This document shows, one piece after another, positions 1 to 64,000 of a stretch of DNA of 64,000 nucleotides. The notes beneath the pieces are model-generated. The model was given only the letters and a program-made list of their open reading frames with translations. It had not been told where the DNA came from and ran no database searches. Positions within the stretch are counted from its first letter, which is position 1. Each line of letters begins with the position of its first letter. The translations under genes and the position numbers were made by a program. The DNA comes from Devosia sp. SL43 (GTDB lineage Bacteria; Pseudomonadota; Alphaproteobacteria; Rhizobiales; Devosiaceae), in the NCBI RefSeq assembly GCF_021729885.1, contig NZ_CP063401.1, positions 2,906,501 through 2,970,500 of the forward strand, read 5' to 3'.

Positions 1-455
1 ATGTTGGCCTGGTTTTCGAGGTGCTCGCTGAGCAGCGGGCGCGAGGCGACGAACTGGTCGAGATCGGGGGCCTCGCCGCCCTCGCTCGACCCATTGCGGT
101 CGAGGCGGCTTTGCGGGTTGAGCTGGTCCTGAGCACCTTGGTCGGGAAAGACGTTTTCCACCGCCGTGTCGTAGCCATCGGCGATGGAATTGGCGTCCTG
201 GATGCGATCGCCGCGATCGACGGTGTCTTCGTAGGCGCTGATTTCGGTGGAGCGCTCCGGTGCTTCGGCAGGCTCGGTCTCGCCGGGTTCGGCGCCGTCC
301 TCGCGTTCGAGCAGCGGATTGCGCAGCAATTCGGTATCGACGAAATCGTTGAGTTCAAGGTGGCTCAGCTGAAGCAGACGGATCGACTGCATCAGTTGCG
401 GCGTCAGCGTCAGGCTCTGGGCCTGGCGGAATTCAAGACGCGGCGAAAGAGCCAT
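1..455 (-). CDS. rpoN: RNA polymerase sigma-54 factor RpoN, N-terminal part (runs off left edge)
   Basis: The reverse strand from an ATG at 455 stays open to the window edge (about 151 codons). It begins [20 protein letters not shown] and continues with [14 protein letters not shown] and ELLRNPLLE. This is the glutamine- and leucine-rich region I of sigma-54, which binds core polymerase and the enhancer-dependent activator. An acidic linker (region II) follows. The core-binding and DNA-binding domains lie outside the window. It follows lptB on the same strand, the usual alphaproteobacterial order. A 277-base gap holding a palindromic repeat separates the two, so rpoN may have its own promoter. 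Confidence 0.93.
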
Positions 456-592
456 TAATGGTCAGACCTTTAGCGCAAACATCAGCCGTTGCCGGCCGCT
501 TCCCGGATCGGACCATGACTCATTTTTGGGCAGGCCGCAAGCGCAAGGGCAAGTTCCGTGCCAAGTTGGCACGCGGGCTTGCAAGCTGGGTT

Positions 593-722
593 GCCACGCC
601 CTCGTGGTTCGAGGCTCGCGAAGAGCTCACACCTCACCATGAGGGCTACAGGGCACTCGGTTTATCAACAGCCCTCATGGTGAGGTGCGCTTCTTCAGCG
701 CCTCGAACCACGAGGGCGTGCC
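593..722. repeat. Interspersed palindromic repeat, copy 1
   Basis: Nested inverted repeat between lptB and rpoN. The outer arms (593-615 and 700-722, core CCCTCGTGGTTCGAGGC) differ at one base. The inner arms (630-647 and 670-687, CACCTCACCATGAGGGCT) are perfect complements around a loop of about 22 bases. A second copy with the same outer and inner arms lies at 15308-15436, so this is a dispersed family. As RNA it would fold into a long hairpin and could act as a terminator or mRNA-end stabiliser. It carries no ORF or transposase. Confidence 0.85.
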
Positions 723-732
723 ACCAGCGCGG

Positions 733-1491
733 CTAGATTTCGAAGTTCTCGCCCAGATACACCCGGCGTGCATCCGGATCGGCGCTGATGGTCTCGGGGC
801 GGCCCTGGATCATCACCTTGCCGCCATGGATGACATAAGCGCGGTCGACCAGGCCCAGCGTCTCGCGCACCGCATGATCGGTGATGAGCACGCCGATGCC
901 CCGCTGGGTCAGCTGGCGGACAAGGCCCTTGACCTCGGCCACGGCAATCGGATCGACGCCGGCAAACGGCTCGTCGAGCAGCATGAAGGCGGGATCGGCC
1001 GCCAGTGCCCGGGCGATCTCGACGCGACGGCGCTCGCCGCCGGACAAAGCCAGCGCATTGGACTTGGCCAGGTGCTGGATGGAAAACTCTTCCAGCAGCG
1101 ATTCAAGCCGCGCCTTGCGCTCCGCCCGGCCCTTCACGTGATTCTCCAGCACCGCCAGGATATTGCCGCTGACGGTGAGACCACGGAAGATCGAGGGTTC
1201 CTGCGGCAGATAACCGATGCCCAATTGCCCGCGCTGGAACAGCGGCAGGTGGGTGATGGCGCGGCCATCAAGCTGGATCGAGCCGGCATCGGGCTTCACC
1301 AGCCCCATGATCATGGTGAAAACCGTTGTCTTGCCGGCGCCATTGGGACCGAGCAGGCCAACCGCTTCGCCGCGACGCACCGCGATCGACACATCCCGCA
1401 CCACGATGCGCTTGCCAAAGCTCTTGGCCAGGCTATGGGCCACCAGCCAGCCGGTCTGGTCGATGCGGGGCTTGGTCTGCGTCTCGGTCAT
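733..1491 (-). CDS. lptB: LPS export ABC transporter ATP-binding protein LptB
   Basis: 252-residue cytoplasmic ATPase that powers lipopolysaccharide extraction from the inner membrane with LptF/LptG. The Walker A motif GPNGAGKTT is at residues 48-56, followed by the Q-loop region (LPQEPSIFRGL), the signature LSGGERRRVEIARAL and the Walker B FMLLDEPFAGVDP. The length and the LptB-typical EPSIFR stretch fit the family. The start codon overlaps the end of lptA by 4 bases (ATGA), so the two are probably translationally coupled. The order lptC-lptA-lptB-rpoN is conserved in alphaproteobacteria. Confidence 0.96.
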   Translation of the reverse strand: MTETQTKPRIDQTGWLVAHSLAKSFGKRIVVRDVSIAVRRGEAVGLLGPNGAGKTTVFTMIMGLVKPDAGSIQLDGRAITHLPLFQRGQLGIGYLPQEPSIFRGLTVSGNILAVLENHVKGRAERKARLESLLEEFSIQHLAKSNALALSGGERRRVEIARALAADPAFMLLDEPFAGVDPIAVAEVKGLVRQLTQRGIGVLITDHAVRETLGLVDRAYVIHGGKVMIQGRPETISADPDARRVYLGENFEI

Positions 1492-1940
1492 TGCGAGGTA
1501 AAAACCCCGGTGACCCGGCCACCATTGCCGCTGGTGAAGGTCGAGACATTGGTGGCCAGATTGACCACCAGCTCGTTTGAATTGACGGTGCCGCCCGAAT
1601 TGGTCACCACCACATTGCCCGTCAACCGCAGCAACTGATCGCCGGGTGTGAACACCGCCTGCTCGCCGGTCGCAACCTGGTCGGTGGTCTGCAGTTTGAC
1701 GTTACCCGTCGCCACGAAGCTCTCGATATCGGAGGTTCCGCCGGCGCCATAGGTGGCGACCACCTTGGGCGCCCAGACCGTCACAGTCGGGTGGGTCACC
1801 ACCACATTGCCGGTGAAGACCGCATTCTTGGTCGCTTCATCGATGGTGAAGAGGTCTGCGGTGATATTGACCTTCTGCTGCGCCAAAGCGGGCGAGGCAG
1901 CCAAAGCCAGCATCAGGAACGCGACCAGGCGGAGCATCAT
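1488..1940 (-). CDS. lptA: LptA/OstA family periplasmic LPS-bridge protein
   Basis: 150-residue protein with a signal peptide (MLRLVAFLMLALAASPALA, cleavage after ALA) followed by a beta-jellyroll OstA domain. The repeating strand pattern is typical: NITADLFTIDEATKNAVFTG, then VTVWAPKVVATYG, then RLTGNVVVTNSGGTVNS. LptA polymers carry LPS across the periplasm between LptC and LptD. It overlaps lptC upstream and lptB downstream by 4 bases each, forming one transcription unit. Identification rests on both fold pattern and context. Confidence 0.92.
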   Translation of the reverse strand: MMLRLVAFLMLALAASPALAQQKVNITADLFTIDEATKNAVFTGNVVVTHPTVTVWAPKVVATYGAGGTSDIESFVATGNVKLQTTDQVATGEQAVFTPGDQLLRLTGNVVVTNSGGTVNSNELVVNLATNVSTFTSGNGGRVTGVFTSQ

Positions 1941-2605
1941 GGTGTGGTGATTTCCGATGGTTCTGGTTCCTGTGTGTCCAGTCCGGGCGTGCCGGGCAAG
2001 GTGACGTTAGCCCCTGAAAATGTCCAGACCATGCTCTTGGCGTCATACGTCATGCCGACGCCATCGAGCGTGGTGCCATCGGCATAGTCGATATGGACGG
2101 CGCCCTCGCCCACCAGTGTCTGACTGGCATAGTCGAACACCGAATCGTAAATGGTGCCCGAGGTGCCGGTGGAATCCTCGACATAGGCGACGTCGGTAAT
2201 GGTGACGATTTCTCGCGTGGAATCGAGCAGGGCGCTTGGAGCGTTGACTTCCATGGTCACCCCGGTGACGCGATTGAGGGTCAGCGCCGCGTCGATCAGC
2301 CCGATCTGGTCGGTGCTTTCGATGGCGGCCTCGGCCGAGGCCGCCCAGACGCGATAGGTGGTGCCATCTTCCAGCACGCCCGAATATTCGGGCGCCTCGA
2401 TCGACACCGCGTCGCGGCTCACCGAGATACGACCGACGCCGAAGCGGTTGGAGAGGCTCGATATGTAGATCTGGCCGATCAGCGCCACCAGGATGACGGC
2501 GCCCAAAGCCGGCACACCGATGCGCAGGATGCCGACGAGCCGGTTGCGCCCTTCCAGGCGCCGGTAGAGGGCGAGGCGTTGGCTGGCATTGGCCTGCTGG
2601 TTCAT
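1937..2605 (-). CDS. lptC: LPS export ABC transporter periplasmic protein LptC
   Basis: 222 residues: a short cytoplasmic N-terminus, one membrane helix around residues 26-47 (VGILRIGVPALGAVILVALI), then a periplasmic beta-jellyroll domain. LptC accepts LPS from LptBFG and passes it to LptA. It is the first gene of the overlapping lptC-lptA-lptB set and lies 14 bases after the RNase D-like gene, so that gene may be co-transcribed. Sequence conservation in this family is low; the call rests on topology, size and position. Confidence 0.9.
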   Translation of the reverse strand: MNQQANASQRLALYRRLEGRNRLVGILRIGVPALGAVILVALIGQIYISSLSNRFGVGRISVSRDAVSIEAPEYSGVLEDGTTYRVWAASAEAAIESTDQIGLIDAALTLNRVTGVTMEVNAPSALLDSTREIVTITDVAYVEDSTGTSGTIYDSVFDYASQTLVGEGAVHIDYADGTTLDGVGMTYDAKSMVWTFSGANVTLPGTPGLDTQEPEPSEITTP

Positions 2606-2619
2606 CCGGCGTCCTCGGC

Positions 2620-3237
2620 TCAGGTATGAGCGAAGATGTCGGTTTCGTCCCAGCCAAGCAAATCAAGTTCACAGCGCGTCTTGAGGAAATCAAAGCAGGC
2701 CCGGGCAATGTCGCTGCGGCCCTCGCGCACCAGCATGCGATCGAGATGGCGCTTGAGATCATGCAGGTAGAGCACGTCGGAAGCGGCATAATCGAGTTGG
2801 GATTCGCTGAGCTTGTCACCACCCCAGTCCGAGCTTTGCTGCTGCTTGTTGAGATCGACGTTCAGCAGTTCGCGCACCAGATCCTTGAGGCCATGCCGGT
2901 CGGTATAGGTCCGCACCAGCTTGCTGGCGATTTTGGTGCAATAGATCGGCCCCGTCACCACGCCGAAGCGATGCTTGAGCACGGCGACGTCGAAGCGGGC
3001 ATAGTGGAAAATCTTGGTGACATCAGGATTGCCCAGCAGCTTGACCAGATTGGGCGCGTCACTGGCATTCTGCGGAATTTGCACAATGTCGGCACTGCCA
3101 TCGCCGGGCGACAACTGCACCACGCACAGCCGATCGCGATGCGGGTTGAGGCCCATGGTCTCGGTATCGATCGCCACCTCGCGGCCGTCATAGTTATTGA
3201 GGTTCGGCAAGTCGCCGCGATGCAGTCGGATGGCCAT
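2620..3237 (-). CDS. rnd: Short RNase D-type 3'-5' exonuclease
   Basis: 205 residues from the ATG at 3237 (MAIRLHRGDL). An upstream in-frame start at 3279 would add 14 unlikely residues. It is a DEDDy exonuclease fold: motif I AIDTETMGL (D24, E26), motif II FHYARFDVAVL, motif III LDYAASDVLYLHDL with Tyr and Asp. These acidic residues bind two metal ions for 3'-end trimming of RNA. No HRDC domain follows, so it is about half the length of E. coli RNase D. Such short forms are common in alphaproteobacteria and may have different substrates. Confidence 0.9.
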   Translation of the reverse strand: MAIRLHRGDLPNLNNYDGREVAIDTETMGLNPHRDRLCVVQLSPGDGSADIVQIPQNASDAPNLVKLLGNPDVTKIFHYARFDVAVLKHRFGVVTGPIYCTKIASKLVRTYTDRHGLKDLVRELLNVDLNKQQQSSDWGGDKLSESQLDYAASDVLYLHDLKRHLDRMLVREGRSDIARACFDFLKTRCELDLLGWDETDIFAHT

Positions 3238-3298
3238 GAACAGTCTCGATGTTGCTTGCAGTCCGTGATGACACAGCAAAACGGCGATGGGAAGGCGG

Positions 3299-4909
3299 TC
3301 AGACCACCCGCTTGCGCTTCCGCCCGGCGACCACCGAGATCAACAACCCCGCAATCAGTGCGATCAACAGCGGCCAGTAGCGGACTTGCGAGAACACCGT
3401 GCTCGCCAGCCGCTCATGCGGGCGCGCGTCGAGCGCCGCCATCTGCATGGGGGGCAGCTCGGCGGTGATCCGACCCAGCGGATCGGTGGCGAAGGTGAGG
3501 CCGGTATTGGCTGCGCGGATCAGGCTCATGCCTTCTTCCACTGCACGCACCCGCGCATGATGGGCATGCTGGGCCGGGCCAATGGAGTTGTCGAACCAGG
3601 CATCGTTGGTGATGTTGAACAGGAACTGCGCGCTGGCCGTATCGCCGAGATCGCCCGAAAACAGGATTTCGTAGCAGATCAATGCCAGCAGCGACGGCGT
3701 GTTGGGCAGGTTCATCAGCCGGCGGCGGGCATCGCCATGCGCCCAGCCTTCGGCACCGGGCACGAACTGCTTGATGCCGATCTTGCCCAGCAGCTCGCCA
3801 AACGGCAGGAACTCGCCGAACGGCACCAGGTGGGACTTGTCGTAGCTGGCGACGACCTCGCCATTGGTATCGATGGCGAGCAGGGCGTTGAACGGTGGCC
3901 CAGCCCTGGTGGTGTCGCCAGGCTCATACTGCTGGCGCGGGGCACCCGTCAGCAGCATCGCGCCATCGGGCAGCATGCGGGCGATGCGGGCCAAGGCTTC
4001 CGGATAGGTCGAGAGGAAGAACGGCAGGCTCGATTCCGGCCATACCAGATGCGTAATGTCAGCCAGTCCCTGGTCGGACGGGTCCATGCGCATGTCACTG
4101 AGCATCAGCAGGCGATCGATCAGCGCTACCGGGTCGACATTGCCGAAATCGGTATGCTCATAGACCAGCGGCTGCACCAGCCGCATGGCAATATCGGTGC
4201 GCTCGGTCGACACCGTGCCGGTCAGGCGATTGTAGCCATAGGCGAGCTGCCCGGCGATCACCAGCAGCGCGATGAACAGCGGTAGCAGCCGCCGGCTGAG
4301 GCTTCTGTTATCCGCCGGCCAGATCAGCGCCGGGGTCATGGCGAGGAGCGCGGCCACCAGCGTCAGGCCATAGATGCCGATGACCGAGGTGATCTGCATC
4401 ATCTCGTCGGTCGGCGTCAGCGCATAGCCCAGCAGGTCGAACGGGAAACCGGTCAGCACATGGCCGCGCGCCCATTCGGCAATGGTGAGGAAGGTGGCGA
4501 GCGTCACGATGCGCCAGGCGCCATGCGACCAGAACAGATGCGCCAGCGCACTGGCCACGCCCCAGAAGAAGGCAATCATCGCCGCCAGCGCCAGAATGGC
4601 GAAGGGCATCAGCACCAGCATGATGCCGCCATCGACAAAGAAGGCAGCACCCAGCCAGTGGAAGGCCACGGTGAAGTAACCCCAGCCAAAGGCAAAGCCG
4701 ATGCTGAAAGCCGGACCGAAGACGCGCCGCCAGCCACGACCAGGTTCGGCGCCATCGAGGCACCAGATCCAGATCGGGAAGGCGATGAACAGAGCCGGGA
4801 CGATGAACAGCGGCGGTACCGAGAGACCGGCAATGGCGCCCGCGACGACCAGCAGCAGGAAGCGCCGCCAGCCATGGCTCAGCATGGCAGTTTCGGCCAG
4901 CCAGGTCAT
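3299..4909 (-). CDS. lnt: Apolipoprotein N-acyltransferase Lnt
   Basis: 536-residue inner-membrane enzyme that adds the third acyl chain to lipoproteins. The N-terminal half has several hydrophobic helices (from about residue 15 to 225). The C-terminal half is a periplasmic nitrilase domain with the Glu-Lys-Cys triad visible: WPESSLPF (E292), SYDKSHLVPFGEFLPF (K358) and LICYEILFSGD (C412). A last helix (LLIALIAGLLISVVAG) and a basic tail close the protein. Normal length. Divergent from the LysR gene at 5077, with 167 bases between them. Confidence 0.96.
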   Translation of the reverse strand: MTWLAETAMLSHGWRRFLLLVVAGAIAGLSVPPLFIVPALFIAFPIWIWCLDGAEPGRGWRRVFGPAFSIGFAFGWGYFTVAFHWLGAAFFVDGGIMLVLMPFAILALAAMIAFFWGVASALAHLFWSHGAWRIVTLATFLTIAEWARGHVLTGFPFDLLGYALTPTDEMMQITSVIGIYGLTLVAALLAMTPALIWPADNRSLSRRLLPLFIALLVIAGQLAYGYNRLTGTVSTERTDIAMRLVQPLVYEHTDFGNVDPVALIDRLLMLSDMRMDPSDQGLADITHLVWPESSLPFFLSTYPEALARIARMLPDGAMLLTGAPRQQYEPGDTTRAGPPFNALLAIDTNGEVVASYDKSHLVPFGEFLPFGELLGKIGIKQFVPGAEGWAHGDARRRLMNLPNTPSLLALICYEILFSGDLGDTASAQFLFNITNDAWFDNSIGPAQHAHHARVRAVEEGMSLIRAANTGLTFATDPLGRITAELPPMQMAALDARPHERLASTVFSQVRYWPLLIALIAGLLISVVAGRKRKRVV

Positions 4910-5076
4910 ATCAGGGTGCTCGGCGAATCAGGACGCATGGGGGCAAGCTGGCTGGTGGGGCAGGGACCGTCAAGGCAGGCGCAGAGCAGGCATCCTCTGG
5001 TTCGGCTTCGCAATCGCAAAAGCCGATGCTAGACATCAATTCTCAGCGATTTTCGCGTCTTACATAAGCCGAACCG

Positions 5077-6006
5077 ATGGACCTCGACCAACTTCGTACC
5101 TTTGACCGCATCGTGCGCGAGCAGAGCTTTACCCGCGCTGCGGCCTATCTCAACATCACCCAGGCGACGGCCTCCATGCGTATCCGGGCGCTGGAGAGCC
5201 TGCTCGGCGTGTCGCTGTTCGTGCGCGGCCGCACGGTGACGCTGACCGACCAGGGCATGACGTTCCTGCCGTTCGCGCGCCGCATCATCGGCACGGCGCA
5301 GGAGGGCCGCGAGGCCCTGCGTCGGGTCGAGCGCGGCCGCATCGCCATCGCATCGCTGCGCAGCCTCGTCAGCCCGCTGATCACCGAGCCGCTGCTGCGC
5401 TTCCAGGAAAAATATCCTGGCGTCGACGTGGTGGTGAATGAGGGGCGGCAGGCGCAGATCGCTGCCATGCTGCATGAGCGCGATGTCGAGATGGGCATCC
5501 TGTGCTGGCCCAATATCGATCCCCTGCTCGTGGACCTGGTGCCGCTGGTGGTGATGCGCGAGCGGGTGCCGCTGGTGGTCGCGCCCGAAATCGCGGCGCA
5601 ACTGTCGGCACAACCCAGCATCGAGGAGGTTCTGGCCCTGGTGCCGCGTGTCATCTCGCTGCGCTGGTGGCAGGCAGAGCCCGAGACGGCGGCTGCTTTG
5701 GTGCGGCTGGCCAAGACCAGCGTCGAGCTGCCCACCGGTCCGGCGCGGCGGCTGGCGGTGAAGGGGCAGGGCCTCGGCTTCTTCGTCAATTCGGCCATTG
5801 CGGACGATGTGGCGGCTGGGCGGCTGGTCGAGATTGCGCCCGTCAATTTCGAACCGTTGCATCGCGACACCGCCATGGTGGTGCGCTCCACTTCAGCCCT
5901 CGATCGCGACATGCTGGCCGATTTCATCGCCGAGATCGCCCAGGAATGCGCCAAGGTGGGGATGATTATCGACAATCGGCTGGTAGAGCTGACCTCGGCT
6001 GCATAA
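5077..6006 (+). CDS. LysR family transcriptional regulator
   Basis: 309 residues. The N-terminal winged helix-turn-helix (LDQLRTFDRIVREQSFTRAA, then ITQATASMRIRALE) is followed by a substrate-binding domain from about residue 90. The gene lies 22 bases upstream of a GMC oxidoreductase on the same strand, so the two probably form an operon, and the ligand may relate to that enzyme's substrate. LysR regulators are more often divergent from their target; this same-strand layout is less usual. Confidence 0.9.
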   Translation: MDLDQLRTFDRIVREQSFTRAAAYLNITQATASMRIRALESLLGVSLFVRGRTVTLTDQGMTFLPFARRIIGTAQEGREALRRVERGRIAIASLRSLVSPLITEPLLRFQEKYPGVDVVVNEGRQAQIAAMLHERDVEMGILCWPNIDPLLVDLVPLVVMRERVPLVVAPEIAAQLSAQPSIEEVLALVPRVISLRWWQAEPETAAALVRLAKTSVELPTGPARRLAVKGQGLGFFVNSAIADDVAAGRLVEIAPVNFEPLHRDTAMVVRSTSALDRDMLADFIAEIAQECAKVGMIIDNRLVELTSAA

Positions 6007-6028
6007 GCTCGGCAGCGGAGGACTACCG

Positions 6029-7645
6029 ATGCCAGACTATGATTTCGTGATTGCCGGCGGCGGCTCGGCGGCAAGCGTCGCGGCGATGCGGCTGGTCAGC
6101 GAATTCGGCTTTCGCGTGCTCATCATCGAGCGCGGCCCGGCCACGACCAACCGGGTCATGGCCATGCCCGCCGGCTACATGAAGTATCTGGCCCGCGACG
6201 ATTTTCTCGAAATGCACAAGACGGTGCCGCAGCCGCAACTGGGTGGCCGCGCCCCCATCGTGCCCGTCGGCAAGGCACTGGGCGGCGGCAGCGCGGTCAA
6301 TGCCATGGTCTATATGCGCGGCCAGGCCGAGGATTATGACGGCTGGGCCGCCGGGTTGGGCAATACCGGCGAATGGTCGTACCGGGACATGCTGCCCCAT
6401 TTCACCGGCATCGAGGCCAATAGCCGGTTCAACGACCAGTATCACGGCATATCGGGCAATCTGCGGGTGTCGGAGCCGGGTCAAATATCGCCGACAACCG
6501 AGGACTTTCTGCTGGCCGCACAGGGGCTGGGTCATGCCTTCAACCCAGACTTCAACGGCGTCAGGCAGAACGGCGTTGGCATCATGCAGCACACCTATGG
6601 CCAATGGGGTCGCTACAAGGAGCGCTCCGACGCCAAGAAGGCCTTTCTCGATCCGCTCAAGGATGATGGCAGGCTGACCATCATCACCGGCGCGCGGGTC
6701 GATCGCATCGTGGTCGAGAACGGCCATGCGCGCGGGCTGGTCTACGAGAAGGACGGTCAGCAAAACACCGTCCATGCCGAGCGCGAAGTGCTGGTCGGAT
6801 CAGGCACCTATAACAGCGCCAAACTGATGCTGCTGAGTGGCATCGGGCCGGCCGATCACCTGCGCCAGCACGGCATCGACGTCGTGGCGGACATTGCCGG
6901 GGTGGGGCAGAACCTGCAGGATCATCACGAAGTCCCTGTCATCGCCACTACGCGCGGTCCCTCGGGCTATTTCGGCCAGGACAAGGGCTGGAACATGGTG
7001 CGCAATGGGCTGCAGTACCTGCTGTTCAATTCGGGTCCGGTCACCACCACGGGCATCGAGGCCTGCCTGTTCTTCGATCCCGATGGCGGCGAGCGGCCGA
7101 CCATCCAGCTCTATTGCGCCCCCATCGTCTATCTTGACCGCGACGTCAGCGCCGCCGAGCCGACCTGGGGCGTCACCTTCACCTCATGCCTGCTGCGACC
7201 CAAGGCGCGCGGCAGCGTGACGCTGCGTTCCGCCGATCCAGGGGATCAACCACTGGTCAACTGCAACTTCTTCGGTGATCCCGACGATCTGCGGCTGACC
7301 ATCGCGGCCCTGCACACCGCCCGCAAACTGCTGGCGACCGAGCCCTTCAAGAGCAAGATCGCCGACGAACTGCTGCCGGGCGCCGGTGTGATTGAAGACC
7401 AGGCGGCGCTGGAGCGCTATTGCGGTCAGACGGTCAAGACCAACTATCACCCGGTGGGCACCCTGCGCATGGGCGTCGACAGCGATCCGACGGCGGTGGT
7501 GGGGCCCGATCTCAAGGTGCGCGGCATCACCGGCCTGCGGGTCATCGATTGCTCGATCATGCCGCAGATCGTCTCGGGCAACACCAATGCGCCCGCCATG
7601 GCGATTGGCAGCAAGGCGGCGAGTTTGATCGCGGCAGATTACTAG
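6029..7645 (+). CDS. GMC family FAD-dependent oxidoreductase (choline/alcohol dehydrogenase-like)
   Basis: 538 residues. The N-terminal dinucleotide-binding loop is FVIAGGGSAASVAAMRL (GGGSAAS at 10-16 in place of the usual GxGxxG). The GMC signature GKALGGGSAVNAMVYMRG binds FAD, and the C-terminal segment NYHPVGTLRMG with SGNTNAPAMAIG carries the conserved His and Asn of the active site. The family oxidises alcohols, choline or sugars in the cytoplasm. The substrate cannot be read from sequence. SD GGAGG lies 8 bases before the ATG. Probably regulated by the LysR gene just upstream. Confidence 0.92.
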   Translation: MPDYDFVIAGGGSAASVAAMRLVSEFGFRVLIIERGPATTNRVMAMPAGYMKYLARDDFLEMHKTVPQPQLGGRAPIVPVGKALGGGSAVNAMVYMRGQAEDYDGWAAGLGNTGEWSYRDMLPHFTGIEANSRFNDQYHGISGNLRVSEPGQISPTTEDFLLAAQGLGHAFNPDFNGVRQNGVGIMQHTYGQWGRYKERSDAKKAFLDPLKDDGRLTIITGARVDRIVVENGHARGLVYEKDGQQNTVHAEREVLVGSGTYNSAKLMLLSGIGPADHLRQHGIDVVADIAGVGQNLQDHHEVPVIATTRGPSGYFGQDKGWNMVRNGLQYLLFNSGPVTTTGIEACLFFDPDGGERPTIQLYCAPIVYLDRDVSAAEPTWGVTFTSCLLRPKARGSVTLRSADPGDQPLVNCNFFGDPDDLRLTIAALHTARKLLATEPFKSKIADELLPGAGVIEDQAALERYCGQTVKTNYHPVGTLRMGVDSDPTAVVGPDLKVRGITGLRVIDCSIMPQIVSGNTNAPAMAIGSKAASLIAADY

Positions 7646-8403
7646 CCAATCAGCCCCGCTGCCTTGGCGGCCGAAAGATAGCTGCGGCTGATAGGCACAA
7701 CGGTGCCGTTCTCCAGCTCGAGCATCGGTTTGCCGGATTGGCGCATGGCGCGGTGCACCGCATCGAGGGCAACCCAGTGGGAGCGGTGGACCTGCAGCCC
7801 CTGAACAGGTGCGGTTTCGCGTATGGCGTCGGAGAGGCGCATCAGCAGCAGGGCTCGGCCCCTGTCGGTGGCAACATCGACATAGTGATCGGCCACCGCG
7901 ATATGCAGCAGGCGTCCGCGCTGCGGATAGGGCAGGCGCTCCAGCAAAGCGGGGGACGCCATCGCGACCGGCGCGGCGGCATGCGGCGCGAGAACGGCGC
8001 CCAGGACGCCGACGGCCGCTGAGATGACGGTGCAGTAGAACCACAGTGTCAGCAGGTTGAGCGGCTGGGCCCACAGGCCGAATGCAATCACGTTGATTGC
8101 AGCCACGACCAGGACAACGGGAAGACCAGCAAGAGCTCCGGCAAGAGCTGCCCGCGGCAGCCAATACAGATGGTCACCTATGAGTCGCTCAGCCAGGGTC
8201 GTCACTGTGGTGCCCATGGCGGCCGTTGAGAGGACGACCGCTGTCCAGTAACCCAATCGCCCCAGGGGCGGCATTTCAAACGTTCCGAACGGACCGATGA
8301 GCCCGACCACAAGGCTGAGCACGGCCAGCACGGACCAGGTCCGGGCATTGCGCGCAAGGACGCGCATTTCACGAAGCGTGGATTGCAGGGCGGTGAAATT
8401 CAC
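7642..8403 (-). CDS. Membrane-anchored LytTR-domain transcriptional regulator
   Basis: Four hydrophobic helices (about residues 25-150, e.g. VLAVLSLVVGLIGPFGTF) precede a C-terminal LytTR DNA-binding domain: LLHIAVADHYVDVATDRGR, then VQGLQVHRSHWVALDAV and NGTVVPISRSYLSAAKAAGL. Membrane-bound LytTR regulators of this type sense an unknown signal and bind DNA directly. I prefer the GTG at 8403 (VNFTALQSTLREMRVLARN, 253 aa); an ATG at 8367 is the alternative (241 aa). Neither has a strong SD. The longer in-frame extension to 9018 is only antisense to the next gene. The 3' end overlaps the GMC gene by 4 bases. Confidence 0.85.
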   Translation of the reverse strand: MNFTALQSTLREMRVLARNARTWSVLAVLSLVVGLIGPFGTFEMPPLGRLGYWTAVVLSTAAMGTTVTTLAERLIGDHLYWLPRAALAGALAGLPVVLVVAAINVIAFGLWAQPLNLLTLWFYCTVISAAVGVLGAVLAPHAAAPVAMASPALLERLPYPQRGRLLHIAVADHYVDVATDRGRALLLMRLSDAIRETAPVQGLQVHRSHWVALDAVHRAMRQSGKPMLELENGTVVPISRSYLSAAKAAGLIG

Positions 8404-8493
8404 GTAGCGGGCTTGCCGTTGGCGAAAGGAGCGTTGCGCGGCAGAGTCTAGCCGTTCATGCCGGGTTGGCAATCCCCAGCAAGGTGCTTCCTC

Positions 8494-9012
8494 ATGTCGC
8501 TCGACCCCCTGCTCCAGGCCACTCCGGCCATCCAGATCCACGCGTTCTCGGCCATTGCCGCCTTTGCGCTCGGTGCCTTCGTGCTCTGGCGCAAAAAGGG
8601 TACGCGGCTGCATCGAACGCTGGGCATGGTCTGGGTCGTGCTGATGCTTGTGGTGGCGACCAGTTCGTTGTTCATCAACGAAATCCGGCTCATCGGCCCC
8701 TTCAGTCCGATCCACATCTTTGCCGCCATGACCTATATCGGCCTTGGCCAGTCGCTGTGGGCCATCCGCGTCCAGCGCAACGTTGCGGCGCACCGGGCTG
8801 GGATGCAGGGCGTCTATCTTGGGGCGCTGTTGTTGGCCGGCGCCTTCACCTTCCTGCCGGGCCGGCGCATGCATGCAGTGCTGTTTGGCGCCGATGCCGG
8901 CTGGACCCCGTCGCTGATCGTTATCGGCGCCGCCTTGGTCGCGACCGCCATTCTGTGGTGGCGGCTGCGGCGCGCCAGTCCACTGGTTACGCTGCGGTCC
9001 AGAACGTCGTGA
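8494..9012 (+). CDS. DUF2306 membrane protein
   Basis: 172 residues from the ATG at 8494, preceded by AAGG. Four or five membrane helices with the family features: an N-terminal HAFSAIAAFALGAFVLWRKKGTRLHRTLG, a central SSLFINEIRLIGPFSPIH, and a His/Arg-rich loop (RNVAAHRAGMQG) near a third helix. The biochemical role of DUF2306 is unknown; the paired histidines suggest a cofactor or metal site. It is divergent from the LytTR regulator (90 bases), which makes it a plausible target of that regulator. Its end overlaps the convergent hydrolase by 26 bases. Confidence 0.85.
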   Translation: MSLDPLLQATPAIQIHAFSAIAAFALGAFVLWRKKGTRLHRTLGMVWVVLMLVVATSSLFINEIRLIGPFSPIHIFAAMTYIGLGQSLWAIRVQRNVAAHRAGMQGVYLGALLLAGAFTFLPGRRMHAVLFGADAGWTPSLIVIGAALVATAILWWRLRRASPLVTLRSRTS

Positions 9013-9754
9013 GTTCACGCCGCCATGCCTGCGTGGCGTCCAGATTGGAGCAGTGACCGCCCAGCGGCAGTTCCGTCACCGTCCAGTTCGGCCGCGGCGT
9101 GATGCGTCGCAGCGTGGGTCGCAACGCCAGGTTGACGGCCGTATCGTGGCCGCCCACCAGCACAAGAACCGGACCGGCGAATCCCAGCGCATTGTCGAGC
9201 AGATCATAGCGCCGCACATGCGCGCTGATCGCAGCGCCAACCTTTGGATCAAACGCATGCGCCATAGCCGCGATCACCGGTCGCGCTGGCCTGTGCCGCG
9301 TCGTGTTGAAGGCGGTGACGCGCGACAGCAGCCTGCGGCCCAGCACGCCATAGAGCAGCGGAAATACCGGACTGACCACCGCTGGCAGATTCAGCGCGAA
9401 GGCCGTGCCGAACAAGGCCAGCGAGGCAAACCGCTGTGGCTCCCGGCCGATGAGGTCGAGCGCGACGATGCCACCCAGCGAGTTGCCCACCCAGTGGACT
9501 GACGCAGCTCCGGCATGATCGAGCATCGCGCCCATATCGTCCGCCATGGTGCGGATCGAATAAGTGTCCGGCCCGATTTCCAGTGGTGCGGTCGATCGGC
9601 CGTGGCCGCGCAGATCGGGCAGCAATACCCGGTAACCCAGACCCGCAAAATGCTCTGCGTCGGCGGTGAACTGCAGGCTTCCGGCCGCCAGCCCGTGACA
9701 CAACACCACCATGGGTGCATCGGGCGCGCCGATAGCGGCATAGCTCAACAGCAC
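8987..9754 (-). CDS. Alpha/beta-fold hydrolase
   Basis: 255 residues from a GTG at 9754. Oxyanion region VVLCHGLAAGS, nucleophile elbow WVGNSLGGIVAL (Ser in GNSLGG), acid in LVGGHDTAVN and a terminal His in LPLGGHCSNLDA complete a Ser-Asp-His triad. It resembles 3-oxoadipate enol-lactonase-type hydrolases, but the substrate is unknown. The real start may be a CTG at 9787: the frame stays open upstream through a natural-looking YRAPDG, and GGAGGATCG sits just before it, while the GTG has no SD. Tail-to-tail overlap of 26 bases with the DUF2306 gene. Confidence 0.88.
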   Translation of the reverse strand: MLLSYAAIGAPDAPMVVLCHGLAAGSLQFTADAEHFAGLGYRVLLPDLRGHGRSTAPLEIGPDTYSIRTMADDMGAMLDHAGAASVHWVGNSLGGIVALDLIGREPQRFASLALFGTAFALNLPAVVSPVFPLLYGVLGRRLLSRVTAFNTTRHRPARPVIAAMAHAFDPKVGAAISAHVRRYDLLDNALGFAGPVLVLVGGHDTAVNLALRPTLRRITPRPNWTVTELPLGGHCSNLDATQAWRRELTTFWTAA

Positions 9755-9803
9755 CCCGTCCGGCGCGCGATAGTTCTGGTGCTGCAGATGCGATCCTCCC
9801 AGA

Positions 9804-10796
9804 TCAGGCGTTGCCGATCAGGATTCCCGCGGCAAACACCAGCGAACCACCCAGCACCACCTGCATCACGGCCCGCCAGAACGGGGTCTGCATGTAGCGG
9901 TTCTGGATGAACGCGATGGCCCAGAGTTCCACGAGAACCACGGCAATGGCAACAGAGGTGGCGATGGTGAAGTCGTGGATCAGGTAGGGCAGCGCATGGC
10001 CCAGGCCACCAATCGCCGTCATGATGCCGGCGGCAAGGCCGCGCTTGATGGGTGAGCCACGCCCCGTCAGCTTGCCATCGTCCGAAGCGGCCTCGGTAAA
10101 GCCCATCGAAATGCCCGCGCCGATGGCGGCGGCAAGGCCAACCAGAAAGGTCTGGTGCGTATCGCCGGTGGCAAATGCAGCGGCAAACACCGGGGCCAGT
10201 GTTGACACCGACCCATCCATCAAGCCGGCCAGACCCGGCTGCACATAGGTCAGCACGAACTGCCGGTGCGACTCGCTGCTTTCGCTGTCGCGCCCCTCGG
10301 CGCCCAGCACGCCCGCATCGATGCGATCTGCCGCGTCGGCATGCTTGCGCTCCTGCGCGGCCAGATCGCCCAGCAGCTTGCGAATACCGGCATCGGTGAT
10401 CTGCTTGGCCGCCTCCATGTAGAAGCGGTAGGCGCCCTCCTCCATCTCCCACACCTGCTGGCGTACGGCTTCCAACGTCAGCGATTTCATCAGCCATAGC
10501 GGCTTGCGCGCCACGAAACCCTTCACATGCTCGCGGCGGATGGGGACCAGCCGCTTACCGAAGCGCTCGACATAGAGATCGAGCAGCCGTCGACGATGCT
10601 CATCCTCCTCGGCCGCCATGCCCTCGAACAAGGCCGCCGAGCCCGGATAGGCCTCGGCAAGGCGCGTGGCAAATTCGAAATAGATACGCCCATCCTCCTC
10701 CTCGGCAGCGACCGCCAGGGAGAGGATTTCACGTTCGGACAGTGAGGTGAACGGGCGGCGGTTGTCGGGCAGCAGCGTGAACATCGGGTGCTTCAT
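9804..10796 (-). CDS. mbfA: Membrane-bound ferritin-like iron exporter MbfA (erythrin-VIT1)
   Basis: 330 residues. The N-terminal half (about 20-170) is an erythrin/rubrerythrin four-helix domain with paired glutamates: LAVAAEEEDGRIYFEFA, FEGMAAEEDEHRRRLLD, VWEMEEGAYRFYMEAA and LAAQERKHADAAD. The C-terminal half is a VIT1-like membrane domain (VQPGLAGLMDGSVSTLAPVFAAAF onward, five helices). In Agrobacterium and Bradyrhizobium this protein exports iron and protects against iron and peroxide stress. Two Irr-type boxes lie directly upstream. The first box ends 3 bases before the ATG and no SD is present, so the mRNA may be leaderless or start at the second ATG (10784). Confidence 0.93.
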   Translation of the reverse strand: MKHPMFTLLPDNRRPFTSLSEREILSLAVAAEEEDGRIYFEFATRLAEAYPGSAALFEGMAAEEDEHRRRLLDLYVERFGKRLVPIRREHVKGFVARKPLWLMKSLTLEAVRQQVWEMEEGAYRFYMEAAKQITDAGIRKLLGDLAAQERKHADAADRIDAGVLGAEGRDSESSESHRQFVLTYVQPGLAGLMDGSVSTLAPVFAAAFATGDTHQTFLVGLAAAIGAGISMGFTEAASDDGKLTGRGSPIKRGLAAGIMTAIGGLGHALPYLIHDFTIATSVAIAVVLVELWAIAFIQNRYMQTPFWRAVMQVVLGGSLVFAAGILIGNA

Positions 10797-10799
10797 AAA

Positions 10800-10836
10800 T
10801 TAGAATAGTTCTAAACAATGATTAGAACGGTTCTAA
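10800..10836 (-). promoter_or_regulatory. Two tandem Irr-type iron control elements
   Basis: Two 15-base palindromes of the form TTAGAA-N3-TTCTAA lie at 10800-10814 and 10822-10836. Their centres are 22 bases apart, about two turns of the helix. This matches the iron control element bound by Irr in rhizobia, a known repressor of mbfA under iron limitation. The proximal box lies where the SD of mbfA would be. Confidence 0.85.
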
Positions 10837-10901
10837 GGTGAAGGCAAGAGTGTGAGGCGAGCGTAGTGGGCGGCGCGGGACCGGTGGAACCTCCAAACCT
10901 T

Positions 10902-11031
10902 CAGTCGACACCCTCCCCCTTGTGGGGAGGGATCAAGGGAGGGGGTAGCCCAACCTATAGGACTCGCGGGAGAACCCCCACCCGACCCCTTCGGGGCCAC
11001 CCTCCCCACAGGGGGGGGGACATCGATTGTT
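10902..11031. repeat. GC-rich intergenic palindrome; 45-base element shared with 61314-61358
   Basis: Stretch of G- and C-runs that can fold on itself (CCCTCCCCCTTGTGGGGAGG ... CCACCCTCCCCACAGGGG). The segment 10902-10946 is identical over 45 bases to the reverse complement of 61314-61358. Related but diverged copies lie at 17478-17579 and 19889-20004. No coding potential. It lies between mbfA (reading away) and the flavoprotein gene (ending at 11045). Confidence 0.8.
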
Positions 11032-11044
11032 GGCTCGCTGCGCG

Positions 11045-11935
11045 TTATACCAGCATCGACTGCTGCGCAAAGATCGCGGCCATCGCGCCGTTCGAGCTGG
11101 CCAGCGTCACCGACGCCATCGGATTGGCTAGGTCTCCAGCCGCGTAGATGCCCTTGATGCTGGTCTCGCGACGCTCATCCACCTTGAGCACCATCCCAAC
11201 CGGCCCATCGACCGTCTCCAGCCCAAGCGCCTCATGCAGCTTCGCCGAAGGTCGGTTGCGCGGATGGGCGAACAGGACATCGACCGCGACATGAAAGCCG
11301 GTATCGAGATTGACGGTCGATATCTGGCCCATGTCATGGGCGATTTCGATGATCTTGCCATCGACCACCGGCACATTGCGCCGCGCGAGATCAGCTCGAT
11401 CGTCTGCGCTGATCTCGTGGCCATCGGCAAACAGCGTCAGTCGGTCCGTCCAGTCGTGGAACAGCGTCACAGCGTGAATGGAATGCGGGCCGGAATAGAC
11501 CAGCCCCCAATGCTGCCCCGCCACCTCGAAGCCATCGCAATAGGGGCAGGGCACGATGGACTTGCCCCAGCTCTCGGAAAAGCCGGGGATATCCGGCATC
11601 TGGTCCGTAACGCCGTAGCTCAGCAACAGGCGGCGCGCTTTCAGCGTCTCGCCGTCATCAGTCAGTACGGAGAAGTCGTCGAGGGCGCCGGAAATGCTGT
11701 CGGCCCGCGCAGTGACCAGCTTGATCGTGGGGTAGCGAGCGAGTTGCTGCCGTGCCGCTGCCAGAATCTCCAGCGGCGGCTTGTGATCGTGGCCGAGCAG
11801 GCCGTGCGAATGCCCGGCAAAGCGATTGCGCGGCAGGCCGGTATCGAGAACGGTGATCTTGCGGCGGGCGCGCCCGAGCTGCAACGCACCGGCAAGGCCG
11901 GCAAAGCTGCCGCCGATGATGATGACGTCATCCAT
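11045..11935 (-). CDS. Thioredoxin reductase-like NAD(P)/FAD flavoprotein
   Basis: 296 residues from MDDVIIIGGSFAGLAGALQ; the in-frame extension to 12040 only shadows the Rrf2 gene. FAD loop GGSFAGLAGAL at the N-terminus, redox motif VPCPYCDGFEV (CPYC) mid-protein, and IYAAGDLANP near the C-terminus give the low-molecular-weight thioredoxin reductase layout. The protein lacks the usual second GxGxxA NADPH loop in a clear form (LVYSGPHSIHAV stands there), so its electron donor and partner are uncertain. The start overlaps the upstream Rrf2 regulator gene by 8 bases; the two are surely one operon. Confidence 0.88.
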   Translation of the reverse strand: MDDVIIIGGSFAGLAGALQLGRARRKITVLDTGLPRNRFAGHSHGLLGHDHKPPLEILAAARQQLARYPTIKLVTARADSISGALDDFSVLTDDGETLKARRLLLSYGVTDQMPDIPGFSESWGKSIVPCPYCDGFEVAGQHWGLVYSGPHSIHAVTLFHDWTDRLTLFADGHEISADDRADLARRNVPVVDGKIIEIAHDMGQISTVNLDTGFHVAVDVLFAHPRNRPSAKLHEALGLETVDGPVGMVLKVDERRETSIKGIYAAGDLANPMASVTLASSNGAMAAIFAQQSMLV

Positions 11936-12383
11936 GAGAATGGCTTTCGTGATTGGGAAAAAGGGGGTGGGGCGTCGCCTGACGGGCGATGTCGTCGAGC
12001 GAGACGCGCTCAAGCCTTGCCGCCAGCAGCGCTTCGGCATCGGCTAGGAACTCACCCATCACCGCATTGACCGATCGCACGATGCCGCACTGGATATCGC
12101 CGGGGTCGCTTTCGGTCCGGATGAGGAGGCTCTCGCCCATGGCGGCATAAATTGATCGCAACGTGATCTCGGCTGCCGGACGCAGCAGCCGCCATCCCCC
12201 ATCGGGGCCTTTTGCGGCACCGACAATGCCGGCCTCGCGCAATTCTCCCAGCACCCGGCGCACCACGACCGGATTGGTCATCAGGCATTGCGCCAGGGTT
12301 GTCGAACTGATGGCGGTATCGGGCTGCTTGTGCAGATGGACGAGCGCATGCAAAGCGAGGGAGAGGCGACTGGAGCGTTTCAT
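11928..12383 (-). CDS. Rrf2 family transcriptional regulator
   Basis: 151 residues. Rrf2 winged helix: RLSLALHALVHLHKQPDTAI, ISSTTLAQCLMTNPVVVRRVL, GIVGAAKGPDGGWRLLRPAAEITL. The three-cysteine FeS ligand set of IscR/NsrR is absent; only C100 (IQCGIV) and one Cys in the recognition region (AQCLMT) are seen, so it is more likely a thiol- or ligand-sensing member. Overlaps the downstream flavoprotein gene. A perfect palindrome covers its own start codon, pointing to autorepression of the two-gene operon. Confidence 0.9.
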   Translation of the reverse strand: MKRSSRLSLALHALVHLHKQPDTAISSTTLAQCLMTNPVVVRRVLGELREAGIVGAAKGPDGGWRLLRPAAEITLRSIYAAMGESLLIRTESDPGDIQCGIVRSVNAVMGEFLADAEALLAARLERVSLDDIARQATPHPLFPNHESHSHG

Positions 12384-12402
12384 GTAACTTTAATTGTTAC
12401 AT
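12382..12402. promoter_or_regulatory. Palindromic operator over the Rrf2 start codon
   Basis: ATGTAAC-TTTAATT-GTTACAT is a perfect 7-base inverted repeat with a 7-base AT-rich spacer. Its left end includes two bases of the Rrf2 ATG (12381-12383 on this strand). The position, directly at the start of an autoregulator, suggests binding by the Rrf2 protein itself. No SD is visible upstream of that ATG, so transcription may start within the palindrome. Confidence 0.7.
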
Positions 12403-12498
12403 ATAAATCGACCTGTCAACCCTGGCGCGCAATCCTGCTTCCGCCGCAATGGCGCGGTGATATGCTCCGGCGTCTGCGGCGCTCCGGGAGGACCCCAT

Positions 12499-13101
12499 AT
12501 GAAAACCTTGCTTACGGCCCTGGCTCTCAGCCTGGCCTTCGGATCAACCGCCTTTGCCTTCGACGCCGAGACCCAGGACGTGATTGGCCGCCACAAGGCC
12601 AACAAGCCGCTCAACAGCACCGATATCGCCACGCTGATGCGATCGAGCGAACGGTGGTGCTATGCAGAAGACGCCGGCACCTGTTCATGGTCCGATATCT
12701 ATCTCGACGTCACCGACGAAGGCGCCGAATTCGAGATTGGCAATGCCTGGAGCGAGACGGTCGACGTGATGTTCACCGATACCGGCGTGTTCAAGGACAG
12801 CCGCTACATCTGCGAAGCCGGCATAGACTGGGTGCCGACCCTGCGCGCCGCCAACCGCTCGGACAACACGATCGTAACAGGCAAAGAGCTCAAGCAGATC
12901 AAGACCGACCTCTATGCAACGCAATCGGAAACCGTCATCGACTGCTTCGACTACCTCTATCGCGGCTCCGATGCCGAAACCCAGACGATAACGCTGCTGC
13001 AGCGGCAATATACCGAGGACGTCTACGATCCCAGCAAGGACACCGAGGTGACCCTGCATTTCAATGCGGACAACGCGGCAGCACTCACCTGGCGCTGGTA
13101 G
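12499..13101 (+). CDS. Secreted protein of unknown function
   Basis: 200 residues starting at the ATG at 12499 with SD GGGAGGA. Signal peptide MKTLLTALALSLAFGSTAFA. The mature protein has four cysteines (WCYAEDAGTCSW, RYICEAG, IDCFDYL), enough for two disulfides, and many acidic and aromatic residues. I do not recognise the family. It stands alone between the divergent Rrf2 operon and the O-antigen-ligase-like gene. Periplasmic location is inferred from the signal peptide. Confidence 0.75.
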   Translation: MKTLLTALALSLAFGSTAFAFDAETQDVIGRHKANKPLNSTDIATLMRSSERWCYAEDAGTCSWSDIYLDVTDEGAEFEIGNAWSETVDVMFTDTGVFKDSRYICEAGIDWVPTLRAANRSDNTIVTGKELKQIKTDLYATQSETVIDCFDYLYRGSDAETQTITLLQRQYTEDVYDPSKDTEVTLHFNADNAAALTWRW

Positions 13102-13185
13102 CAGATCGGGGCAAAGCCGGCGGGCACGGCTTGCATTGACCGCGGCTATGGGGTTTGTGTCGCCAGCAATCGACCAGGGCCTGCC

Positions 13186-14424
13186 ATGAACCCCATTCGC
13201 CAAGGTGCGACCGCCGCACTCGGCCACATCACCCTGACCGCTCTCCTCGTGCTGCCATGCGTGCTGGGAAGCTACGCAGCCTATATTGCGCTGCTGGCCA
13301 CCCTGCTCGCACTGGTGGTGGGCTTTGACAGGGCTGCCTTGTTCGCGGCGACGCAGGCGGGCTGGGTGCGGATGATGGCGGCCGCCTTTGCATTGCTTGC
13401 CGTGGCTTTCGTGGTGGGTGCAAAGACCCAGCAAGATGCGCTCTACGCGCTCGATTTTCTCCCGCTGCTGCTGGCGGCACCAGCCGTGATGATGCTGCAG
13501 ACGATGCGGGTGGCCAATGGCCCACAATATCTGGCGCGACTGGCTCTGGCCGGATCGGCAGCAGCCGTTCTGGCCGGGGCATATGACCTGCTTGTACTGG
13601 GACTGGACCGCGCCAAGGGACTCGAAAACAGCCCTATCCACTTTGCCGACTACGCCATGATGCTCGGCTTCATGGCGCTAGTTGGCGTGATCGTGGACCG
13701 CTCGCGCTGGCGCTGGGTCTATGTCCTGGGGCCAGTCTTCGGGCTGGTGGCCGTGCTGCAATCGGGTACGCGCGGCGCGCTCCTGGTGGGTGGATTGCTG
13801 GCCGTGATCTTCGTGCTGACCCTGTGGCGTCGGTGGATTCGCCGCTGGCGTGAGGCTTTGGCGGCCCTCGCCGTGGGCGTGGCAATAGTGGTTGCTGCCG
13901 CCTTAGCCGCCGAGGTAATGGGCTTCGCGCGGCCATTCGGAGCGCTGTCGGTCGTCGGCGATCTCATCGCCGGGCGGCCGGTAACCGACTACTCGACGGC
14001 CCTCCGTCTGGACTTCTATTCAAGCGGGTTGCGCGCTATTGCCGATGCGCCCTGGTTTGGGCATGGCTGGCACAACCAGATCAAGAGTGCCTTGCCCTAT
14101 TTCAGCGAGGCGACGCTGGCCGCCTATGCCAATGAGGGCTGGGGCTTCATCCACAATGAACCGCTCGGCTTTGCCATCAGCGGTGGGCTGGTGGGTTTCG
14201 TGGCCTATTGGCTCTTCACGCTGGCGCCCATCGCGGCCCATGTCACAGCCCCCAAGGGCAAGGGATCCGACATCCGGCTCAGCCTGATTCTGACCCTGGT
14301 GGGTGGATTCTTCCTCGGGGGGATGACGGATGTGCTGATGATGTGGGAATTGCCCAAGATGATGTTCGTTATTCTCACCGCCGCCATCGTTGTGCTGGCC
14401 GGTCCGCGGCAGCAAGAGGTCTAG
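13186..14424 (+). CDS. O-antigen ligase/polymerase-like membrane protein (WaaL/Wzy type)
   Basis: 412 residues with about ten to twelve membrane helices and one large hydrophilic loop (about 265-325) containing APWFGHGWHNQI and NEGWGFIHNEPLGFAISGG, the pattern of the Wzy_C/O-antigen ligase domain. Such proteins join or polymerise undecaprenyl-linked glycans at the periplasmic face. It heads a same-strand pair with the GT8 gene, which starts at the next base after its stop. Whether it is a ligase or a polymerase cannot be decided from sequence. Confidence 0.85.
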   Translation: MNPIRQGATAALGHITLTALLVLPCVLGSYAAYIALLATLLALVVGFDRAALFAATQAGWVRMMAAAFALLAVAFVVGAKTQQDALYALDFLPLLLAAPAVMMLQTMRVANGPQYLARLALAGSAAAVLAGAYDLLVLGLDRAKGLENSPIHFADYAMMLGFMALVGVIVDRSRWRWVYVLGPVFGLVAVLQSGTRGALLVGGLLAVIFVLTLWRRWIRRWREALAALAVGVAIVVAAALAAEVMGFARPFGALSVVGDLIAGRPVTDYSTALRLDFYSSGLRAIADAPWFGHGWHNQIKSALPYFSEATLAAYANEGWGFIHNEPLGFAISGGLVGFVAYWLFTLAPIAAHVTAPKGKGSDIRLSLILTLVGGFFLGGMTDVLMMWELPKMMFVILTAAIVVLAGPRQQEV

Positions 14425-15306
14425 TTGACACAAGCACCCATCCACATCGCGCTGACCTTCGACGATAATTTCTGGGCGCCGGCCTATGCCACCATGCGCT
14501 CGATTTGCCTGTTCACGCATCGCCGCAGCGACCTGGTGTTCCACCTCTGCCACCGTACCCTGACCGATGCGCATCGCGCCGACCTGCTGGCGATCACCGA
14601 AGAATTCCCGATCACCCTCCGCTGGTATGATCTCGACGCCTCCGAGCTGTTCCGTGATGTCGCCAAGCGCATGCCCGAGAACAAGCGCCTCTCCAACATC
14701 GTCTATGCCCGTCTGATGATCGACCGGCTGGTCGGCCCCGACGTGTCCCGCGTGCTTTATCTCGATTGCGACATGCTGGTGCGCGACAATATCGAGAAGC
14801 TGTTCGATATCGACATGGAGGGTCGCCCGATCGCGGCGGTACGAGACAGCATCGGCGCCTTCATCACCGGCCGTCGCGACCTCAAGAGCAATCGCGACCT
14901 GTTCGATCCCGCCGATGCCTATTTCAATGCCGGCATGGTGCTGATCGACGTGGCCCAATGGCGCGACGCCGATATCATCGGCCGCATGGAGAAGGCGCTT
15001 CGGGATGGCGTAATGGCGCGCATCTATTACGACCAGGACTTTTTGAATCTGGTCTTCCAGCGCAACTGGCTGCAGCTAGCCTGGCGCTGGAACACCATCG
15101 ATGCCCGCCACGCCCATGAAGGGCTCGATCCGGCCATCCTGCACTATACCGGCGAGAACAAGCCCTGGGGGGTTCTCTCAGGCATCCTGCAATCGGTTGC
15201 CTTCGCCCGGCTCTATCGCCACGTGATGACCAACGACCTCTTCTACCAGTTCGCCCGCCACCGCTGGAAGCGCTGGTGGAAGAAGAAGCTGGGGCTGGGA
15301 CGCTAG
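14425..15306 (+). CDS. Family 8 glycosyltransferase (LgtC/galactosyltransferase-like)
   Basis: 293 residues from a TTG start immediately after the previous stop, with SD AGAGG. GT8 features: HIALTFDDNFWAPAYATMRS at the N-terminus, YARLMIDRLV, the metal-binding DxD in VLYLDCDMLV, YFNAGMVLIDVAQWR, and the C-terminal ILHYTGENKPWG with the conserved His. Retaining transfer of galactose or glucose from a UDP-sugar to LPS core or another surface glycan is the family role. A basic C-terminus (RHRWKRWWKKKLGLGR) suggests peripheral membrane association. Ends next to palindromic repeat copy 2. Confidence 0.92.
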   Translation: MTQAPIHIALTFDDNFWAPAYATMRSICLFTHRRSDLVFHLCHRTLTDAHRADLLAITEEFPITLRWYDLDASELFRDVAKRMPENKRLSNIVYARLMIDRLVGPDVSRVLYLDCDMLVRDNIEKLFDIDMEGRPIAAVRDSIGAFITGRRDLKSNRDLFDPADAYFNAGMVLIDVAQWRDADIIGRMEKALRDGVMARIYYDQDFLNLVFQRNWLQLAWRWNTIDARHAHEGLDPAILHYTGENKPWGVLSGILQSVAFARLYRHVMTNDLFYQFARHRWKRWWKKKLGLGR

Positions 15307-15307
15307 T

Positions 15308-15436
15308 GCCATGCCCTCGTGGTTCGAGGCGCCAAGAGGCGCACCTCACCATGAGGGCTGTTGATACATCGCGCTCCCGGTAGCCCTCATGGTGAGGTGC
15401 GAGTTTTTCACGAGGCTCGAACCACGAGGGCGTAGC
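15308..15436. repeat. Interspersed palindromic repeat, copy 2
   Basis: Same family as 593-722. The inner arms CACCTCACCATGAGGGCT at 15342-15359 and their complement at 15382-15399 are identical to copy 1; the outer arms share CCCTCGTGGTTCGAGG. The loop sequence differs. It fills the gap between two convergent glycosyltransferase genes, where a bidirectional terminator would be useful. Confidence 0.85.
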
Positions 15437-15437
15437 A

Positions 15438-16238
15438 CTATATTGTAGCGATCCCCTCGCGCCGGCACAGCTCGGCCAGCGCGCTGCCCGGTTCGGGCGG
15501 CGGCAGGTCGGCCCGGCCCCGCCGCGTCAGCTGGCTGCGCCACAGATGCACCGCCAGCGTATCGGGCGCGATCGCCGCATCAATGCTCGATCCCGGATGC
15601 ATCAGCGCTGGAATGCCCTCGTATGGGATCGGGTAGAGCACCCGGCTGGGCAGTACGAGATGCTCCAGCCCGCGTTGCCGCATGTAGTGGGTCAGCGCCA
15701 TCGGCCCGGTGGCGCCATATTGCATATCCTCAGGCGCAATCTTTTCACCGAACAGCCGCCGCGCCGCCACTTCGATGCGCCGGATCGGCGGTAGATGCGG
15801 CTCGAGCAGCGGTCGCTGCGTATCGGTGAAGATGGCCAGCAGATCATTGAGCAGCGGCGCATCGGCTGGAATATGCAGCACCGCGCCATTGATTGAGCCC
15901 GGCCGCTCATAGGCCATCAGATAGTCCGGCGGTCCCGCGATCGGCTTGACGCAATAGACGTCGAGATCGGCATAGACGCCACGCCCCTGCTTGAGCGCCG
16001 ACATGCGGAAATAGTCCGAGAACACCCCCGGCGTACCCTTGCCCTTGTAGAACACCAGCTTGTCGCGCGGCAGCACCTCGGCCGCATCGCGCCAGATGGC
16101 GCCCTCCGGCAGCCCCTCGATCGGATCGAAGGAATACACCTCGACGACGTGGCCATGCCGGCGGAACGAGGCGATGCTGAGCCGTTCGAGCCAGCTCATC
16201 GGCCCATGCCAGAAACTGACGATGGTGGGCAGGCTCAC
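15438..16238 (-). CDS. Glycosyltransferase with DXD motif (GT32 / capsular-polysaccharide type)
   Basis: 266 residues from a GTG at 16238 that overlaps the stop of the upstream gene (GTGA). N-terminal PTIVSFWHGPMSWLERLSIASF, then VFYKGKGTPGVFSDYFRMSALKQ and the DxD strand GVYADLDVYCVKPI, typical of the sugar-transferase fold shared by Och1-like and alpha-1,4-glycosyltransferases. The sequence upstream in frame (to 16484) is a shadow of the neighbour. Donor and acceptor unknown. Co-transcribed with the next gene and convergent with the GT8 gene, so part of the same surface-glycan locus. Confidence 0.85.
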   Translation of the reverse strand: MSLPTIVSFWHGPMSWLERLSIASFRRHGHVVEVYSFDPIEGLPEGAIWRDAAEVLPRDKLVFYKGKGTPGVFSDYFRMSALKQGRGVYADLDVYCVKPIAGPPDYLMAYERPGSINGAVLHIPADAPLLNDLLAIFTDTQRPLLEPHLPPIRRIEVAARRLFGEKIAPEDMQYGATGPMALTHYMRQRGLEHLVLPSRVLYPIPYEGIPALMHPGSSIDAAIAPDTLAVHLWRSQLTRRGRADLPPPEPGSALAELCRREGIATI

Positions 16239-17419
16239 TTGCTCTTCTCCGGACCGAACACGTCGGCAAAGGTGTCGATCATAAGCTCGTCCCGCACATG
16301 CAGCCTGGCGTCGAAGGGAACATTCTCGGTGCGGTCCCAATACCACGAGCGGGAAATGCCGATGAAATGATAGCCATAGAACATGTCCGACGAGCCCGAC
16401 AGGTTGAGCCACCCCTTGACCTGGTGCGTCCACGGTTGCGCGCGCCAACTGGCGAAAAGCGCCCGCCCCGGCGCCAGCGCCCACTTCTTGCCGCGGTCAC
16501 GCGCGGCGACGCCCTTCTTGCGGATAAAGAACTGCCGGTGGCGCGGCGGGCCGTCTTCCTCGCGCGCATTGAGCACCCACACCCGGTTGAATCGTAGCAG
16601 CCCGAACGGCGAGCGCTCGACCGCCTTGAACACCGATTTGCGGAACGGCGAAAATACCAGCTCGTCCACATCGACATTGAGAATGGACCGCGCCGACATC
16701 GCATATTTGCGGAAGAACTGGGTGAATTTGGGCGGCTGGGCAAACATGCCCCAATTGCCGCCGAATTTGTGGCCCTCGAACACATCGTCCATCGAGCCGA
16801 AGCGATAGGGCCAGAGGATGACGAGGAATTTTTCCAGGCCCGCAACGGCAGCCAGCGTATTGCGCAAGTCATCGAGGCTATAGCTGACCGAGCCATTGTC
16901 ATAGACCACGGCGGCGGTCGCCCCATGCTCGACGACGTAGAACCGCGCCCAGTCAGCGATCCAGGCGAGATCATTGTCCTTGTTGATGGTGAAGATCACC
17001 CGGTCGCCATCAAGCGCATCGCTGCGATTGGGCTGGATCGCCACCCCGACCTGCTGGTCGCCAAAGTCGAAGCTGAGCCGGGTATCGTCCTCGGGCAACG
17101 TGACCCGTAGGATCTCGGCCTGCACACCGTGATGGATCCTGGGCCTGGCTTCGACGCCGGAGGGATGGCCGGTGATAACAAGGCTATCGATCAGCGGCGT
17201 CAGGTTCAGTGCCATGGGGCCAATCAGATAGACATGGCTCCCGGTATGGTCGCGAAACACATCATAGAACACGGCGCTGTCATCGAAGCGCTCATAGAAG
17301 CTCGGCGGTCGCTCCAGCTCCGGCCCCAGCGGAATGCGACGCAGCGGCTTGCTCGCGTCGAGCATGACGGCGGAGGAAGCAGCAATGGCGGGGTCGGTGA
17401 GCGCAAGGTCGATAGCCAT
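16235..17419 (-). CDS. Putative glycosyltransferase (GT92-like)
   Basis: 394 residues. The central region LAWIADWARFYVVEHGATAAVVYDNGS resembles the start of the GT92/DUF23-type fold, and SILNVDVDELVF gives the expected DxD/DE motif. QVKGWLNLSGSSDMFYGYHFIGI, with a conserved His, lies near the C-terminus. The N-terminal 120 residues look like a separate beta-rich domain. Overlaps the next glycosyltransferase gene by 4 bases. No signal peptide. Function is inferred from motif spacing and location and is less certain than for the neighbours. Confidence 0.65.
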   Translation of the reverse strand: MAIDLALTDPAIAASSAVMLDASKPLRRIPLGPELERPPSFYERFDDSAVFYDVFRDHTGSHVYLIGPMALNLTPLIDSLVITGHPSGVEARPRIHHGVQAEILRVTLPEDDTRLSFDFGDQQVGVAIQPNRSDALDGDRVIFTINKDNDLAWIADWARFYVVEHGATAAVVYDNGSVSYSLDDLRNTLAAVAGLEKFLVILWPYRFGSMDDVFEGHKFGGNWGMFAQPPKFTQFFRKYAMSARSILNVDVDELVFSPFRKSVFKAVERSPFGLLRFNRVWVLNAREEDGPPRHRQFFIRKKGVAARDRGKKWALAPGRALFASWRAQPWTHQVKGWLNLSGSSDMFYGYHFIGISRSWYWDRTENVPFDARLHVRDELMIDTFADVFGPEKSK

Positions 17420-17477
17420 GGCGGTGCCATAGCGCGAGATTGCGGCCTTGGGTAGGGGTGGAGCGGTCTCGATCTGA

Positions 17478-17579
17478 CTCCCTCCCCTTGATGGGGAGGG
17501 TTAGGGGTGGGGTGGGCCGAGAGCGTTGCGTTTGGGGCTCACCCCCACCCTTAGTCCCTCCCCACAAGGGGGAGGGAGA
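17478..17579. repeat. GC-rich intergenic palindrome
   Basis: Inverted repeat of G/C runs (CTCCCTCCCCTTGATGGGGA ... CCCTCCCCACAAGGGGGAGG) between the start of the glycosyltransferase operon and the end of the dehydrogenase gene. Same family as 10902-11031 and 61314-61358, but diverged. No coding potential. Confidence 0.75.
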
Positions 17580-17608
17580 CCGCCTGGTGAGCCGGGACAG
17601 GTTGTGTC

Positions 17609-18733
17609 CTAAATCCGCCCGTTCTTCAGCGACTCCGCCAGCGGCGCGGGCCGTTCGACCGGGGTCTTGATGTCGATGGTTCGGCCTTCACGCGAGGCAA
17701 CTTCGAACGCTTCCATCACTTCGAGCACATGCAGGGCCAGGTCGCCATTGGCGCGATGCGGGCGGTTTTCGAGAATGCCCGTGGCCATGTCTGCAACGCC
17801 GAGCGAGCGATAATTGCCATCGGCATAGGGCTGGTTCACCGGAACGGGTGTCCACTCCTCGTCGCGGCCACGCTTCTTGAGCTCGACATCGCCGCCGAAG
17901 AAATTGGGGTCCGGAATGATTAGGCTGGCTTCGGTGCCATAGAGTTCGAGCGGTACATGCTTGTGCCCGGCCACGTCGAAGCTCATGCCGACCTGCACGA
18001 TAGCGCCATTGGCAAAGCCGAGCGATCCGGTGACATGAGTGTCAACCTTCACATCCATGATCTGCCCCTTCTTGGGCTCGGACAACACCGGGCGCTGCAG
18101 CCGCAAGCGCGACGCCATTGCCGAAACCCGGGCGACCGGGCCGAGTAGATTGACCAGGTCGGTGATGTAATAGGGGCCCATATCCAGCACGGGGCCGCCG
18201 CCGATATCATAGTAAAACGCTGGATCGGGATGCCAGGCTTCGTGACCCGGTGCCTGCATGAAGGCGGTGCCGCCCACCATCTGGCCCAAGGCGCCGCTAT
18301 CGACCACGGCACGCGCTTGCTGGTGCGAACCACCGAGGAAGGTGTCCGGCGCCGAGCCGATCCGCAAGCCGGCCTTGACTGCCGCATCGAGCAGCTTGCG
18401 CCCTTCGGCATAATTGATCCCGAGCGGCTTCTCCGAATAGACGTGCTTGCCGGCGGCCAGCGCCCGCAGGCCGACATCGACATGGGCGCGCGGGATCGTG
18501 AGATTGACGATGAGCTGGATCTCGGAACTAGCAAGCATCTCATCGATGCTCATCGACTTGAGGCCAAATTCGGCCGCCCGCGCCTGCGATGCTTCCGGCC
18601 GCATATCGGCGAGGCCCTTGATATCGAGCACCGGAAAGCCGGCCATGTTTTCATGGCCGGTAATGGCCCGCAGATAGGCTGATGAAATGTTGCCGGTACC
18701 GATAAAGCCGATACCGAGGCGCCCAGTGGTCAT
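17609..18733 (-). CDS. Gfo/Idh/MocA family NAD(P)-dependent oxidoreductase
   Basis: 374 residues. N-terminal Rossmann loop IGFIGTGNISSAYLRAI, then the family motif GKHVYSEKPLGINYAEG with the conserved EKP lysine. The C-terminal domain has GHEAWHPDPAFYYDIGGGPVLDMGPYYI, where the catalytic-type Asp and Tyr lie. Members oxidise sugars, inositols or sugar acids. SD GGGAGG lies upstream of the ATG. The gene stands alone; a short gap separates it from the VOC protein gene. Substrate unknown. Confidence 0.92.
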   Translation of the reverse strand: MTTGRLGIGFIGTGNISSAYLRAITGHENMAGFPVLDIKGLADMRPEASQARAAEFGLKSMSIDEMLASSEIQLIVNLTIPRAHVDVGLRALAAGKHVYSEKPLGINYAEGRKLLDAAVKAGLRIGSAPDTFLGGSHQQARAVVDSGALGQMVGGTAFMQAPGHEAWHPDPAFYYDIGGGPVLDMGPYYITDLVNLLGPVARVSAMASRLRLQRPVLSEPKKGQIMDVKVDTHVTGSLGFANGAIVQVGMSFDVAGHKHVPLELYGTEASLIIPDPNFFGGDVELKKRGRDEEWTPVPVNQPYADGNYRSLGVADMATGILENRPHRANGDLALHVLEVMEAFEVASREGRTIDIKTPVERPAPLAESLKNGRI

Positions 18734-18814
18734 GGCGCGATCCTCCCTGAAATGTTAGCGCAAACTAACGGGGACGATCGCGCCGCGCCAGACGGTCGGG
18801 CTATTTTATTTGGA

Positions 18815-19225
18815 TCACGCAGAATTTGTCTTGAGCCATTCCGGATCGGGCTCGATCGGGGTGATCACGTCGAGATAAAGCCCGTTGGGATCGGTGGCGA
18901 TGAAGTGGCGTTGGCCGAAGACTTCGTCGCGTAGCGGCTGGGCGATGGGCACACCTGCAGCGACTAGGCGGGCGTGTTCAGCCGCAGCATCCTCGACGTA
19001 AAAGCTCAGCAGCATGGCCTTGGTCGGACCGCGGCCCGGCTCGGGGATGGTCTCGTGATCCTGCACGATCAGGGCAATCTCGAACGGGTGGTCTGCACTC
19101 GCCCGCAACTGCACATACCAGTCACTGCTGAAAATGCGGGTGAAGCCGAAGTTCTGCTCATAGAAGCGGGCAGTGGCCTCGACATCGTCGACCTGAATCA
19201 GCGGATAAAGGCTTTGGGTAAACAT
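18815..19225 (-). CDS. VOC family protein (glyoxalase/bleomycin-resistance fold)
   Basis: 136 residues from MFTQSLYPLIQVDDVEATAR with SD AAGGAG; the longer in-frame start at 19285 has no SD and crosses the operator. Two beta-alpha-beta-beta-beta modules: FYEQNFGFTRIFSSDWYVQL and FYVEDAAAEHARLVAAGV, ending in GQRHFIATDPNGLYLDVITP. This YF/H/D-rich pattern matches glyoxalase-like proteins of unknown substrate. Divergent from the TetR gene; probably the main target of that repressor. Confidence 0.9.
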   Translation of the reverse strand: MFTQSLYPLIQVDDVEATARFYEQNFGFTRIFSSDWYVQLRASADHPFEIALIVQDHETIPEPGRGPTKAMLLSFYVEDAAAEHARLVAAGVPIAQPLRDEVFGQRHFIATDPNGLYLDVITPIEPDPEWLKTNSA

Positions 19226-19255
19226 GGCTTGCTCCTTGATATAGCGATCAATAAA

Positions 19256-19285
19256 ATACATACTGCATGTATCAAACATATACAT
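19256..19285. promoter_or_regulatory. Operator-like inverted repeats between VOC and TetR genes
   Basis: ATACAT-ACTGC-ATGTAT at 19256-19272 is a 17-base inverted repeat. A second ATACAT at 19280-19285 pairs with the same ATGTAT half (19267-19272). The 74-base divergent gap is AT-rich against its GC-rich surroundings. The layout suggests that a TetR dimer or pair of dimers represses both directions. Confidence 0.65.
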
Positions 19286-19299
19286 ACAGGCTGCATGCT

Positions 19300-19881
19300 A
19301 TGCAAGCACGAAAAACCCAGGAAGAACGGCGGACGCAGACGCAGCGGGCTCTGATCGCCGCCGCTCGGCGCCTCTTCGCGGAAAAGGGCTATGCCGGCAC
19401 CGGCACGCCCGAGATCGTTGCCGCCGCAGGCGTGACGCGCGGCGCGCTCTATCACCACTTCGCCGACAAGCTGGCTTTATTCACCGCCGTGGTCGAGGAA
19501 GAGCACCTGCTGATGGCCATGGCCATCAACGCCGCCGCCGAGGGCGAAGACGAGCCTGGCCCGATCAAGGCGCTGATCGCCGGTTGTGACGCCTTCCTCG
19601 ATGCCATGCAGGACCCCGGCCGCCGCCAGATCATGCTGATCGATGCCCCCGCCGTTCTCGGACGCGCCGTGGTCGACGAAATCGACGGCCGCCACGGCCT
19701 CGACACGCTGATCTGCGGTCTGCGCGACGCCATGGAGGCCGGCGCCATGAAGAAGCTGCCGCTCGAACCCCTGGCCCACCTCTTCGGCGCGCTGTTCGAT
19801 CGCGCGGCTCTGGCACCGCCCGACGAGCTGGCGGACTATCGCAAGAGCATCAAGGCGCTGATCCGGGGACTGAAGATTTAG
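19300..19881 (+). CDS. TetR/AcrR family transcriptional regulator
   Basis: 193 residues from MQARKTQEERR; an in-frame start at 19267 lies inside the operator and is less likely. TetR helix-turn-helix: ALIAAARRLFAEKGYAGTGTPEI, VAAAGVTRGALYHHFADKLALF. The C-terminal ligand domain is unremarkable. Expected to repress itself and the divergent VOC gene. The 3' end abuts a GC-rich palindrome that also ends the facing gene. Confidence 0.92.
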   Translation: MQARKTQEERRTQTQRALIAAARRLFAEKGYAGTGTPEIVAAAGVTRGALYHHFADKLALFTAVVEEEHLLMAMAINAAAEGEDEPGPIKALIAGCDAFLDAMQDPGRRQIMLIDAPAVLGRAVVDEIDGRHGLDTLICGLRDAMEAGAMKKLPLEPLAHLFGALFDRAALAPPDELADYRKSIKALIRGLKI

Positions 19882-19888
19882 GAAGAGT

Positions 19889-20004
19889 ACCCCCACCTAA
19901 CCTCCCCCTGAAAAGGGGGAGGAATTTGGCCGGTGCTAGGCTTTGATCGCGCCCCAAACTCGGTCAATCCCTCCCCCTCTTCAGGGGGAGGTTAGGTGGG
20001 GGTA
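19889..20004. repeat. GC-rich palindrome between convergent genes
   Basis: Left arm TACCCCCACCTAACCTCCCC (from 19889) and right arm ending GGGGAGGTTAGGTGGGGGTA (to 20004) are complementary over about 25 bases, with inner arms CCCCCTGAAAAGGGGGAGG and CCCTCCCCCTCTTCAGGGGG. It lies between the convergent TetR and S74 genes and can act as a bidirectional terminator. The right arm supplies the last codons and stop of the S74 gene. Confidence 0.8.
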
Positions 20005-21056
20005 TTCTTGCTGCTTTCCAAAGCCTCAACCTTCACCGCCAACTCCTGCACCGCCTTGACCAGCGGCGCAATGAACGCGTCATAGCGCAAGCCCTGCTCG
20101 CTCTCGGCATCACCAGGGTCGGCCAGAATGTGCCCGCCGAAATCCCTCCCATCGAGCACCGCCAGCACCTCCTGCGCCAGCAAGCCATAATGCGTACGCC
20201 GCCCCGCTCGGGCCTCGCCGTCCTCATTGCCACCCACGACCCAGCGATAGCGCACCGGGTTGAGGCCCATGATGAAATCGAGGCCCAGATCGCTGGGTGC
20301 GATATCGGTCTTCTGCCTGATGTCGGATGTCTGGATCGTCCCCGTGGCCGCCCACACCGCGGACCATCGGGCACCCGATCCGCCCAGCGTCATGGCATTG
20401 TCGGTGGCGGGCCGAAAGGTTGCGGCGACGGTGGCCGCGCCGGTCGTAGCATTGACGACGACGGCACTGACCCAGCTCGACCCATCCGGGCTGACCTTGA
20501 GCCGCCAATCGTCATCTCCAGCCAACCCCATCTCGGCGCGCCCAGACCAATTGGTCTGGTACAGCAGGCTCGCCGTATCGCCGGCTGCGTTCTTGTTGAT
20601 CTTGATCTGATGACCGTTGCCGGCATGGTTCAGCAGCGTCGCCGCCGCCGATACGGCAAGCCGGTTGGTGGTATCCGCCGTGGCATTGATGCCCAGCCGT
20701 GGCAGGGCCGAGCCGAGCGAGGTCAGCGGCGTCCACGCACCGGCGTCGAACACATATTGGGTCTTGTCGGCCTTGCAATAGACCTGCCAGCCCGACGCCG
20801 GATCAAGAAACAGCCAGGCGCCGGATTGGAACGTGGCAATCTCGTCCGTATGGCCCGACCAGGCACCGCTGGCGCCCGACGGCACGATATAGGTGTCGCC
20901 GGCCAGCGGACTGCCCGGCGGGGTGGTCAGCGTCCGGCTTTCGATGGCGGCTTGCACCAGCGCATCGAGCGCCTGGATGGCCTCGTTATGCGTAATGTGC
21001 TTCTGCGCCTGGCTCGGCATGATGAAGGGCAGCGTAAGGCGTGGGGTATGGTCCAT
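19992..21056 (-). CDS. Phage-tail-like protein: DUF2793 plus C-terminal S74 intramolecular chaperone
   Basis: 354 residues. N-terminal DUF2793 domain (LPFIMPSQAQKHITHNEAIQ, PPGSPLAGDTYIV, WLFLDPASGWQVYCKAD). A beta-rich middle resembles tail-fibre repeats. The C-terminus is an S74-type endosialidase chaperone domain: TSDIRQKTDIAPSDLGLDFI, LNPVRYRW, YGLLAQEVLAVL, ending in a coiled coil (LVKAVQELAVKVEALE). Such domains trimerise tail spikes and then cleave themselves off at the Ser of SDIR. No other phage gene is near. The last residues (KNTPT) and the stop lie inside a dispersed repeat. Confidence 0.85.
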   Translation of the reverse strand: MDHTPRLTLPFIMPSQAQKHITHNEAIQALDALVQAAIESRTLTTPPGSPLAGDTYIVPSGASGAWSGHTDEIATFQSGAWLFLDPASGWQVYCKADKTQYVFDAGAWTPLTSLGSALPRLGINATADTTNRLAVSAAATLLNHAGNGHQIKINKNAAGDTASLLYQTNWSGRAEMGLAGDDDWRLKVSPDGSSWVSAVVVNATTGAATVAATFRPATDNAMTLGGSGARWSAVWAATGTIQTSDIRQKTDIAPSDLGLDFIMGLNPVRYRWVVGGNEDGEARAGRRTHYGLLAQEVLAVLDGRDFGGHILADPGDAESEQGLRYDAFIAPLVKAVQELAVKVEALESSKNTPT

Positions 21057-21116
21057 GGGATCTCCTTTGCGAGGAGTATCCGGCCGGATGGGCAGGGCGG
21101 GGATAAGCGGGAGAAG

Positions 21117-21956
21117 TTATGCGGCAACAGCTGCCGGCCGCCGCATCGTCGTCACCACAAACGTCACGACGAAGGTCGCACTCATCAGCAGCACGATGGT
21201 CGGTGCCGGCGCACTGTCGATGAAGAAGCTGGCATAGATGCCTACCAGCGAACTCAGCACCGACACAGCCACCGCTATCAGCATCATCGGCGCAAAGCGC
21301 TTGCTGATGAGATAGGCGATCGCGCCCGGCGCCACCAGCAGCGCGATGACCAGCACGATACCGACAGCCGTCAGCGCCGCCACGATGGTCAGCGACAACA
21401 GCGCCAGCAGCCCATAATGCAGCCAGCGTACCGGCAGGCCGATCGCCCCGGCCTGTTGCGGATCAAAGGTGAACAGCAGCAGGTCGCGCCATTTCGCGAG
21501 AACGATCAGCGTCACCACCAGCGCGATGATGCCGGTCTGCACAAGGTCAGCCTGGCTGACGCCAAGGATATCCCCGAACAGGATATGGTCCAGATGCACA
21601 TCGGTCTGAATCGAGGTGTAGAGCACGATGCCCAGGCCAAACAGCCCGGCAAACACCACACCCATGACCGTGTCTTCCTTGATGCGGCTATTTTCCTTCA
21701 GATACCCCACCGACAGCGCGCAGCCCATGCCGGCGGCGAAGGCGCCGATGCCGAGCGGGATACCGACGATATAGGCCAGCACCACGCCGGGCAGCACGGC
21801 GTGAGAGATCGCGTCGCCCATCAGCGACCAGCCCTTGAGCACCAGGAAACAGCTGAGCAAAGCCGTGGGGATGGCGACCGTGACCGCGATCGCCATCGCC
21901 GAGGTCATGAACGGAAACTGGAACGGCCACATGGCATAGACGAGAAACTCGTTCAC
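21117..21956 (-). CDS. sitD: Mn/Fe ABC transporter permease SitD-like
   Basis: 279 residues, about eight membrane helices of the ABC-3 family (TALLSCFLVLKGWSLMGDAISHAVLPGVVLAYI is the diagnostic N-terminal block). The EAA-like loop region TIVAALTAVGIVLVIALLVAPGAIAYL follows. It is the last gene of the sitABCD operon and overlaps sitC by 4 bases. It forms a heterodimeric channel with SitC. Zinc import (ZnuB-like) is a less likely alternative, because two permeases and the SitA-type receptor favour Mn/Fe. Confidence 0.9.
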   Translation of the reverse strand: MNEFLVYAMWPFQFPFMTSAMAIAVTVAIPTALLSCFLVLKGWSLMGDAISHAVLPGVVLAYIVGIPLGIGAFAAGMGCALSVGYLKENSRIKEDTVMGVVFAGLFGLGIVLYTSIQTDVHLDHILFGDILGVSQADLVQTGIIALVVTLIVLAKWRDLLLFTFDPQQAGAIGLPVRWLHYGLLALLSLTIVAALTAVGIVLVIALLVAPGAIAYLISKRFAPMMLIAVAVSVLSSLVGIYASFFIDSAPAPTIVLLMSATFVVTFVVTTMRRPAAVAA

Positions 21957-22807
21957 TTGGCGATCTCCTCGGCAGCACGACGCCTGTTGGCGAGGAGGCC
22001 ATGTTTGGGCGCGAACACGAAGGCGAGCAGGAAGACGCCCGTCTGCAACACCACGATAACGCCCCCAGTGGCGCCATCGAGGAAGAACGAGATATAGGCG
22101 CCGACCAGGCTCGATAGCGCCCCAACCGCAATGGCAATCAGGATCAGCCGCGGAAACCGATCGGTGAGCAGGTAGGCCGTCGCGCCGGGGGTCACCACCA
22201 TGGCGATGACGAGAAAGGCACCGACAGTTTGCATGGCCGCCACCGTGCAGGCGGCCAGCAGCGTAAAGAAGATCACCCGCAGCAGCGGCGGATTGAGGCC
22301 AATGGAGCGGGCATGGCTCTCGTCGAAGAAGGTCACCATCAGGTCCTTCCAGATGAAGAACATGACAATGAGCGTCACCACCGAAATGATCACCAGCTGC
22401 AACGTATCCTCCGGCGTCACCGCCAGGATATTGCCCATCACGATGGTCTGGATGTTCACCGACGTCGGCGACAGCGAGATCATGAACAGGCCCAGCCCGA
22501 AGAAGGCCGTGAAGATCAGCCCGATGACCGCATCTTCCTTGAGCTTGGTGCGCTGCGTCAGGAACAGCATGGCCCCTGCCGCCAGTCCGCCCGAAAAGAA
22601 CGCGCCGATGGAAAACGGCAGGCCCAGCATATAGGCGCCTGCCACGCCCGGCACGATGGAGTGGCTCAGCGCATCGCCGATCAGCGACCAGCCCTTGAGC
22701 ATCAGATAGGCCGACAGGAAGGCGCAGACGCCGCCAACCAGGGCCGAGACCCAGATGGCGTTGATCATGTAGCCGTAGGAAAAAGGCGCCAGCAGCGTTT
22801 CGATCAT
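21953..22807 (-). CDS. sitC: Mn/Fe ABC transporter permease SitC-like
   Basis: 284 residues, ABC-3 family permease with about eight helices. Diagnostic block [30 protein letters not shown], then [28 protein letters not shown]. Overlaps sitB upstream and sitD downstream by 4 bases each. Paired with SitD as the membrane channel. The C-terminal [16 protein letters not shown] is cytoplasmic and typical of the family. Confidence 0.9.
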
Positions 22808-23685
22808 TTGGGTTCGACCGGGTCGGACTGCTTGGTGGTCATCTTGCCCTTCTCGCCATACATCACCAGCGGCCGCTCATCGTCGGTCAGTACCGAAATG
22901 TGGCGCGGATCGTCATCGTCATGCAGGCCTGCTCCGGCCAGCACGAAGTGGCGCAGCGCGCCGCCGAAGGTGATTTCGAGCCATTCGCGGGTGAAGATTT
23001 CCGAGGTTGGGCCCGAGGCCAGCACTGTGCCCTTGACCAGCACCGTGCGGTCGCAGAATTCAGGCACCGAGCCCAGATTATGCGTCGACACCAGCATCAC
23101 CTTGCCCTCGTCGCGCAAAGCGCGCAGCAATTCGACGATGGCGTCCTCGGTCTTGACGTCGACGCCGGTAAACGGCTCGTCGAGCAGGATCACCTGCCCC
23201 TCCTGCGCCAGCGCCCGCGCCAGGAACACCCGCTTCTTCTGCCCGCCCGACAGTTCGCCAATCTGGCGGTGGCGGAATTCGAGCATGTTGACCCGCTGCA
23301 GCGCCGAAGTGACCATGTCGTGGTCAACCTTGCGCGGCCGGCGCAGCATGTTCATGTGGCCATAGCGGCCCATCATCACCACGTCTTCGACCAGCACCGG
23401 AAAGTTCCAGTCGACATCTTCCGACTGCGGCACATAGGCGACCAGGTTACGCTTGAGCGCCTGCTTGCCGGGGACGCCCAGAATCTCCACCGAGCCGCCG
23501 GCCAGCGGCACGAAGCCCATGATGGCCTTGAACAGGGTCGATTTGCCCGAACCGTTCACGCCGACCAAGGCGGTTATCGAGCCTTTCGGGATGGAAAAGC
23601 TGGCATGCTTGATGGCGGTGGTGCCGTTGCGATAGGCGACGGTGATGTCGCTGATCGCAAGGCCGGGCTGCTGGGCGTCGTTCAC
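22804..23685 (-). CDS. sitB: Mn/Fe ABC transporter ATP-binding protein SitB-like
   Basis: 293 residues. Walker [11 protein letters not shown]-loop [13 protein letters not shown] (the D-W-x-F-P form is typical of MntB/SitB-type ATPases), signature [15 protein letters not shown], Walker [13 protein letters not shown], and the switch His in STHNLG. The C-terminal 45 residues extend past the usual end ([20 protein letters not shown]) and are acidic. Overlaps sitA and sitC by 4 bases. Confidence 0.93.
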
Positions 23686-24572
23686 TGGGTCAGGCCTTGC
23701 ACGATGGTCGATGTGGTAACGGACAACAGGTCCAGATACGTCGGAACCGGGCCATCTGGTTCAGACAGCGAGTCCACATACAGCACGCCGCCATACTTGA
23801 TGCCAGTTTCCCGGGCGACCTGTTCGGCCGGCTTGGACGAGATCGTGCTTTCCGAGAAGATTGCCGGCACATCATTGGCGCGCACTTCGTCGATCACGTG
23901 GCGCACCTGCTGCGGCGTGCCCTGCTGGTCGGCATTGATGGGCCAGAGATAGAGTTCCCTCAGGCCGAAATCGCGGGTGAGATAGCTAAACGCACCCTCC
24001 GACGTGGCCAGCCACCGGCGCTCTTCGGGAATGGCAGCGATGGCGGCGCGGATCGGCTCGACCGTCGCGGTGATCTTGGCCGAATAGGCGGCGGCATTTG
24101 CGGTGTAGACCGCCTCATTGGCCGGGTCGGCGGCGACGAAGGCCTTGCGGATGTTCTCCACGTAGATCAGCGCGTCGGTGGGCGACATCCAGGCATGCGG
24201 ATTGGGCTTGTCTTCATAAGGGCCTTCGCCGATCCCCATCGGCTCGATGCCTTCGGTGACCACGACAGATGGCACATCGCCCAGATTGGACAGGAACTGC
24301 TCGAACCATTGCTCGAGATTGAGCCCGTTCCACAGGATGAGATCGGCATCCTGCGCCGCGATCAGGTCGCCGGGGGTCGGCTGGTAATTGTGGATTTCGG
24401 CACCGGGCTTGGTGATCGACACCACATCGGCAGCATCCCCCGCCACGTTCCGCGCCATGTCGGCGATAATGGTGAAGGTGGTGACAGCCTTGAGACGCTC
24501 CTGGGCCAAGACGGGAAGCGAGCCGGCCAGCACAGCCGATAGGGCAAGAACAGAAAACAGGCGGCGATGCAT
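23682..24572 (-). CDS. sitA: Metal ABC transporter substrate-binding protein SitA-like
   Basis: 296 residues from the ATG at 24572 with GGAG eight bases upstream. Signal peptide [23 protein letters not shown]. Cluster A-I metal receptor: [14 protein letters not shown] and [11 protein letters not shown] supply two metal-binding histidines, [10 protein letters not shown] the Glu and [13 protein letters not shown] the Asp. The H-H-E-D set favours Mn2+/Fe2+ over zinc. No lipobox is visible, so it is soluble in the periplasm. First gene of the four-gene operon; a Fur/Mur-type box lies about 40 bases upstream. Confidence 0.93.
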
Positions 24573-24612
24573 CAATCACTCCAGGTCAGTATGACTGACA
24601 TGCATAGTGCAA

Positions 24613-24629
24613 TTGCAAATCATTCGCAA
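24613..24629. promoter_or_regulatory. Fur/Mur-type metal operator upstream of sitA
   Basis: TTGC-AAATCATTC-GCAA is a 17-base near-palindrome, 41 bases before the sitA start. It fits the TGCAAAT-N-ATTTGCA-like sites used by alphaproteobacterial Fur/Mur proteins at sitABCD promoters, so repression by Mn (Mur) or Fe (Fur) is expected. Assignment by resemblance only. Confidence 0.6.
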
Positions 24630-24966
24630 TAGCAGAGTGTCGTAGCCCTACGAATCGTCCGGCAGTGTTAGCGGGTGGAAAGGATTGCCCATGCCCATTC
24701 AAAAATGGCCCACGCCCCCCTAACAGTTTGGCCCATTGGTGATGGACGGAAAAAGTCAGCTACATGGCCTCATTCGGGCTACATCCGACAATTGTAGAGA
24801 TCCGGGCGTCTAATCTGAACGACGCTTGTTCTGCTTTGGGGCGGGAAGCTGCTGATCGTCGATGCCCCATTTCGGCCCTCAGGCCGCCTTTTCGATTTCC
24901 TGAAACCTGCCGGTCCGCTTAGCCGCTGGCGGTGGCAGCAAGGAGGTGGGAAGGCGACCCAGCGGA
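24630..24966. other. Gene-free stretch between sitA promoter and a small secreted-protein gene
   Basis: About 340 bases without a convincing ORF or SD-start pair. It contains ATGGCCCACGC at about 24704-24714, followed by TTGGCCCATTGG. A second ATGGCCCACGC lies at 28375-28385. Such GGCCCA-rich repeats occur at the ends of some IS21-type elements, so this may be a decayed insertion, but no transposase remnant is recognisable. Confidence 0.35.
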
Positions 24967-25368
24967 CTACATCACGTGTCTATACCTGGCGATACACGAC
25001 CCATCGGGCTGTATCCAAATGATCAGGCTTTCCCGAATAAGGATGTCCACCGGCCTGAAGAAGATCCAACTCATCGTGCCGTCGGGAAATCCCGCCCCAC
25101 TACTTGGCACCACAGCGCGAGGAAATTCGGGGTCCCGCAAAGCAATCTCATTTAGAGAGTCTGGATCGACCATTGCGCATACAAGTTCAGAGACATCGAT
25201 CGCGCGTGATCCCTCGGGCCCAAGTTTGAGCCAGAGTTGCTTTCGCTCGTTCATGAGCGCTTCGATTTGCGTGCGGAGATTGTGCTTCATTTGCTCCTCA
25301 GCACTCGGAGCATTTGGGAGGGTTAAGGCTGCACAACAGAGTATGGCGCTGAGTGTCAGAGTTCGCAT
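24967..25368 (-). CDS. Small secreted protein of unknown function
   Basis: 133 residues from the ATG at 25368, with GGGAGAG upstream. Signal peptide MRTLTLSAILCCAALTLPNAPSA. The mature part contains a basic helix (MKHNLRTQIEALMNERKQLW) and then RAIDVSELVCAMVDPDSLNEI and GFPDGTMSWIFFRPVDILI. Codon use looks less GC-biased than in neighbouring operons. No family recognised. It stands alone on this strand in a gene-poor stretch, so transfer is possible. Confidence 0.6.
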   Translation of the reverse strand: MRTLTLSAILCCAALTLPNAPSAEEQMKHNLRTQIEALMNERKQLWLKLGPEGSRAIDVSELVCAMVDPDSLNEIALRDPEFPRAVVPSSGAGFPDGTMSWIFFRPVDILIRESLIIWIQPDGSCIARYRHVM

Positions 25369-25893
25369 ACTTGGTCTCTCCCAATCATCAATCTCTAGGA
25401 TCGATTCTATCGATCGCCAGACTCTTCGGCGACAAGGTGTTGGAATGCGCTCACCATGCAAGATTGGTTAGCGGACGTCGGTAAGCTGCCCAGCCGCAGT
25501 CGACCCCATGGCGGTCCTTCGGGGTTCGATAGTGGCCTCCTAAAGCAGACGTTGAAGTCTGCACCCGGGCATGTCGGAGGTGAAGGCCTGGCGCTGCTTA
25601 ATCCCATTCTCGCCTGATTTGGCAGTTACTGACACCTACTGATCGAGATCATTGCCGGGTGGTTGGGCAGGTCGACAGGTGACTTCGTTATTCGCCTGTG
25701 TGTGCGGTCTCCTCGCGCGTGGTCGAAGAAGACATCGGCCTTGCCGAGGCTTTCACCCCTCTCAGACGTGGTGTCTCGCATGGCAGGAGCCATCCGCGCC
25801 GCGAGCACATTTCGTTCTGTGACCCGCTACGGCTGCGCAGGGTGAACCAGTCTCTCCCCGCCGCACCGAAATCAAACCTCACCGGAGCTTTTC
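25369..25893. other. Gene-free stretch before the prolyl oligopeptidase
   Basis: About 525 bases with only short overlapping open frames and no frame with both a good SD and a recognisable protein. It must hold the promoters of the small secreted-protein gene (leftward) and of the peptidase (rightward, SD CCGGAG before 25894). I see no repeat or RNA signature here. Confidence 0.5.
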
Positions 25894-28035
25894 ATGCGCA
25901 TTTCGTGGGCCTTCCTGGCCCTGACTCTGCTCGTCCCCGGCTCCGTAGCCGCCCAGCCCACAACGGAAACAGACATGTCCCAAATGATTTATCCCGAAAC
26001 AAAGCAGATACCGGTGGTCGAGGATCATTTCGGCCATACCATCACCGATCCCTATCGCTGGCTGGAGAACGATGTTCGCAGCGACGAGGAGGTGTCCCAG
26101 TGGGTCGAGGCGCAGAACTCGGTGACCGACGAGTATCTGGCTGGCCTACCGGGCCGGGCCGTTTTCGCCGAGCGAATGGCTGCACTGCTGAACTACGAGC
26201 AGGTCTCCGCGCCCGTCAAACGGGGCGGCCGGTATTTCTACACGCGTAATTCGGGCCAGGAGAACCAGCCGACACTTTACGTGCGGGACGACCTTGGTGG
26301 GCCGGCGAAGGCGCTGATCAACCCCAATGCGTGGTCGGCGGACAGCGGCGATGCGCTGGCCGAGTGGTCGCCATCCGACGATGGCCGTCTGGTCGCCTAT
26401 GGCGTGCAGCAGGGCGGCACAGACTGGCGCACCATCCGCGTGCTCGACGTCGATACCGGTACGGTGCTCGAGGATAGCGTCGCATGGGCCCGCTTCACCG
26501 ACATAGCCTGGGCCCCCGACGCCTCCGGCTTCTTCTATGCGCGCTTCCCCGAACCCGAAGGCGCCAATGCGGCGGCCGGTATCGTCAATCACGCGGTCTA
26601 TTTCCACGCTATCGGCACGCCTCAGTCCGAGGATCGGTTGATCTATGCCGACCCCACTCGGCCCACCAATCTCGTCCCGATCAAGCGGACTGCCGATGGC
26701 CGTTACCTCGCCATCTATCCCACCCCCGGCGCCGGCGCGAATGCCCTGGCGGTGGTCGATCTGGATAGCGAGTATTGGACACCGCGCATGCTGATCGAGG
26801 ATTTTACCGCCGATTGGTCCGTGGTCGGCAACGGTGGCAGCCGGCTCTATGTCAACACCAACCAGGATGCAGAGCGGGGGAAGATTGTGGTCTTCGATCT
26901 GGCGGAAGCCGAACCGCAGCCTGTCGAGGTGGTCGCGGAGGACGAAGCCGTAATCAGCAATGCCATCCTCGTCGGCGGGCGCCTGCTGACCACCTATCTT
27001 GTGGATGCCCAGACCGAGATGCGGCGCTTCCTGCCTGACGGCACGCCGGACGGCGTGGTGGACTTGCCGGGCATCGGCACGGCGGGCGGCATCCAGGGCG
27101 ATTTCGCTGAAGATGAAGCCTTCTTCCTCTTCACCAGCTTCGACACCCCGATCACAGTCTACCGCTACGACGTGGCCGCCAACAGCTACGACGGGTGGGC
27201 CGAGCCAAAACTGGCGGCAAATTTCAACAATGTCGTGGTCGAACAGCGGTTCTATACGTCAAAGGACGGGACGCAGGTTCCGATGTTCATCGTCAGCAAT
27301 GGTGATGTCACCAAGCCGGCGCCGACCTTGCTGTATGGGTATGGCGGGTTCGGCATCCCCATGGTGCCGTTCTACAACCCCCTGCAGATGGCCTGGGTAG
27401 AACAGGGCGGCGTGCTGGCGGTCGCCAATATCCGCGGTGGCGGCGAGTATGGCCGCGCCTGGCATCGGGCTGGACAGCTCGAAAACCGGCAGAACGCCTA
27501 TGACGACTTCATCGCTGCAAGCGAATATCTCAAGGCCGAGAAGATTGCCAGCGACGATGGTTTGGTCGTCCAGGGCGAATCCAATGGCGGCCTCCTCGTC
27601 GGGGTGGTGACCAACCAGCGGCCTGACCTTTTTGCAGCGGCGCTTCCCGGCGTCGGTGTGATGGATATGCTGCGATACCATCAGTTCACCGGCGGCGCCT
27701 TGTGGATTTCCGATTTTGGCAGCCCGGATGAAGAGGTGCATTTCGACAATCTCCTTGCCTATTCGCCCTATCACAACATCCGGGACGGCGAAGACTATCC
27801 GGCGATCCTGGCGACCACCGCGGATACCGACGATCGTGTTGTGCCGGGTCACACGTTCAAATACACCGCCGCTCTTCAGGCGGCAGACCTGGGAGACAAG
27901 CCCCATCTGGTCAGGATCGAGACCAGGGCCGGTCATGGCGCTGGCATGCCCCTCGACAAGGTCATCGCCCTGCATGCCGACCAATGGGCCTTCGCCGCAC
28001 ACTGGGCTGGCCTCGAAGTCGGCAAGACGCCGTGA
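25894..28035 (+). CDS. Prolyl oligopeptidase family serine peptidase (S9A), exported
   Basis: 713 residues. Signal peptide MRISWAFLALTLLVPGSVAA, so periplasmic or secreted. An N-terminal segment (DPYRWLENDVRSDEEVSQWV) and a seven-bladed propeller (about 80-440) precede the C-terminal alpha/beta-hydrolase domain. Catalytic Ser563 lies in VQGESNGGLL, the Asp in TADTDDRVVPGH and the His in TRAGHGAGMPL. It cuts short proline-containing peptides. Normal length for the family. Single gene with SD CCGGAG; no partner genes nearby. Confidence 0.94.
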   Translation: MRISWAFLALTLLVPGSVAAQPTTETDMSQMIYPETKQIPVVEDHFGHTITDPYRWLENDVRSDEEVSQWVEAQNSVTDEYLAGLPGRAVFAERMAALLNYEQVSAPVKRGGRYFYTRNSGQENQPTLYVRDDLGGPAKALINPNAWSADSGDALAEWSPSDDGRLVAYGVQQGGTDWRTIRVLDVDTGTVLEDSVAWARFTDIAWAPDASGFFYARFPEPEGANAAAGIVNHAVYFHAIGTPQSEDRLIYADPTRPTNLVPIKRTADGRYLAIYPTPGAGANALAVVDLDSEYWTPRMLIEDFTADWSVVGNGGSRLYVNTNQDAERGKIVVFDLAEAEPQPVEVVAEDEAVISNAILVGGRLLTTYLVDAQTEMRRFLPDGTPDGVVDLPGIGTAGGIQGDFAEDEAFFLFTSFDTPITVYRYDVAANSYDGWAEPKLAANFNNVVVEQRFYTSKDGTQVPMFIVSNGDVTKPAPTLLYGYGGFGIPMVPFYNPLQMAWVEQGGVLAVANIRGGGEYGRAWHRAGQLENRQNAYDDFIAASEYLKAEKIASDDGLVVQGESNGGLLVGVVTNQRPDLFAAALPGVGVMDMLRYHQFTGGALWISDFGSPDEEVHFDNLLAYSPYHNIRDGEDYPAILATTADTDDRVVPGHTFKYTAALQAADLGDKPHLVRIETRAGHGAGMPLDKVIALHADQWAFAAHWAGLEVGKTP

Positions 28036-28393
28036 TCCTGGTCTTGGATCACAGGTCAAACCCCGTTTGGTGGCATGACCTCCAAGTCCGGTTTTGCCGA
28101 AGTCAGCGTCTCGAACGCCGCGCGGTTGGGAGGGCGAGCAATGTTCGCCCCTCGATCGCAGATGCTAGAAAAGGGACCGTCGCTGGGCCGTCTTGTACTC
28201 GCTTCATTGTTACCAGAAGCTGATATTCCGTTGTCGGCCCAAGTTCACCAATCGCAAAAATGATCCGTTAGTGCATTGTTCTTACTTATCTTTCTTTGAT
28301 GTCTGGGGCATCCTATGGGCGATTTTACAAGTGAGTGTGAGCGGGTGGGCTGGAATGTTCACTACCCCCAGGAAATGGCCCACGCTTTCATAG
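28036..28393. other. Gene-free stretch upstream of the ECF sigma operon
   Basis: About 360 bases between the peptidase stop and the sigma-factor promoter. Small open frames lack an SD or a recognisable product. The ATGGCCCACGC motif at 28375-28385 repeats the one at about 24704. The GC content drops around 28240-28320. Confidence 0.4.
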
Positions 28394-28421
28394 TGATCCG
28401 GTGGGCGACCACCCGCGTAAG
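28394..28421 (+). promoter_or_regulatory. RpoE/ECF11-type promoter of the sigma-anti-sigma operon
   Basis: TGATCC (28394-28399), an 18-base spacer, then TAAG (28418-28421). This matches the promoter class recognised by Rhodobacter RpoE (ECF11), and it lies 24 bases before the start of the ECF sigma gene. It therefore fits positive autoregulation. I looked for another TGATCC-N18-TAAG upstream of crtY, SDR, crtE and fni and did not see one. Confidence 0.8.
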
Positions 28422-28445
28422 GACATTACCTGCGCGGAGAAACCG

Positions 28446-29045
28446 ATGTATATGGTGCCCATGACCGATGCAGAACGCAGGCAACCCTTGAGCGCTGGAC
28501 TGCAGGAAGACCCGTCTGCTTTGCTGCATCGCGTTGCACAGTTTAGGGACAAGGCTGCTCTGGCGGCCTTGTTCAGCATGTATGGCCCAAAGCTGAAGTC
28601 GATGATGCTCAAGCTTGGCACCAGCGACGCTCTGGCCGAGGACTTGGTTCAAGACACGTTTCTCAATGTCTGGCGCAAGGCCGCGCTCTATTCCAATCAA
28701 CGCGGTGCGGTGAGCACCTGGATTTTCACCATCGCCCGCAACCTGCGGATTGATCAGCTTCGGCGTCAATCCAACAAGCCCTACGAAGATCTCGAAGCTC
28801 TGGAACTGGCCAGCGAGGCGCCGACGGGATTGTTTCTGACCGAGCAAAACCAGGTTGTCGCCCGGGTAACGGCGGCTCTGGATACCTTGCCGCTGGAGCA
28901 GCAGGAGGTGATCCGCCTCAGCTTCATTCATGAATTGCCGCATGCGGAGATCGCCGAACGGACCGGCATTCCGCTTGGAACCGTAAAATCTCGACTGCGC
29001 CTTGCCTATGAACGGCTCCGGCCTGCGCTGGAGGATCTGCAATGA
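28446..29045 (+). CDS. rpoE: ECF sigma factor, RpoE type (ECF11, partner of ChrR)
   Basis: 199 residues from the ATG at 28446 (SD GGAGAA). Region 2 is FSMYGPKLKSMMLKLGTSDAL, AEDLVQDTFLNVWRKAALY, STWIFTIARNLRIDQLRR. Region 4 is LPLEQQEVIRLSFIHELPHAEIAERTGIPLGTVKSRLRLAYERLR. In Rhodobacter this sigma drives the singlet-oxygen response. The downstream ChrR-like gene overlaps by 4 bases. The autoregulatory promoter at 28394 and the adjoining carotenoid genes support a photo-oxidative stress role, but direct control of crt genes is not shown by the sequence. Confidence 0.93.
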   Translation: MYMVPMTDAERRQPLSAGLQEDPSALLHRVAQFRDKAALAALFSMYGPKLKSMMLKLGTSDALAEDLVQDTFLNVWRKAALYSNQRGAVSTWIFTIARNLRIDQLRRQSNKPYEDLEALELASEAPTGLFLTEQNQVVARVTAALDTLPLEQQEVIRLSFIHELPHAEIAERTGIPLGTVKSRLRLAYERLRPALEDLQ

Positions 29046-29686
29046 CCGTCAACCATCACCCCGACATCGCGACGCTCATGGCGTTCAGCGCCGGCACGCT
29101 TGACCATCCCTATGCCACGGTTATTGCCACGCATTTGGCAATGTCCGAAGGCGGTCGCGAGACGATGCGTCATATCAATACGATCGGCGGGGCGCTGCTG
29201 ACGGCAGAGCCGGGGGGCGATCTGGCTCCCGATGCCCTTGATCGTCTGCTGAATTCGCTGGAAGACGACGAGAGCGAGGTCGTTTCGCAGCCCCTGCTGA
29301 ACAGCGATCTACCGATCCCCCTGCAGCGCTTCCTGCCCGATGGCCTCGACAGCGTGCGATGGAAGTGGACCGGGCCCGGCGTGGCGACGGCAGACCTGGC
29401 ATGGAGTGCGGCCGGGTCGCGCCTGATGCTGCTGCGCGTTGCCGCTGGCCGACGCGTTCCCGAGCATGGGCACGGCGGCCAGGAACTGACCTTGATCCTC
29501 AAGGGCGCCTATCGCGACCGCTTCGGCATCTTTGCGGCGGGCGATATCGCCGACCATGACGAGGATGTCGAACACCAGCCGATCGCCGAACCGGGCGAAG
29601 ACTGCATTTGCCTGGTTGCCGTGGACGCCAGGCTCACCTTCCGCGGGCGGCTCATGCGGCTGTTGCAGCCGCTGTTTGGCATGTAG
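29042..29686 (+). CDS. chrR: ChrR-like cupin anti-sigma factor with degraded zinc motif
   Basis: 214 residues. The N-terminal anti-sigma domain starts MTVNHHPDIATLMAFSAGTL (H6) and has H31 in ATHLAMSEGGRE. In Rhodobacter ChrR the zinc ligands are H6, H31, C35 and C38; here positions 35 and 38 are Ser and Gly. The C-terminal cupin keeps its metal residues (H141, H143 and E147 in PEHGHGGQEL, and a later His in DVEHQP). The first four bases overlap the sigma gene. It should hold RpoE inactive until singlet oxygen or peroxide acts on the cupin. Loss of the zinc cysteines is unusual and may change affinity or signal response. Confidence 0.88.
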   Translation: MTVNHHPDIATLMAFSAGTLDHPYATVIATHLAMSEGGRETMRHINTIGGALLTAEPGGDLAPDALDRLLNSLEDDESEVVSQPLLNSDLPIPLQRFLPDGLDSVRWKWTGPGVATADLAWSAAGSRLMLLRVAAGRRVPEHGHGGQELTLILKGAYRDRFGIFAAGDIADHDEDVEHQPIAEPGEDCICLVAVDARLTFRGRLMRLLQPLFGM

Positions 29687-29701
29687 CGGCGGGTCTGGCT
29701 T

Positions 29702-30430
29702 CTACCCCTTGGTCCGCAACGTCGAGCGACCGCCGTCGACGCCGAGCACCTGTCCGGTGACCCATGTCGATTGGTCGGACAGCAGGAAATCGGCTGCAGC
29801 GGCGATGTCGTCCGCTTCGCCAAGCCGCCCCATGGCGTGCATCTGGGCGATGGCGCTCGCTGTCGCCTCGTTGCTGGTCAAAGCCTGGGCGAGCGGGGTT
29901 TTCGTAAGCGACGGCGCCACGGCATTCACCCGGATCCTGGGGGCCAGCTCGGCGGCGAGGGCCCGCGTCAGGCCCTCGATCGCGCCCTTGGCCATGGCCA
30001 CGGAAGCATGGCCGGCAAAACCCTGGCCAACGGCCACGCTCGAAAACAGCACGACTGAACTCGTCGTGGCATTGGCCTTCATGGCCGGGAGCGCCGCCTG
30101 GACGGTGATGGCAGCACCCAAGGCGTTCAGAGCGAAGTCGGTGGCAAAGTCGTCGAGCGACAGGCGCGCAAGCGGCTTGAGATTGATGGAGCCCACAGCG
30201 TAGACGAGGCCGCCCACCGGCCCCGGCGAAGCCTCCACTGCTGCCTTCAACGCCCCGGTGTCGAGCACGTCGGCGATGGCCCATGTCGCACCCGTCGCGC
30301 CCGCAAGCGCTTCCAGCTTTTCGGCGTCACGGCCGACCAGGTGGAGCGGAACGCCGCGAGCGCTGAGGCGGCGAGCCAGGGTAGAGCCCACGCCGCCGGT
30401 TGCGCCAACGATGATTATGGTTCCTGACAC
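29702..30430 (-). CDS. SDR-fold protein lacking the catalytic tyrosine
   Basis: 242 residues. Cofactor loop IIIVGATGGVGSTLARRL, then DVLDTGALKAAV, a Ser in VVLFSSVAVGQG, and the C-terminal WVTGQVLGVDGGRS. The classical YxxxK is replaced: HASVAMAKGAIEGL has Lys but Val where Tyr should be. The protein can still bind NAD(P)H but may catalyse poorly or use another residue. It lies between chrR (convergent) and crtY (divergent), so a link to carotenoid or stress metabolism is possible but unproven. Confidence 0.88.
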   Translation of the reverse strand: MSGTIIIVGATGGVGSTLARRLSARGVPLHLVGRDAEKLEALAGATGATWAIADVLDTGALKAAVEASPGPVGGLVYAVGSINLKPLARLSLDDFATDFALNALGAAITVQAALPAMKANATTSSVVLFSSVAVGQGFAGHASVAMAKGAIEGLTRALAAELAPRIRVNAVAPSLTKTPLAQALTSNEATASAIAQMHAMGRLGEADDIAAAADFLLSDQSTWVTGQVLGVDGGRSTLRTKG

Positions 30431-30571
30431 GGCACACCTTTCGGTTGATCGGTCGGCCCGCGCATTCGTGCCGATAGAAGCTGATACGCAGCAGTGCCCG
30501 ATGCGGATTGGCGGTGCTCATAGCCGCCCGCGCTGCGTGACAACGCCCAAAAAGCCGCTAAGCTCCAGCTC

Positions 30572-31762
30572 ATGATTTCAGCGCCAAACAACCCTTCCGA
30601 CCTGCCGTTGATCCTGGTCGGCGCGGGCCTGGCTAGCGCGCTGATCGCGCAGCGGCTGTCCCATGGCGGCAATGGTCCGGCGATCGTCATGCTTGAGGCC
30701 GGTGAGACGCCGTTTGGCGAACACACCTGGTCGTTCCACGAGGCCGACGTCGAAGCCGAAGACCTGGCGTGGCTCGCCCCCCTTGTTGCCCATCGCTGGG
30801 ATGCGCAATCGGTTCGGTTTCAGAATCTGCGGCGCCAATTGCAGTCCGGCTACGCGACTCTGACGTCGGCTTCGGTCGCGAGTGCGATGTCGCAGCTCGC
30901 CAATTTAGACCTGCGAAAGCGCAGCGCTGCGGTGGCAGTGGGCCCCGATCACGTCACCCTCGCGGATGGAACGCGCATCGATGGTGCCTGCGTCATCGAC
31001 GCGCGCGGTTACCAGCCGAGTGACGCGCTGGCCCTGGGCTACCAGAAATTCGTCGGCCTCGAGATCGAGACCGAACAGCCGCATGGCCTGGTCAATCCTG
31101 TGATCATGGATGCTTCGGTCGACCAGCGCGATGGCTACCGGTTTGTCTATCTGCTGCCCTTTTCGCCGACACGCGTCCTGATCGAGGACACGCGCTATTC
31201 GGATGGCGAGGCACTGGACCTGCAGGCATTGGCGGCCGATGTGTCCGCCTATGCGACGGCGCAAGGTTGGTCCATTGCGCGTGTCGTCCGCGAGGAGCAT
31301 GGGGTGCTGCCTATCGCGCTGGCGCATGACGCCGAACGCTTCTGGTCCAGCAAACCCCGCGACGTGCCACAGGCGGGCATGCGCGCCGCGCTGTTCCACC
31401 CGACGACCGGTTACAGCCTGCCCGAAGCGGTCAGGGTCGCCAATCTGGTCGCCTCGGCCTGGCCGATCGGCAGTGCCGAACTTGCGCCCAGAATACGGGA
31501 TCACGCGGTGACGCGGAACCGGCAGCAGCGGTTCTATCGGCTGCTCAATCGCATGCTGTTTAGGGCGGCGCGGCCGGAGCGGCGGCACCTGGTGCTGCAG
31601 CGCTTCTATAAATTGCCAAAACCACTGATCGAAAGGTTCTATGCCGGCCGTACAAGCTGGACAGACATTGCCCGTATCCTGATCGGCAAGCCGCCGGTTC
31701 CCATCCACCGCGCTCTCGCCTGTCTGCGAGAAGCGCCCCTGCTCAAGCCGGAGAAGCCGTGA
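30572..31762 (+). CDS. crtY: Lycopene beta-cyclase CrtY
   Basis: 396 residues. FAD loop LILVGAGLASALIAQRL, the CrtY block GEHTWSFHEADV, then CVIDARGYQPSDALALGYQKFVGLEI and RVLIEDTRYSDG, and FHPTTGYSLPEAVRVANLV at the C-terminal side. The enzyme closes both ends of lycopene to give beta-carotene. First gene of crtYIB; its last 4 bases overlap the start of crtI, so translation is coupled. The 141-base gap to the divergent SDR gene holds the promoters. Confidence 0.95.
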   Translation: MISAPNNPSDLPLILVGAGLASALIAQRLSHGGNGPAIVMLEAGETPFGEHTWSFHEADVEAEDLAWLAPLVAHRWDAQSVRFQNLRRQLQSGYATLTSASVASAMSQLANLDLRKRSAAVAVGPDHVTLADGTRIDGACVIDARGYQPSDALALGYQKFVGLEIETEQPHGLVNPVIMDASVDQRDGYRFVYLLPFSPTRVLIEDTRYSDGEALDLQALAADVSAYATAQGWSIARVVREEHGVLPIALAHDAERFWSSKPRDVPQAGMRAALFHPTTGYSLPEAVRVANLVASAWPIGSAELAPRIRDHAVTRNRQQRFYRLLNRMLFRAARPERRHLVLQRFYKLPKPLIERFYAGRTSWTDIARILIGKPPVPIHRALACLREAPLLKPEKP

Positions 31763-33252
31763 ACTCGCCAACCAGGACCGCAGCAGTCATCGGCGCAGGC
31801 TTTGGAGGCTTGGCCCTCGCGATCCGGCTCCAGAGCGCCGGCATAGCGACGACGCTGTTCGAGAAGCGCGACAAGCCCGGTGGTCGCGCCTATGTCTATG
31901 CCGATGATGGCTTTACCTTCGATGCCGGCCCCACCGTCATCACCGATCCAGACTGTCTAGAACAGCTCTGGGCGCTTTCCGGCCGAAAGCTGTCGGACTA
32001 TGTGACCCTGCTGCCGGTGACGCCCTTTTACCAACTGTGCTGGGAAGACGGCTATCGCTTCGACTACGCGGACGATCAGGCCGAGATCGATCGCCAGATC
32101 GCTGCCAAATCGCCGGAGGATGTCGCGGGCTACCGCAAGTTCCTCGCCTATTCCGAGGACCTGTTCTGCGAGGGCTACGAGAAGCTGGGCACGGTGCCCT
32201 TCCTCAATTTCTGGTCGATGATCAAGGCGGCGCCGCAACTGGTCCGCCTCGAAAGCCATCGCAGCGTCTATTCCAAGGTCAGCCAGTTCATCAAGGACGA
32301 CCAGCTGCGCCAGGCCTTCAGCTTTCACTCCCTGCTGGTCGGCGGCAACCCGTTTCAGACGTCGTCGATCTATGCGCTGATCCACGCCCTGGAGCGCAAG
32401 GGGGGCGTGTGGTTTGCCAAGGGCGGCACCGGGGCGTTGATCGCCGGCATGGTGAAGCTGTTCGAGGATCTCGGCGGCAAGGTGCATCTCAACGCGGAAA
32501 TCGATCGCCTTGAGACCAGCAACGACCGCGTTACGGCGCTGATGCTGAGGGATGGCAGCCGCCACGTCTTCGACCAGGTGGCTTCCAATGCGGACGTCGT
32601 CCACACCTACAAGCACATGCTGCGGGATACGGAGCGCGGCAAGGCCAATGCCAAGGCACTGGAAAAGAAGCGCTTTTCCATGTCGCTCTTCGTCATCTAT
32701 TTCGGGCTGAAGACAACGCATCCCGAGCTCAAGCATCACATGGTGCTGTTCGGGCCGCGCTATCGCGATCTGATCGCCGACATCTTCAAGGCCGATGGCC
32801 TCGCCGATGATTTCTCGCTCTACCTGCATGCGCCGTCGGTGACCGACGACAGCCTTGCCCCGGCTGGGTCGAGTGCGTATTACGTGCTGTCGCCGGTGCC
32901 GCATCTCGGCACTGCCGATATCGACTGGGCGGTCGAGGGGCCGAAATACCGCGACCGCATCCTCAAATATCTCAACGACCGCTACATTCCCGGCCTGCTC
33001 GACGATCTGGTGACGGTGCGCCATTTCACGCCCTTCGATTTCCGCGACGAGCTCAACGCCCATCTGGGGTCGGCATTCTCGGTCGAGCCCATCCTGACCC
33101 AGAGCGCCTGGTTCCGACCGCATAATCGGGACGACGAGATTTCCAATCTCTATATCGTCGGTGCAGGCACCCATCCGGGTGCCGGCATTCCCGGTGTCGT
33201 TGGCTCCGCCAAGGCGACCGCCGGCCTGATGATCGAGGATGCACAGGCATGA
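31759..33252 (+). CDS. crtI: Phytoene desaturase CrtI
   Basis: 497 residues. N-terminal FAD loop AAVIGAGFGGLALAIRLQ, then KRDKPGGRAYVYADDGFTFD and AGPTVITDP, and the C-terminal bacterial phytoene-dehydrogenase signature NLYIVGAGTHPGAGIPGV. It converts phytoene to lycopene in four desaturation steps. Overlaps crtY and crtB by 4 bases on each side. Typical length. Confidence 0.96.
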   Translation: MNSPTRTAAVIGAGFGGLALAIRLQSAGIATTLFEKRDKPGGRAYVYADDGFTFDAGPTVITDPDCLEQLWALSGRKLSDYVTLLPVTPFYQLCWEDGYRFDYADDQAEIDRQIAAKSPEDVAGYRKFLAYSEDLFCEGYEKLGTVPFLNFWSMIKAAPQLVRLESHRSVYSKVSQFIKDDQLRQAFSFHSLLVGGNPFQTSSIYALIHALERKGGVWFAKGGTGALIAGMVKLFEDLGGKVHLNAEIDRLETSNDRVTALMLRDGSRHVFDQVASNADVVHTYKHMLRDTERGKANAKALEKKRFSMSLFVIYFGLKTTHPELKHHMVLFGPRYRDLIADIFKADGLADDFSLYLHAPSVTDDSLAPAGSSAYYVLSPVPHLGTADIDWAVEGPKYRDRILKYLNDRYIPGLLDDLVTVRHFTPFDFRDELNAHLGSAFSVEPILTQSAWFRPHNRDDEISNLYIVGAGTHPGAGIPGVVGSAKATAGLMIEDAQA

Positions 33253-34172
33253 GCGATGCCGTTATTGCCAATAGCGAAGTCGCCATTGCGCAGGGTTCGC
33301 AAAGCTTTGCGGCGGCGGCACGCCTGTTCGACAAGGCGACGCGCGACGACGCTGTCATGCTCTATGCCTGGTGCCGGCATTGCGACGACGTCGTCGACGG
33401 ACAGACCCTGGGTCACGCCCAGCAAGACGATTTTCGTGACGGCCAACACCAGCGCCTCGATCTGCTGCGCCACCAGACAGCCGCGGCACTGAATGGCGAA
33501 CGCACCGACGATCCGACCTTCGAGGCCTTGCGCCGCGTCGTGCAGCGCCACCAGATCCCGCACCGCCATCCGCAGGAGCTACTGGCCGGGTTCGAGATGG
33601 ATGTCTCTAATCGGCACTATGCCACGACGGGCGACACACTCGACTACTGCTACCATGTCGCTGGCGTGGTCGGCGTGATGATGGCGATGATCATGGGCGC
33701 GCGTGATCCTAAGGTGCTGGACCGGGCCTGCGATCTGGGCCTGGCGTTCCAGCTGACCAACATCGCCCGCGACGTGATCGACGATGCCCGTGTGGGCCGC
33801 GTTTACGTACCGGCGGATATCCTGCGTCGGCACGGTATCGCGCGGATCGACGCTGATGACCTGTCGCAGCGGCCGGCGCTGCACGCAGCCGCGCTGGAGC
33901 TCCTCGACCTCGCCGAACGTTACTACGCGTCCGCCTATATCGGCATGGCCGCGCTCCCCGCACGCTCGGCCTGGGCGATCGCGGCTGCGCGGCGCGTTTA
34001 CCGTGCCATCGGCAGCAAATTGCGGGCGGGTGGTCCGGCAGCCTGGAACCAGCGCGTCTCGACGACAAAGGCCGAAAAGCTCGCTCTGCTCGGCCTCGCC
34101 CTCGGCGATGTGGGCGTGACACGGGTCATCAAGCGCAACACGCCGCGTACGGGCCTCTGGCAGCGTCCCTGA
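33249..34172 (+). CDS. crtB: Phytoene synthase CrtB
   Basis: 307 residues. First Asp-rich motif YAWCRHCDDVVDG and second NIARDVIDDARVGRVYVP bind the diphosphates through Mg2+. It condenses two GGPP to phytoene. Start overlaps crtI by 4 bases. Its TGA (34170-34172) is immediately followed by the reverse-strand stop of crtZ, leaving no space for a terminator between two convergent operons. Confidence 0.96.
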   Translation: MSDAVIANSEVAIAQGSQSFAAAARLFDKATRDDAVMLYAWCRHCDDVVDGQTLGHAQQDDFRDGQHQRLDLLRHQTAAALNGERTDDPTFEALRRVVQRHQIPHRHPQELLAGFEMDVSNRHYATTGDTLDYCYHVAGVVGVMMAMIMGARDPKVLDRACDLGLAFQLTNIARDVIDDARVGRVYVPADILRRHGIARIDADDLSQRPALHAAALELLDLAERYYASAYIGMAALPARSAWAIAAARRVYRAIGSKLRAGGPAAWNQRVSTTKAEKLALLGLALGDVGVTRVIKRNTPRTGLWQRP

Positions 34173-34703
34173 TCAATTCGCCGACGGCCGCTGCTCCTCA
34201 TCCTTCAGAGCATTGGTGTCAAACCCGCGCTTGTTGTCCTGTAGTTTCGCGACCAGTTTATCGACCGGTTCGGCATAGACGAAGCCGAAGGACACGCAGC
34301 CATCGCGTCCCTCCACGGCGTGGTGCAGCCGGTGCGCCTGATAAACGCGCTTGAGATAGCCCCTGCGCGGCACATATTTGAACGGCCAGCGCTGATGCAC
34401 CAACCCGTCATGCATGAAGAAGTAGAGGATGCCGTAGATCGTTATGCCGACGGCGATCCACCAAAGCGGCCAGAACCAGGTGGCGCCGATCCAGAACAGC
34501 GCGATAGCGAAGCCGGCGAAAACGACGGCATAGAGGTCGTTTTCCTCCAGGGCCTCGTCATGCGGTTCGTGATGGGACTTGTGCCAGCCCCAGCCCCAGC
34601 CATGCATGATGTGCTCATGCGACCAGGCGGCAAACCATTCCATGAAGGCAACCGTCCCCACAACCAGCAGGGTGGGGATGAGATAATGCAACACGCTATC
34701 CAT
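34173..34703 (-). CDS. crtZ: Beta-carotene hydroxylase CrtZ
   Basis: 176 residues from MDSVLHYLIPTLLVV; the upstream in-frame region to 34793 shadows crtW. Four membrane helices and the histidine clusters of the di-iron hydroxylase family: EWFAAWSHEHIMHG, WGWHKSHHEPH, FMHDGLVHQRWPF and QAHRLHHAVEG. It adds 3-hydroxyl groups to beta-ionone rings, giving zeaxanthin or, with CrtW, astaxanthin. Last gene of the crtE-ABC-crtW-crtZ operon, 13 bases after crtW. Confidence 0.95.
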   Translation of the reverse strand: MDSVLHYLIPTLLVVGTVAFMEWFAAWSHEHIMHGWGWGWHKSHHEPHDEALEENDLYAVVFAGFAIALFWIGATWFWPLWWIAVGITIYGILYFFMHDGLVHQRWPFKYVPRRGYLKRVYQAHRLHHAVEGRDGCVSFGFVYAEPVDKLVAKLQDNKRGFDTNALKDEEQRPSAN

Positions 34704-34716
34704 TCTCGACCTCAGG

Positions 34717-35472
34717 CTATTCCTGGTTGATTGCCGACCGACGTTGAGCCGGCAATTTCCACCACGGCACCCATGGCGTGTCGTGATGCTCATGATGATA
34801 GCCGAAATGAAAGCAGGTCAGGAGAGACATCAAGGGCGAAAAATCGTTGCTACGGGCACGGTGCCGATCGCTGAACGGGACCTCATCGATGCGGTGCGGA
34901 CGATAGGTGCCGAAATAGAAAAGCTGCACCGATGACAGCAATGCGGGCAGGGCCCAGAAGACCAGCATGCTGGGAAAGCGCTCGCGCAGGATGAACAGGT
35001 AGATGACGACGGCGATAGTCAGCACGCCGAATTCGCGCCAGCCGAAATAATGGCGGAAGAATTTGAAATACCACGGCCAGAAGCTCGACGAATGTTCGAT
35101 ATCGAAATCCGGATCGTCGGCGGTGCCGGCATTACGATGATGGGCGTGATGGTTCTCGTAGAGCTTGTCGTAGGAAAAGCCGGCATAGATGAAGACGCAG
35201 AACCGGCCGATGGCGCGGTTCAGCCACGGATGCTGCGGCGCCAGTGAGCCGTGCATGGTGTCATGGGCGACAATGAACAGGCCGACGCTCAGCCAGCATT
35301 GCAGGGCGACAACAACGGGAGCCGCCAGCCAGAGCGAGTTGGCCGTCCAATCGACCAGGAAGATCGCGCTGATATGGACGGTCAGCCATGTGCCGACGAC
35401 AAGGCCTGCCAGCACCAGACCGACCGCTGTATTGGCGCCGCTGACCCGGCTATCAATCGTCGATGTCGCCAT
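34717..35472 (-). CDS. crtW: Beta-carotene 4-ketolase CrtW
   Basis: 251 residues. Fatty-acid-desaturase-type membrane protein with the three histidine boxes of CrtW: VAHDTMHGSL, YENHHAHHRNAGT and YHHEHHDTPW, plus the CrtW-typical DDPDFDIEHSSSFWPWYFKFF. It puts keto groups at C4 and C4', giving canthaxanthin or astaxanthin with CrtZ. Follows the ABC permease by 13 bases in the same operon. Confidence 0.96.
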   Translation of the reverse strand: MATSTIDSRVSGANTAVGLVLAGLVVGTWLTVHISAIFLVDWTANSLWLAAPVVVALQCWLSVGLFIVAHDTMHGSLAPQHPWLNRAIGRFCVFIYAGFSYDKLYENHHAHHRNAGTADDPDFDIEHSSSFWPWYFKFFRHYFGWREFGVLTIAVVIYLFILRERFPSMLVFWALPALLSSVQLFYFGTYRPHRIDEVPFSDRHRARSNDFSPLMSLLTCFHFGYHHEHHDTPWVPWWKLPAQRRSAINQE

Positions 35473-35485
35473 GTCCGATTATTCC

Positions 35486-36688
35486 TTAGAGCCGCAGTCG
35501 CAGCCTCGACACCAGCAGGGCCAGCGTGGTTCCGACGACGGCCATCGCCAGCAACCAGCCAAGTTCCGGCAGCAGATCCATCAGGTCTTCGCCGCGCCAG
35601 AGCACGCCATGATAGGCCTCGATGGTCCAGGCATTCGGCGTGTACCAGCCGATATCCTGCAGCCAGGGTGGCATCATGAAGCGTGGCACCATCGACCCGC
35701 CGATGGCCGAACAGACTAGCACCACGAATGTGGAGATTGTTTGGGCCTGCTGCTTGGTGGTGCACGCCGCCGCGACGGCCAGCCCCAGGCCCGAGGCGGC
35801 GGCCGCCGCAGCCAGCGTGGTCATCGCCCAAAGACCGGCATGCTGCAGCACATCGACCTGGTAGACGAGCGCCGCCACGGCAAAGATCAGGCCCACCTGT
35901 ACGATGCCTTGGACCGTCAGGAACAGAAATTTGCCGAGCACCACGACATCGGTGCCCGCAGGCCCGACCGCGATGCGATCGATAATGCCCGAATGGCGCT
36001 CCTCGATCAGCGTGGCCGCGCTCTGCATGGCCGAGAACAGAAGGAACAGGATGGCCACCGCACCGGCATAATAGGTGACCGTCGCCCCAGAGCCATTCTG
36101 TGGACCCACGGTCTGGGACTCGATCATGCCGGCCTGACCGTCTTCGGTCGGGCCATCGGTGGCAAGCTGCTCAATCGCGGCGGCAAGGCGCGCCGACTGT
36201 TCTGGTGTGAAGCCGCCCACCAGCGCTTCAATCGTGGGCGCCGTGCGTGACAGCGCCAGATCCGGCAATTCGAGCCCGATCAGGCGCTGCACCTGGCCCG
36301 ACAGGATCGCCCCGGCCATCACCTTGCCCGGATCGACGTATACGACGGCCGGTGCCGCGCTGGTCTCATTGAGGTCACCGCGCAGCAACAGCCCTACGTC
36401 TGCCTGCCCGCTTTCTACGACCGCGACGACTGCCTCTTCGTCAGCCGCCGTGCTCGGCAGTATGCGCAAAGATGGTTCGGCGCGCAGGGCCGTTTCCAGT
36501 CGCTCCGTCAGGCTCGAGCTCTCGCTGATGCCCAGGACGACCTGCAGGCGCAGTTCATCGCCGCTGGTGCCTGAAAAGATTGCGGCGAAGATTACGAAGA
36601 TGGTGGGCGGCAGCAGGAACGCCATGACCAGCGCACCCCGATCCCGGATCAGGCTCAGCGCCATGACGCGAAGCATGGCCAGGATCAT
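35486..36688 (-). CDS. ABC-2 type transporter permease embedded in the carotenoid operon
   Basis: 400 residues. One N-terminal helix (ALVMAFLLPPTIFVIFAAIF) is followed by a periplasmic domain of about 180 residues, then five helices with the ABC-2 features TLIEERHSGIIDRIAVGPAG and GGSMVPRFMMPPWLQDIGWYTPNAWTIEAY. This is the topology of YhhJ/YbhR-type drug or lipid exporters. Start overlaps the ATPase gene by 4 bases and crtW follows after 13. The cargo is unknown; carotenoid, glycosylated derivative or a membrane-stress substrate are possibilities. Confidence 0.88.
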   Translation of the reverse strand: MILAMLRVMALSLIRDRGALVMAFLLPPTIFVIFAAIFSGTSGDELRLQVVLGISESSSLTERLETALRAEPSLRILPSTAADEEAVVAVVESGQADVGLLLRGDLNETSAAPAVVYVDPGKVMAGAILSGQVQRLIGLELPDLALSRTAPTIEALVGGFTPEQSARLAAAIEQLATDGPTEDGQAGMIESQTVGPQNGSGATVTYYAGAVAILFLLFSAMQSAATLIEERHSGIIDRIAVGPAGTDVVVLGKFLFLTVQGIVQVGLIFAVAALVYQVDVLQHAGLWAMTTLAAAAAASGLGLAVAAACTTKQQAQTISTFVVLVCSAIGGSMVPRFMMPPWLQDIGWYTPNAWTIEAYHGVLWRGEDLMDLLPELGWLLAMAVVGTTLALLVSRLRLRL

Positions 36689-37632
36689 TGCGCGGTCTCC
36701 AGGTCCGGACTGCGCGATAGTTGCACGAACAGGCTGTCGAGCCCCGGTTCACGCAGCCTGACCTCACGGGTCGCTATGCCGGCCTCCTCGAGCGCAACCG
36801 TGAGCTCTTCCGCCGAACCGTCCGAAGCACGGCCGAGCATGGACCACGTCACGCCCCCATTGGTCGCCGAGAATCCGGCCTGGCCGAGCGTAACGGCCTG
36901 GCTCGCTGAAGGGACATGCCTCAGTTCCAGGATGATTTCGCGCCGCCCACCGAATGTCGTCTCGACCAGCGTCCGCGGAGCACCTTGCGGCGCCACGACG
37001 CCGCTGCGCAGAAAGCCGACGGTGGTGCAGATGGTCTCAGCCTGGTCGAGATCGTGCGTCGCCAGCAAAACTGCCATTCCCGTCTGGCTCAACTGCTGGA
37101 TCACGTCCTGCAAACCGTTGCGGGCGTCGACGTCGACACCGACGGTTGGCTCGTCGAGAATGAGCAGTGCAGGTCGATGCAGGATGGCTGCGGCGATGTT
37201 GACCCGACGCTTCCACCCTCCCGACAGGATCTCGATCCTGTCCTTGAGGCGCTCGGTCAGATTGGCGGCCTCGCTGGCCCACTCTATGGCCGCCTTGGTC
37301 GCCGCCGAATTCATGCCCGATAGCCGGCCAAAGACCTCCAGATTTTCCCGAACGGTCAGATGCCCGTAAAGCGCAATCTCCTGCGGCACGAGGCCGATCT
37401 TGCGCAACGCCTCCCGGCCGGATGGAAGGCCTGCAACGGTGACACTTCCGGCGACAGGGCGGAGGCGCCCGCAGATAGTGCGGATCAGCGTGGTCTTGCC
37501 CGCGCCATTAGGGCCGAGCAGGCCATAGATTTCGCCCGCCGCAACGCTCAGGTTCAGTCCGCGCAGCACGTCGCGATCACCGTAGCGGATGCGCAAATCG
37601 GCGATGGTGAGCGCGGCAGGCTGTCCGTTCAC
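36685..37632 (-). CDS. ABC-2 transporter ATP-binding protein embedded in the carotenoid operon
   Basis: 315 residues. Walker A GPNGAGKTT, Q-loop LVPQEIALYGHLTVRENLE, signature LSGGWKRRVNIAAAIL (W where Q or E is usual, seen in some export ATPases), Walker B LLILDEPTVGVD, switch His in LATHDLDQ. The C-terminal 90 residues form the extension typical of exporter ATPases. Start overlaps the crtE stop by 4 bases, so its synthesis is tied to GGPP synthase. Confidence 0.92.
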   Translation of the reverse strand: MNGQPAALTIADLRIRYGDRDVLRGLNLSVAAGEIYGLLGPNGAGKTTLIRTICGRLRPVAGSVTVAGLPSGREALRKIGLVPQEIALYGHLTVRENLEVFGRLSGMNSAATKAAIEWASEAANLTERLKDRIEILSGGWKRRVNIAAAILHRPALLILDEPTVGVDVDARNGLQDVIQQLSQTGMAVLLATHDLDQAETICTTVGFLRSGVVAPQGAPRTLVETTFGGRREIILELRHVPSASQAVTLGQAGFSATNGGVTWSMLGRASDGSAEELTVALEEAGIATREVRLREPGLDSLFVQLSRSPDLETAQ

Positions 37633-38561
37633 TGCGGCGAACCCGGCTGGCGGGCGTCGAACAGCCGCATCATCAAAGCGCGAACAGGTGCCGCGGAGAC
37701 GCCGCTATCCGCCAGGGCCTGCTCGGCATGGGCAAGGTGCTGCTGGCAGGTCATGCGAGCATGGCTCGCGCCGAACAGGGAAACCAGCGTGGCTTTGTCT
37801 CCATCCTTGCCCACATCCTTGCCGGCCTGCTCCGCCGTATCGGTGCGGTCGAGCAGGTCATCGGCGGTCTGGAAGGCCAGGCCGAAGTGCCGGGCGAACC
37901 GTCTGACCGCCTCCAGGCGCTCAGCTTCGAGGCCGCGCAGGATCGCCCCCATCTCGGCAGCTGCCACGAACAGGACGCCGGTCTTGAGCCAGTTGAGGTT
38001 TTCCACCTGCTCGGCGTCCTGCAGGCTGGCGCGGTTGTTGATGTCGATTTCCTGACCGGCGACGAGGCCATCCCACCCCACTGCATCGGAAAGCACCGCA
38101 GCGAGCCGCGTACGGGTGGTCGCCGGCACGTCCTCCAGAGCGGCGATGATGCCAAAGGCCCGCGTCAGCAGCGCTATGGCGCTGAGGATGGCGGTCGGCT
38201 GGCCGAACGCAATATGCGTGGTTGGCCGCTGCCGACGCAAAGTCGCGTCGTCCATGCAGGGCAGGTCGTCCAGGATGAGGGATGCCGTATGGACCATCTC
38301 CACCGCACAGCCGACATCGAGCACCGGGCCAATCTGGGCATTACGCGGCTCAGCGATCATGAACATCATCACCGGCCGAACGCGCTTGCTGTGTCCCAAC
38401 AAGGCATGCCGCAGCGCCGCATGCAGATTGCCGGGCACGCTCGCCTGCAGATCGATCAAACTGGCAAGACGCTGTTCCACCGCGGCGCGAATATCACCCG
38501 GGTCCGTCAGATCATCGTCCAGTTTCCGGCTGCCTTCGACGAATAGGCCCGAAGATGTCAT
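37629..38561 (-). CDS. crtE: Geranylgeranyl diphosphate synthase CrtE
   Basis: 310 residues from MTSSGLFVEGSRKLD with GGGGAG upstream; the longer in-frame start at 38735 overlaps the divergent gene. First Asp-rich motif LILDDLPCMDDATLRRQRPTTH, second FQTADDLLDRTDT. Extends FPP with IPP to C20 GGPP. First gene of the crtE-ABC-ABC-crtW-crtZ operon and divergent from fni across about 157 bases. Confidence 0.94.
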   Translation of the reverse strand: MTSSGLFVEGSRKLDDDLTDPGDIRAAVEQRLASLIDLQASVPGNLHAALRHALLGHSKRVRPVMMFMIAEPRNAQIGPVLDVGCAVEMVHTASLILDDLPCMDDATLRRQRPTTHIAFGQPTAILSAIALLTRAFGIIAALEDVPATTRTRLAAVLSDAVGWDGLVAGQEIDINNRASLQDAEQVENLNWLKTGVLFVAAAEMGAILRGLEAERLEAVRRFARHFGLAFQTADDLLDRTDTAEQAGKDVGKDGDKATLVSLFGASHARMTCQQHLAHAEQALADSGVSAAPVRALMMRLFDARQPGSPQ

Positions 38562-38718
38562 CGATGGGTCTCCCCAAGCAGACTGATCAAACAGCAGTGA
38601 ACCAGAAACTTGGCGCCGACGTAAGTAGAGAAGGATCGGAAGTGAGCCGTTTGATTCCTGCAAGCGAATGCTAAGGTGGTCAGCGGAGATATGTGTTTGT
38701 CGCGGGCGGGGGACGTCA

Positions 38719-39744
38719 TTGCTGACTGATCGCAAGAATGAACACCTCGACGTCGTCCTCGGCGGCAGGGCCGGCTCTCAGGCAACCACCGGTTTCGACG
38801 AAATCGTCTTTGAACATGCGGCTCTCCCCGAGCTCGATATGGACGAGATCGACCTGACTACGCATTTCCTCGGCAAACGGATCAGCGCCCCCCTGCTGGT
38901 GAGCTCGATGACCGGTGGTCCGGCTCGGGCGGCTGTCATCAACGAGAACCTCGCCATAGCCTGCCAGAGCCTGGGTCTGGCACTGGCCGTTGGCTCCCAA
39001 CGCGTTGCGCTGGAAAACCGCGAACTGGCAGGGCTTGGCGCCGAGTTGCGCCGACACGCTCCCGATATTCCGCTGCTTGGCAATTTTGGCGCGGCACAAC
39101 TCAATCTCGGTTTCGGTGTCGACGAGGCCAGGCGCGCGGTCGACATGATCGGCGCCGACGCGCTGATCATCCACCTCAATCCCTTGCAGGAAGCCGTGCA
39201 GCCGGAGGGCAACCGCAACTGGCGAGGTCTGCTTGGCAAGATCGAGGCCCTTGCAGGGACGTTGGGCGTTCCCCTGGTCGTCAAGGAAGTCGGCGCCGGC
39301 ATATCGGCGCGCCTGGCCAGGCGGCTCGTCGATGCGGGCGTTGCCGTCATCGACGTTGCCGGCGCCGGTGGCACCAGTTGGGCTGCTGTCGAGGCCGAGC
39401 GGTCCAAAACGCCTGAACAGGCAGCCATAGCGCGGGCGTTCGTGGATTGGGGCCAGCCCACGGCGCACGCCATTGCCGAGGCCCGGGCAGCGTGTCCCGA
39501 TACGGTGATTGTGGGTTCAGGCGGGGTTCGCAACGGCCTCGATGCCGCCAAGGCCATCCGTCTTGGCGCTGACATTGTTGGCCAGGCCGCCGGCGTGCTG
39601 CACGCCGCCACGCTTTCCCCCGAAGCCGTAATCGCCCACCTGTCCGTGGTCGTGGCTCAACTCCGCGTCGCCTGCTTCTGTACATCATCAATTGACCTGA
39701 CGGCCTTGCGGACGGCGAGCTTGCAGAAAGGCGTGATGGGATGA
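38719..39744 (+). CDS. fni: Type 2 isopentenyl-diphosphate delta-isomerase (FMN-dependent)
   Basis: 341 residues from a TTG at 38719 with GGGGGA five bases upstream; an ATG at 38668 is an alternative without SD. Begins LLTDRKNEHLDVVL, the family N-terminus, then PLLVSSMTGGPARAAVINENLA, AVGSQRVALE, LLGNFGAAQL, HLNPLQEAVQPEGN and VGSGGVRNGLDAAKAIRLGAD. It interconverts IPP and DMAPP and so feeds CrtE. Overlaps the following unknown gene by 4 bases. Confidence 0.92.
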   Translation: MLTDRKNEHLDVVLGGRAGSQATTGFDEIVFEHAALPELDMDEIDLTTHFLGKRISAPLLVSSMTGGPARAAVINENLAIACQSLGLALAVGSQRVALENRELAGLGAELRRHAPDIPLLGNFGAAQLNLGFGVDEARRAVDMIGADALIIHLNPLQEAVQPEGNRNWRGLLGKIEALAGTLGVPLVVKEVGAGISARLARRLVDAGVAVIDVAGAGGTSWAAVEAERSKTPEQAAIARAFVDWGQPTAHAIAEARAACPDTVIVGSGGVRNGLDAAKAIRLGADIVGQAAGVLHAATLSPEAVIAHLSVVVAQLRVACFCTSSIDLTALRTASLQKGVMG

Positions 39745-40421
39745 TCGCGGAGTCGACACGGCTGGAGCACGCCCCCAGTGCTGGCGATCTTGGCTGGATT
39801 TGCCGGAGCATGGTGTTCTCATGGCGCGGCAGCGAACCTCGCGGCGACGCTGCCGAACTATTCGCCGATGTCTTCGGCTTTGGCGCGACCAACGCCCATC
39901 GCAACAAATTTCCCACGGCGAGCATGCCTTGCCGCAGTTGGGCGCGTGGCATGAGCGACGGAATCGCCGTCGACCTGCGCATCGGCGTGGACAACGATCA
40001 TTCACAGTTGCGTCTGCTGGCCAGTGCAAAGGGCGAACCGGTGCCGAGCGCTCTTGCCCAGTTCAGAGTCTGCGTCGAAAGGCTGGAAGCTGCAGCGGCC
40101 GCCTCGCTTGTCAATCACCGCGCGGTGCTCGACCTAGAGCTCCCGGACAAGGCGGATCATGCCGGTTTCCTGCACTGGCTTGGCCATGAAGATTGGCAGG
40201 CCCACGCTCGGCTGTTCAGGCAGGAGTATGTGTTTGCACCCGGTGGTGGGAACACCGAACTCAGCATTGCCGCATCGGTGGATCGTCGTACCGACAAGAC
40301 GCGATTGACGGTCGGCGTAGCCTTCCCTGCCACCCCGGACGTCGCTGGTTCAGCGGAGCTGTTCGAGACTATCCATCTCTTGCTCGCCACCGGGCGGATT
40401 GCCGATCTCGCCACCGTCTAG
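39741..40421 (+). CDS. Unknown protein translationally coupled to fni
   Basis: 226 residues, start ATG overlapping the fni stop (ATGA). No signal peptide or membrane helix. Contains VFSWRGSEPRGDAAELFADVFGF near the N-terminus, and FAPGGGNTELSIAASVDRR and TRLTVGVAFPATPDVAG near the C-terminus, suggesting a mostly beta protein. I do not recognise the family. The coupling to IPP isomerase within a carotenoid locus suggests an isoprenoid-related job, but nothing in the sequence names it. Its 3' end overlaps the next, convergent gene by 72 bases. Confidence 0.75.
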   Translation: MIAESTRLEHAPSAGDLGWICRSMVFSWRGSEPRGDAAELFADVFGFGATNAHRNKFPTASMPCRSWARGMSDGIAVDLRIGVDNDHSQLRLLASAKGEPVPSALAQFRVCVERLEAAAAASLVNHRAVLDLELPDKADHAGFLHWLGHEDWQAHARLFRQEYVFAPGGGNTELSIAASVDRRTDKTRLTVGVAFPATPDVAGSAELFETIHLLLATGRIADLATV

Positions 40422-40958
40422 CGCGGCAAACGCATCGTCGACGATCTGGCCATTGATGGGTGAGAAAGCGCCAGACGCCGTCGCCACCACTTCACCTACA
40501 TCATCCAGCACAAGCACATGCACCGCAGATGTACCGTCGATGGCGAGCTGCTCTTGCAGGGCTCCGACATCGGTGAACAGCAGAATAGTCCGGTCAAGCT
40601 GCACGGGGTCCTTCGCCGTGCTCCGAATGATGCCTTCGACCATGCCGCGCACCATGCTGAGGCCAGCGGCCAGAACCGGAAGAACATAGTAGCGCGCTTC
40701 TGGCCTGGCAGCCGTCATTTCATCCAGGAACGGTACCCAGCTATCGGCCTCCGGCTGCTGGTTCTGATCATAAACGATGACGATGATGCTCGGCCCGTCA
40801 GCGAACGCCTCGGGCAGGTCCAGCGCCAGGCCACTGATGGTCTCGACGTCCATCTGCGGAAACGCGGCCGCCGTGGCAACAGCCGGCCCCACCACGATTG
40901 GCCATGCGACCAGCATGAGTGCAAAGCGATGCAGGCCGGCGATCCGGTAAAAACGCAT
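40350..40958 (-). CDS. Secreted protein, possibly thioredoxin-fold, unknown function
   Basis: 202 residues from MRFYRIAGLHRFALMLVAW. Signal peptide ending near PAVATAAAF. The mature part runs SIIVIVYDQNQQPEADSWVPFL, ARYYVLPVLAAG, TILLFTDVGALQEQLAID and VHVLVLDDVGEVVATASGAF, a beta-alpha-beta order like YtfJ/thioredoxin-fold proteins. No CxxC is present, so a redox role is doubtful. The last 72 bases lie antisense to the end of the previous gene; both frames look coding-like. Confidence 0.65.
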   Translation of the reverse strand: MRFYRIAGLHRFALMLVAWPIVVGPAVATAAAFPQMDVETISGLALDLPEAFADGPSIIVIVYDQNQQPEADSWVPFLDEMTAARPEARYYVLPVLAAGLSMVRGMVEGIIRSTAKDPVQLDRTILLFTDVGALQEQLAIDGTSAVHVLVLDDVGEVVATASGAFSPINGQIVDDAFAALDGGEIGNPPGGEQEMDSLEQLR

Positions 40959-41332
40959 GTCTGGCCCTGGCCTGTTTCCGCAACATTGTGTCCGGCGCAG
41001 CAGCGGCGTCAAGCGGGGCAGTCCGCCAACATCTGGTCGCCTGTGCGGGCGGCCATGGGCCGGCCGATCTGGCCAAGTGTACGGCTGGGCGACGCTGGCG
41101 TGAGCAGCGCCACCGTGAACAGCGCTGCAACGACCCGCTCAGCGCCCTCAAACTGCATTAATTCCATACTATGAAATTGTTCGCGGTGTCATTGCATCTT
41201 CGGCCGTGCAATATGCAGACTGGTATTGGCTCAAGCCCCCTCATTTCGTATAGTTTTTTAGTTTGTTCGCTCGTATTCCGCCTCCGAATTTAATCGCGAA
41301 AATGCGCTAGAACGCAAAATCAGGTTTCCCGC
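40959..41332. other. Intergenic region upstream of the ROK regulator
   Basis: About 370 bases between two divergently read genes. The left 200 bases are GC-rich with no SD-start pair. The right part (from about 41160) is AT-rich, with TATAGTTTTTTAG and TTTAATCGCG stretches, and probably holds the promoter of the ROK gene. I see no clear long palindrome. Confidence 0.4.
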
Positions 41333-42604
41333 ATGCTTGAATCGAAAAAACCCATCGAGCTCGGCGGCGCCATCGTCGACGGGAGCCGGATCGAGGACGC
41401 GCGCACCTTCAATCGGCGTCTGGTTTTCGAGACGATCTTTCAGCGTGGACCGATCAGCCGCGTCGAGATTGCGGGTCTCGTGGGACTGCGGCCGCAGACT
41501 ATTTCCTCCATCACGCGCGAGCTGATCGAGCAGGAATTGATCGTTGAAGCCGGGCGCTCCAGCGGCCTGCGTGGCCAGCCGCAGATCTATCTCGAGCCCA
41601 ATGCGCAGGCCGGCTATTCTGTCGGCGTCCATATCGACCGCAATTTCTGCGTGCTGGTGGTGTGCGATCTCAAGCGCACCGAGCTGGTCCGGCGCGAACT
41701 CAGCTTCGACACCGCCGATCCCAGGGATGCGCTGGCCCGCATCGCCCGCGCCATCGACGAGGCGCTCGCCGTCGCCAAGGCACCGCGCAACCGTGTCTGG
41801 GGTGTAGGTCTGGTCCTGCCGACCTTTGGTTCGGACATCTACGATTTCAATTTTGCCATGCCGCATTGGGAGGCCTGGCGCAACATCTCCTTCGCCGAAG
41901 ACCTGCGCGCCCTCTGCGGCCTGCCGGTGCTGGTCGAGAACGACGCGACCGCGGCGGCCATCGGCGAGCGCTTCCACCGGCAGGACATTACCAACGCCAT
42001 TTTTGCCTATTTCTATATCGGGCACGGCACCGGCTGTGGGCTCATCATCGATGGCGTGCCGTTCAAGGGCTTTGGCGGTAATGCGGGCGAAGCCGGTCTG
42101 CTACCCGTCTTCGGACTTGATGGCTCGCCCGTCTGGCCCGATTTGCAGACGACAGACGTGCTGTCGCTCCGTGGCATCGCTGCAGCCCTTGCCGTCGATG
42201 AAAGCGAACTCACCATCGACATGATCACCCGGCTGCATGCCGTCCGCGATCACCGGCTGATGGAATGGGTGGCGAGGGCGGCCAGCGCTTTGCGCGACGT
42301 GGTCGCCATCATCGAAGTGATGTTCGACCCCGAATTCATCGTCGCGGGTGGCTCGCTGCCGCGCCAATTGGTGGAATCGCTGGTCGAGCGCGCCTATCCC
42401 TTGCGCGCCACCCCGGCGGCGCGGCGCGATCGCCTTCGACCGCGCCTGGCGGCGGCTGAACTGGTAGAGGATGCTGCTGCCAGCGGCGGCGCCATGCTGC
42501 CCATCTTCGTCAATACCAGCCCCAATTTCCGCCATCTCTACGTGCGGCAGATCCCGCGCGACGAGCGCCCCTTCGATCTGGTGGCAAGCGACGCCGGTGG
42601 CTAG
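41333..42604 (+). CDS. ROK family transcriptional regulator
   Basis: 423 residues. An N-terminal winged helix (NRRLVFETIFQRGPISRVEIA, GLRPQTISSITRELIEQELI) precedes a ROK sugar-kinase-like domain: LVENDATAAAIGERF, YFYIGHGTGCGLIIDG and FGGNAGEAGLL. The zinc-binding CxCGxxGC motif of many ROK proteins is not seen. It probably senses the sugar imported by the adjacent ABC system. Its TAG and the stop of the ABC ATPase share CTAG (42601-42604). Confidence 0.9.
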   Translation: MLESKKPIELGGAIVDGSRIEDARTFNRRLVFETIFQRGPISRVEIAGLVGLRPQTISSITRELIEQELIVEAGRSSGLRGQPQIYLEPNAQAGYSVGVHIDRNFCVLVVCDLKRTELVRRELSFDTADPRDALARIARAIDEALAVAKAPRNRVWGVGLVLPTFGSDIYDFNFAMPHWEAWRNISFAEDLRALCGLPVLVENDATAAAIGERFHRQDITNAIFAYFYIGHGTGCGLIIDGVPFKGFGGNAGEAGLLPVFGLDGSPVWPDLQTTDVLSLRGIAAALAVDESELTIDMITRLHAVRDHRLMEWVARAASALRDVVAIIEVMFDPEFIVAGGSLPRQLVESLVERAYPLRATPAARRDRLRPRLAAAELVEDAAASGGAMLPIFVNTSPNFRHLYVRQIPRDERPFDLVASDAGG

Positions 42605-43629
42605 GATCGGTAGAGCACGTCCTCTCCGCGGAACAGGGCATGCCGGCGTATCTGCAGAGTCAAGCTGTCGCCCTCGCGCACCGGATGGGTCTTGTCGAGC
42701 AGCACGCGCACCTTGGTGCCGTCGGCGCCACTGGCCTCGGCGATGAGATAGGCGCCGGCATTGACCAGGCGATCGACGCTGAAGCGCGGCCCCTCGCTCG
42801 CCAGGGCAAAATCCTCGGGCCGTACCGCCAGCAGCGCCGCCCCGTCTTCAACCGGAGCGGCGACATCAAAGCCCCCGCCCAGGGCCCGGCCGCCGGCGAT
42901 ATTGGCCTCGATCAGGTTCATCGAACCGATGAAACCGGCGACGAACTTGGTCGCCGGATTGGCATAGATCTCGTCGGGATGTCCCACCTGCTCTATCCGC
43001 CCGGTTGACATCACCACGATACGATCAGCCAGCGCCAGGGCCTCGTCCTGGCCATGAGTTACGAACACGGTGGTGATCCTCAGTTTGCGTTGGATCTGCC
43101 GCACTTCTTCACGGAGCCGCTCGCGCAGATGCTGGTCGAGGCTGGCAAACGGCTCGTCCATCAGCAGGATCTTGGGCTCGATCACAAGGCAGCGGGCGAT
43201 GGCGACACGCTGTTGCTGCCCGCCCGAAAGCTGGCGCGGCATGCGCCTTTCATAGCCCGCCAGGCCGACAAGTTCGAGCGTCGCCATGACCTTGTCGCGG
43301 ATTTCCGTCTTCGGCCGTCCCCGCAGCTTCAACCCGAAGGCAACGTTCTCGAAGACATTCATGTGGCTCCACAGCGCATGACTCTGAAACACCATCGCGG
43401 TCGGCCGCTTCTCCGGGGGCACGTCAGCGACGTCAACGCCATCGATCATGATCTGGCCGCTGGAGGGCTCCTCAAAGCCCCCGATCATGCGCAGCAGCGT
43501 CGTCTTGCCTGATCCGGACGGGCCAAGCAGGCAGACCAGTTCACCATCGGGAATTTCCAGCGATAGTGGATCGACGGCCGACGTGGTGCCGAAGCGCTTG
43601 GAGATGTCGTGCAGAAAAAGGCCGGCCAT
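42601..43629 (-). CDS. ABC importer ATP-binding protein (PotA/UgpC-like)
   Basis: 342 residues from [18 protein letters not shown]. Walker [11 protein letters not shown]-loop [20 protein letters not shown], signature [15 protein letters not shown], Walker [13 protein letters not shown], switch [12 protein letters not shown], and a C-terminal TOBE regulatory domain (about 245-340). It energises the two permeases encoded upstream. SD is weak. The last gene of the SBP-permease-permease-ATPase operon, convergent with the ROK gene. Confidence 0.93.
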
Positions 43630-43660
43630 AGGGTGTCCCGTGGTGAAGTTGAATGCGCGC

Positions 43661-44473
43661 TCAGCCGCCCATGCCGCGCGCAAAGGTTTCCGATCCCAGT
43701 ACGCGCCGGGCGAGCAGCAGCGCGATGAGCGAAGGCACCCAAAGCATCACCGTCAGCACTGCGCCATACTGGACGACCAGCGCACTGCGGATCATCTGCA
43801 CCATCAGCAGCGGTGTGGTCTGCACCCGTGGCGCACCCATCAACCAGGCCCCTTCGGTCTCGTAGAAGGTCCACACAAAGGTCATCAGGATTGCAGCGGC
43901 AATGGTGGGAAAGGCCTGTGGCAGCGTGATATACCAGAACACCTGCAGCGGGTTGGCGCCCATGTCGCGCGCCGCCTCTTCCATGTTTCGGCTCACCGAC
44001 TTGAACGCCGCAGTCGGCAACCAGACCATGATCAGGATGGTCGTGACGAGCTGGATGGCCACGATGCCGGTCCAGGTGCCCACCAGATTGAGACTGAGGA
44101 ACAGTACGGCGATGGTCACCACCAGCGCGAAGCGTGGGAAGGCATTGCCCATCAGGATGGACATGAACAGGGTCTGCTTGAACGGAAAGTCGAGCCGCGC
44201 GAAAGCATAGGCTGCCGGCAGGCAGATCGCTGCCGAGATTGCGGTGACGATGGACGTGAGCTGCAGCGAGGTCCAGAGCGCCGCCCAGACGTCGGGCCGC
44301 GCCAGCACCTGCCCCCAGTATTTGAAGCCCCAGCGCGTCGGCAGCAGGGAGGGGTAGAACCACTGCTCGGCAAAGGCCCAGAGCAGCACGGTCAGGATTG
44401 GCATGACCACGAAGAAGAACAGGAAGATGGCCAACAGCCAGCCGGTCAGGTCGAAACGGCGCAGCCATCTCAT
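43661..44473 (-). CDS. ABC importer permease, PotC-like
   Basis: 270 residues from MRWLRRFDLTGWLLAIFLFF; the in-frame extension upstream only shadows the other permease. Six membrane helices, with the EAA loop EEAARDMGANPLQVFWYITLPQAFPTI that contacts the ATPase. Starts 4 bases before the end of the previous permease gene. Single-permease pairs of this kind serve polyamine, thiamine, iron and some sugar systems. Confidence 0.9.
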   Translation of the reverse strand: MRWLRRFDLTGWLLAIFLFFFVVMPILTVLLWAFAEQWFYPSLLPTRWGFKYWGQVLARPDVWAALWTSLQLTSIVTAISAAICLPAAYAFARLDFPFKQTLFMSILMGNAFPRFALVVTIAVLFLSLNLVGTWTGIVAIQLVTTILIMVWLPTAAFKSVSRNMEEAARDMGANPLQVFWYITLPQAFPTIAAAILMTFVWTFYETEGAWLMGAPRVQTTPLLMVQMIRSALVVQYGAVLTVMLWVPSLIALLLARRVLGSETFARGMGG

Positions 44474-45360
44474 GATACCGCTCCTTCGTCGCGCTGCCGC
44501 CGGGCCATTGCCCGCACATAGACGTAGCCGGCCACCGAGCAGATGAGAAAGGTGACGGTGGCCTGGGTCGATGACGCGACCGGGTCGCGCACCGAAATGA
44601 AGGTCCGCAGCATATAGGGCCCCATCAGTTCCGGCGTTGCCGGGCCCAGCAGCAGCGGCTGCAGCACCGACGAGAACAGGTAGAAAAAGTCGAGCGCGCA
44701 GACCACCAGGATCGAGTTGGCCATCTGTGGCAGGATGATGCTCCAGAAGATGCGCAGCTTGCCCGCGCCCAGGTCCCGCGCTGCTTCGATCGAGGGTGTC
44801 GAGATACCGCCGGCCCCGGCCGCCAGCACCAGCAGCGTGAACGGCATGGCGTCCCAGACCAGCCCGATTACCGGTCCCCAGGGGGTCAGATAGGGCGTGC
44901 GATACCAGATGAAGCCGACCTGGTTGAGCATCGACTGCAGCAAGCCGTTCGGACCCATATACTGGATCAGCGCATAGCAGATGACGATGCCAGGCACGAA
45001 CATCGGAAAGAGGGCAGTGAACTGGATGAACGTCGCCAGCGGTCCACGCGCGAAGCGCAGATAGAGAGCGATGGGCACGTTGACCAGCATCAGCAGGAAC
45101 AGCGTGACGAAGGTCGTCCAGAACGTCTGTGCCAGGTTGGACAGGGTATAGGGGTCGCTGAAGAACGTCCCATAGTTCGCCAGCGACCATTGCGTGATGC
45201 CGTCTGCACCGGGCACCTGAAGCGTCCCGATGATGCTGCGCAGCGCCGGGATGAACAGCACGCCCACGATCAGCAGGATCGGAGAAGCGACCAGGAGAAG
45301 GCCCAATGGCAGCTTCCTCCTGGTGCTGGCGACGGGGTGCGGCAACGCTTGCTCACTCAC
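44470..45360 (-). CDS. ABC importer permease, PotB-like
   Basis: 296 residues from a GTG at 45360 (VSEQALPHPV), with GGAGGG eight bases upstream; longer in-frame starts would run into the binding-protein gene. Six helices. The EAA loop is IEAARDLGAGKLRIFWSIILPQMANSI. Heterodimer partner of the next permease. Lies 28 bases after the solute-binding-protein gene. Confidence 0.9.
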   Translation of the reverse strand: MSEQALPHPVASTRRKLPLGLLLVASPILLIVGVLFIPALRSIIGTLQVPGADGITQWSLANYGTFFSDPYTLSNLAQTFWTTFVTLFLLMLVNVPIALYLRFARGPLATFIQFTALFPMFVPGIVICYALIQYMGPNGLLQSMLNQVGFIWYRTPYLTPWGPVIGLVWDAMPFTLLVLAAGAGGISTPSIEAARDLGAGKLRIFWSIILPQMANSILVVCALDFFYLFSSVLQPLLLGPATPELMGPYMLRTFISVRDPVASSTQATVTFLICSVAGYVYVRAMARRQRDEGAVS

Positions 45361-45388
45361 GACGTCGGCCCTCCGCTGACGACTGCGT

Positions 45389-46540
45389 TCAACCCGCGCT
45401 AAGGCCGACGCCGACATTGCGATACCAGCCGTCAAACAGCGGCGGTTCCCAGGTGCCGCCGGGGAAGCTCGGAATCGAGGTCGGGGCAACATCCTTGAAC
45501 TTGGCCTGCAGCTCGGGGTCCATGGCCTCCCAATTGATGCCGGGGAAGCCGCCCAATTCGCTGACCACCTTGTTCTGCACTTCAGGCGAGATGACATAGT
45601 CGGCCAGCTTGAGCGCCAAGTCCTTGTTGGCCGCGCTATTGGGCACCACCACGCCGGAGAAGCCGCCGACAAAGGCGAGGTCCTTGAGCTGGGCAACGGC
45701 GGCTGAAGGCGGCACCACTTCCTTGCGCATGGCCTCGAGCGCCATGTCCGACCAGGCGATCGTCATGTCGACGGCACCGCTGGCGAGCAGCTGGATCGAG
45801 GGCGTATTGCCCCCGGTATACTGCCCCTCGCCATAAAGGCTGGGCGCGATATCGTTGAGATAGGCCCACAGTTTGGCGAACATCGGCTCGGCATATTCGG
45901 GCGTGAAATTGTCATTGGTGAACAGCGACAGGTCCTTGCCCATCACCTCCTGCAGGGCGCGCTCGATGAAGCAGGCGCCCGAGTCACCCACATCGGGGCG
46001 GGCATAGGCAAAGCGGCCGGGATTGGCCTTGATCCAGGCGGTCAGCTCCTCGAACGTCGAGGGCGGCGTCGCGATCTTCTCGGAATTGTAGAACATCACG
46101 ACCTGCGAGCCGCGATAGGGCAAAGCCCATTTGCTCTCCATCACCACGGGGTTCACAATGCCAAAATTGCTGAGGCCCGCAGTGGAGAAATCCACCCAGA
46201 GCCCGGCATCGATGGCGCCGGCAGGGTAGTAGGGCCCCATGGCCTCCATGAAGTCCACCTGGGGATCGGTAGCGGTCTGCAGGGCCGCCATCGCGCGATC
46301 GGCGATGGCATTCATCTGTGCGCCGCCGCCGCCCGAAACCAGGTTCAGGGTAACCCCCGGATTGGCTGCCTCAAATCCGGGCTTGACGTTCATGGTCCAG
46401 AAATCGACGACGTTGACGTCGCTGTTGAAGAATACGTCCAGCACGCCGGGGGCCGCAAAGGCGCGGCCGCCCATCAGACCCGTGGACAGGGCGACGGCGC
46501 CCGCGGCGGTGGACGTCATCAGGAATTCGCGGCGCTTCAT
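45389..46540 (-). CDS. ABC importer solute-binding protein, Tat-type signal
   Basis: 383 residues from MKRREFLMTSTAAGAVALST with SD GGAGGG. The RREFLM twin-arginine motif and the following hydrophobic stretch ending AFAAP suggest Tat export. Type II periplasmic binding fold: PGVLDVFFNSDVNVVDFW, FMEAMGPYYPAGAID, WALPYRGSQVVMFYNSEKI, DYVISPEVQNKVVSELGGFPG. Family resembles the PotD/iron/thiamine cluster. Given the adjacent alpha-mannosidase and ROK gene, a mannose-containing ligand is inferred. Confidence 0.88.
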   Translation of the reverse strand: MKRREFLMTSTAAGAVALSTGLMGGRAFAAPGVLDVFFNSDVNVVDFWTMNVKPGFEAANPGVTLNLVSGGGGAQMNAIADRAMAALQTATDPQVDFMEAMGPYYPAGAIDAGLWVDFSTAGLSNFGIVNPVVMESKWALPYRGSQVVMFYNSEKIATPPSTFEELTAWIKANPGRFAYARPDVGDSGACFIERALQEVMGKDLSLFTNDNFTPEYAEPMFAKLWAYLNDIAPSLYGEGQYTGGNTPSIQLLASGAVDMTIAWSDMALEAMRKEVVPPSAAVAQLKDLAFVGGFSGVVVPNSAANKDLALKLADYVISPEVQNKVVSELGGFPGINWEAMDPELQAKFKDVAPTSIPSFPGGTWEPPLFDGWYRNVGVGLSAG

Positions 46541-46834
46541 CAGTATACCCTCCAAGTGGTTGCGTTCCCTGCCAAGGCGTGCGGATCGGCCCTACTCCTT
46601 CGGGCGCTCCATCTGGGCTAACCGGCCCATTTAAATACCTAACATGAACTTGATTGTGGAAGTCAAGCGTCCCTTGTTGCCCTGCTTTCGCCGCTAGATT
46701 GCCAAATCCCTTGCCCATGCTTGCCTTTGGTGATGCGGCTTTTTATCCTCACTGAAGATTAAATATCACCATTGTGCGAGCCGAGCGCTTCGTTTTAGGT
46801 GATGACGCCGTTCGACCGTGATTTTTGACGAGGG

Positions 46835-49800
46835 ATGATGCGACTTTACCGTGATCGCCAGCGCAGCCTTGACCAGTTGCAGAGCCACCTTGAGGTCTGG
46901 GCCGGTGAACTGGCTGCCTGGGAAGTGCTACGGCGCCACCCAATCGCCCAATGGTCTGTTGCGGCCCCCGATGCGCCCGCCCGCCCGATCGGTCCGGGCG
47001 CGCCCTGGGACAACCGGTTTGGCATCCACTGCTTCCGCACGACGGCGCTCGTCGATCCGGCTCAGGCGGTGGGCGAGGTTGAGTTGCGGCTCGATTTCGG
47101 CGGCGAGGCCCTGGTGCGCCTCATCCGTGCCGATGGCAGCGAGATCACCAGCTTTGGCGCCAATCCGCGCCACCCGCGCTTTGCGCCGGTGCCAAGCGAG
47201 CCCTTCCACATCGAGGCCGAGGTCGCGGCCCGTTCGCTGTTCGGCATTCCACAGCGCGACCCGGTCTTTGTCCGGGCCGAACTGTTCGCCTTTCATCCCG
47301 AGGTCCGCGCCCTGCGGCGGCGCGTCGAGATCGTCCGCGACACGATCCTGACCGTCGAGGATCAGGAACTGGCGCGCGCGCTCTACGAAGGGGTCGAGCT
47401 TGCCCTTTCCGGCCTGCGACTACCCACCGCCACCGACGAAGTCGGCCCGCGGCTGGCCGGCCAGAAATGGGCGGTGGACATCTGGGAGCGCAGTTTCGAG
47501 CCCACCGACACGCCCGCACCCATCGGCGAGCCGGCATTGGCCTCGGTGCGCGGCGCCATCATCCAGCTCGATGCGGCCCTCACCCAATTGCGGGCGGCCT
47601 ATCCCAAGATGGGCAAGGTGCTGGCCACCGGCCATGCCCATATCGATTATGCCTGGCTCTGGCCCCAGCCCGAGACGGTCCGCAAGATCGTTCGCACCTT
47701 TTCGAACGTCAACGCGCTGATGGCCGCGCATCCCGATTTCACGTTCCTGCAATCCTCGTCCTTGTTCTATCGCCATATCGAGGACGAAAACCCGGCGCTG
47801 CTCGAAGCCGTGCGTGGCTGGGTCGCCGAGGGCCGCTGGGAGCCGATCGGCGGCATGCTGATCGAATGCGACACCAACATGCCCTCTGCCGAAGCCTTCC
47901 TGCGCCAATTCCTGTTTGGCCAGCGCGATTTCGAACGCTATTTCGGCGCCATCAGCCGCACCGCCTGGTTGCCCGATACCTTCGGCTTTACCGGCGCCAT
48001 GCCGCAGATCATGCGCCATGCCGGCATCGAGGCGCTGGTCACCATCAAGGTAAGCTGGAACGAGACCAACAAGCTCCCCGAGAACCTCTTCCGCTGGCGC
48101 GGCAATGATGGTTCGGAGGTGATGACCCATACGTTCGATGCCTATGACGCCGATGGCTACAACATGTGGATGACGCCCGGCGCCCTGGCCGAAGTCTGGG
48201 GCAAGCACAAGGGCAAGGACCTGACCGATACCGTGATCGCCACCTATGGCTGGGGTGATGGCGGTGGCGGCCCGGACCCCGACCAGATCGAGAGCATGGC
48301 GCTCATCAACCTGATGCCCGCCATCCCCACCGTCAGTCACGGCAATATCCAGGCCCATCTCGACAGGATCGCCGTCGATCTCGCCGGGGCCGCGCTCCCC
48401 ACCTGGAGCGGCGAGATGTATCTCGAATATCACCGGGCGACCCTCACCACCCAGGGTCGTACCAAGCAGCTCAACCGCCGCGCCGAATTTGGCCTCGTGG
48501 CCGCTGAGGCCCTTGGTGTGATCGCTGCGCTCGAGGGCGCCGATACCGACCTGCCCGATCTCGCCGACGACTGGGTGCTGATGCTGCGCAATCAGTTCCA
48601 CGATATCCTCCCGGGCTCGTCCATCCGCGAAGTCTATGAACAGACCGAGCCCGAACTGCGCGGCATCGTTGAGCGCACCGAAGCCATCGCTCGGGCCAAG
48701 CTCGCCGCGCTTGCCGCAGCCCGGCGCGGTTCGGGGCGCCTGCAGGGTCTGGCCGTCGCCAATCTCTCGGGCAGCGCCAAGACAAGTTGGCAGGTCGTCT
48801 CCGCACAACCCCTTCCGGCCAGCCTGGCGCCCCAGGCCATTGCCGGGGGCTATGCCGTCACCTCGAACCGCCCCCTCACGCCGCTTTCCATTGGCTTTGT
48901 CGCCCAGGCCAACGCTGGCGGCGTTACCGCCAGCCCCGATGGTCTCGAAAACGACCTGGTTCGCGTCCGGCTTGACGCTCATGGCCGTGTCGTCAGCCTG
49001 TTCGACAAGCGTTGCGGGCGCGACTTGGTGGATGGCGCCGCCAACCGCCTGATGGTCTATCGCAACGACCTGCCGCGCAATTTCGACGCCTGGGATATCG
49101 AACCCGGTTTCGCGCTGGGCGGCGAGGAACTGCTGGCGCTCGACAGCATGACGGTCACCGCCTCAGGGCCGCATCTGGCCGAAATCACGATCTTGCGCAC
49201 ACTGGGCTCCAGCCGGATCGAGCAGCGCCTGAGACTATGGGCCAATAGCCCGCGACTGGAATTCGTCACCAGCATCGACTGGCATGACCGGCGCACCTAT
49301 CTGCGCGCTGAATTCCCGGTCACGGTGCTTGCCGGGGAGGCCCACTTCGACCAGGCCATCGGCACAACCGCACGCGCCACGCATGATAACACCACCTGGC
49401 AACAGGCACAGTTCGAGTCCTGCGGCCACCGCTTCGCCTCGCTCGCGGAGACCGATTGGGGCGCAGCTTTGCTCTCGTCGGACAAATATGGCTTCTCGGC
49501 CAAGGGGAACGTCCTCACCATCAGCCTCATCCGCGGCCCCATGTTTCCGGACATGCTGGCCGACGAGGGGCATCACGACTTCACCTACGCACTGCTCCCT
49601 CATGACGGCAGGCATTGGAGCCAGGCCGTGCAGGCCGAGGCCGATCTCGTCTGTGATCCGCTCCGCATCGTCCATGCCGAGGCCGACGAGGCCTACGACA
49701 TCGCGCCCGTCGGCTGGCAGGGCCAGCAGATGCGCTTTCACGCCCTCAAACCGTCCGAAGATGGCCCCGATTATGTGTTGAGGCTCTCCGAATCCGCCGG

Positions 49801-49933
49801 CCGGCGCGGTCATTTCGGTCTCGCCATGCCGACTGACCGAACGGCGACCGTCGTCGACGGGCTCGAGCGGGAGGTCCGGGACGTACATGTGGACCGGCTG
49901 CGACCTTACCAACTGATCAGCGTAAAATTCTGA
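46835..49933 (+). CDS. GH38 alpha-mannosidase
   Basis: 1032 residues. N-terminal beta domain (to about 230), then the catalytic domain: ATGHAHIDYAWLWPQPETVRK (zinc ligands H267/H269 region and D271), nucleophile D381 in WLPDTFGFTGAMPQ, FDAYDADGYNMWMTP, ATYGWGDGGGGPD, and the later ligand His in LRNQFHDILPGSSI. C-terminal beta-sandwich domains follow. It releases alpha-linked mannose, with zinc as cofactor. No signal peptide, so cytoplasmic and acting on imported oligosaccharides. Divergent from the ABC operon across 294 bases, which should hold the ROK-controlled promoters. Confidence 0.95.
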   Translation: MMRLYRDRQRSLDQLQSHLEVWAGELAAWEVLRRHPIAQWSVAAPDAPARPIGPGAPWDNRFGIHCFRTTALVDPAQAVGEVELRLDFGGEALVRLIRADGSEITSFGANPRHPRFAPVPSEPFHIEAEVAARSLFGIPQRDPVFVRAELFAFHPEVRALRRRVEIVRDTILTVEDQELARALYEGVELALSGLRLPTATDEVGPRLAGQKWAVDIWERSFEPTDTPAPIGEPALASVRGAIIQLDAALTQLRAAYPKMGKVLATGHAHIDYAWLWPQPETVRKIVRTFSNVNALMAAHPDFTFLQSSSLFYRHIEDENPALLEAVRGWVAEGRWEPIGGMLIECDTNMPSAEAFLRQFLFGQRDFERYFGAISRTAWLPDTFGFTGAMPQIMRHAGIEALVTIKVSWNETNKLPENLFRWRGNDGSEVMTHTFDAYDADGYNMWMTPGALAEVWGKHKGKDLTDTVIATYGWGDGGGGPDPDQIESMALINLMPAIPTVSHGNIQAHLDRIAVDLAGAALPTWSGEMYLEYHRATLTTQGRTKQLNRRAEFGLVAAEALGVIAALEGADTDLPDLADDWVLMLRNQFHDILPGSSIREVYEQTEPELRGIVERTEAIARAKLAALAAARRGSGRLQGLAVANLSGSAKTSWQVVSAQPLPASLAPQAIAGGYAVTSNRPLTPLSIGFVAQANAGGVTASPDGLENDLVRVRLDAHGRVVSLFDKRCGRDLVDGAANRLMVYRNDLPRNFDAWDIEPGFALGGEELLALDSMTVTASGPHLAEITILRTLGSSRIEQRLRLWANSPRLEFVTSIDWHDRRTYLRAEFPVTVLAGEAHFDQAIGTTARATHDNTTWQQAQFESCGHRFASLAETDWGAALLSSDKYGFSAKGNVLTISLIRGPMFPDMLADEGHHDFTYALLPHDGRHWSQAVQAEADLVCDPLRIVHAEADEAYDIAPVGWQGQQMRFHALKPSEDGPDYVLRLSESAGRRGHFGLAMPTDRTATVVDGLEREVRDVHVDRLRPYQLISVKF

Positions 49934-50186
49934 AGCAGATAGGCCTTTGGCCGTGCCGATCGGAAGGTCCAGGGTGGAGGTGGTCTGGCGACGCGCTCTG
50001 GGCCAATGCTAAGGCGGAAGCCGTAATGTTGATTGGGCCTAGCCCTCGCATTCGGGCGGCCCGATCGTGTTTGATGGACGGTATCGGAGATCTCGTCCTG
50101 TGCCCGTCGAAGCTCGAGGTCGAGCAAGGGGCGGCCTGTCTCCCACGAGCTTGTGGTTCGACAAGCTCGCCCTGCATTCGATTGAT
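49934..50186. other. Short gene-free stretch with small inverted repeat
   Basis: No ORF with a credible start. GAGCTTGT-GGTTCG-ACAAGCTC (50147-50168) is a perfect 8-base hairpin of a type scattered through many alphaproteobacterial genomes. It lies between the convergent ends of the mannosidase and the 74-residue protein gene and may terminate both. Confidence 0.5.
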
Positions 50187-50411
50187 TTAGGCTGAGAAGA
50201 GTGCGGGAGCTTCGTCCCGGGGCGCCGTGAGGTCGCCTTCGCTGACGATGCGCTGATGGGTCTCGGTCGTTGCCTGTATCCGATACTGCAGCGCGTGGCC
50301 TTCGAACGGCAGCAGCGCCACGACGTTGCACGTGCCTGCCTTCCGGCTGCTCGCGCCGCGGTTGGGCAGCAGCTCAAGCGATTGGCCGACCTTGTACTTG
50401 TGTTTCATCAT
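50187..50411 (-). CDS. Small conserved-looking basic protein downstream of the cold-shock gene
   Basis: 74 residues (or 73 from the second ATG at 50408), with AAGGAGG directly upstream, the second ATG having better spacing. Sequence KYKVGQSLELLPNRGASSRK, then LPFEGHALQYRIQATTETHQRIVSEGDLTAP, a likely small beta-barrel. No name can be given. Lies after the terminator of the csp gene on the same strand, so it is expressed by read-through or from its own promoter. Confidence 0.7.
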   Translation of the reverse strand: MMKHKYKVGQSLELLPNRGASSRKAGTCNVVALLPFEGHALQYRIQATTETHQRIVSEGDLTAPRDEAPALFSA

Positions 50412-50425
50412 GGCCTCCTTGGCAA

Positions 50426-50454
50426 AAAAGGCCGTTGCTTGGGCAACGGCCTTT
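50426..50454 (-). terminator. Intrinsic terminator of the cold-shock gene
   Basis: Stem GGCCGTTGC / GCAACGGCC with a 4-base loop, followed on the reverse strand by a run of T. It begins about 25 bases after the csp stop. The same bases lie just before the SD of the next small gene. Confidence 0.85.
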
Positions 50455-50479
50455 TCGATTTCAGCGGTTACGCTGCTGA

Positions 50480-50695
50480 TTACTTGATCAGCGACAGGTT
50501 GACCGCAGATTCCTTGCCGTCACGACCGGCTTCGAGCTCGTAGCTCACCTTGTCGTTTTCATAGAGGCCCTGGATGCCGGCACGCTCGACAGCCGAGATA
50601 TGGACGAATGCGTCCTTGCCGCCAGATTCCGGCGTGATGAAGCCGAAGCCCTTGGTGGCGTTGAAGAACTTTACGGTACCGTTGATGGTGGCCAT
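50480..50695 (-). CDS. Cold-shock protein, CspA family
   Basis: 71 residues, a single cold-shock domain: MATINGTVKFFNATKGFGFI (RNP1 KGFGFI), DAFVHISAVERAG (RNP2 FVHIS) and KVSYELEAGRDGKESAVNL. It binds single-stranded RNA/DNA and melts mRNA structure. The upstream 180 bases to the LysR stop probably include a long 5' leader, as is typical of csp genes. An intrinsic terminator follows. Confidence 0.95.
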   Translation of the reverse strand: MATINGTVKFFNATKGFGFITPESGGKDAFVHISAVERAGIQGLYENDKVSYELEAGRDGKESAVNLSLIK

Positions 50696-50878
50696 TGTTG
50701 AATTTCCTTGGCTCGTACATAGCGAGCGAGCAGTTCCCGGCCGGCGACATGCAGGCTGGGTCTAGACGTTCGCAAATTGATCAGTGAGCCGAGGACCGGA
50801 AATGACCGGCAATAGGCAGCCGACTTGGGCTGTAAACGTATTTTTGATTGTGGCAGGCAATCGAGTTGAAAGCAAGTC

Positions 50879-51790
50879 TTACGCCCGGCTCTGATAGACA
50901 TAGCCCCGCACACTGGCCGGGACCTCCTGCTTGAGCCAGGCGCGAAAGGCCCGCAGCTTGGTGCTTTCGCGCCGCCCCTTGGCCACCGCCAGCCAATAGC
51001 CGAGTGGGCCCTCCACCGCATGCTCGAACGGCCGCACCAGCCGTCCGTCGCTGACGGCATCGGCACTCATCATGTCGGCGGCCATCAGTACGCCCTGTTC
51101 TGATATCGCTGCATCGAAAGCCAGTGAGGCATCCGAATAGATCGGCCCCGTCAGGTCGATATCAGGACCGAGCCCCACTTCCTTGCGCCACGCCTCCCAG
51201 CTCAGCATCGTCGTTGCATCCTGGATCACAGGCACGTCCTTGAGATCGGCAGGATGCTTGAGCCGATTGGCGACATCAGGAGCACAGACCGGCTGGTAGC
51301 GCGTGCCGCCGATCAGTTCTGCCGTCACCCCCGGCCACTTGCCGTGCCCGTAGCGGATGCCGCAGTCGATATCGGGGCGCCCCAGATCCAACATGGTCGC
51401 CGTCACACTGAGCCTGATCTCGATGTCGCGATGCAGGCTGGTGAACTTGTTGATCCGCCAGATCAGCCAGCGCGAGGCAAATACGCTCCCCACCGTCAGG
51501 TTGAGGATGGCTTCGTCGCTGCCCTTCAGGCTCGCCAGGCCATCCTGCAGCGCCGTAAAGCCCGATGTCAGCTGCGGCAGCGCCGCCTTGAGCGCCGGCA
51601 GGGGCCGTAAGCCATTGGGCGTGCGCTCGAACAGCTCCATGCCCAGCCGCTCCTCGGCCCGCCGCAAATGCTGGCTCACCGCGCCGATAGTCACGCCCAG
51701 TTCATCTGCCGCAGGGGCTAATGCGCCGCGACGAGCCACGATTTCGATAGCGCGCAACGCGTTGAGCGGAATGGGAAAGGGGTTTGTCAT
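50879..51790 (-). CDS. LysR family regulator, GcvA-like
   Basis: 303 residues. Helix-turn-helix PLNALRAIEIVARRGALAPAADELGVTIGAVSQHLRRAEERLG, then the GcvA-type substrate domain (GIRYGHGKWPGV, AADMMSADAVSDGRLVRPFE, GYWLAVAK). The ATG at 51790 lies inside a palindrome, pointing to autoregulation. Divergent from a 43-residue small ORF, a layout seen for other GcvA-like regulators. Confidence 0.92.
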   Translation of the reverse strand: MTNPFPIPLNALRAIEIVARRGALAPAADELGVTIGAVSQHLRRAEERLGMELFERTPNGLRPLPALKAALPQLTSGFTALQDGLASLKGSDEAILNLTVGSVFASRWLIWRINKFTSLHRDIEIRLSVTATMLDLGRPDIDCGIRYGHGKWPGVTAELIGGTRYQPVCAPDVANRLKHPADLKDVPVIQDATTMLSWEAWRKEVGLGPDIDLTGPIYSDASLAFDAAISEQGVLMAADMMSADAVSDGRLVRPFEHAVEGPLGYWLAVAKGRRESTKLRAFRAWLKQEVPASVRGYVYQSRA

Positions 51791-51805
51791 ATAGATTTTC
51801 TATAT
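51789..51805. promoter_or_regulatory. Palindromic operator at the LysR start codon
   Basis: ATATAGA-TTT-TCTATAT is a perfect inverted repeat that includes part of the LysR start codon (51788-51790). It is AT-rich in a GC-rich region and fits the T-N11-A form of LysR sites. Probably controls both the LysR gene and the small ORF at 51909. Confidence 0.7.
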
Positions 51806-51908
51806 TTAACCGGCGACCTTGTCCATTGTTCACCCTGCGGCAGAGGCGCATAAAAGACCACGAGAAATGCACAACCACCACTACGAAGACCATATAGGAG
51901 GTCACAAA

Positions 51909-52040
51909 ATGTCTAGGCTATCCACCATCGTGCGCCGCCTTGTCTCGTCCATCCTGACCACGCCGCGCGCTTCCACCGATCCTGACACCATGGCTCTGCG
52001 CGATTGGGCCGACCTGCCGGCGCATCACCCCCTGTCCTGA
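51909..52040 (+). CDS. 43-residue small protein divergent from LysR
   Basis: Starts at ATG 51909 with TAGGAGGTC as a near-perfect SD. Sequence starts MSRLSTIVRRLVSSILTTPR and ends DWADLPAHHPLS: a basic N-terminus, then an acidic tail. It resembles the small DUF1127-type proteins often found next to GcvA-like LysR genes, but lacks their usual core, so no family is claimed. The strong SD and the paired operator argue that it is translated. Confidence 0.6.
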   Translation: MSRLSTIVRRLVSSILTTPRASTDPDTMALRDWADLPAHHPLS

Positions 52041-52119
52041 GGGCGAATTCGGGGCGGCGCCGCGCTCAGGCCACATTCGGGCCGTTGAAGGGGGCAACCT
52101 CGTTTCACGGAGTTTCCGG

Positions 52120-52650
52120 ATGATCCGCCCCATTGCCGCGCTTGCCTTCATCGCCCTCGGTCTCGGTGCCGCCACCGCGCAGGACGCTCTCCCCGCCCAG
52201 CCGGCAACGCCCGAGGTCGTGGTCGATCCGACCGCCACCATCGACAACACCCCCAAGCAGGCCAATCTGCTGACCGGCCTCTACGCCACCAAGGCGGTGA
52301 TCGAGATTTGTGCCGTCCCCGTCGAAGCCAACATCCTCGCCGGCATCGCCGCCGACCAGGCCCGCCTGGAGGCCAGTCTCGCCATGGACCCCGCCACGGC
52401 CGAAAAGGCGTATAGCCAGGTCAAGGCCGACGTTGAAAAAACCACCCCCGACTGCGCCGAAGGCAGCCCCGACCGCATCAGCGTCGACGCCGTGACAGCG
52501 ATCTATTCAGCCCAGGCCGCCGCCAGCCCCAACGGCGGCGCCACCCCCGCCGCCCCGGCACCCACGGCAACTCCCGCAACCCCGGCCACGCCCGCCGATC
52601 CGGCAGCGCCTGCCGCTGTTCCCGCCGAACCGGCAACGTCGGCGCAATAG
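52120..52650 (+). CDS. Secreted Ala/Pro-rich protein of unknown function
   Basis: 176 residues. Signal peptide MIRPIAALAFIALGLGAATA. A central helical segment (LLTGLYATKAVIEICAVPVEANIL, then AEKAYSQVKADVEKTTPDCAEG) contains two cysteines that may pair. The last 45 residues are a low-complexity Ala-Pro-Thr tail (AAPAPTATPATPATPADPAA) that may span peptidoglycan or be disordered. No family recognised. Confidence 0.75.
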   Translation: MIRPIAALAFIALGLGAATAQDALPAQPATPEVVVDPTATIDNTPKQANLLTGLYATKAVIEICAVPVEANILAGIAADQARLEASLAMDPATAEKAYSQVKADVEKTTPDCAEGSPDRISVDAVTAIYSAQAAASPNGGATPAAPAPTATPATPATPADPAAPAAVPAEPATSAQ

Positions 52651-52720
52651 CAGCTAAATTGCGCTAAGCCACAGGTTTTGCTAGAACCCGGCCGCACCAG
52701 ACGTTTGGGACGCACTAGAC

Positions 52721-52747
52721 ATGGATACCGCCAAGTCAGACCGCTAG
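52721..52747 (+). CDS. Putative attenuator leader peptide MDTAKSDR upstream of the CmlA/FloR-like exporter
   Basis: Eight-codon ORF (ATG 52721, TAG 52745-52747) encoding MDTAKSDR. The known chloramphenicol-stalled leader of cmlA is MSTSKNADK; the pattern M-x-T-x-K-x-(x)-D-basic is shared. The stop codon is followed at once by the hairpin at 52748. Recognised by comparison from memory and by position, 107 bases before the exporter start. Upstream SD is weak (GGGA at 11 bases). Confidence 0.65.
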   Translation: MDTAKSDR

Positions 52748-52777
52748 GCCGCAACAACCTCCCTTTGTTGTTGCGGC
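52748..52777 (+). promoter_or_regulatory. Attenuator hairpin after the leader peptide
   Basis: Perfect 11-base stem GCCGCAACAAC (52748-52758) and GTTGTTGCGGC (52767-52777) with an 8-base pyrimidine-rich loop. It starts at the base after the leader stop. A ribosome stalled on the leader would cover the left arm and stop the hairpin forming. Only a weak T-rich tract (GTTCTGTC) follows, so it could act as a transcription attenuator or block translation downstream. Confidence 0.65.
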
Positions 52778-52854
52778 GTTCTGTCGACCCAAATCCCAGC
52801 CCAGGCTGATGCGCAGACGCCGCCCGATGATCTCATTTGAGCGGATGCACTCTC

Positions 52855-54036
52855 ATGCCTAAACCAAACCCTGTCTGGGCCTATTCCATTCCGGCAGCTT
52901 TGCTGCTGATGGCCCCTTTCGATATTCTCGCCTCGCTGGCCATGGATATCTACCTGCCAATCGTCCCGTCCATGCCGGCCATGTTGGGCACCAGTCCCGA
53001 CCTCGTGCAGCTGACGCTTACCGTCTATATGATCACGCTCGGCGTCGGCCAGATCGTCTTCGGCCCGCTATCCGACCGCATTGGCCGTCGGTCCGTGCTG
53101 CTGGGTGGAGCTGCACTCTATGCAGCAGCGTCGTTCGCGCTGGCGATGATTTCGGCTCCATTTCCCTTCCTGCTCTGCCGCTTTCTGCAGGCGGCAGGCG
53201 CGGCAGCGGTTCTCGTTTCGACCTTCGCCACGGTCCGCGACGTCTATGCCGATCGTCCGGAAGGCTCGGTAATCTACAGCTTGCTCGGCGCCATGCTATC
53301 CTTTGTTCCCGCCTTGGGGCCGATCGCCGGTGCGCTCATTGCCGACAACCTCGGCTGGCGCACGATCTTCGTTGTGCTCGGCGGACTCGCAGTTGTCGCT
53401 GGATTCAACGCTGGCTGGCGCTGGCCCGAAACACGACCAGAGGGCACTGAACGGCGCCTCTCCTGGACGCCGATGCTTCGCAGCCCAGCGTTCTGGACCT
53501 ATACACTCGGATTTAGCGCCGCGATGGGGACGTTCTTTGTCTTCTTCTCCACCGCGCCGCGTATCCTGATCGATGGCGCGGGCTTCTCCGAACTGGGGTT
53601 CAGTCTGGCCTTTTCCACCGCAGCGCTGGCCATGATCATCACCACCCGCTTCGCCAGGAGCTTCGTTGCCCGCTGGGGCATTCCCGGCAGCCTCCGGCGT
53701 GGCATGCTGACCCTGCTGGTCGGCGCAGTGCTGGCCGCGCTCGGCGATCGCTTCGATGTGCCGCCCTTCGTCGGTTTCATTATGCCGATGTGGGTTATGG
53801 CCATAGGCATCGTGTTTGCCAGTGCCGTCACCGCCAATGGCGCGCTGGCCGCCTTCGCTGATCGGGCAGGGACGGCGGTGGCCTTGTACTTCTGCGTGCA
53901 GAGCCTGTTCGTCGGCATTGTCGGCACCGCTATGGTCGTCCTGCTGCCCGGCGACACTGCCTGGCCGCTGGTGGCCTATGCCGCCGGCATGGCGATTGTC
54001 GTGTTGTTGGCGCTTTCCCTGCTTGATCGGCGTTGA
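52855..54036 (+). CDS. MFS exporter of the CmlA/FloR family (phenicol efflux-like)
   Basis: 393 residues, twelve membrane helices. It shares long stretches with CmlA/FloR drug exporters: LLMAPFDILASLAMDIYLP, LSDRIGRRSVLLGG, STFATVRDVYADRPEG, FVPALGPIAGALI, GTFFVFFSTAPRILI and VTANGALAAF. FloR/CmlA expel chloramphenicol or florfenicol by proton antiport. Start chosen at ATG 52855; the TTG at 52837 adds six residues. Base composition matches the chromosome and no integron or IS is near, so this looks like a native gene. A leader peptide and hairpin upstream suggest inducible expression. Confidence 0.92.
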   Translation: MPKPNPVWAYSIPAALLLMAPFDILASLAMDIYLPIVPSMPAMLGTSPDLVQLTLTVYMITLGVGQIVFGPLSDRIGRRSVLLGGAALYAAASFALAMISAPFPFLLCRFLQAAGAAAVLVSTFATVRDVYADRPEGSVIYSLLGAMLSFVPALGPIAGALIADNLGWRTIFVVLGGLAVVAGFNAGWRWPETRPEGTERRLSWTPMLRSPAFWTYTLGFSAAMGTFFVFFSTAPRILIDGAGFSELGFSLAFSTAALAMIITTRFARSFVARWGIPGSLRRGMLTLLVGAVLAALGDRFDVPPFVGFIMPMWVMAIGIVFASAVTANGALAAFADRAGTAVALYFCVQSLFVGIVGTAMVVLLPGDTAWPLVAYAAGMAIVVLLALSLLDRR

Positions 54037-54070
54037 CCCTTAAGGTTGGGGCGGCATTGCCGCCCCGACA

Positions 54071-54967
54071 TCACTCACATATCCGCGCCGTACAGCTCTG
54101 CCCGTGGCACCCCAGGTCCAGATGCAGGTGGTCCTCATGCTCGGCATTGGCTTCCGGCCCCAGCACCGTCATGAAATCCCCGCAGGCGGCGTCATGCGCC
54201 AGCCGCAGCAGGCGACCCTCGGGCGCCGCCGCCGGCAGCCAGTTCGCCTCGACGGCAATGCTCCGCCCGTCCGCCAGCGTGAAGCCGGTGACGTCAATCG
54301 CATTGGCAAAGCCATGCTCGGATGTGCGCCCGGCCTCGCCGCCAACCACGGGCCGGCACATATAGCTTGTGCCCGTATCGATCGACGCCAATTCGCTCTC
54401 CAGCATTGCCCCGGCATAGCCGTCCACCGTTTCGGCCCAGCCCGGCATGGCGCTCGCTATCTGGCAATTGGTGGTCACCGGGCTCGATAGCGGCACCATC
54501 CGCCCGCGCACCAGCACTGCCGTCACCACCAGCGGCGATTGCTCCCCGCACATCCCCTCGCTGAGCGGTGGCGCCATCTCCGCCTCCACCAGCCCCTGCA
54601 TCACCGCCGGACACGCCACCTGATACACCCGCTCCGGCTCCGGCTCAGGCTCGGGCACAGCCACCGGCTCGGCCTCGACCTCAGCCTCAGGCTGAACCTC
54701 AACCTCCGGCTCAGGTTCCGCCTCAACAGCCGGAGCCTCCGGCGCCTGCACCACAGGCACATCCGGCAGGCTCGGCGGGCGTGGCCTTGGCACTGGCGGT
54801 GGATCGGCGACAGGCGCCACCGGCGGGGCTGGTCGCGTCGGCGCCTGTGCGGGCGGCGCGGTCAGTTCATCCACAAAATCCTGGATCGGCCCCAGAATAT
54901 CCTGCGCCATAGCAGGCGTGGCGAGGAGCAGCGGCAGGGCGATGGTCAGTCGGGTGAGCATGTTCAT
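54071..54967 (-). CDS. Extensin-like C-terminal domain protein (secreted LAS-type fold)
   Basis: 298 residues. Signal peptide [21 protein letters not shown]. Residues about 35-125 are a Pro/Glu/Val-rich spacer ([15 protein letters not shown], then [19 protein letters not shown]). The C-terminal domain has [14 protein letters not shown] and [13 protein letters not shown], the metal-binding His/Asp/His layout shared with D-Ala-D-Ala carboxypeptidases of the M15 type, with four or more cysteines. Likely acts on peptidoglycan; the family's activity is not well established. Confidence 0.88.
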
Positions 54968-55069
54968 CTCCCCCTAACGCACGAGCCATGCAAAAGGCAC
55001 CGCATTCGCGCCGTTAACATGCCGGAAACCATCTTTGCGCCCCGTCCCCGTTCTGCTATCAGCGCCCTC

Positions 55070-56875
55070 ATGACAACGCCGCTTTCCCACATCCGCAATT
55101 TTTCCATCGTCGCCCATATCGACCATGGCAAATCCACCCTGGCCGATCGCCTGATCCAGACCACGGGGGGCCTGGATTCCCGCGAGATGAAGGAGCAGGT
55201 GCTGGACTCGATGGATATCGAGCGCGAGCGCGGCATCACCATCAAGGCCCAGACCGTCCGGCTGACCTACAAGGCGCTCAACGGCGAGACCTATATCCTC
55301 AATCTCATCGACACGCCCGGCCACGTCGACTTCGCCTACGAAGTCTCCCGCTCCATGGCTGCCGTCGAAGGCTCCCTGCTGGTCGTCGATGCCTCCCAGG
55401 GTGTCGAGGCGCAGACGCTGGCCAATGTCTATCACGCCCTCGATGCCGGCCACGAAATCGTCCCCGTGCTCAACAAGGTCGATCTGCCCGCCGCCGACAT
55501 TCCGCGCGTCAAGCAGCAGATCGAGGACGTCATCGGCATCGACGCCAGCGAAGCCCTCGAAATCTCGGCGAAATCAGGCTTCGGCATCGACACCGTGCTC
55601 GAAGCCATCGTCCACCGTCTGCCCGCCCCCAAGGGCGATATCGATGCCCCGCTCAAGGCGCTGCTGGTCGATAGCTGGTACGATACCTATCTGGGCGTCG
55701 TGGTGCTGGTGCGCATTGTCGATGGCGTGATGAAGAAGGGCCAGCGCATCCGCATGATGGCCTCGGGCGCCGTCTATGAGCTCGATCGGGTCGCGGTCAA
55801 CACGCCCAAGCTGGTCGAGGTCAAGGAGCTGACCCCGGGCGAACTGGGCGTCTTCACCGCCTCGATCAAGGAAGTCGCCGAAACCAATGTCGGCGATACC
55901 ATCACCGATGATCGCAAGCCCACCGCCCAGGCTTTGCCCGATTTCCGCCCGGCCCAGCCGGTGGTATTCTGCGGCCTCTTCCCCGTCGATGCGTCCGACT
56001 TCGACGAGCTGCGCGCCGCCATGGGCAAGCTGCGCCTCAACGATGCCAGCTTCAGCTTCGAGATGGAAACGTCAGCCGCCCTCGGCTTCGGCTTCCGCTG
56101 CGGCTTCCTGGGCCTCTTGCATCTCGAAATCATCCAGGAGCGCCTCTCCCGCGAGTTCGATCTCGATCTGATCGCGACGGCGCCATCGGTGGTCTACGAA
56201 GTCGTCATGCGCGACGGCACGACCATCATGCTGCACAATCCGGCCGATCTGCCCGATGTGATGCAGATCGAGGAAATCCGCGAGCCCTGGATCAAGGCGA
56301 CCATCCTCACCCCCGACGAATATCTCGGCGCCATCCTCAAGCTCTGCCAGGATCGCCGCGGCATCCAGCGCAACCTGAGCTATGTCGGCAACCGCGCCAT
56401 GGTGGAATACGATCTGCCGCTCAATGAAGTGGTGTTCGATTTCTACGATCGCCTGAAGAGCATTTCCAAGGGCTATGCCAGCTTCGACTATACCCTGGCC
56501 GATCACCGCACCGGCGACCTGGTCAAGCTGACAATCCTGGTCAATGCCGAACCCGTCGACGCCCTCTCCATGCTGGTGCATCGCACTGTCGCCGAAAGCC
56601 GCGGCCGCATCATGTGCGAAAAGCTCAAGGAGCTGATCCCGCCGCATCTGTTCGTCATCCCGATCCAGGCCGCCATCGGCGGCAAGATCATCGCCCGCGA
56701 AACCGTCCGCGCCATGCGCAAGGACGTGACCGCCAAGTGCTATGGCGGCGACGCGACGCGCAAGCGCAAGCTGCTCGACAAGCAGAAAAAGGGCAAAGCC
56801 AAGATGCGCCAGTATGGCAGCGTGAACATCCCGCAGGAGGCGTTCATCAAGGCGCTGAAGATGGGGGATGACTGA
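55070..56875 (+). CDS. lepA: Elongation factor 4 (LepA)
   Basis: 601 residues from [20 protein letters not shown]; the in-frame extension to 54539 only shadows the previous gene. GTPase motifs G1 [10 protein letters not shown]3 DTPGHVDF, G4 NKVDLP, then the domain II-V order of EF-G without domain IV and the LepA C-terminal domain ([20 protein letters not shown]). It back-translocates or helps assemble ribosomes under stress. Normal length. Its stop is 36 bases from the low-GC NACHT gene. Confidence 0.97.
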
Positions 56876-56911
56876 GCGATACGCCACGAACCATCGCTTC
56901 GGATATTCCGG

Positions 56912-59900
56912 TTAAAGTTGGGCGACTACAAGTATTCCGGCCTCTATCCTTACAGTCAGACCTCTGCGGGGCGAGACCTCATCTAGCCAAAACAGGATAT
57001 CTCCCCGAAGAGAGCTATCTATACTGTTGTTGAATAGCGCTACAGCTTTCTCAAGGAAGGCACTGCCTTCAATTTGATCAAGAGTCGCTATCACACTGTG
57101 AGTTGGAAGGCCGTTTGACTTGTGCATGACCGACCATAATCGGTCTGTATTTCTGTATAATGGATTCTTCTCTATTAACCAGAGTACACTAGCAAACCAA
57201 GAATTCCATTCTTCTGTTTCGATAGCGGAAGTTTCTTGCAGGTATTCGTCGAAAAGACGAACGGCAGACTTTATGAACTTACTTGAGTTCATATCTGCTG
57301 CCATCGCAACTAGAGGTCGTAGCTTGTCTGGTGGAAGATTTGCGTTGTCCAAGATACTTTGAATCCAGCTGACAACCGATACGCACAGGGGATCGTCCGC
57401 ATTTGTGGTAACAAATGGGCCGCTCAGCAAAAAATCTCTTTGGGGGTGCACCGCAACGTGTCCAGCTCGCCGAGCGAGATCTTCAACTATCTCTATCTGT
57501 TGCTGTATCGGTAAATCTCTCTCTCTAACTATTTCTACCCACAAAATCAAAAGACTATTAGAGACGGTTCCCGCCAGCCGCCAAATAATGCTGTCAACTA
57601 GCGATTTTCCGTCAACGACATTAAGTAGACCAGAGATGGCATCCGCCTTGTCCGCTTGCTTCGCCCCCATTAGAATTCCGCAGAACAGCAGCTTTCGTTC
57701 GGCAGATACGTCAGGGTCATTCGATGCGTTGGCAATCACCTCCAGCAGACGAATACCGGCAGTTGAGCCGGGGCGCGCCGTGGCAAGGAAGCACGACAAT
57801 AGGCGTTCACTTTCGGAGTGTTCCCGGCATGCGGCGGCAAATTCTTCTTGCCACCAGGATGCGGCAAGCAAATCATTTGAGAAGTCGGTGCCAAAGCCGA
57901 ATCTTGAGGCGCTCATCGCCTCTAGGATGATTTTGCGGCCGTTCTTCTCTTCCTGCTTTGACAAACAGATTACCGCCGCCGCGCGGACCGGCAGGGGATA
58001 CCTTTCGTCACCTAATATCTCGTCCCAAGGCAAACTAGGCATGTCTTCTAGAGATCGAAGGAGCTTGGCTAGCACGCTTGCTTCTAGGGAGTTGTCCGAC
58101 TCTGACAAGGCGCGGCTCAACAGCAAATCGGCCGCAGGCGAGCCAGCGTTGCGTATAGCCTCACTCCATCCTTCGTGCCACAATTCCCTTATGTCGGGTC
58201 CGCTAAGCAGCACGCTCAAACACTTGACCGTCAACTCCCCATCTGCAGCAATCCGCAATACTTCGGGTCGCTCTTCTAAGAACCCTCTAGGTTGGCACAT
58301 CGCCTCTCGTATGGCGTCATTTGGCGGGCGAGCGAACCCGTCCGCAATGACTCGACCAATGGCTTGCCGCACCGAGTACGTTCCAGCGCCCCATGAGGCA
58401 GCGAGCTTGCACGCCACCTTTTCGCGCAGCTCAAAGTTCACTTGAGCGCCGTTCGCTATAACTCGACCAACTATCCTGAGTGTTGTTCGAAAATAATCAT
58501 CCGGCTCATCGAGTTGCCTCTCCACCAAATCTTCAACAGAATCAATTCGTTCAAGGGCAAACTGTAGCGCCTGAGCCCAGGGCCGCCTTGCGGCCTTCCT
58601 AAACCATTCACCCGCACCATCAAGACTCTGCGATGCGAGCGCGCAACCTGCCAAATACTCAGCCACAGTGGCAATGTCGAAGTGAATGCGCGATCCTCTC
58701 CTCTTAACGAGGCCGCATCGCAGTAATTCGTCGATGCCGATATCTCCCTCGGCCCCCACAGCGCCAGCCGCGTTGCTTCGCACGACATTTTCGTCGATCG
58801 ACAGCTCCGAGCGCCGAAGGGCCAGCATTGCCATCGACTCGGCCGCTCGCCTTAGAATGGTCACTGAAAGGCCGGGTGGCTTGGTCCTCTTGTGCCTTTG
58901 TGGCGCCAGTAGATTTCCAAGATATCGCTCGATTAGCTCCGACCGGCTCCTTGGAAGTACGCCAGACTTTGGGAGCGTACCAACCAGCATCGCGAGAAAC
59001 AAAGGTATCCGACAGATACTCCGGAGATCGGGATTCTTGAAAATAGATGATTGAAGTTTGTCGCTGTTTTCAATGTTTCTCTTTTGCAGGTAATTCCGGA
59101 GACCTTCCTTGACTTTTTCGTCCGAGAAACGGAGAACAGAAAGACGCGTAAAGCCATGCGGTATCGCAATCAAAGAACTATTTCTAGCCGCCAATATTAT
59201 GGGCAGCGACGCATGCCGGCCGGAAACTCGCGAAACTAAATCCATGACTCGGATACGGGCAACATCATCAACCTCATCCAACCCATCCAGAAACAGAACT
59301 GCCCGCTCGGAATTTATCACCGCCGCCCAGTCGATTGTGACTCCATACTGTTTGTTCACAGCGCCTAGACCGTATTCTTCTAGGGTTGGCCATGATTGCA
59401 ATTCGTCGGCCGTAGTGAAAATAGGAACGTAAGGTGTTTCTGCGATTATCCGAGTGCACAGCGCGCGAAGAATGGTCGTTTTTCCAAAACCTGCGCCCGC
59501 TTCCAATATTATCCGTCCATTATTCAGCGCTGGAAAGCGGCTAATATCTGCCGCCTCGGAGCCTGCCGATATGTCGTAGTGCCGGAACCGGTGGTCTTCT
59601 TGTTCGAAATCACTCTCGTCCGACTTGAAGTTACTGACCTCAGGCCAAACAAAAAGATCAACTTCCGGCCCTTGCAGGTCTGCCCCCGGAACGGATAGCT
59701 CACGCACCTGCGTGGCAAGCGCGCCTAAGTAATGTTCCAGACCGTCGCTAGTTGAACCATAGATTCGTACGTCATATTTGCTTCGCAACACCTCAAGAAG
59801 TTGGAAGGCGGTAAATGTTGCGCGCCCTCGTGCGGCGAGGGCGCTCTCGTCACGTAGTAACGAAAGGAGTTGTAACTTTCCGACGGACGATTCGGGCACC

Positions 59901-60442
59901 CAGTCGCGAACTCCAATAGTTTCGATGTTGCGAGTAGTTTCGAACTCAATCGCGACGCTGTTTAGCGTCGGCCAGCATTCGGCGAGGTTGCAACCCAAGG
60001 CGTCCGAAACCTTGCCGATTATTGCAAGCTGGACCTGAGAGAGCGCCTCGACCCACTCCACCCCGTCATTCTTACCACGCGATCTAGCACAGGCCTCCCT
60101 AAGGGCATCCAACTCCGCGCTGTAGGTACCGACGATAATGCTACAACGAGCCGTTCGACTTGCTGCTCGTTGCTTCAGAACGGACTGCCACAATGATCTC
60201 CACACTTCGCCGGATGTGGCCAAGGCTTCCTTTGCTTGAATGTGGAGCCGAGTTCCGTCGGCGTACTCCACTACGATATCATCCACCGGGTCGGGAGCTT
60301 CGACACGAATAGAAGCAATCTTTGCTTCGCCCGGAATTGTCCTCAGGTCTAGCATGCGGCCCAGATACAATGCCGCCAGACTATTCTGATACCTAATTCC
60401 GGATTGAGTAGTTGGCCCACCTGCTTCCGGCATGAAACGCAT
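56912..60442 (-). CDS. DUF4297/Cap4-like nuclease-NACHT ATPase with helical-repeat C-terminus (candidate antiphage NLR-like protein)
   Basis: 1176 residues (second ATG at 60433 possible; AAGGAG upstream). Residues 8-31 GGPTTQSGIRYQNSLAALYL and then E48, D54-D55 (DDIVVEY) and Q69-A-K71 (HIQAKEAL) give the E-x-DD-x-QxK core of a PD-(D/E)xK nuclease, as in DUF4297/Cap4 proteins. A NACHT module follows: Walker A EAGAGFGKTT (316-323), Walker B AVLFLDGLDEVDD (381-393), sensor Arg in IILAARNSS. From about 520 to the end it is rich in helices of HEAT/ARM type. The GC content is visibly lower than in lepA or the right-hand neighbour, which suggests acquisition. No partner gene is adjacent; it looks self-contained. 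Confidence 0.85.
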   Translation of the reverse strand: MRFMPEAGGPTTQSGIRYQNSLAALYLGRMLDLRTIPGEAKIASIRVEAPDPVDDIVVEYADGTRLHIQAKEALATSGEVWRSLWQSVLKQRAASRTARCSIIVGTYSAELDALREACARSRGKNDGVEWVEALSQVQLAIIGKVSDALGCNLAECWPTLNSVAIEFETTRNIETIGVRDWVPESSVGKLQLLSLLRDESALAARGRATFTAFQLLEVLRSKYDVRIYGSTSDGLEHYLGALATQVRELSVPGADLQGPEVDLFVWPEVSNFKSDESDFEQEDHRFRHYDISAGSEAADISRFPALNNGRIILEAGAGFGKTTILRALCTRIIAETPYVPIFTTADELQSWPTLEEYGLGAVNKQYGVTIDWAAVINSERAVLFLDGLDEVDDVARIRVMDLVSRVSGRHASLPIILAARNSSLIAIPHGFTRLSVLRFSDEKVKEGLRNYLQKRNIENSDKLQSSIFKNPDLRSICRIPLFLAMLVGTLPKSGVLPRSRSELIERYLGNLLAPQRHKRTKPPGLSVTILRRAAESMAMLALRRSELSIDENVVRSNAAGAVGAEGDIGIDELLRCGLVKRRGSRIHFDIATVAEYLAGCALASQSLDGAGEWFRKAARRPWAQALQFALERIDSVEDLVERQLDEPDDYFRTTLRIVGRVIANGAQVNFELREKVACKLAASWGAGTYSVRQAIGRVIADGFARPPNDAIREAMCQPRGFLEERPEVLRIAADGELTVKCLSVLLSGPDIRELWHEGWSEAIRNAGSPAADLLLSRALSESDNSLEASVLAKLLRSLEDMPSLPWDEILGDERYPLPVRAAAVICLSKQEEKNGRKIILEAMSASRFGFGTDFSNDLLAASWWQEEFAAACREHSESERLLSCFLATARPGSTAGIRLLEVIANASNDPDVSAERKLLFCGILMGAKQADKADAISGLLNVVDGKSLVDSIIWRLAGTVSNSLLILWVEIVRERDLPIQQQIEIVEDLARRAGHVAVHPQRDFLLSGPFVTTNADDPLCVSVVSWIQSILDNANLPPDKLRPLVAMAADMNSSKFIKSAVRLFDEYLQETSAIETEEWNSWFASVLWLIEKNPLYRNTDRLWSVMHKSNGLPTHSVIATLDQIEGSAFLEKAVALFNNSIDSSLRGDILFWLDEVSPRRGLTVRIEAGILVVAQL

Positions 60443-60566
60443 TCTCCTTTGCCGGGCAGATCATCCTAATTGACTGCGACACTCAAGTCAGGATGTTAAG
60501 TAATCCCCGCCCCTCCACCCCGCCTTACCCTCTCCTCTCCGGCATCGTGCCAAGAGAGGAGTTTTC

Positions 60567-61184
60567 ATGTCCCCACACACCACCCAGCCGTCCTTCGGGC
60601 CCGGCCCTCAGGACCAGCTTGCGCCGCAAGCTGCGCCCGATCCCAGCCCGGGCCACACCACGCTTGCCCTGGCCGAACGCCACGAGGCGCTCTGGCTGAG
60701 CCTGAGTGCCCTGCATAAAGACATCGTCGCCCTCGGCGCCAAAAAGCCCGGCGCCCCCGTTTCCGAGCCGGTGCGCATCGCGGCCGAAGGCCTGCTCAGC
60801 GATTGCGCCGCCTTCACCCGCAAGCGCAACGAGCGCCTGCCGGTCGCTGCCGCCGACCTCGGCGGGCTCGCCGTGCAACTGGGCCAGGCCCTGGCCGGGC
60901 TCGAGACCTGGGAGAGCCACCACACCAGCTGGGACGCGCGCTTCGACTGCCGCATTTGGTCGCTCCATCGCGGCTACCGGCCGATCCTGCGCCTCAACCC
61001 GCCCGCCGCAGCGCTCAAATTCCAGCCGAGCAATATGGACGAGCTGCGCAACAAGCTCGCCATCCGCATCAGCCAGAGAAATCGCGGCATCTATCGCGAG
61101 GGTTTCGCCGCCGGCCTCGCCGCCGCGCGGGCGGGTGGGGCCGAGGACGGCGGAGCGCCAATACTTGGTCTCCACCGATCCTGA
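60567..61184 (+). CDS. Unknown cytoplasmic protein
   Basis: 205 residues with SD AGAGGAG. N-terminal Pro/Gln-rich stretch (FGPGPQDQLAPQAAPDPSPG), then helices (LALAERHEALWLSLSALHKDIVAL), DLGGLAVQLGQALAGLETWE, and a C-terminal KLAIRISQRNRGIYREGFAAG LAAARAGG tail. No signal peptide, membrane helix or known motif. It has normal high GC and lies 125 bases from the NACHT gene, divergent from it. Its end touches a cluster of dispersed repeats. No sign that it works with the NACHT protein. Confidence 0.65.
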   Translation: MSPHTTQPSFGPGPQDQLAPQAAPDPSPGHTTLALAERHEALWLSLSALHKDIVALGAKKPGAPVSEPVRIAAEGLLSDCAAFTRKRNERLPVAAADLGGLAVQLGQALAGLETWESHHTSWDARFDCRIWSLHRGYRPILRLNPPAAALKFQPSNMDELRNKLAIRISQRNRGIYREGFAAGLAAARAGGAEDGGAPILGLHRS

Positions 61185-61194
61185 CCCTACCCCC

Positions 61195-61299
61195 GATGTC
61201 ATTCCGGCGAAGGCCGGAATCCATGTCCGTGGTTTTCCGCCTACATCCAGCATACGGGTAGCTCGCCGCATGGATCCCGGCCTGCGCCGGGATGACATC
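61195..61299. repeat. Dispersed inverted repeat (GATGTCATTCCGGC type)
   Basis: Left arm GATGTCATTCCGGCGAAGGC and right arm ending GCGCCGGGATGACATC form a long, nearly perfect hairpin with a middle part including GGAATCCATG / CATGGATCCC. Elements with such arms are widespread in alphaproteobacterial intergenic regions. Non-coding. Directly followed by the 45-base G/C repeat. Confidence 0.8.
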
Positions 61300-61313
61300 G
61301 GGTTTGGGGGCCC

Positions 61314-61358
61314 ACCCCCTCCCTTGATCCCTCCCCACAAGGGGGAGGGTGTCGACTG
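61314..61358. repeat. 45-base GC-rich repeat, inverted copy of 10902-10946
   Basis: Identical over 45 bases to the reverse complement of 10902-10946 (core CCCTCCCCACAAGGGGGAGG). Flanks differ. Together with the neighbouring GATGTCATTCC repeat it fills the gap between the unknown gene and the possible structured RNA. Confidence 0.8.
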
Positions 61359-61390
61359 GGGGCTCAGTTATCCATCTTATCCCCACCCCC

Positions 61391-61607
61391 AAAACCTCGC
61401 GCATAATGGGCCCATCACCCCGTCGGGCGGCCTGCAGGCGAACAGTGGCGGGGTGAGCTGGGTGTGGTCTTCGTCTGACCCACAGGTTCGCGTTCCGGCC
61501 GTGGGTTGCTATGACTCCTCGCCGCTGGAAACGTTCCAAAAACCGGCGCCCCGAGGCGGATTTCGTCTCACTACAACATATCCAAGAGGCGAAACCCGCC
61601 TCGGGGC
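61391..61607 (+). ncRNA. Candidate structured RNA / leader region (unidentified)
   Basis: GCATAAT at 61391-61397 could be a -10 box. Downstream, CAGTGGCG (about 61443) can pair with CGCCGCTG (about 61520), and ACCCACAGG pairs with CCGTGGGT inside it, giving a long interrupted hairpin. A strong stem, GCCCCGAGGCGG (61548-61559) with CCGCCTCGGGGC (61596-61607), lengthened by TTTCG/CGAAA, follows. No ORF fits. I found no SRP RNA, tmRNA or RNase P core motifs; 6S RNA remains possible but unproven. Confidence 0.3.
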
Positions 61608-61765
61608 CCGCTCTCTCGCTGCCCTCTTGGGCATGCGACATGACAACCGCGTCCCAGGCGGCGCCTCCGCACGCCTTTACCTTTCGTTAAGCCATGCCCT
61701 TCCCGCCCCCGCCAATCTGCATTACGCATAGCGGCACACGATCCAAGCGGGATCAGGGGAACTCA

Positions 61766-62416
61766 ATGCGTCGCGTCATCTCGTTTTTCGGCCTTGCCTG
61801 TGCGCTGGCCTTCGCCATTTTCGCTGCCGCCCAGCCGGCCATGGCCCAGTCGCCCATCGACAGCTACTGCGCGCAGATTTCCGACAATGACAAATTCGCT
61901 TCCGACGGCTACGCGCTATCAGATGCCGGCTCCATCCTCCGCCAGGACCGCGCCAATTTCCACCGCTTCGGCACCCCCGATGCCGAAGACTATGGCGACA
62001 GCACCTTCGACAGCAGCAGCGCCCGCGAAAAGATCCCGGCCATGCTCGATGCCGGCGAAATCGAGCCGGGCCTCGCCCGCGACATAGTGCGCGGCTACCC
62101 TTATGTCTGCGTCGACGTCTATCCGCGCTTCCTCACCGTCTACTACGGCCAGCCGAGCGAGCCCGAATATGACGATATCGGCTATCCCTTCATCGGCGAC
62201 TGGGACTGCGAAGTGACCTATATGAGCTTCTCGTCCACCACCTACAACAATGGCAGCGAAGACATCCCGATCCTCGAAATCCAGGAAGGCAGCGACGGCT
62301 CCTATACGCTGCTGTTCGAAGGCGACTACTGGATCACCCTGTCACCCAATGGCCCCAATGGAATGGCCTGGTTTTCCGGCGAAAGCGGCGACAGTTTCAA
62401 TTGCACTAGGCTTTAG
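61766..62416 (+). CDS. Secreted protein of unknown function
   Basis: 216 residues from the ATG at 61766 with GGGGA upstream. Signal peptide MRRVISFFGLACALAFAIFAAAQPAMA. The mature protein has conserved-looking cysteines (SYCAQI, YVCVDV, WDCEVTY, FNCTRL), a helical first half, and a beta-rich second half beginning IGDWDCEVTYMSFSSTTYNN, similar in style to small lipocalin- or META-like domains. No family assigned. Ends 34 bases before glutathione peroxidase. Confidence 0.7.
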   Translation: MRRVISFFGLACALAFAIFAAAQPAMAQSPIDSYCAQISDNDKFASDGYALSDAGSILRQDRANFHRFGTPDAEDYGDSTFDSSSAREKIPAMLDAGEIEPGLARDIVRGYPYVCVDVYPRFLTVYYGQPSEPEYDDIGYPFIGDWDCEVTYMSFSSTTYNNGSEDIPILEIQEGSDGSYTLLFEGDYWITLSPNGPNGMAWFSGESGDSFNCTRL

Positions 62417-62449
62417 CTTTTTATCCCCCTTATTGCGGACCATGCCATA

Positions 62450-62914
62450 ATGACCACCTTGCGTGATTTCACCCTGCCCCGCCTGTCCGGGGAGAGCCAG
62501 TCGCTCGCCGATTACGAGGGTCAGCTGGTGCTGGTGGTCAATACCGCCAGCAAATGCGGCCTCACCCCGCAATATGAGGGGCTGGAGACGCTCTATAAGC
62601 AATATGGCGACGAGGGCTTCGTCATCCTGGGCTTCCCGTGCAACCAGTTTGCCGGACAGGAGCCGGGCGGCGCCGACGAGATCGCCGAGTTCTGCCAGAT
62701 CAACTACGGCGTGACCTTCCCGCTCTTCGGCAAGCTCGACGTCAACGGCCCCGGCGAAAGCCCGCTCTACACCTGGCTGAAGGCGAAATTCCCGGGCGAT
62801 GTCGAATGGAATTTCGGCAAGTTCCTCATCGCCCGCGACGGCAATGTCGTCCAGCGCTTCGCCCCCGATACGGTCCCCGAAGCGCTCGTACCAGCCATCC
62901 AAAAGCACCTCTAG
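62450..62914 (+). CDS. Glutathione peroxidase family protein
   Basis: 154 residues. Thioredoxin fold with the peroxidatic Cys in VVNTASKCGLTPQYEGLE, GFPCNQFAGQEPGG (Gln), and WNFGKFLIARDGNVVQRF (Trp-Asn). A second cysteine (GFPCNQ) and EFCQINYG may allow thioredoxin-dependent turnover as in most bacterial members. Reduces peroxides in the cytoplasm. Followed by a cNMP-binding protein and a SelT/W/H protein on the same strand. Confidence 0.94.
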   Translation: MTTLRDFTLPRLSGESQSLADYEGQLVLVVNTASKCGLTPQYEGLETLYKQYGDEGFVILGFPCNQFAGQEPGGADEIAEFCQINYGVTFPLFGKLDVNGPGESPLYTWLKAKFPGDVEWNFGKFLIARDGNVVQRFAPDTVPEALVPAIQKHL

Positions 62915-62967
62915 CGCGCCCCGGTCATTGCGCGATATAGAAGGCCGTCACGGGCGGGAGACGCGCA

Positions 62968-63429
62968 ATGGCCGACATTCTGGAATACTGCAAGGGGCTC
63001 AAGCAGGTCACCTTCAAGGCCGGAGCCGTCATGCTCCCCGAAGGCGAGCGGCTGGGCAAGCTCCTGGTGCTGATCGACGGCCAGGCCGAAGTGGTCCGCG
63101 AGCGCACCCAGGTCACCCACATCGACGAGCCCGGCTCCATCTTCGGCGAAATGGCCGTGCTGCTCGACATGCCCCATTCGGCCACGGTCAAGGCTTTGTC
63201 GGCCGTCACCGCCTACGAAATCCCCGATGCGCTGACCTTCCTCGATACCCGCCCGGAATTCTCGCTGCATATCGCCACCATGCTGGCGCGGCGGCTCTAC
63301 TACACCACCTCCTACCTCGTCGACCTGCAGCAGCAGGCTGCCGGCAAGCGGCAGGATCTCGACCTGGTCGACCAGATCCTGGCCACGCTGGTCGATCCCT
63401 CCGACGTCAAGAAGCGCAAGAAGGCCTGA
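62968..63429 (+). CDS. Cyclic-nucleotide-binding-domain protein without DNA-binding domain
   Basis: 153 residues forming one CRP-type beta-barrel: VTFKAGAVMLPEGERLGKLL, DGQAEVVRERTQVTHIDEPGSIFGEMAVLLDMPHSATVKAL. The phosphate-binding cassette lies in FGEMAVLLDMPHSA, where Arg of the usual R-x-A is replaced by His, so cNMP binding is doubtful. A C-terminal helix and basic tail (DVKKRKKA) follow, with no helix-turn-helix. The next gene starts 2 bases after its stop. Confidence 0.88.
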   Translation: MADILEYCKGLKQVTFKAGAVMLPEGERLGKLLVLIDGQAEVVRERTQVTHIDEPGSIFGEMAVLLDMPHSATVKALSAVTAYEIPDALTFLDTRPEFSLHIATMLARRLYYTTSYLVDLQQQAAGKRQDLDLVDQILATLVDPSDVKKRKKA

Positions 63430-63431
63430 TC

Positions 63432-63734
63432 GTGGATCAGGCCAAGCCGGCGCTGACCATCACCTATTGTACCCAGTGCAACTGGCTGCTGCGCTCAGCC
63501 TGGATGGCCCAGGAAGTGCTCTCCACCTTCAGCCTCGAAATGGGCGAAGTTGTCCTCCGTCCCGGTACCGGTGGTATCTTCGAGATCAGCCTCGATGGCG
63601 AGCTGATCTGGGAGCGCAAGCGCGACGGCGGCTTCCCTGATGTCAAGCAGCTCAAGCAGATGGTGCGCGATCGCATCGATCCGGATCGCGACCTGGGCCA
63701 TATCGACGGCCACAAGGCCGCTGCCATCGACTAA
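63432..63734 (+). CDS. SelT/SelW/SelH (Rdx) family thioredoxin-fold protein
   Basis: 100 residues from a GTG at 63432. Redox motif ITYCTQCNWLLRSAWMAQEV with CxxC in the typical first loop, then GTGGIFEISLDGELIWERKRDGGFPDVKQLKQMVRDRIDP, the family signature. The family's exact role is unknown; selenocysteine is not used here. Probably co-transcribed with the cNMP-binding protein. Confidence 0.9.
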   Translation: MDQAKPALTITYCTQCNWLLRSAWMAQEVLSTFSLEMGEVVLRPGTGGIFEISLDGELIWERKRDGGFPDVKQLKQMVRDRIDPDRDLGHIDGHKAAAID

Positions 63735-63826
63735 ACCATTGGGGCTTCCCTTCTTCAATCGTGCCGTTAATCTGGCTGGCGCAAGCGGCTGCGTCGCGGT
63801 CGCGCCTTGAGGAGGGCTTCTGCGTC

Positions 63827-64000
63827 ATGCCGCATCGTTTCAAGATCACGGCTGCCAAGAATGGCGAGTTCATCGCCAAGTTCGTCTACAATGCCGAAAC
63901 CATGGTCTGGTCAGAAAACTACAAGTCCAAGGCCAGCGCCACCAACTGCATCGAGTCCATCAAGAAGAACGCGCCCGGCGCCGCGGTGGTCGACCTGACC
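63827..64000 (+). CDS. DUF1508/YegP-like protein, 5' part (cut by right edge)
   Basis: 58 codons visible from the ATG at 63827 (GGAGGG ten bases upstream). Sequence RFKITAAKNGEFIAKFVYNA, then SKASATNCIESIKKNAPGAAVVD matches the YegP repeat (beta-strands followed by the N-C-I-x-S-V/I-K helix), a small family of unknown function. The ORF is open at the window end. Confidence 0.88.
   Translation, partial: MPHRFKITAAKNGEFIAKFVYNAETMVWSENYKSKASATNCIESIKKNAPGAAVVDLT

Follow-up and report, generated by a model that had tools for sequence, protein, structure and literature searches.

Just upstream of a chromosomal CmlA/FloR-family exporter gene in Devosia sp. SL43, an eight-codon open reading frame stops where a stem begins, which raises the question of whether the exporter is governed by an antibiotic-responsive attenuator and whether such a device is native to this chromosome. 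The locus lies in a 64,000-nucleotide stretch of DNA, here called the window. Translational attenuators such as those of ermC and cat-86 in Gram-positive bacteria combine a drug-stalled leader ribosome with alternative hairpins and a hidden ribosome-binding site; by analogy, the window element would follow the same logic, although its leader, RNA and resistance protein are unrelated to theirs. In the CmlA/FloR family itself, attenuation of cmlA is classical (PMC8876359), the cmlA1 attenuator residing in an integron cassette of Tn1696 (Stokes and Hall 1991, as presented in PMC8876359 and PMC11190716), and a putative floR attenuator with the nine-codon leader MGNSKSADK and a perfect 11-bp inverted repeat was reported in 2017 (PMC5890775). 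Our comparison makes it very probable that the window element acts as a cmlA/floR-type translational attenuator inducible by a drug; ribosome stalling, the identity of the inducer and the function of the exporter are inferred. The features are collected in Table 1.

Table 1. Features of the exporter locus (window coordinates).
Feature	Position	Strand	Basis or remark
Insertion between two convergent genes, comprising promoter, leader, attenuator and exporter	52651-54040	+	Right end approximate; empty sites in congeners
Putative sigma-70-like promoter, TTGCGC (52659-52664), 17 nt, TAGAAC (52682-52687)	52659-52687	+	Conserved TTG-N17-TA
Probable leader Shine-Dalgarno sequence, GGGA	52707-52710	+	Alignment A1; family consensus TGGAG at the same place
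Leader ORF, ATGGATACCGCCAAGTCAGACCGCTAG (MDTAKSDR*)	52721-52747	+	Sequence read
Predicted stall, Asp7 in P site, Ser6 penultimate, Arg8 in A site	52739-52741 (Asp7)	+	Register inferred from cmlA leader toeprint (PMC11190716)
Segment 1, first arm of stem 1:2, GCCGCAACAAC	52748-52758	+	Sequence and alignment pairing
Segment 2, second arm of stem 1:2, GTTGTTGCGGC	52767-52777	+	52773-52784 pairs with segment 3 too
Segment 3, GCAGACGCCGC	52813-52823	+	Predicted to pair with 52773-52784 (helix 2:3, anti-sequester) when a stalled ribosome covers segment 1
Hairpin 3:4 (52820-52829 with 52834-52844), predicted to sequester the exporter ribosome-binding site	52820-52844	+	Alignment pairing
Probable (weak) exporter ribosome-binding site, GAGCGGA	52839-52845	+	Same alignment columns as cmlA1 AAGGAG (row L115)
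CmlA/FloR-family probable phenicol exporter, 393 aa	52855-54036	+	NCBIfam cmlA_floR (NF033134), 607.8 bits against a cut-off of 450

The earlier note on this DNA had described an eight-codon leader whose stop abuts an 11-bp perfect stem, and both are where it placed them, with no gap between them. Stem 1:2 has 11 of 11 perfect pairs and an 8-nt loop, and begins directly at the leader stop. A strong GC stem directly 3' of a stop codon might be nothing but an ordinary hairpin or terminator next to a chance ORF, and the region as a whole folds with a z-score of only -2.1. The comparative data already refute this explanation, to which we give practically no credence. A covariance model (R2) built from 37 sequences, with the window genome and its closest relative left out, matches the window at exactly 52721-52854 (105.8 bits, E = 3.7e-30), so the leader and stem are not a product of chance. 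The leader is also conserved as a peptide, with synonymous changes among its DNA sequences. Of 398 genomes that sample the phylum evenly, 13 have a cmlA_floR gene above cut-off, and the RNA element reaches at least 35 bits in exactly these 13. No intrinsic terminator was found, the GC stem being followed by GTTCTGTC; because this lacks a U-run, stem 1:2 is not a terminator of that type. Nor does any Rfam family match the element.

Leader and stem stand upstream of the exporter in 78 of the 80 relatives fetched, so the lack of conservation among orthologous loci that the earlier note named as grounds for rejecting its reading was not found. The same order recurs in these relatives: a short ORF whose stop directly adjoins the stem, followed by GGCAGA-CGCCGCC, CATTTGAGCGGATG and the exporter start. 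Within the genus, all eight exporters have the RNA element. We also considered whether the attenuator serves other genes and rejected this, as all R1 matches of at least 35 bits in the phylum sample or 64 bits in the order sample precede a cmlA/floR exporter; the weaker matches, below these values, are chance GC hairpins. Among 27 Myxococcus genomes, 20 contain the element, with leaders that end in ADE.

Individual loci depart from the common form in several ways. At three loci (L006, L008 and L009) the leader is present when read in the opposite orientation, and at another (L056) it begins with GTG. In two rhizobial loci, L039 (about 2895) and L050 (about 2894), the leader stop is lost through a change of TAA to TAC or TAT; the leader would thus be read through stem 1, which predicts leaky exporter expression. 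Upstream of position 3001 in Comamonas testosteroni NFYY023 (L066) lies a chimera in which a cmlA1-type leader and upstream region (MSTSKNADK) is joined to a floR-type stem and exporter. The attenuator is absent upstream of the FloR-like genes of Flavobacterium kayseriense (L091) and a Chryseobacterium (L104). AT-rich DNA that contains TATCTTTGC and resembles a Bacteroidota promoter takes the place of the attenuator in the 200 nt upstream of these two exporters, as far as the start codon; here the switch was lost on transfer.

What is conserved in the leader can be read from a survey of 129 loci, in which the leaders represent 55 different peptides and 69 different DNA sequences. The M-x-T-x-K pattern that the earlier note took as the feature shared with the cmlA leader proved variable, and the conserved part is instead [Ala/Ser/Thr]-Asp-x directly before the stop. 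This motif is found in 51 of the 55 peptides, the remaining four deviating solely at Asp, and MDTAKSDR* fits it. A toeprint of the cmlA leader places Asp8 in the P site and Lys9 in the A site (PMC11190716). Read in this register, the P-site residue is Asp in 51 of the 55 distinct peptides, encoded by GAC or GAT, and the penultimate residue of the nascent chain is Ala in 35, Ser in 17 and Thr in three, with no other residue found. The last sense codon is variable (Arg, Lys, Glu, Thr, His or Asn), and the residues farther upstream of the stall motif vary widely. The sole Val-for-Asp leaders, M(S/N)NGNGPQTVR, belong to a divergent branch (L166, L169 and L187), where a P-site Val follows a penultimate Thr. 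In a quickly built tree, which covers 105 exporters and has several long branches, the penultimate residue changed among Ala, Ser and Thr at least 10 times and never to anything else, at least six of these changes being forced by supported branches. A literature search found no publication on the leader peptides themselves.

Chloramphenicol stalls ribosomes best after a penultimate Ala, followed by Ser and Thr (PMC8987054). At the level of sequence, the confinement of the leaders to these three residues corresponds to the chloramphenicol context rule. The rule is common to chloramphenicol and linezolid (PMC8987054), and no natural inducer is known for soil bacteria; the inducer could therefore be a non-phenicol ligand of the peptidyl transferase with the same preference, either a linezolid-like compound or a natural product. 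We consider this improbable, as annotation assigns the exporter family specifically to phenicols and responses to phenicols are on record for members of the family (PMC5890775, PMC6617876).

The leader of the window is one codon shorter than that of its sister G066 (MDTGKSSDR), with Ser-Asp-Arg-stop kept in register. Its penultimate residue, Ser6, is a weaker stall residue than Ala, and its Shine-Dalgarno sequence is weaker in the alignment than the family consensus. The attenuator might accordingly have decayed in this copy, with eight codons, Ser for Ala and a poor leader ribosome-binding site, leaving the exporter constitutive or silent. Such decay seems very unlikely to us: the deletion removed exactly one codon and spared both the stall motif and the stem, other eight-codon leaders exist in the family (MEPKQSDR, MGSKKSDR and MGSKSAAK), and Ser is the penultimate residue in nearly a third of the distinct peptides.

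The stem named in the earlier note is real, but it is only half of the device. The part that would hide the ribosome-binding site lies at 52813-52845, and the whole runs past the first stem to the exporter start codon (52721-52854). Across 53 distinct sequences, 99.5% of cells are paired in helix 1:2 and 91% in hairpin 3:4, with three pairs changed on both sides in each; the window's own hairpin 3:4 has one mismatch. Helix 2:3 is paired in 94.2% of cells, compared with at most 54% when the partners are slid; over all three helices, the slid controls give at most 55%. Covariation is clear in 1:2 and 3:4 (six double-changed pairs together), whereas in 2:3 it is weak, with two double-changed pairs that were equalled in 169 of 500 shuffles. 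Taken together, the leader and the four segments read as a four-segment translational attenuator.

Folding calculations are consistent with a switch. For the free RNA, the family means are 0.99 for 1:2, 0.04 for 2:3 and 0.67 for 3:4. The stalled state was represented by a ribosome that masks up to 17 nt from the Asp codon. Stalling is then predicted to raise the family mean of 2:3 from 0.04 to 0.63 and to lower that of the lower 3:4 stem from 0.74 to 0.24 (53 sequences); in the window, 2:3 would rise from 0.10 to 0.81 and 3:4 fall from 0.46 to 0.02. The unpaired value of the window ribosome-binding site goes from 0.28 to 0.50, so the thermodynamic folds give partial opening only, and some members (for example L067) show no switch in the simple fold calculation.

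A mechanism can be proposed on this basis. Without drug, ribosomes would translate the eight-codon leader and leave, stem 1:2 would form and hairpin 3:4 would hide the exporter ribosome-binding site, so that little exporter would be made. Binding of a phenicol in the peptidyl transferase centre would halt the ribosome on the leader when Asp7 occupies the P site and Ser6 is the penultimate residue. The stalled ribosome would cover 52739 to about 52755 and hence mask most of segment 1. Segment 2, thus freed, would pair with segment 3 and hairpin 3:4 would open, allowing the exporter to be translated and to pump the drug out.

Transcription of the leader would start from a promoter of its own. 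Of 92 distinct regions upstream of the leader, 76% contain TTG-N16-18-TA, versus 7% of shuffles, the spacing being nearly always exactly 17 nt, and the closest relative, G066, has the promoter-like pair TTGCGC-N17-TAAGTC. A transcription start downstream of 52721, which the earlier note listed as evidence that would speak against attenuation, is thus countered by prediction only, namely by the -35/-10 pair predicted upstream of the leader.

Expression of floR rises with phenicols (PMC5890775). In Myxococcus xanthus, the chromosomal CmlA/FloR gene MXAN_2566 shows the strongest upregulation of all genes in a chloramphenicol-adapted phenotype, and the bacterium requires it to grow in the presence of chloramphenicol (PMC6617876). 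That paper makes no mention of a leader; the same RNA element is present in Myxococcus genomes. Both responses were measured at the RNA level (PMC5890775, PMC6617876), which pure translational attenuation by itself does not predict. The leader ribosome may instead mainly set the amount of RNA, the stalled ribosome protecting the transcript or blocking Rho while melting of 3:4 is secondary, as the RNA-level induction of floR and of MXAN_2566 (log2FC 5.6) would suggest. We regard this as possible but doubtful as the main mode of control, because there is no intrinsic terminator and because RNA amount alone would give no role to the conserved alternative pairs 2:3 and 3:4 that end on the ribosome-binding site. 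Control of RNA amount and translational attenuation may also act together; of the two, we favor translational attenuation as the principal mechanism.

The exporter of the window is 62% identical to FloR2, ~64% to FloR and 50% to CmlA1, and FloR residues Asp23 and Arg109 are conserved in it. Its control region resembles that of cmlA1 in having a short leader that ends in Ala/Ser-Asp-basic-stop, a stem that follows the stop directly, alternative pairing that reaches the ribosome-binding site of a CmlA/FloR exporter, and its own promoter upstream of the leader, putative in the window. The two differ in that the cmlA leader MSTSKNADK has nine codons and a penultimate Ala, whereas MDTAKSDR has eight and a penultimate Ser; cmlA1 has the strong AAGGAG in place of the weak GAGCGGA; and the window unit is a chromosomal insertion rather than an integron cassette. 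The floR attenuator belongs to the same family and has the same nearly invariant segments; floR itself is mobile. The 2017 report described stem 1:2 only, a stem that does not overlap the floR ribosome-binding site (PMC5890775); segments 3 and 4 are supplied by the present alignment.

With regard to its origin, the exporter with its leader is a ~1.4-kb insertion between the genes at 52120-52650 and 54071-54967. These genes are convergent neighbors without the exporter in at least 11 congeners (eleven empty sites were read), lying 37 nt apart in G028 and G088, whereas leader and exporter stand between them in G000 and its sister G066. Only eight of 75 genomes of the genus have an exporter above cut-off, and a native core gene of the genus was therefore rejected. 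In G065 and G070 (L139 and L140), a divergent leader-plus-exporter lies near rpoA, a second insertion site in the genus; from the two sites it follows that insertion of the leader-attenuator-exporter unit took place on more than one occasion. We saw no transposase adjacent to the inserted unit. The earlier description of a CmlA-type attenuator on a chromosomal exporter holds as to its kind and its chromosomal setting, whereas the reading as a native, non-mobile gene is not supported for this locus. Elsewhere in the window, the minus strand has a sub-threshold match to the cspA thermoregulator 5' UTR at 50424-50731 (36.8 bits against a gathering threshold of 78, E = 6e-7) and, at 56912-60442, a gene for a 1176-aa protein with a weak match to NACHT/STAND-like NTPases, an N-terminal stretch of which resembles the candidate defence protein PDC-M54A (6e-11).

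The suggestion that the locus represents an environmental ancestor of resistance-gene regulation is not supported here, FloR grouping with other chromosomal exporters of the Rhizobiales type. We likewise rejected the window locus as a direct ancestor of floR, since the tree does not place its branch beside that of FloR and none of the plasmid leaders closely resembles the window leader. Mobile FloR falls, in the tree of 105 exporters, within the exporters of the Rhizobiales type. An environmental source of floR would agree with this position, though not the window locus as that source.

The device is thus of a known kind, and the window copy is a further chromosomal example with an eight-codon, Ser-type leader. 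What goes beyond the known, as read from the sequences, is family-wide: the one-to-one partnership with the exporter, the confinement to Ala, Ser and Thr, and the complete four-segment switch, through which floR gains the ribosome-binding-site switch left unplaced in the 2017 report. The comparison also provides a family-wide natural test of the chloramphenicol context rule. We think it likely that the entire CmlA/FloR exporter family of Pseudomonadota and Myxococcota has the attenuator as an obligatory partner, which moves with the exporter as one unit and whose stall site has stayed confined, over evolution, to the residues that chloramphenicol prefers. A major phenicol resistance family would then be under drug-inducible control throughout environmental chromosomes, which suggests that this control was not devised on clinical plasmids. 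If this is correct, the leaders would constitute a natural record, in soil bacteria, of repeated evolution under the chloramphenicol context rule, and mobile floR would have taken its ready-made switch from soil bacteria.

Follow-up and report, generated by a model that had tools for sequence, protein, structure and literature searches.

A one-gene Cap4-type nuclease-NACHT-HEAT-like protein, a likely NLR-like immune receptor, at a lepA-linked defence hotspot in Devosia

We analysed a window of 64,000 nucleotides (the whole stretch of DNA considered here) from Devosia sp. SL43. An intact ORF on its reverse strand (56912..60442) encodes a protein composed of a Cap4-type nuclease domain, a NACHT module and a HEAT-like C-terminal region, 1176 aa long if read from M1. 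Translation probably starts at M4 (60433), yielding 1173 aa, since the relatives begin at M4 and the Shine-Dalgarno sequence AAAGGAG (60444..60450, reverse strand) lies 10 nt before M4 but only 1 nt before M1. The gene is flanked by lepA (54539..56875, forward strand), whose true start lies within these coordinates, and by orf205 (60567..61184, forward strand), a conserved gene of unknown function. Its GC content is 0.527 and its GC3 0.535; across the window's 38 ORFs of at least 250 aa, some of which are mechanical ORFs rather than genes, the corresponding values are 0.634 ± 0.025 and 0.744 ± 0.083. Around the gene, promoter-like and terminator-like patterns are no commoner than chance would give. 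Two further GC dips, to 0.55-0.58, occur at 24500-26000 and 27500-29000 of the window, distant from this gene, and an inverted-repeat-like element at 61080-61360, which reads ...IPAKAGIH...MDPGLRRDD... on both strands, resembles dispersed palindromic repeats.

The PD-(D/E)xK nuclease domain spans aa 4-225 (59768..60433, reverse strand) and carries GGPTTQSGIRYQ at residues 8-19, together with a putative active site consisting of E48, D54-D55 and Q69-A-K71 (60230..60301, reverse strand). In 16 aligned N-termini, E48, D54, D55 and K71 were invariant and position 69, which is Q in this protein, was Q, N or S. A search of the PDB with the single sequence returned nothing, and matches were obtained with profiles. 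A separate prediction of this domain from 15 sequences (pLDDT 86.9, pTM 0.83) showed a Cap4-type (DUF4297) fold: its 12 best structural matches were all Cap4-group defence nucleases (Z 10.8 to 8.8), including LmuA (9nxx; Z 10.8, 3.8 Å over 173 aa), Cap4 (6vm6; Z 10.4), Avs3 (8dgc; Z 10.2), 8zue (Z 9.8) and HerA-DUF (9c1m; Z 9.7), restriction enzymes ranked after this group (Z ≤ 7.6), and Cap4 was also the top Foldseek match (5e-5). The sequence profile of the domain matched chain 8zue (E 6e-4) with E...D...QVK aligned, and the PADLOC LmuA, HamA and PDC-M54A models matched most family members. With the threshold set at E ≤ 1, Pfam PF14130 (Cap4_nuclease) matched 6 of 18 members, and these weakly (best E 0.016); this protein was not one of them. 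The residues follow the Cap4-type active-site pattern E, D, (D/E/Q)xK, with N or S at position 69 in some members; because the family has Q, N or S at a position that is D/E in the motif, we assume catalysis by reference to Cap4-group relatives with the same Q, such as 8zue. Chloroflexota proteins of about 1525 aa (L012:10001-14575, L026:735-5306) have a nuclease domain 36-38% identical to this one and a different C-terminal part, a case of domain shuffling of this nuclease variant.

The NACHT nucleotide-binding domain (aa 301-450; 59093..59542, reverse strand, as are all features of the protein) contains the Walker A motif GAGFGKTT (residues 316-323; 59474-59497) and the Walker B motif LFLDGLDE (residues 383-390; 59273-59296). 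It is followed by the helical/winged-helix part of the module (aa 451-735; 58238..59092), which is NLRP3/NLRC4-like and bears invariant RPWxQ and NG motifs. The full-length model (pLDDT 78.5) superposed on NLRP3 (7vtp; Z 30.1 over 414 aa, 3.7 Å) and NLRC4 (4kxf; Z 29.8) from residue ~229 to 730. Pfam NACHT matched 17 of 17 members (best 3e-9), with this protein alone scoring 20.3 bits, under the curated cut-off of 26.7. The Walker residues G316, G320, K321, D386, D389 and E390 were invariant in the 17 members. By the Pfam matches, the Z scores and these residues, the protein has what characterizes bNACHT proteins, a STAND ATPase of the NACHT type in which both Walker motifs are intact. The invariance of the Walker residues, and of E48, D54, D55 and K71 in the N-termini, argues that neither set of motifs consists of chance letters.

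The remaining region (aa 736-1176; 56915..58237), the presumed sensor, was helical throughout in the structure model and is composed of HEAT-like repeats: Pfam HEAT_2 was found in 5 of 17 members, and the family profile matched HEAT-like alphaRep proteins (2e-6). It is the least conserved region, with a mean pairwise identity of 0.24, compared with 0.385 for the nuclease and 0.41 for the NACHT. Such fast divergence would be the pattern expected of a diversifying sensor. Effector, NACHT and a C-terminus that would do the sensing are thus combined in one chain, as in bNACHT proteins. An earlier note, made from the DNA letters alone, had pointed to the N-terminal residues E48, D54-D55 and Q69-x-K71 after a GGxxxxxGxxYQ-type start, which are present as described. 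It had also proposed a PD-(D/E)xK domain of the Cap4/DUF4297 type, a canonical NACHT with GAGFGKTT and LFLDGLDE, and a helical C-terminus. All three assignments were borne out, by the structural, PADLOC and 8zue profile matches, by Pfam and the NLRP3/NLRC4 superpositions, and by the predicted structure, respectively.

Single-protein scans of the genome and viral collections retrieved nothing, and it took a 4-member alignment as the query to recover relatives there. A full-length relative in Tardiphaga robiniae is 36% identical, and one on a Rhizobium phaseoli plasmid is likewise full length and 34% identical; a third, on a Gemmobacter fulvus plasmid, is 30% identical over a match that spans 72% of the query, although the gene itself is full length. 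Other full-length relatives were found in Rhodoferax, Sphingomonas (two), Pseudomonas, Pelagimonas, Sphingorhabdus, Roseicyclus, Novosphingobium, Aurantiacibacter and Bradyrhizobium (truncated at its end), and on two IMG/VR contigs. They are mainly alphaproteobacterial, most being only 23-36% identical to this protein. In the order they are rare, with matches at E 1e-20 in three of 397 genomes, and in one of the three the match is confined to part of the NACHT. The relatives are lone genes of the family in varied settings. One is near an integrase gene and a gpP-type terminase gene (P2-like prophage), another is between the glmS and TnsD genes (Tn7-like insertion) and a third adjoins a serine recombinase. 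Neighbouring genes matched PDC-S68 in Rhizobium (E 0), PDC-M54A in Gemmobacter (E 0), PD-Lambda-4_A in Pseudomonas (2e-258) and GmrSD/Orf5 in Sphingorhabdus (5e-195). On the Gemmobacter plasmid (L011:9535-14397), the full-length PDC-M54A gene stands back to back with the NACHT gene, beside an LA2681-type HEPN gene.

The gene was found in none of the 74 genomes that represent the rest of the genus. This absence and the low GC content show that it was acquired by horizontal transfer, in agreement with the earlier note, which had inferred a transferred one-gene system from a GC content lower than that of the surroundings; the relatives, too, are always single genes. The note had held that a gene of normal composition at this locus in all relatives, or a missing nuclease or NACHT fold, would speak against its reading; the gene is missing from all 74 genomes and both folds were found.

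We also compared the lepA-orf205 junction across the genus, as the earlier note had suggested. The two genes lay on one contig, 1.2-5.2 kb apart, in 46 genomes including the source genome; orf205 itself, which has no Pfam match, occurs in 50 of 75 genus genomes and, outside the genus, in two related genera within the family. An empty site had been expected in sister species, but all 46 junctions were occupied and none was empty. The cargo in the window extends from the lepA stop codon to the conserved block before orf205 (56876..60500). The left edge is sharp, with the cargo diverging directly after the lepA stop codon. The right edge is the orf205 leader (60501..60566; TAATCCCCGCCCCTCCACCCCGCCTTACCCTCTCCT...), and in many species the cargo stops at the conserved block TAATCCCCGCCCCTCC..., ~65 bp before orf205. 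The cargo varies by species: 71 proteins from the window and 40 other junctions (in one, the cargo was taken downstream of lepA, as orf205 was not found in that genome) fell into 52 clusters, 40 of which were singletons.

PADLOC models matched the cargo, at E below 1e-20, in 12 of the 16 junctions whose largest cargo proteins were scanned, a choice that favours recognised systems, so that the figure is no rate for all cargo. The matches comprised DRT3 (two), IetAS, Olokun, Dsr1, type IIG restriction (four), a type I methyltransferase with its specificity subunit, an OLD/GajA-like ATPase and a DpdB-like protein, whereas none of 10 large genes elsewhere in the window, used as a control, matched at 1e-10. 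The interval between lepA and orf205 is a hotspot of defence genes across the genus, a feature missing from the earlier note. Part of the cargo is not recognisable as defence, and several occupants had no match to known models. A protein of ~303 aa (MTFGVFIHRADSIYDDSPA...) recurs in the hotspot with 80-87% identity in six species, and a MKRLVIFCDGTWNRMSAEHPTNVL protein recurs in four. The hotspot is not a tRNA integration site, since scans detected no tRNA in the 64-kb window and no Rfam family at the junction. We saw no obvious integrase among the listed and scanned cargo ORFs (small ORFs were annotated in part), so the simplest guess is that cargo is exchanged by recombination within the conserved flanks. 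We did not find such a lepA hotspot in the open literature, which is weak evidence of absence; as far as could be seen, the hotspot and the family, taken as a set, are new. The junction also offers a convenient entry point for work on this Hyphomicrobiales genus: a single 1-5 kb interval per genome yields different cargo, often defence, including cargo recognised by no model.

Nuclease-NACHT proteins are the bacterial counterparts of inflammasome receptors. The fold, the neighbours of the relatives and the hotspot support the defence function that the earlier note had considered likely, and we regard it as likely that the gene encodes a single-protein NLR-like immune receptor, which would cut DNA abortively after sensing through its C-terminus. 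In the resting cell, the NACHT would presumably hold ADP and keep the protein inactive. The HEAT-like C-terminus would recognise a component of the phage or other invader, or a host change caused by the invader, whereupon the NACHT would swap its nucleotide and oligomerise, gathering the N-terminal Cap4-type nuclease domains. The clustered nucleases would cut double-stranded DNA of both invader and host, so that the infected cell halts before phage release (abortive infection). The trigger, the oligomerisation, the DNA cutting and the abortive outcome are proposed by analogy with bNACHT25/32, described below, and with HerA-DUF4297, a dsDNA nuclease that depends on dimerisation of its DUF4297 domain (PMC11291478).

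Given that relatives are carried by plasmids, a P2-like prophage and a Tn7-like element, the main target might be plasmids or competing mobile elements rather than phages, or the protein might help its carrier element persist. We consider this rather unlikely, since phage defence genes use the same elements and anti-phage systems are found among the neighbours and the hotspot cargo. Still within a defence role, the nuclease may be catalytically weak or dead and bind DNA or act as a scaffold instead of cutting, in line with the Q/N/S variation at the third motif position between fixed neighbours; this is improbable, as E48, D54, D55 and K71 are invariant despite identities of mostly 23-36%, as expected of a working active site, and the aligned Cap4-group chain 8zue is likewise QxK. 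Many STAND ATPases are regulators, and the maltose-system regulator structure 8bob matches the full model at Z 13.0, below NLRP3 and NLRC4, but a MalT-type signalling regulator with no role in defence is highly implausible given the nuclease effector domain, the absence in sister species, the GC anomaly and the defence hotspot.

An immune receptor of this kind shares its nuclease fold with Cap4 (CBASS), LmuA (Lamassu), HamA (Hachiman) and HerA-DUF4297. The effectors of those systems are switched by a cyclic nucleotide, SMC proteins, a helicase or HerA, and not by a NACHT on the nuclease's own chain. Two NCBIfam NACHT anti-phage proteins are similar in the NACHT region, DS-8 (E 3e-7 over aa 262-392), which carries a metallophosphatase domain (PMC13092281), and EruA (E 2e-3); membership in either family was rejected, the scores being 28 bits against a cut-off of 790 and 16 against 1000. 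The N-terminal domain is homologous to those of the PADLOC candidate PDC-M54A (aa 6-85 of this protein, E 6e-11) and Herpetosiphon Haur_5217 (36% identity over aa 4-211), proteins whose ATPase/sensor part is different and longer. This protein is not a full-length PDC-M54A, as only residues 6-85 match, compared with the whole length (E 0) in the true member P0007.

Avs3 (8dgc) has a comparable layout, with a Cap4-type nuclease at the N-terminus, then a STAND ATPase and then a repeat sensor, and its structural match spans the nuclease and ATPase domains (model residues 4-546). However, the ATPase of this protein is NACHT-like (Z about 30 with NLRP3/NLRC4, compared with 12.9 for Avs3), and the Avs3 chain has ~2000 aa against 1176 aa here. 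We do not assign the protein to Avs (AVAST), since no PADLOC Avs model was among its listed matches at E up to 1; none was among the 9 families matching the 17 members at E up to 0.01 either.

One of the closest parallels in architecture was overlooked by the earlier note, which knew of no characterised system with exactly this order. That statement was wrong, since a NACHT with a PD-(D/E)xK effector is already established: bNACHT25 and bNACHT32 (clade 6) are proven anti-phage proteins consisting of a PD-(D/E)XK nuclease, a NACHT and the helical domain NCH1, in which the nuclease mutation D48A abolishes defence and infection causes DNA degradation (PMC12169576). Both resemble this protein in having an N-terminal PD-(D/E)XK DNase, a central NACHT and a helical C-terminus encoded by a single gene. 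Their C-terminus is NCH1 and that of this protein is HEAT-like; the Pfam matches listed for it at E up to 1 do not include NCH1, in a set that may lack an NCH1 model. We offer only tentatively, and rather doubt, the broader claim that these one-gene Cap4-NACHT-HEAT receptors form an undescribed, mainly alphaproteobacterial family on plasmids, prophages and transposons, with a sensor trigger unlike that of characterised bNACHT and Avs proteins and a nuclease that uses a neutral Q/N/S. An additional nuclease-NACHT family with a different, HEAT-like sensor offers a means of studying what bacterial NLRs respond to. The Cap4-NACHT-HEAT protein itself is an uncharacterised member of the known nuclease-NACHT kind.
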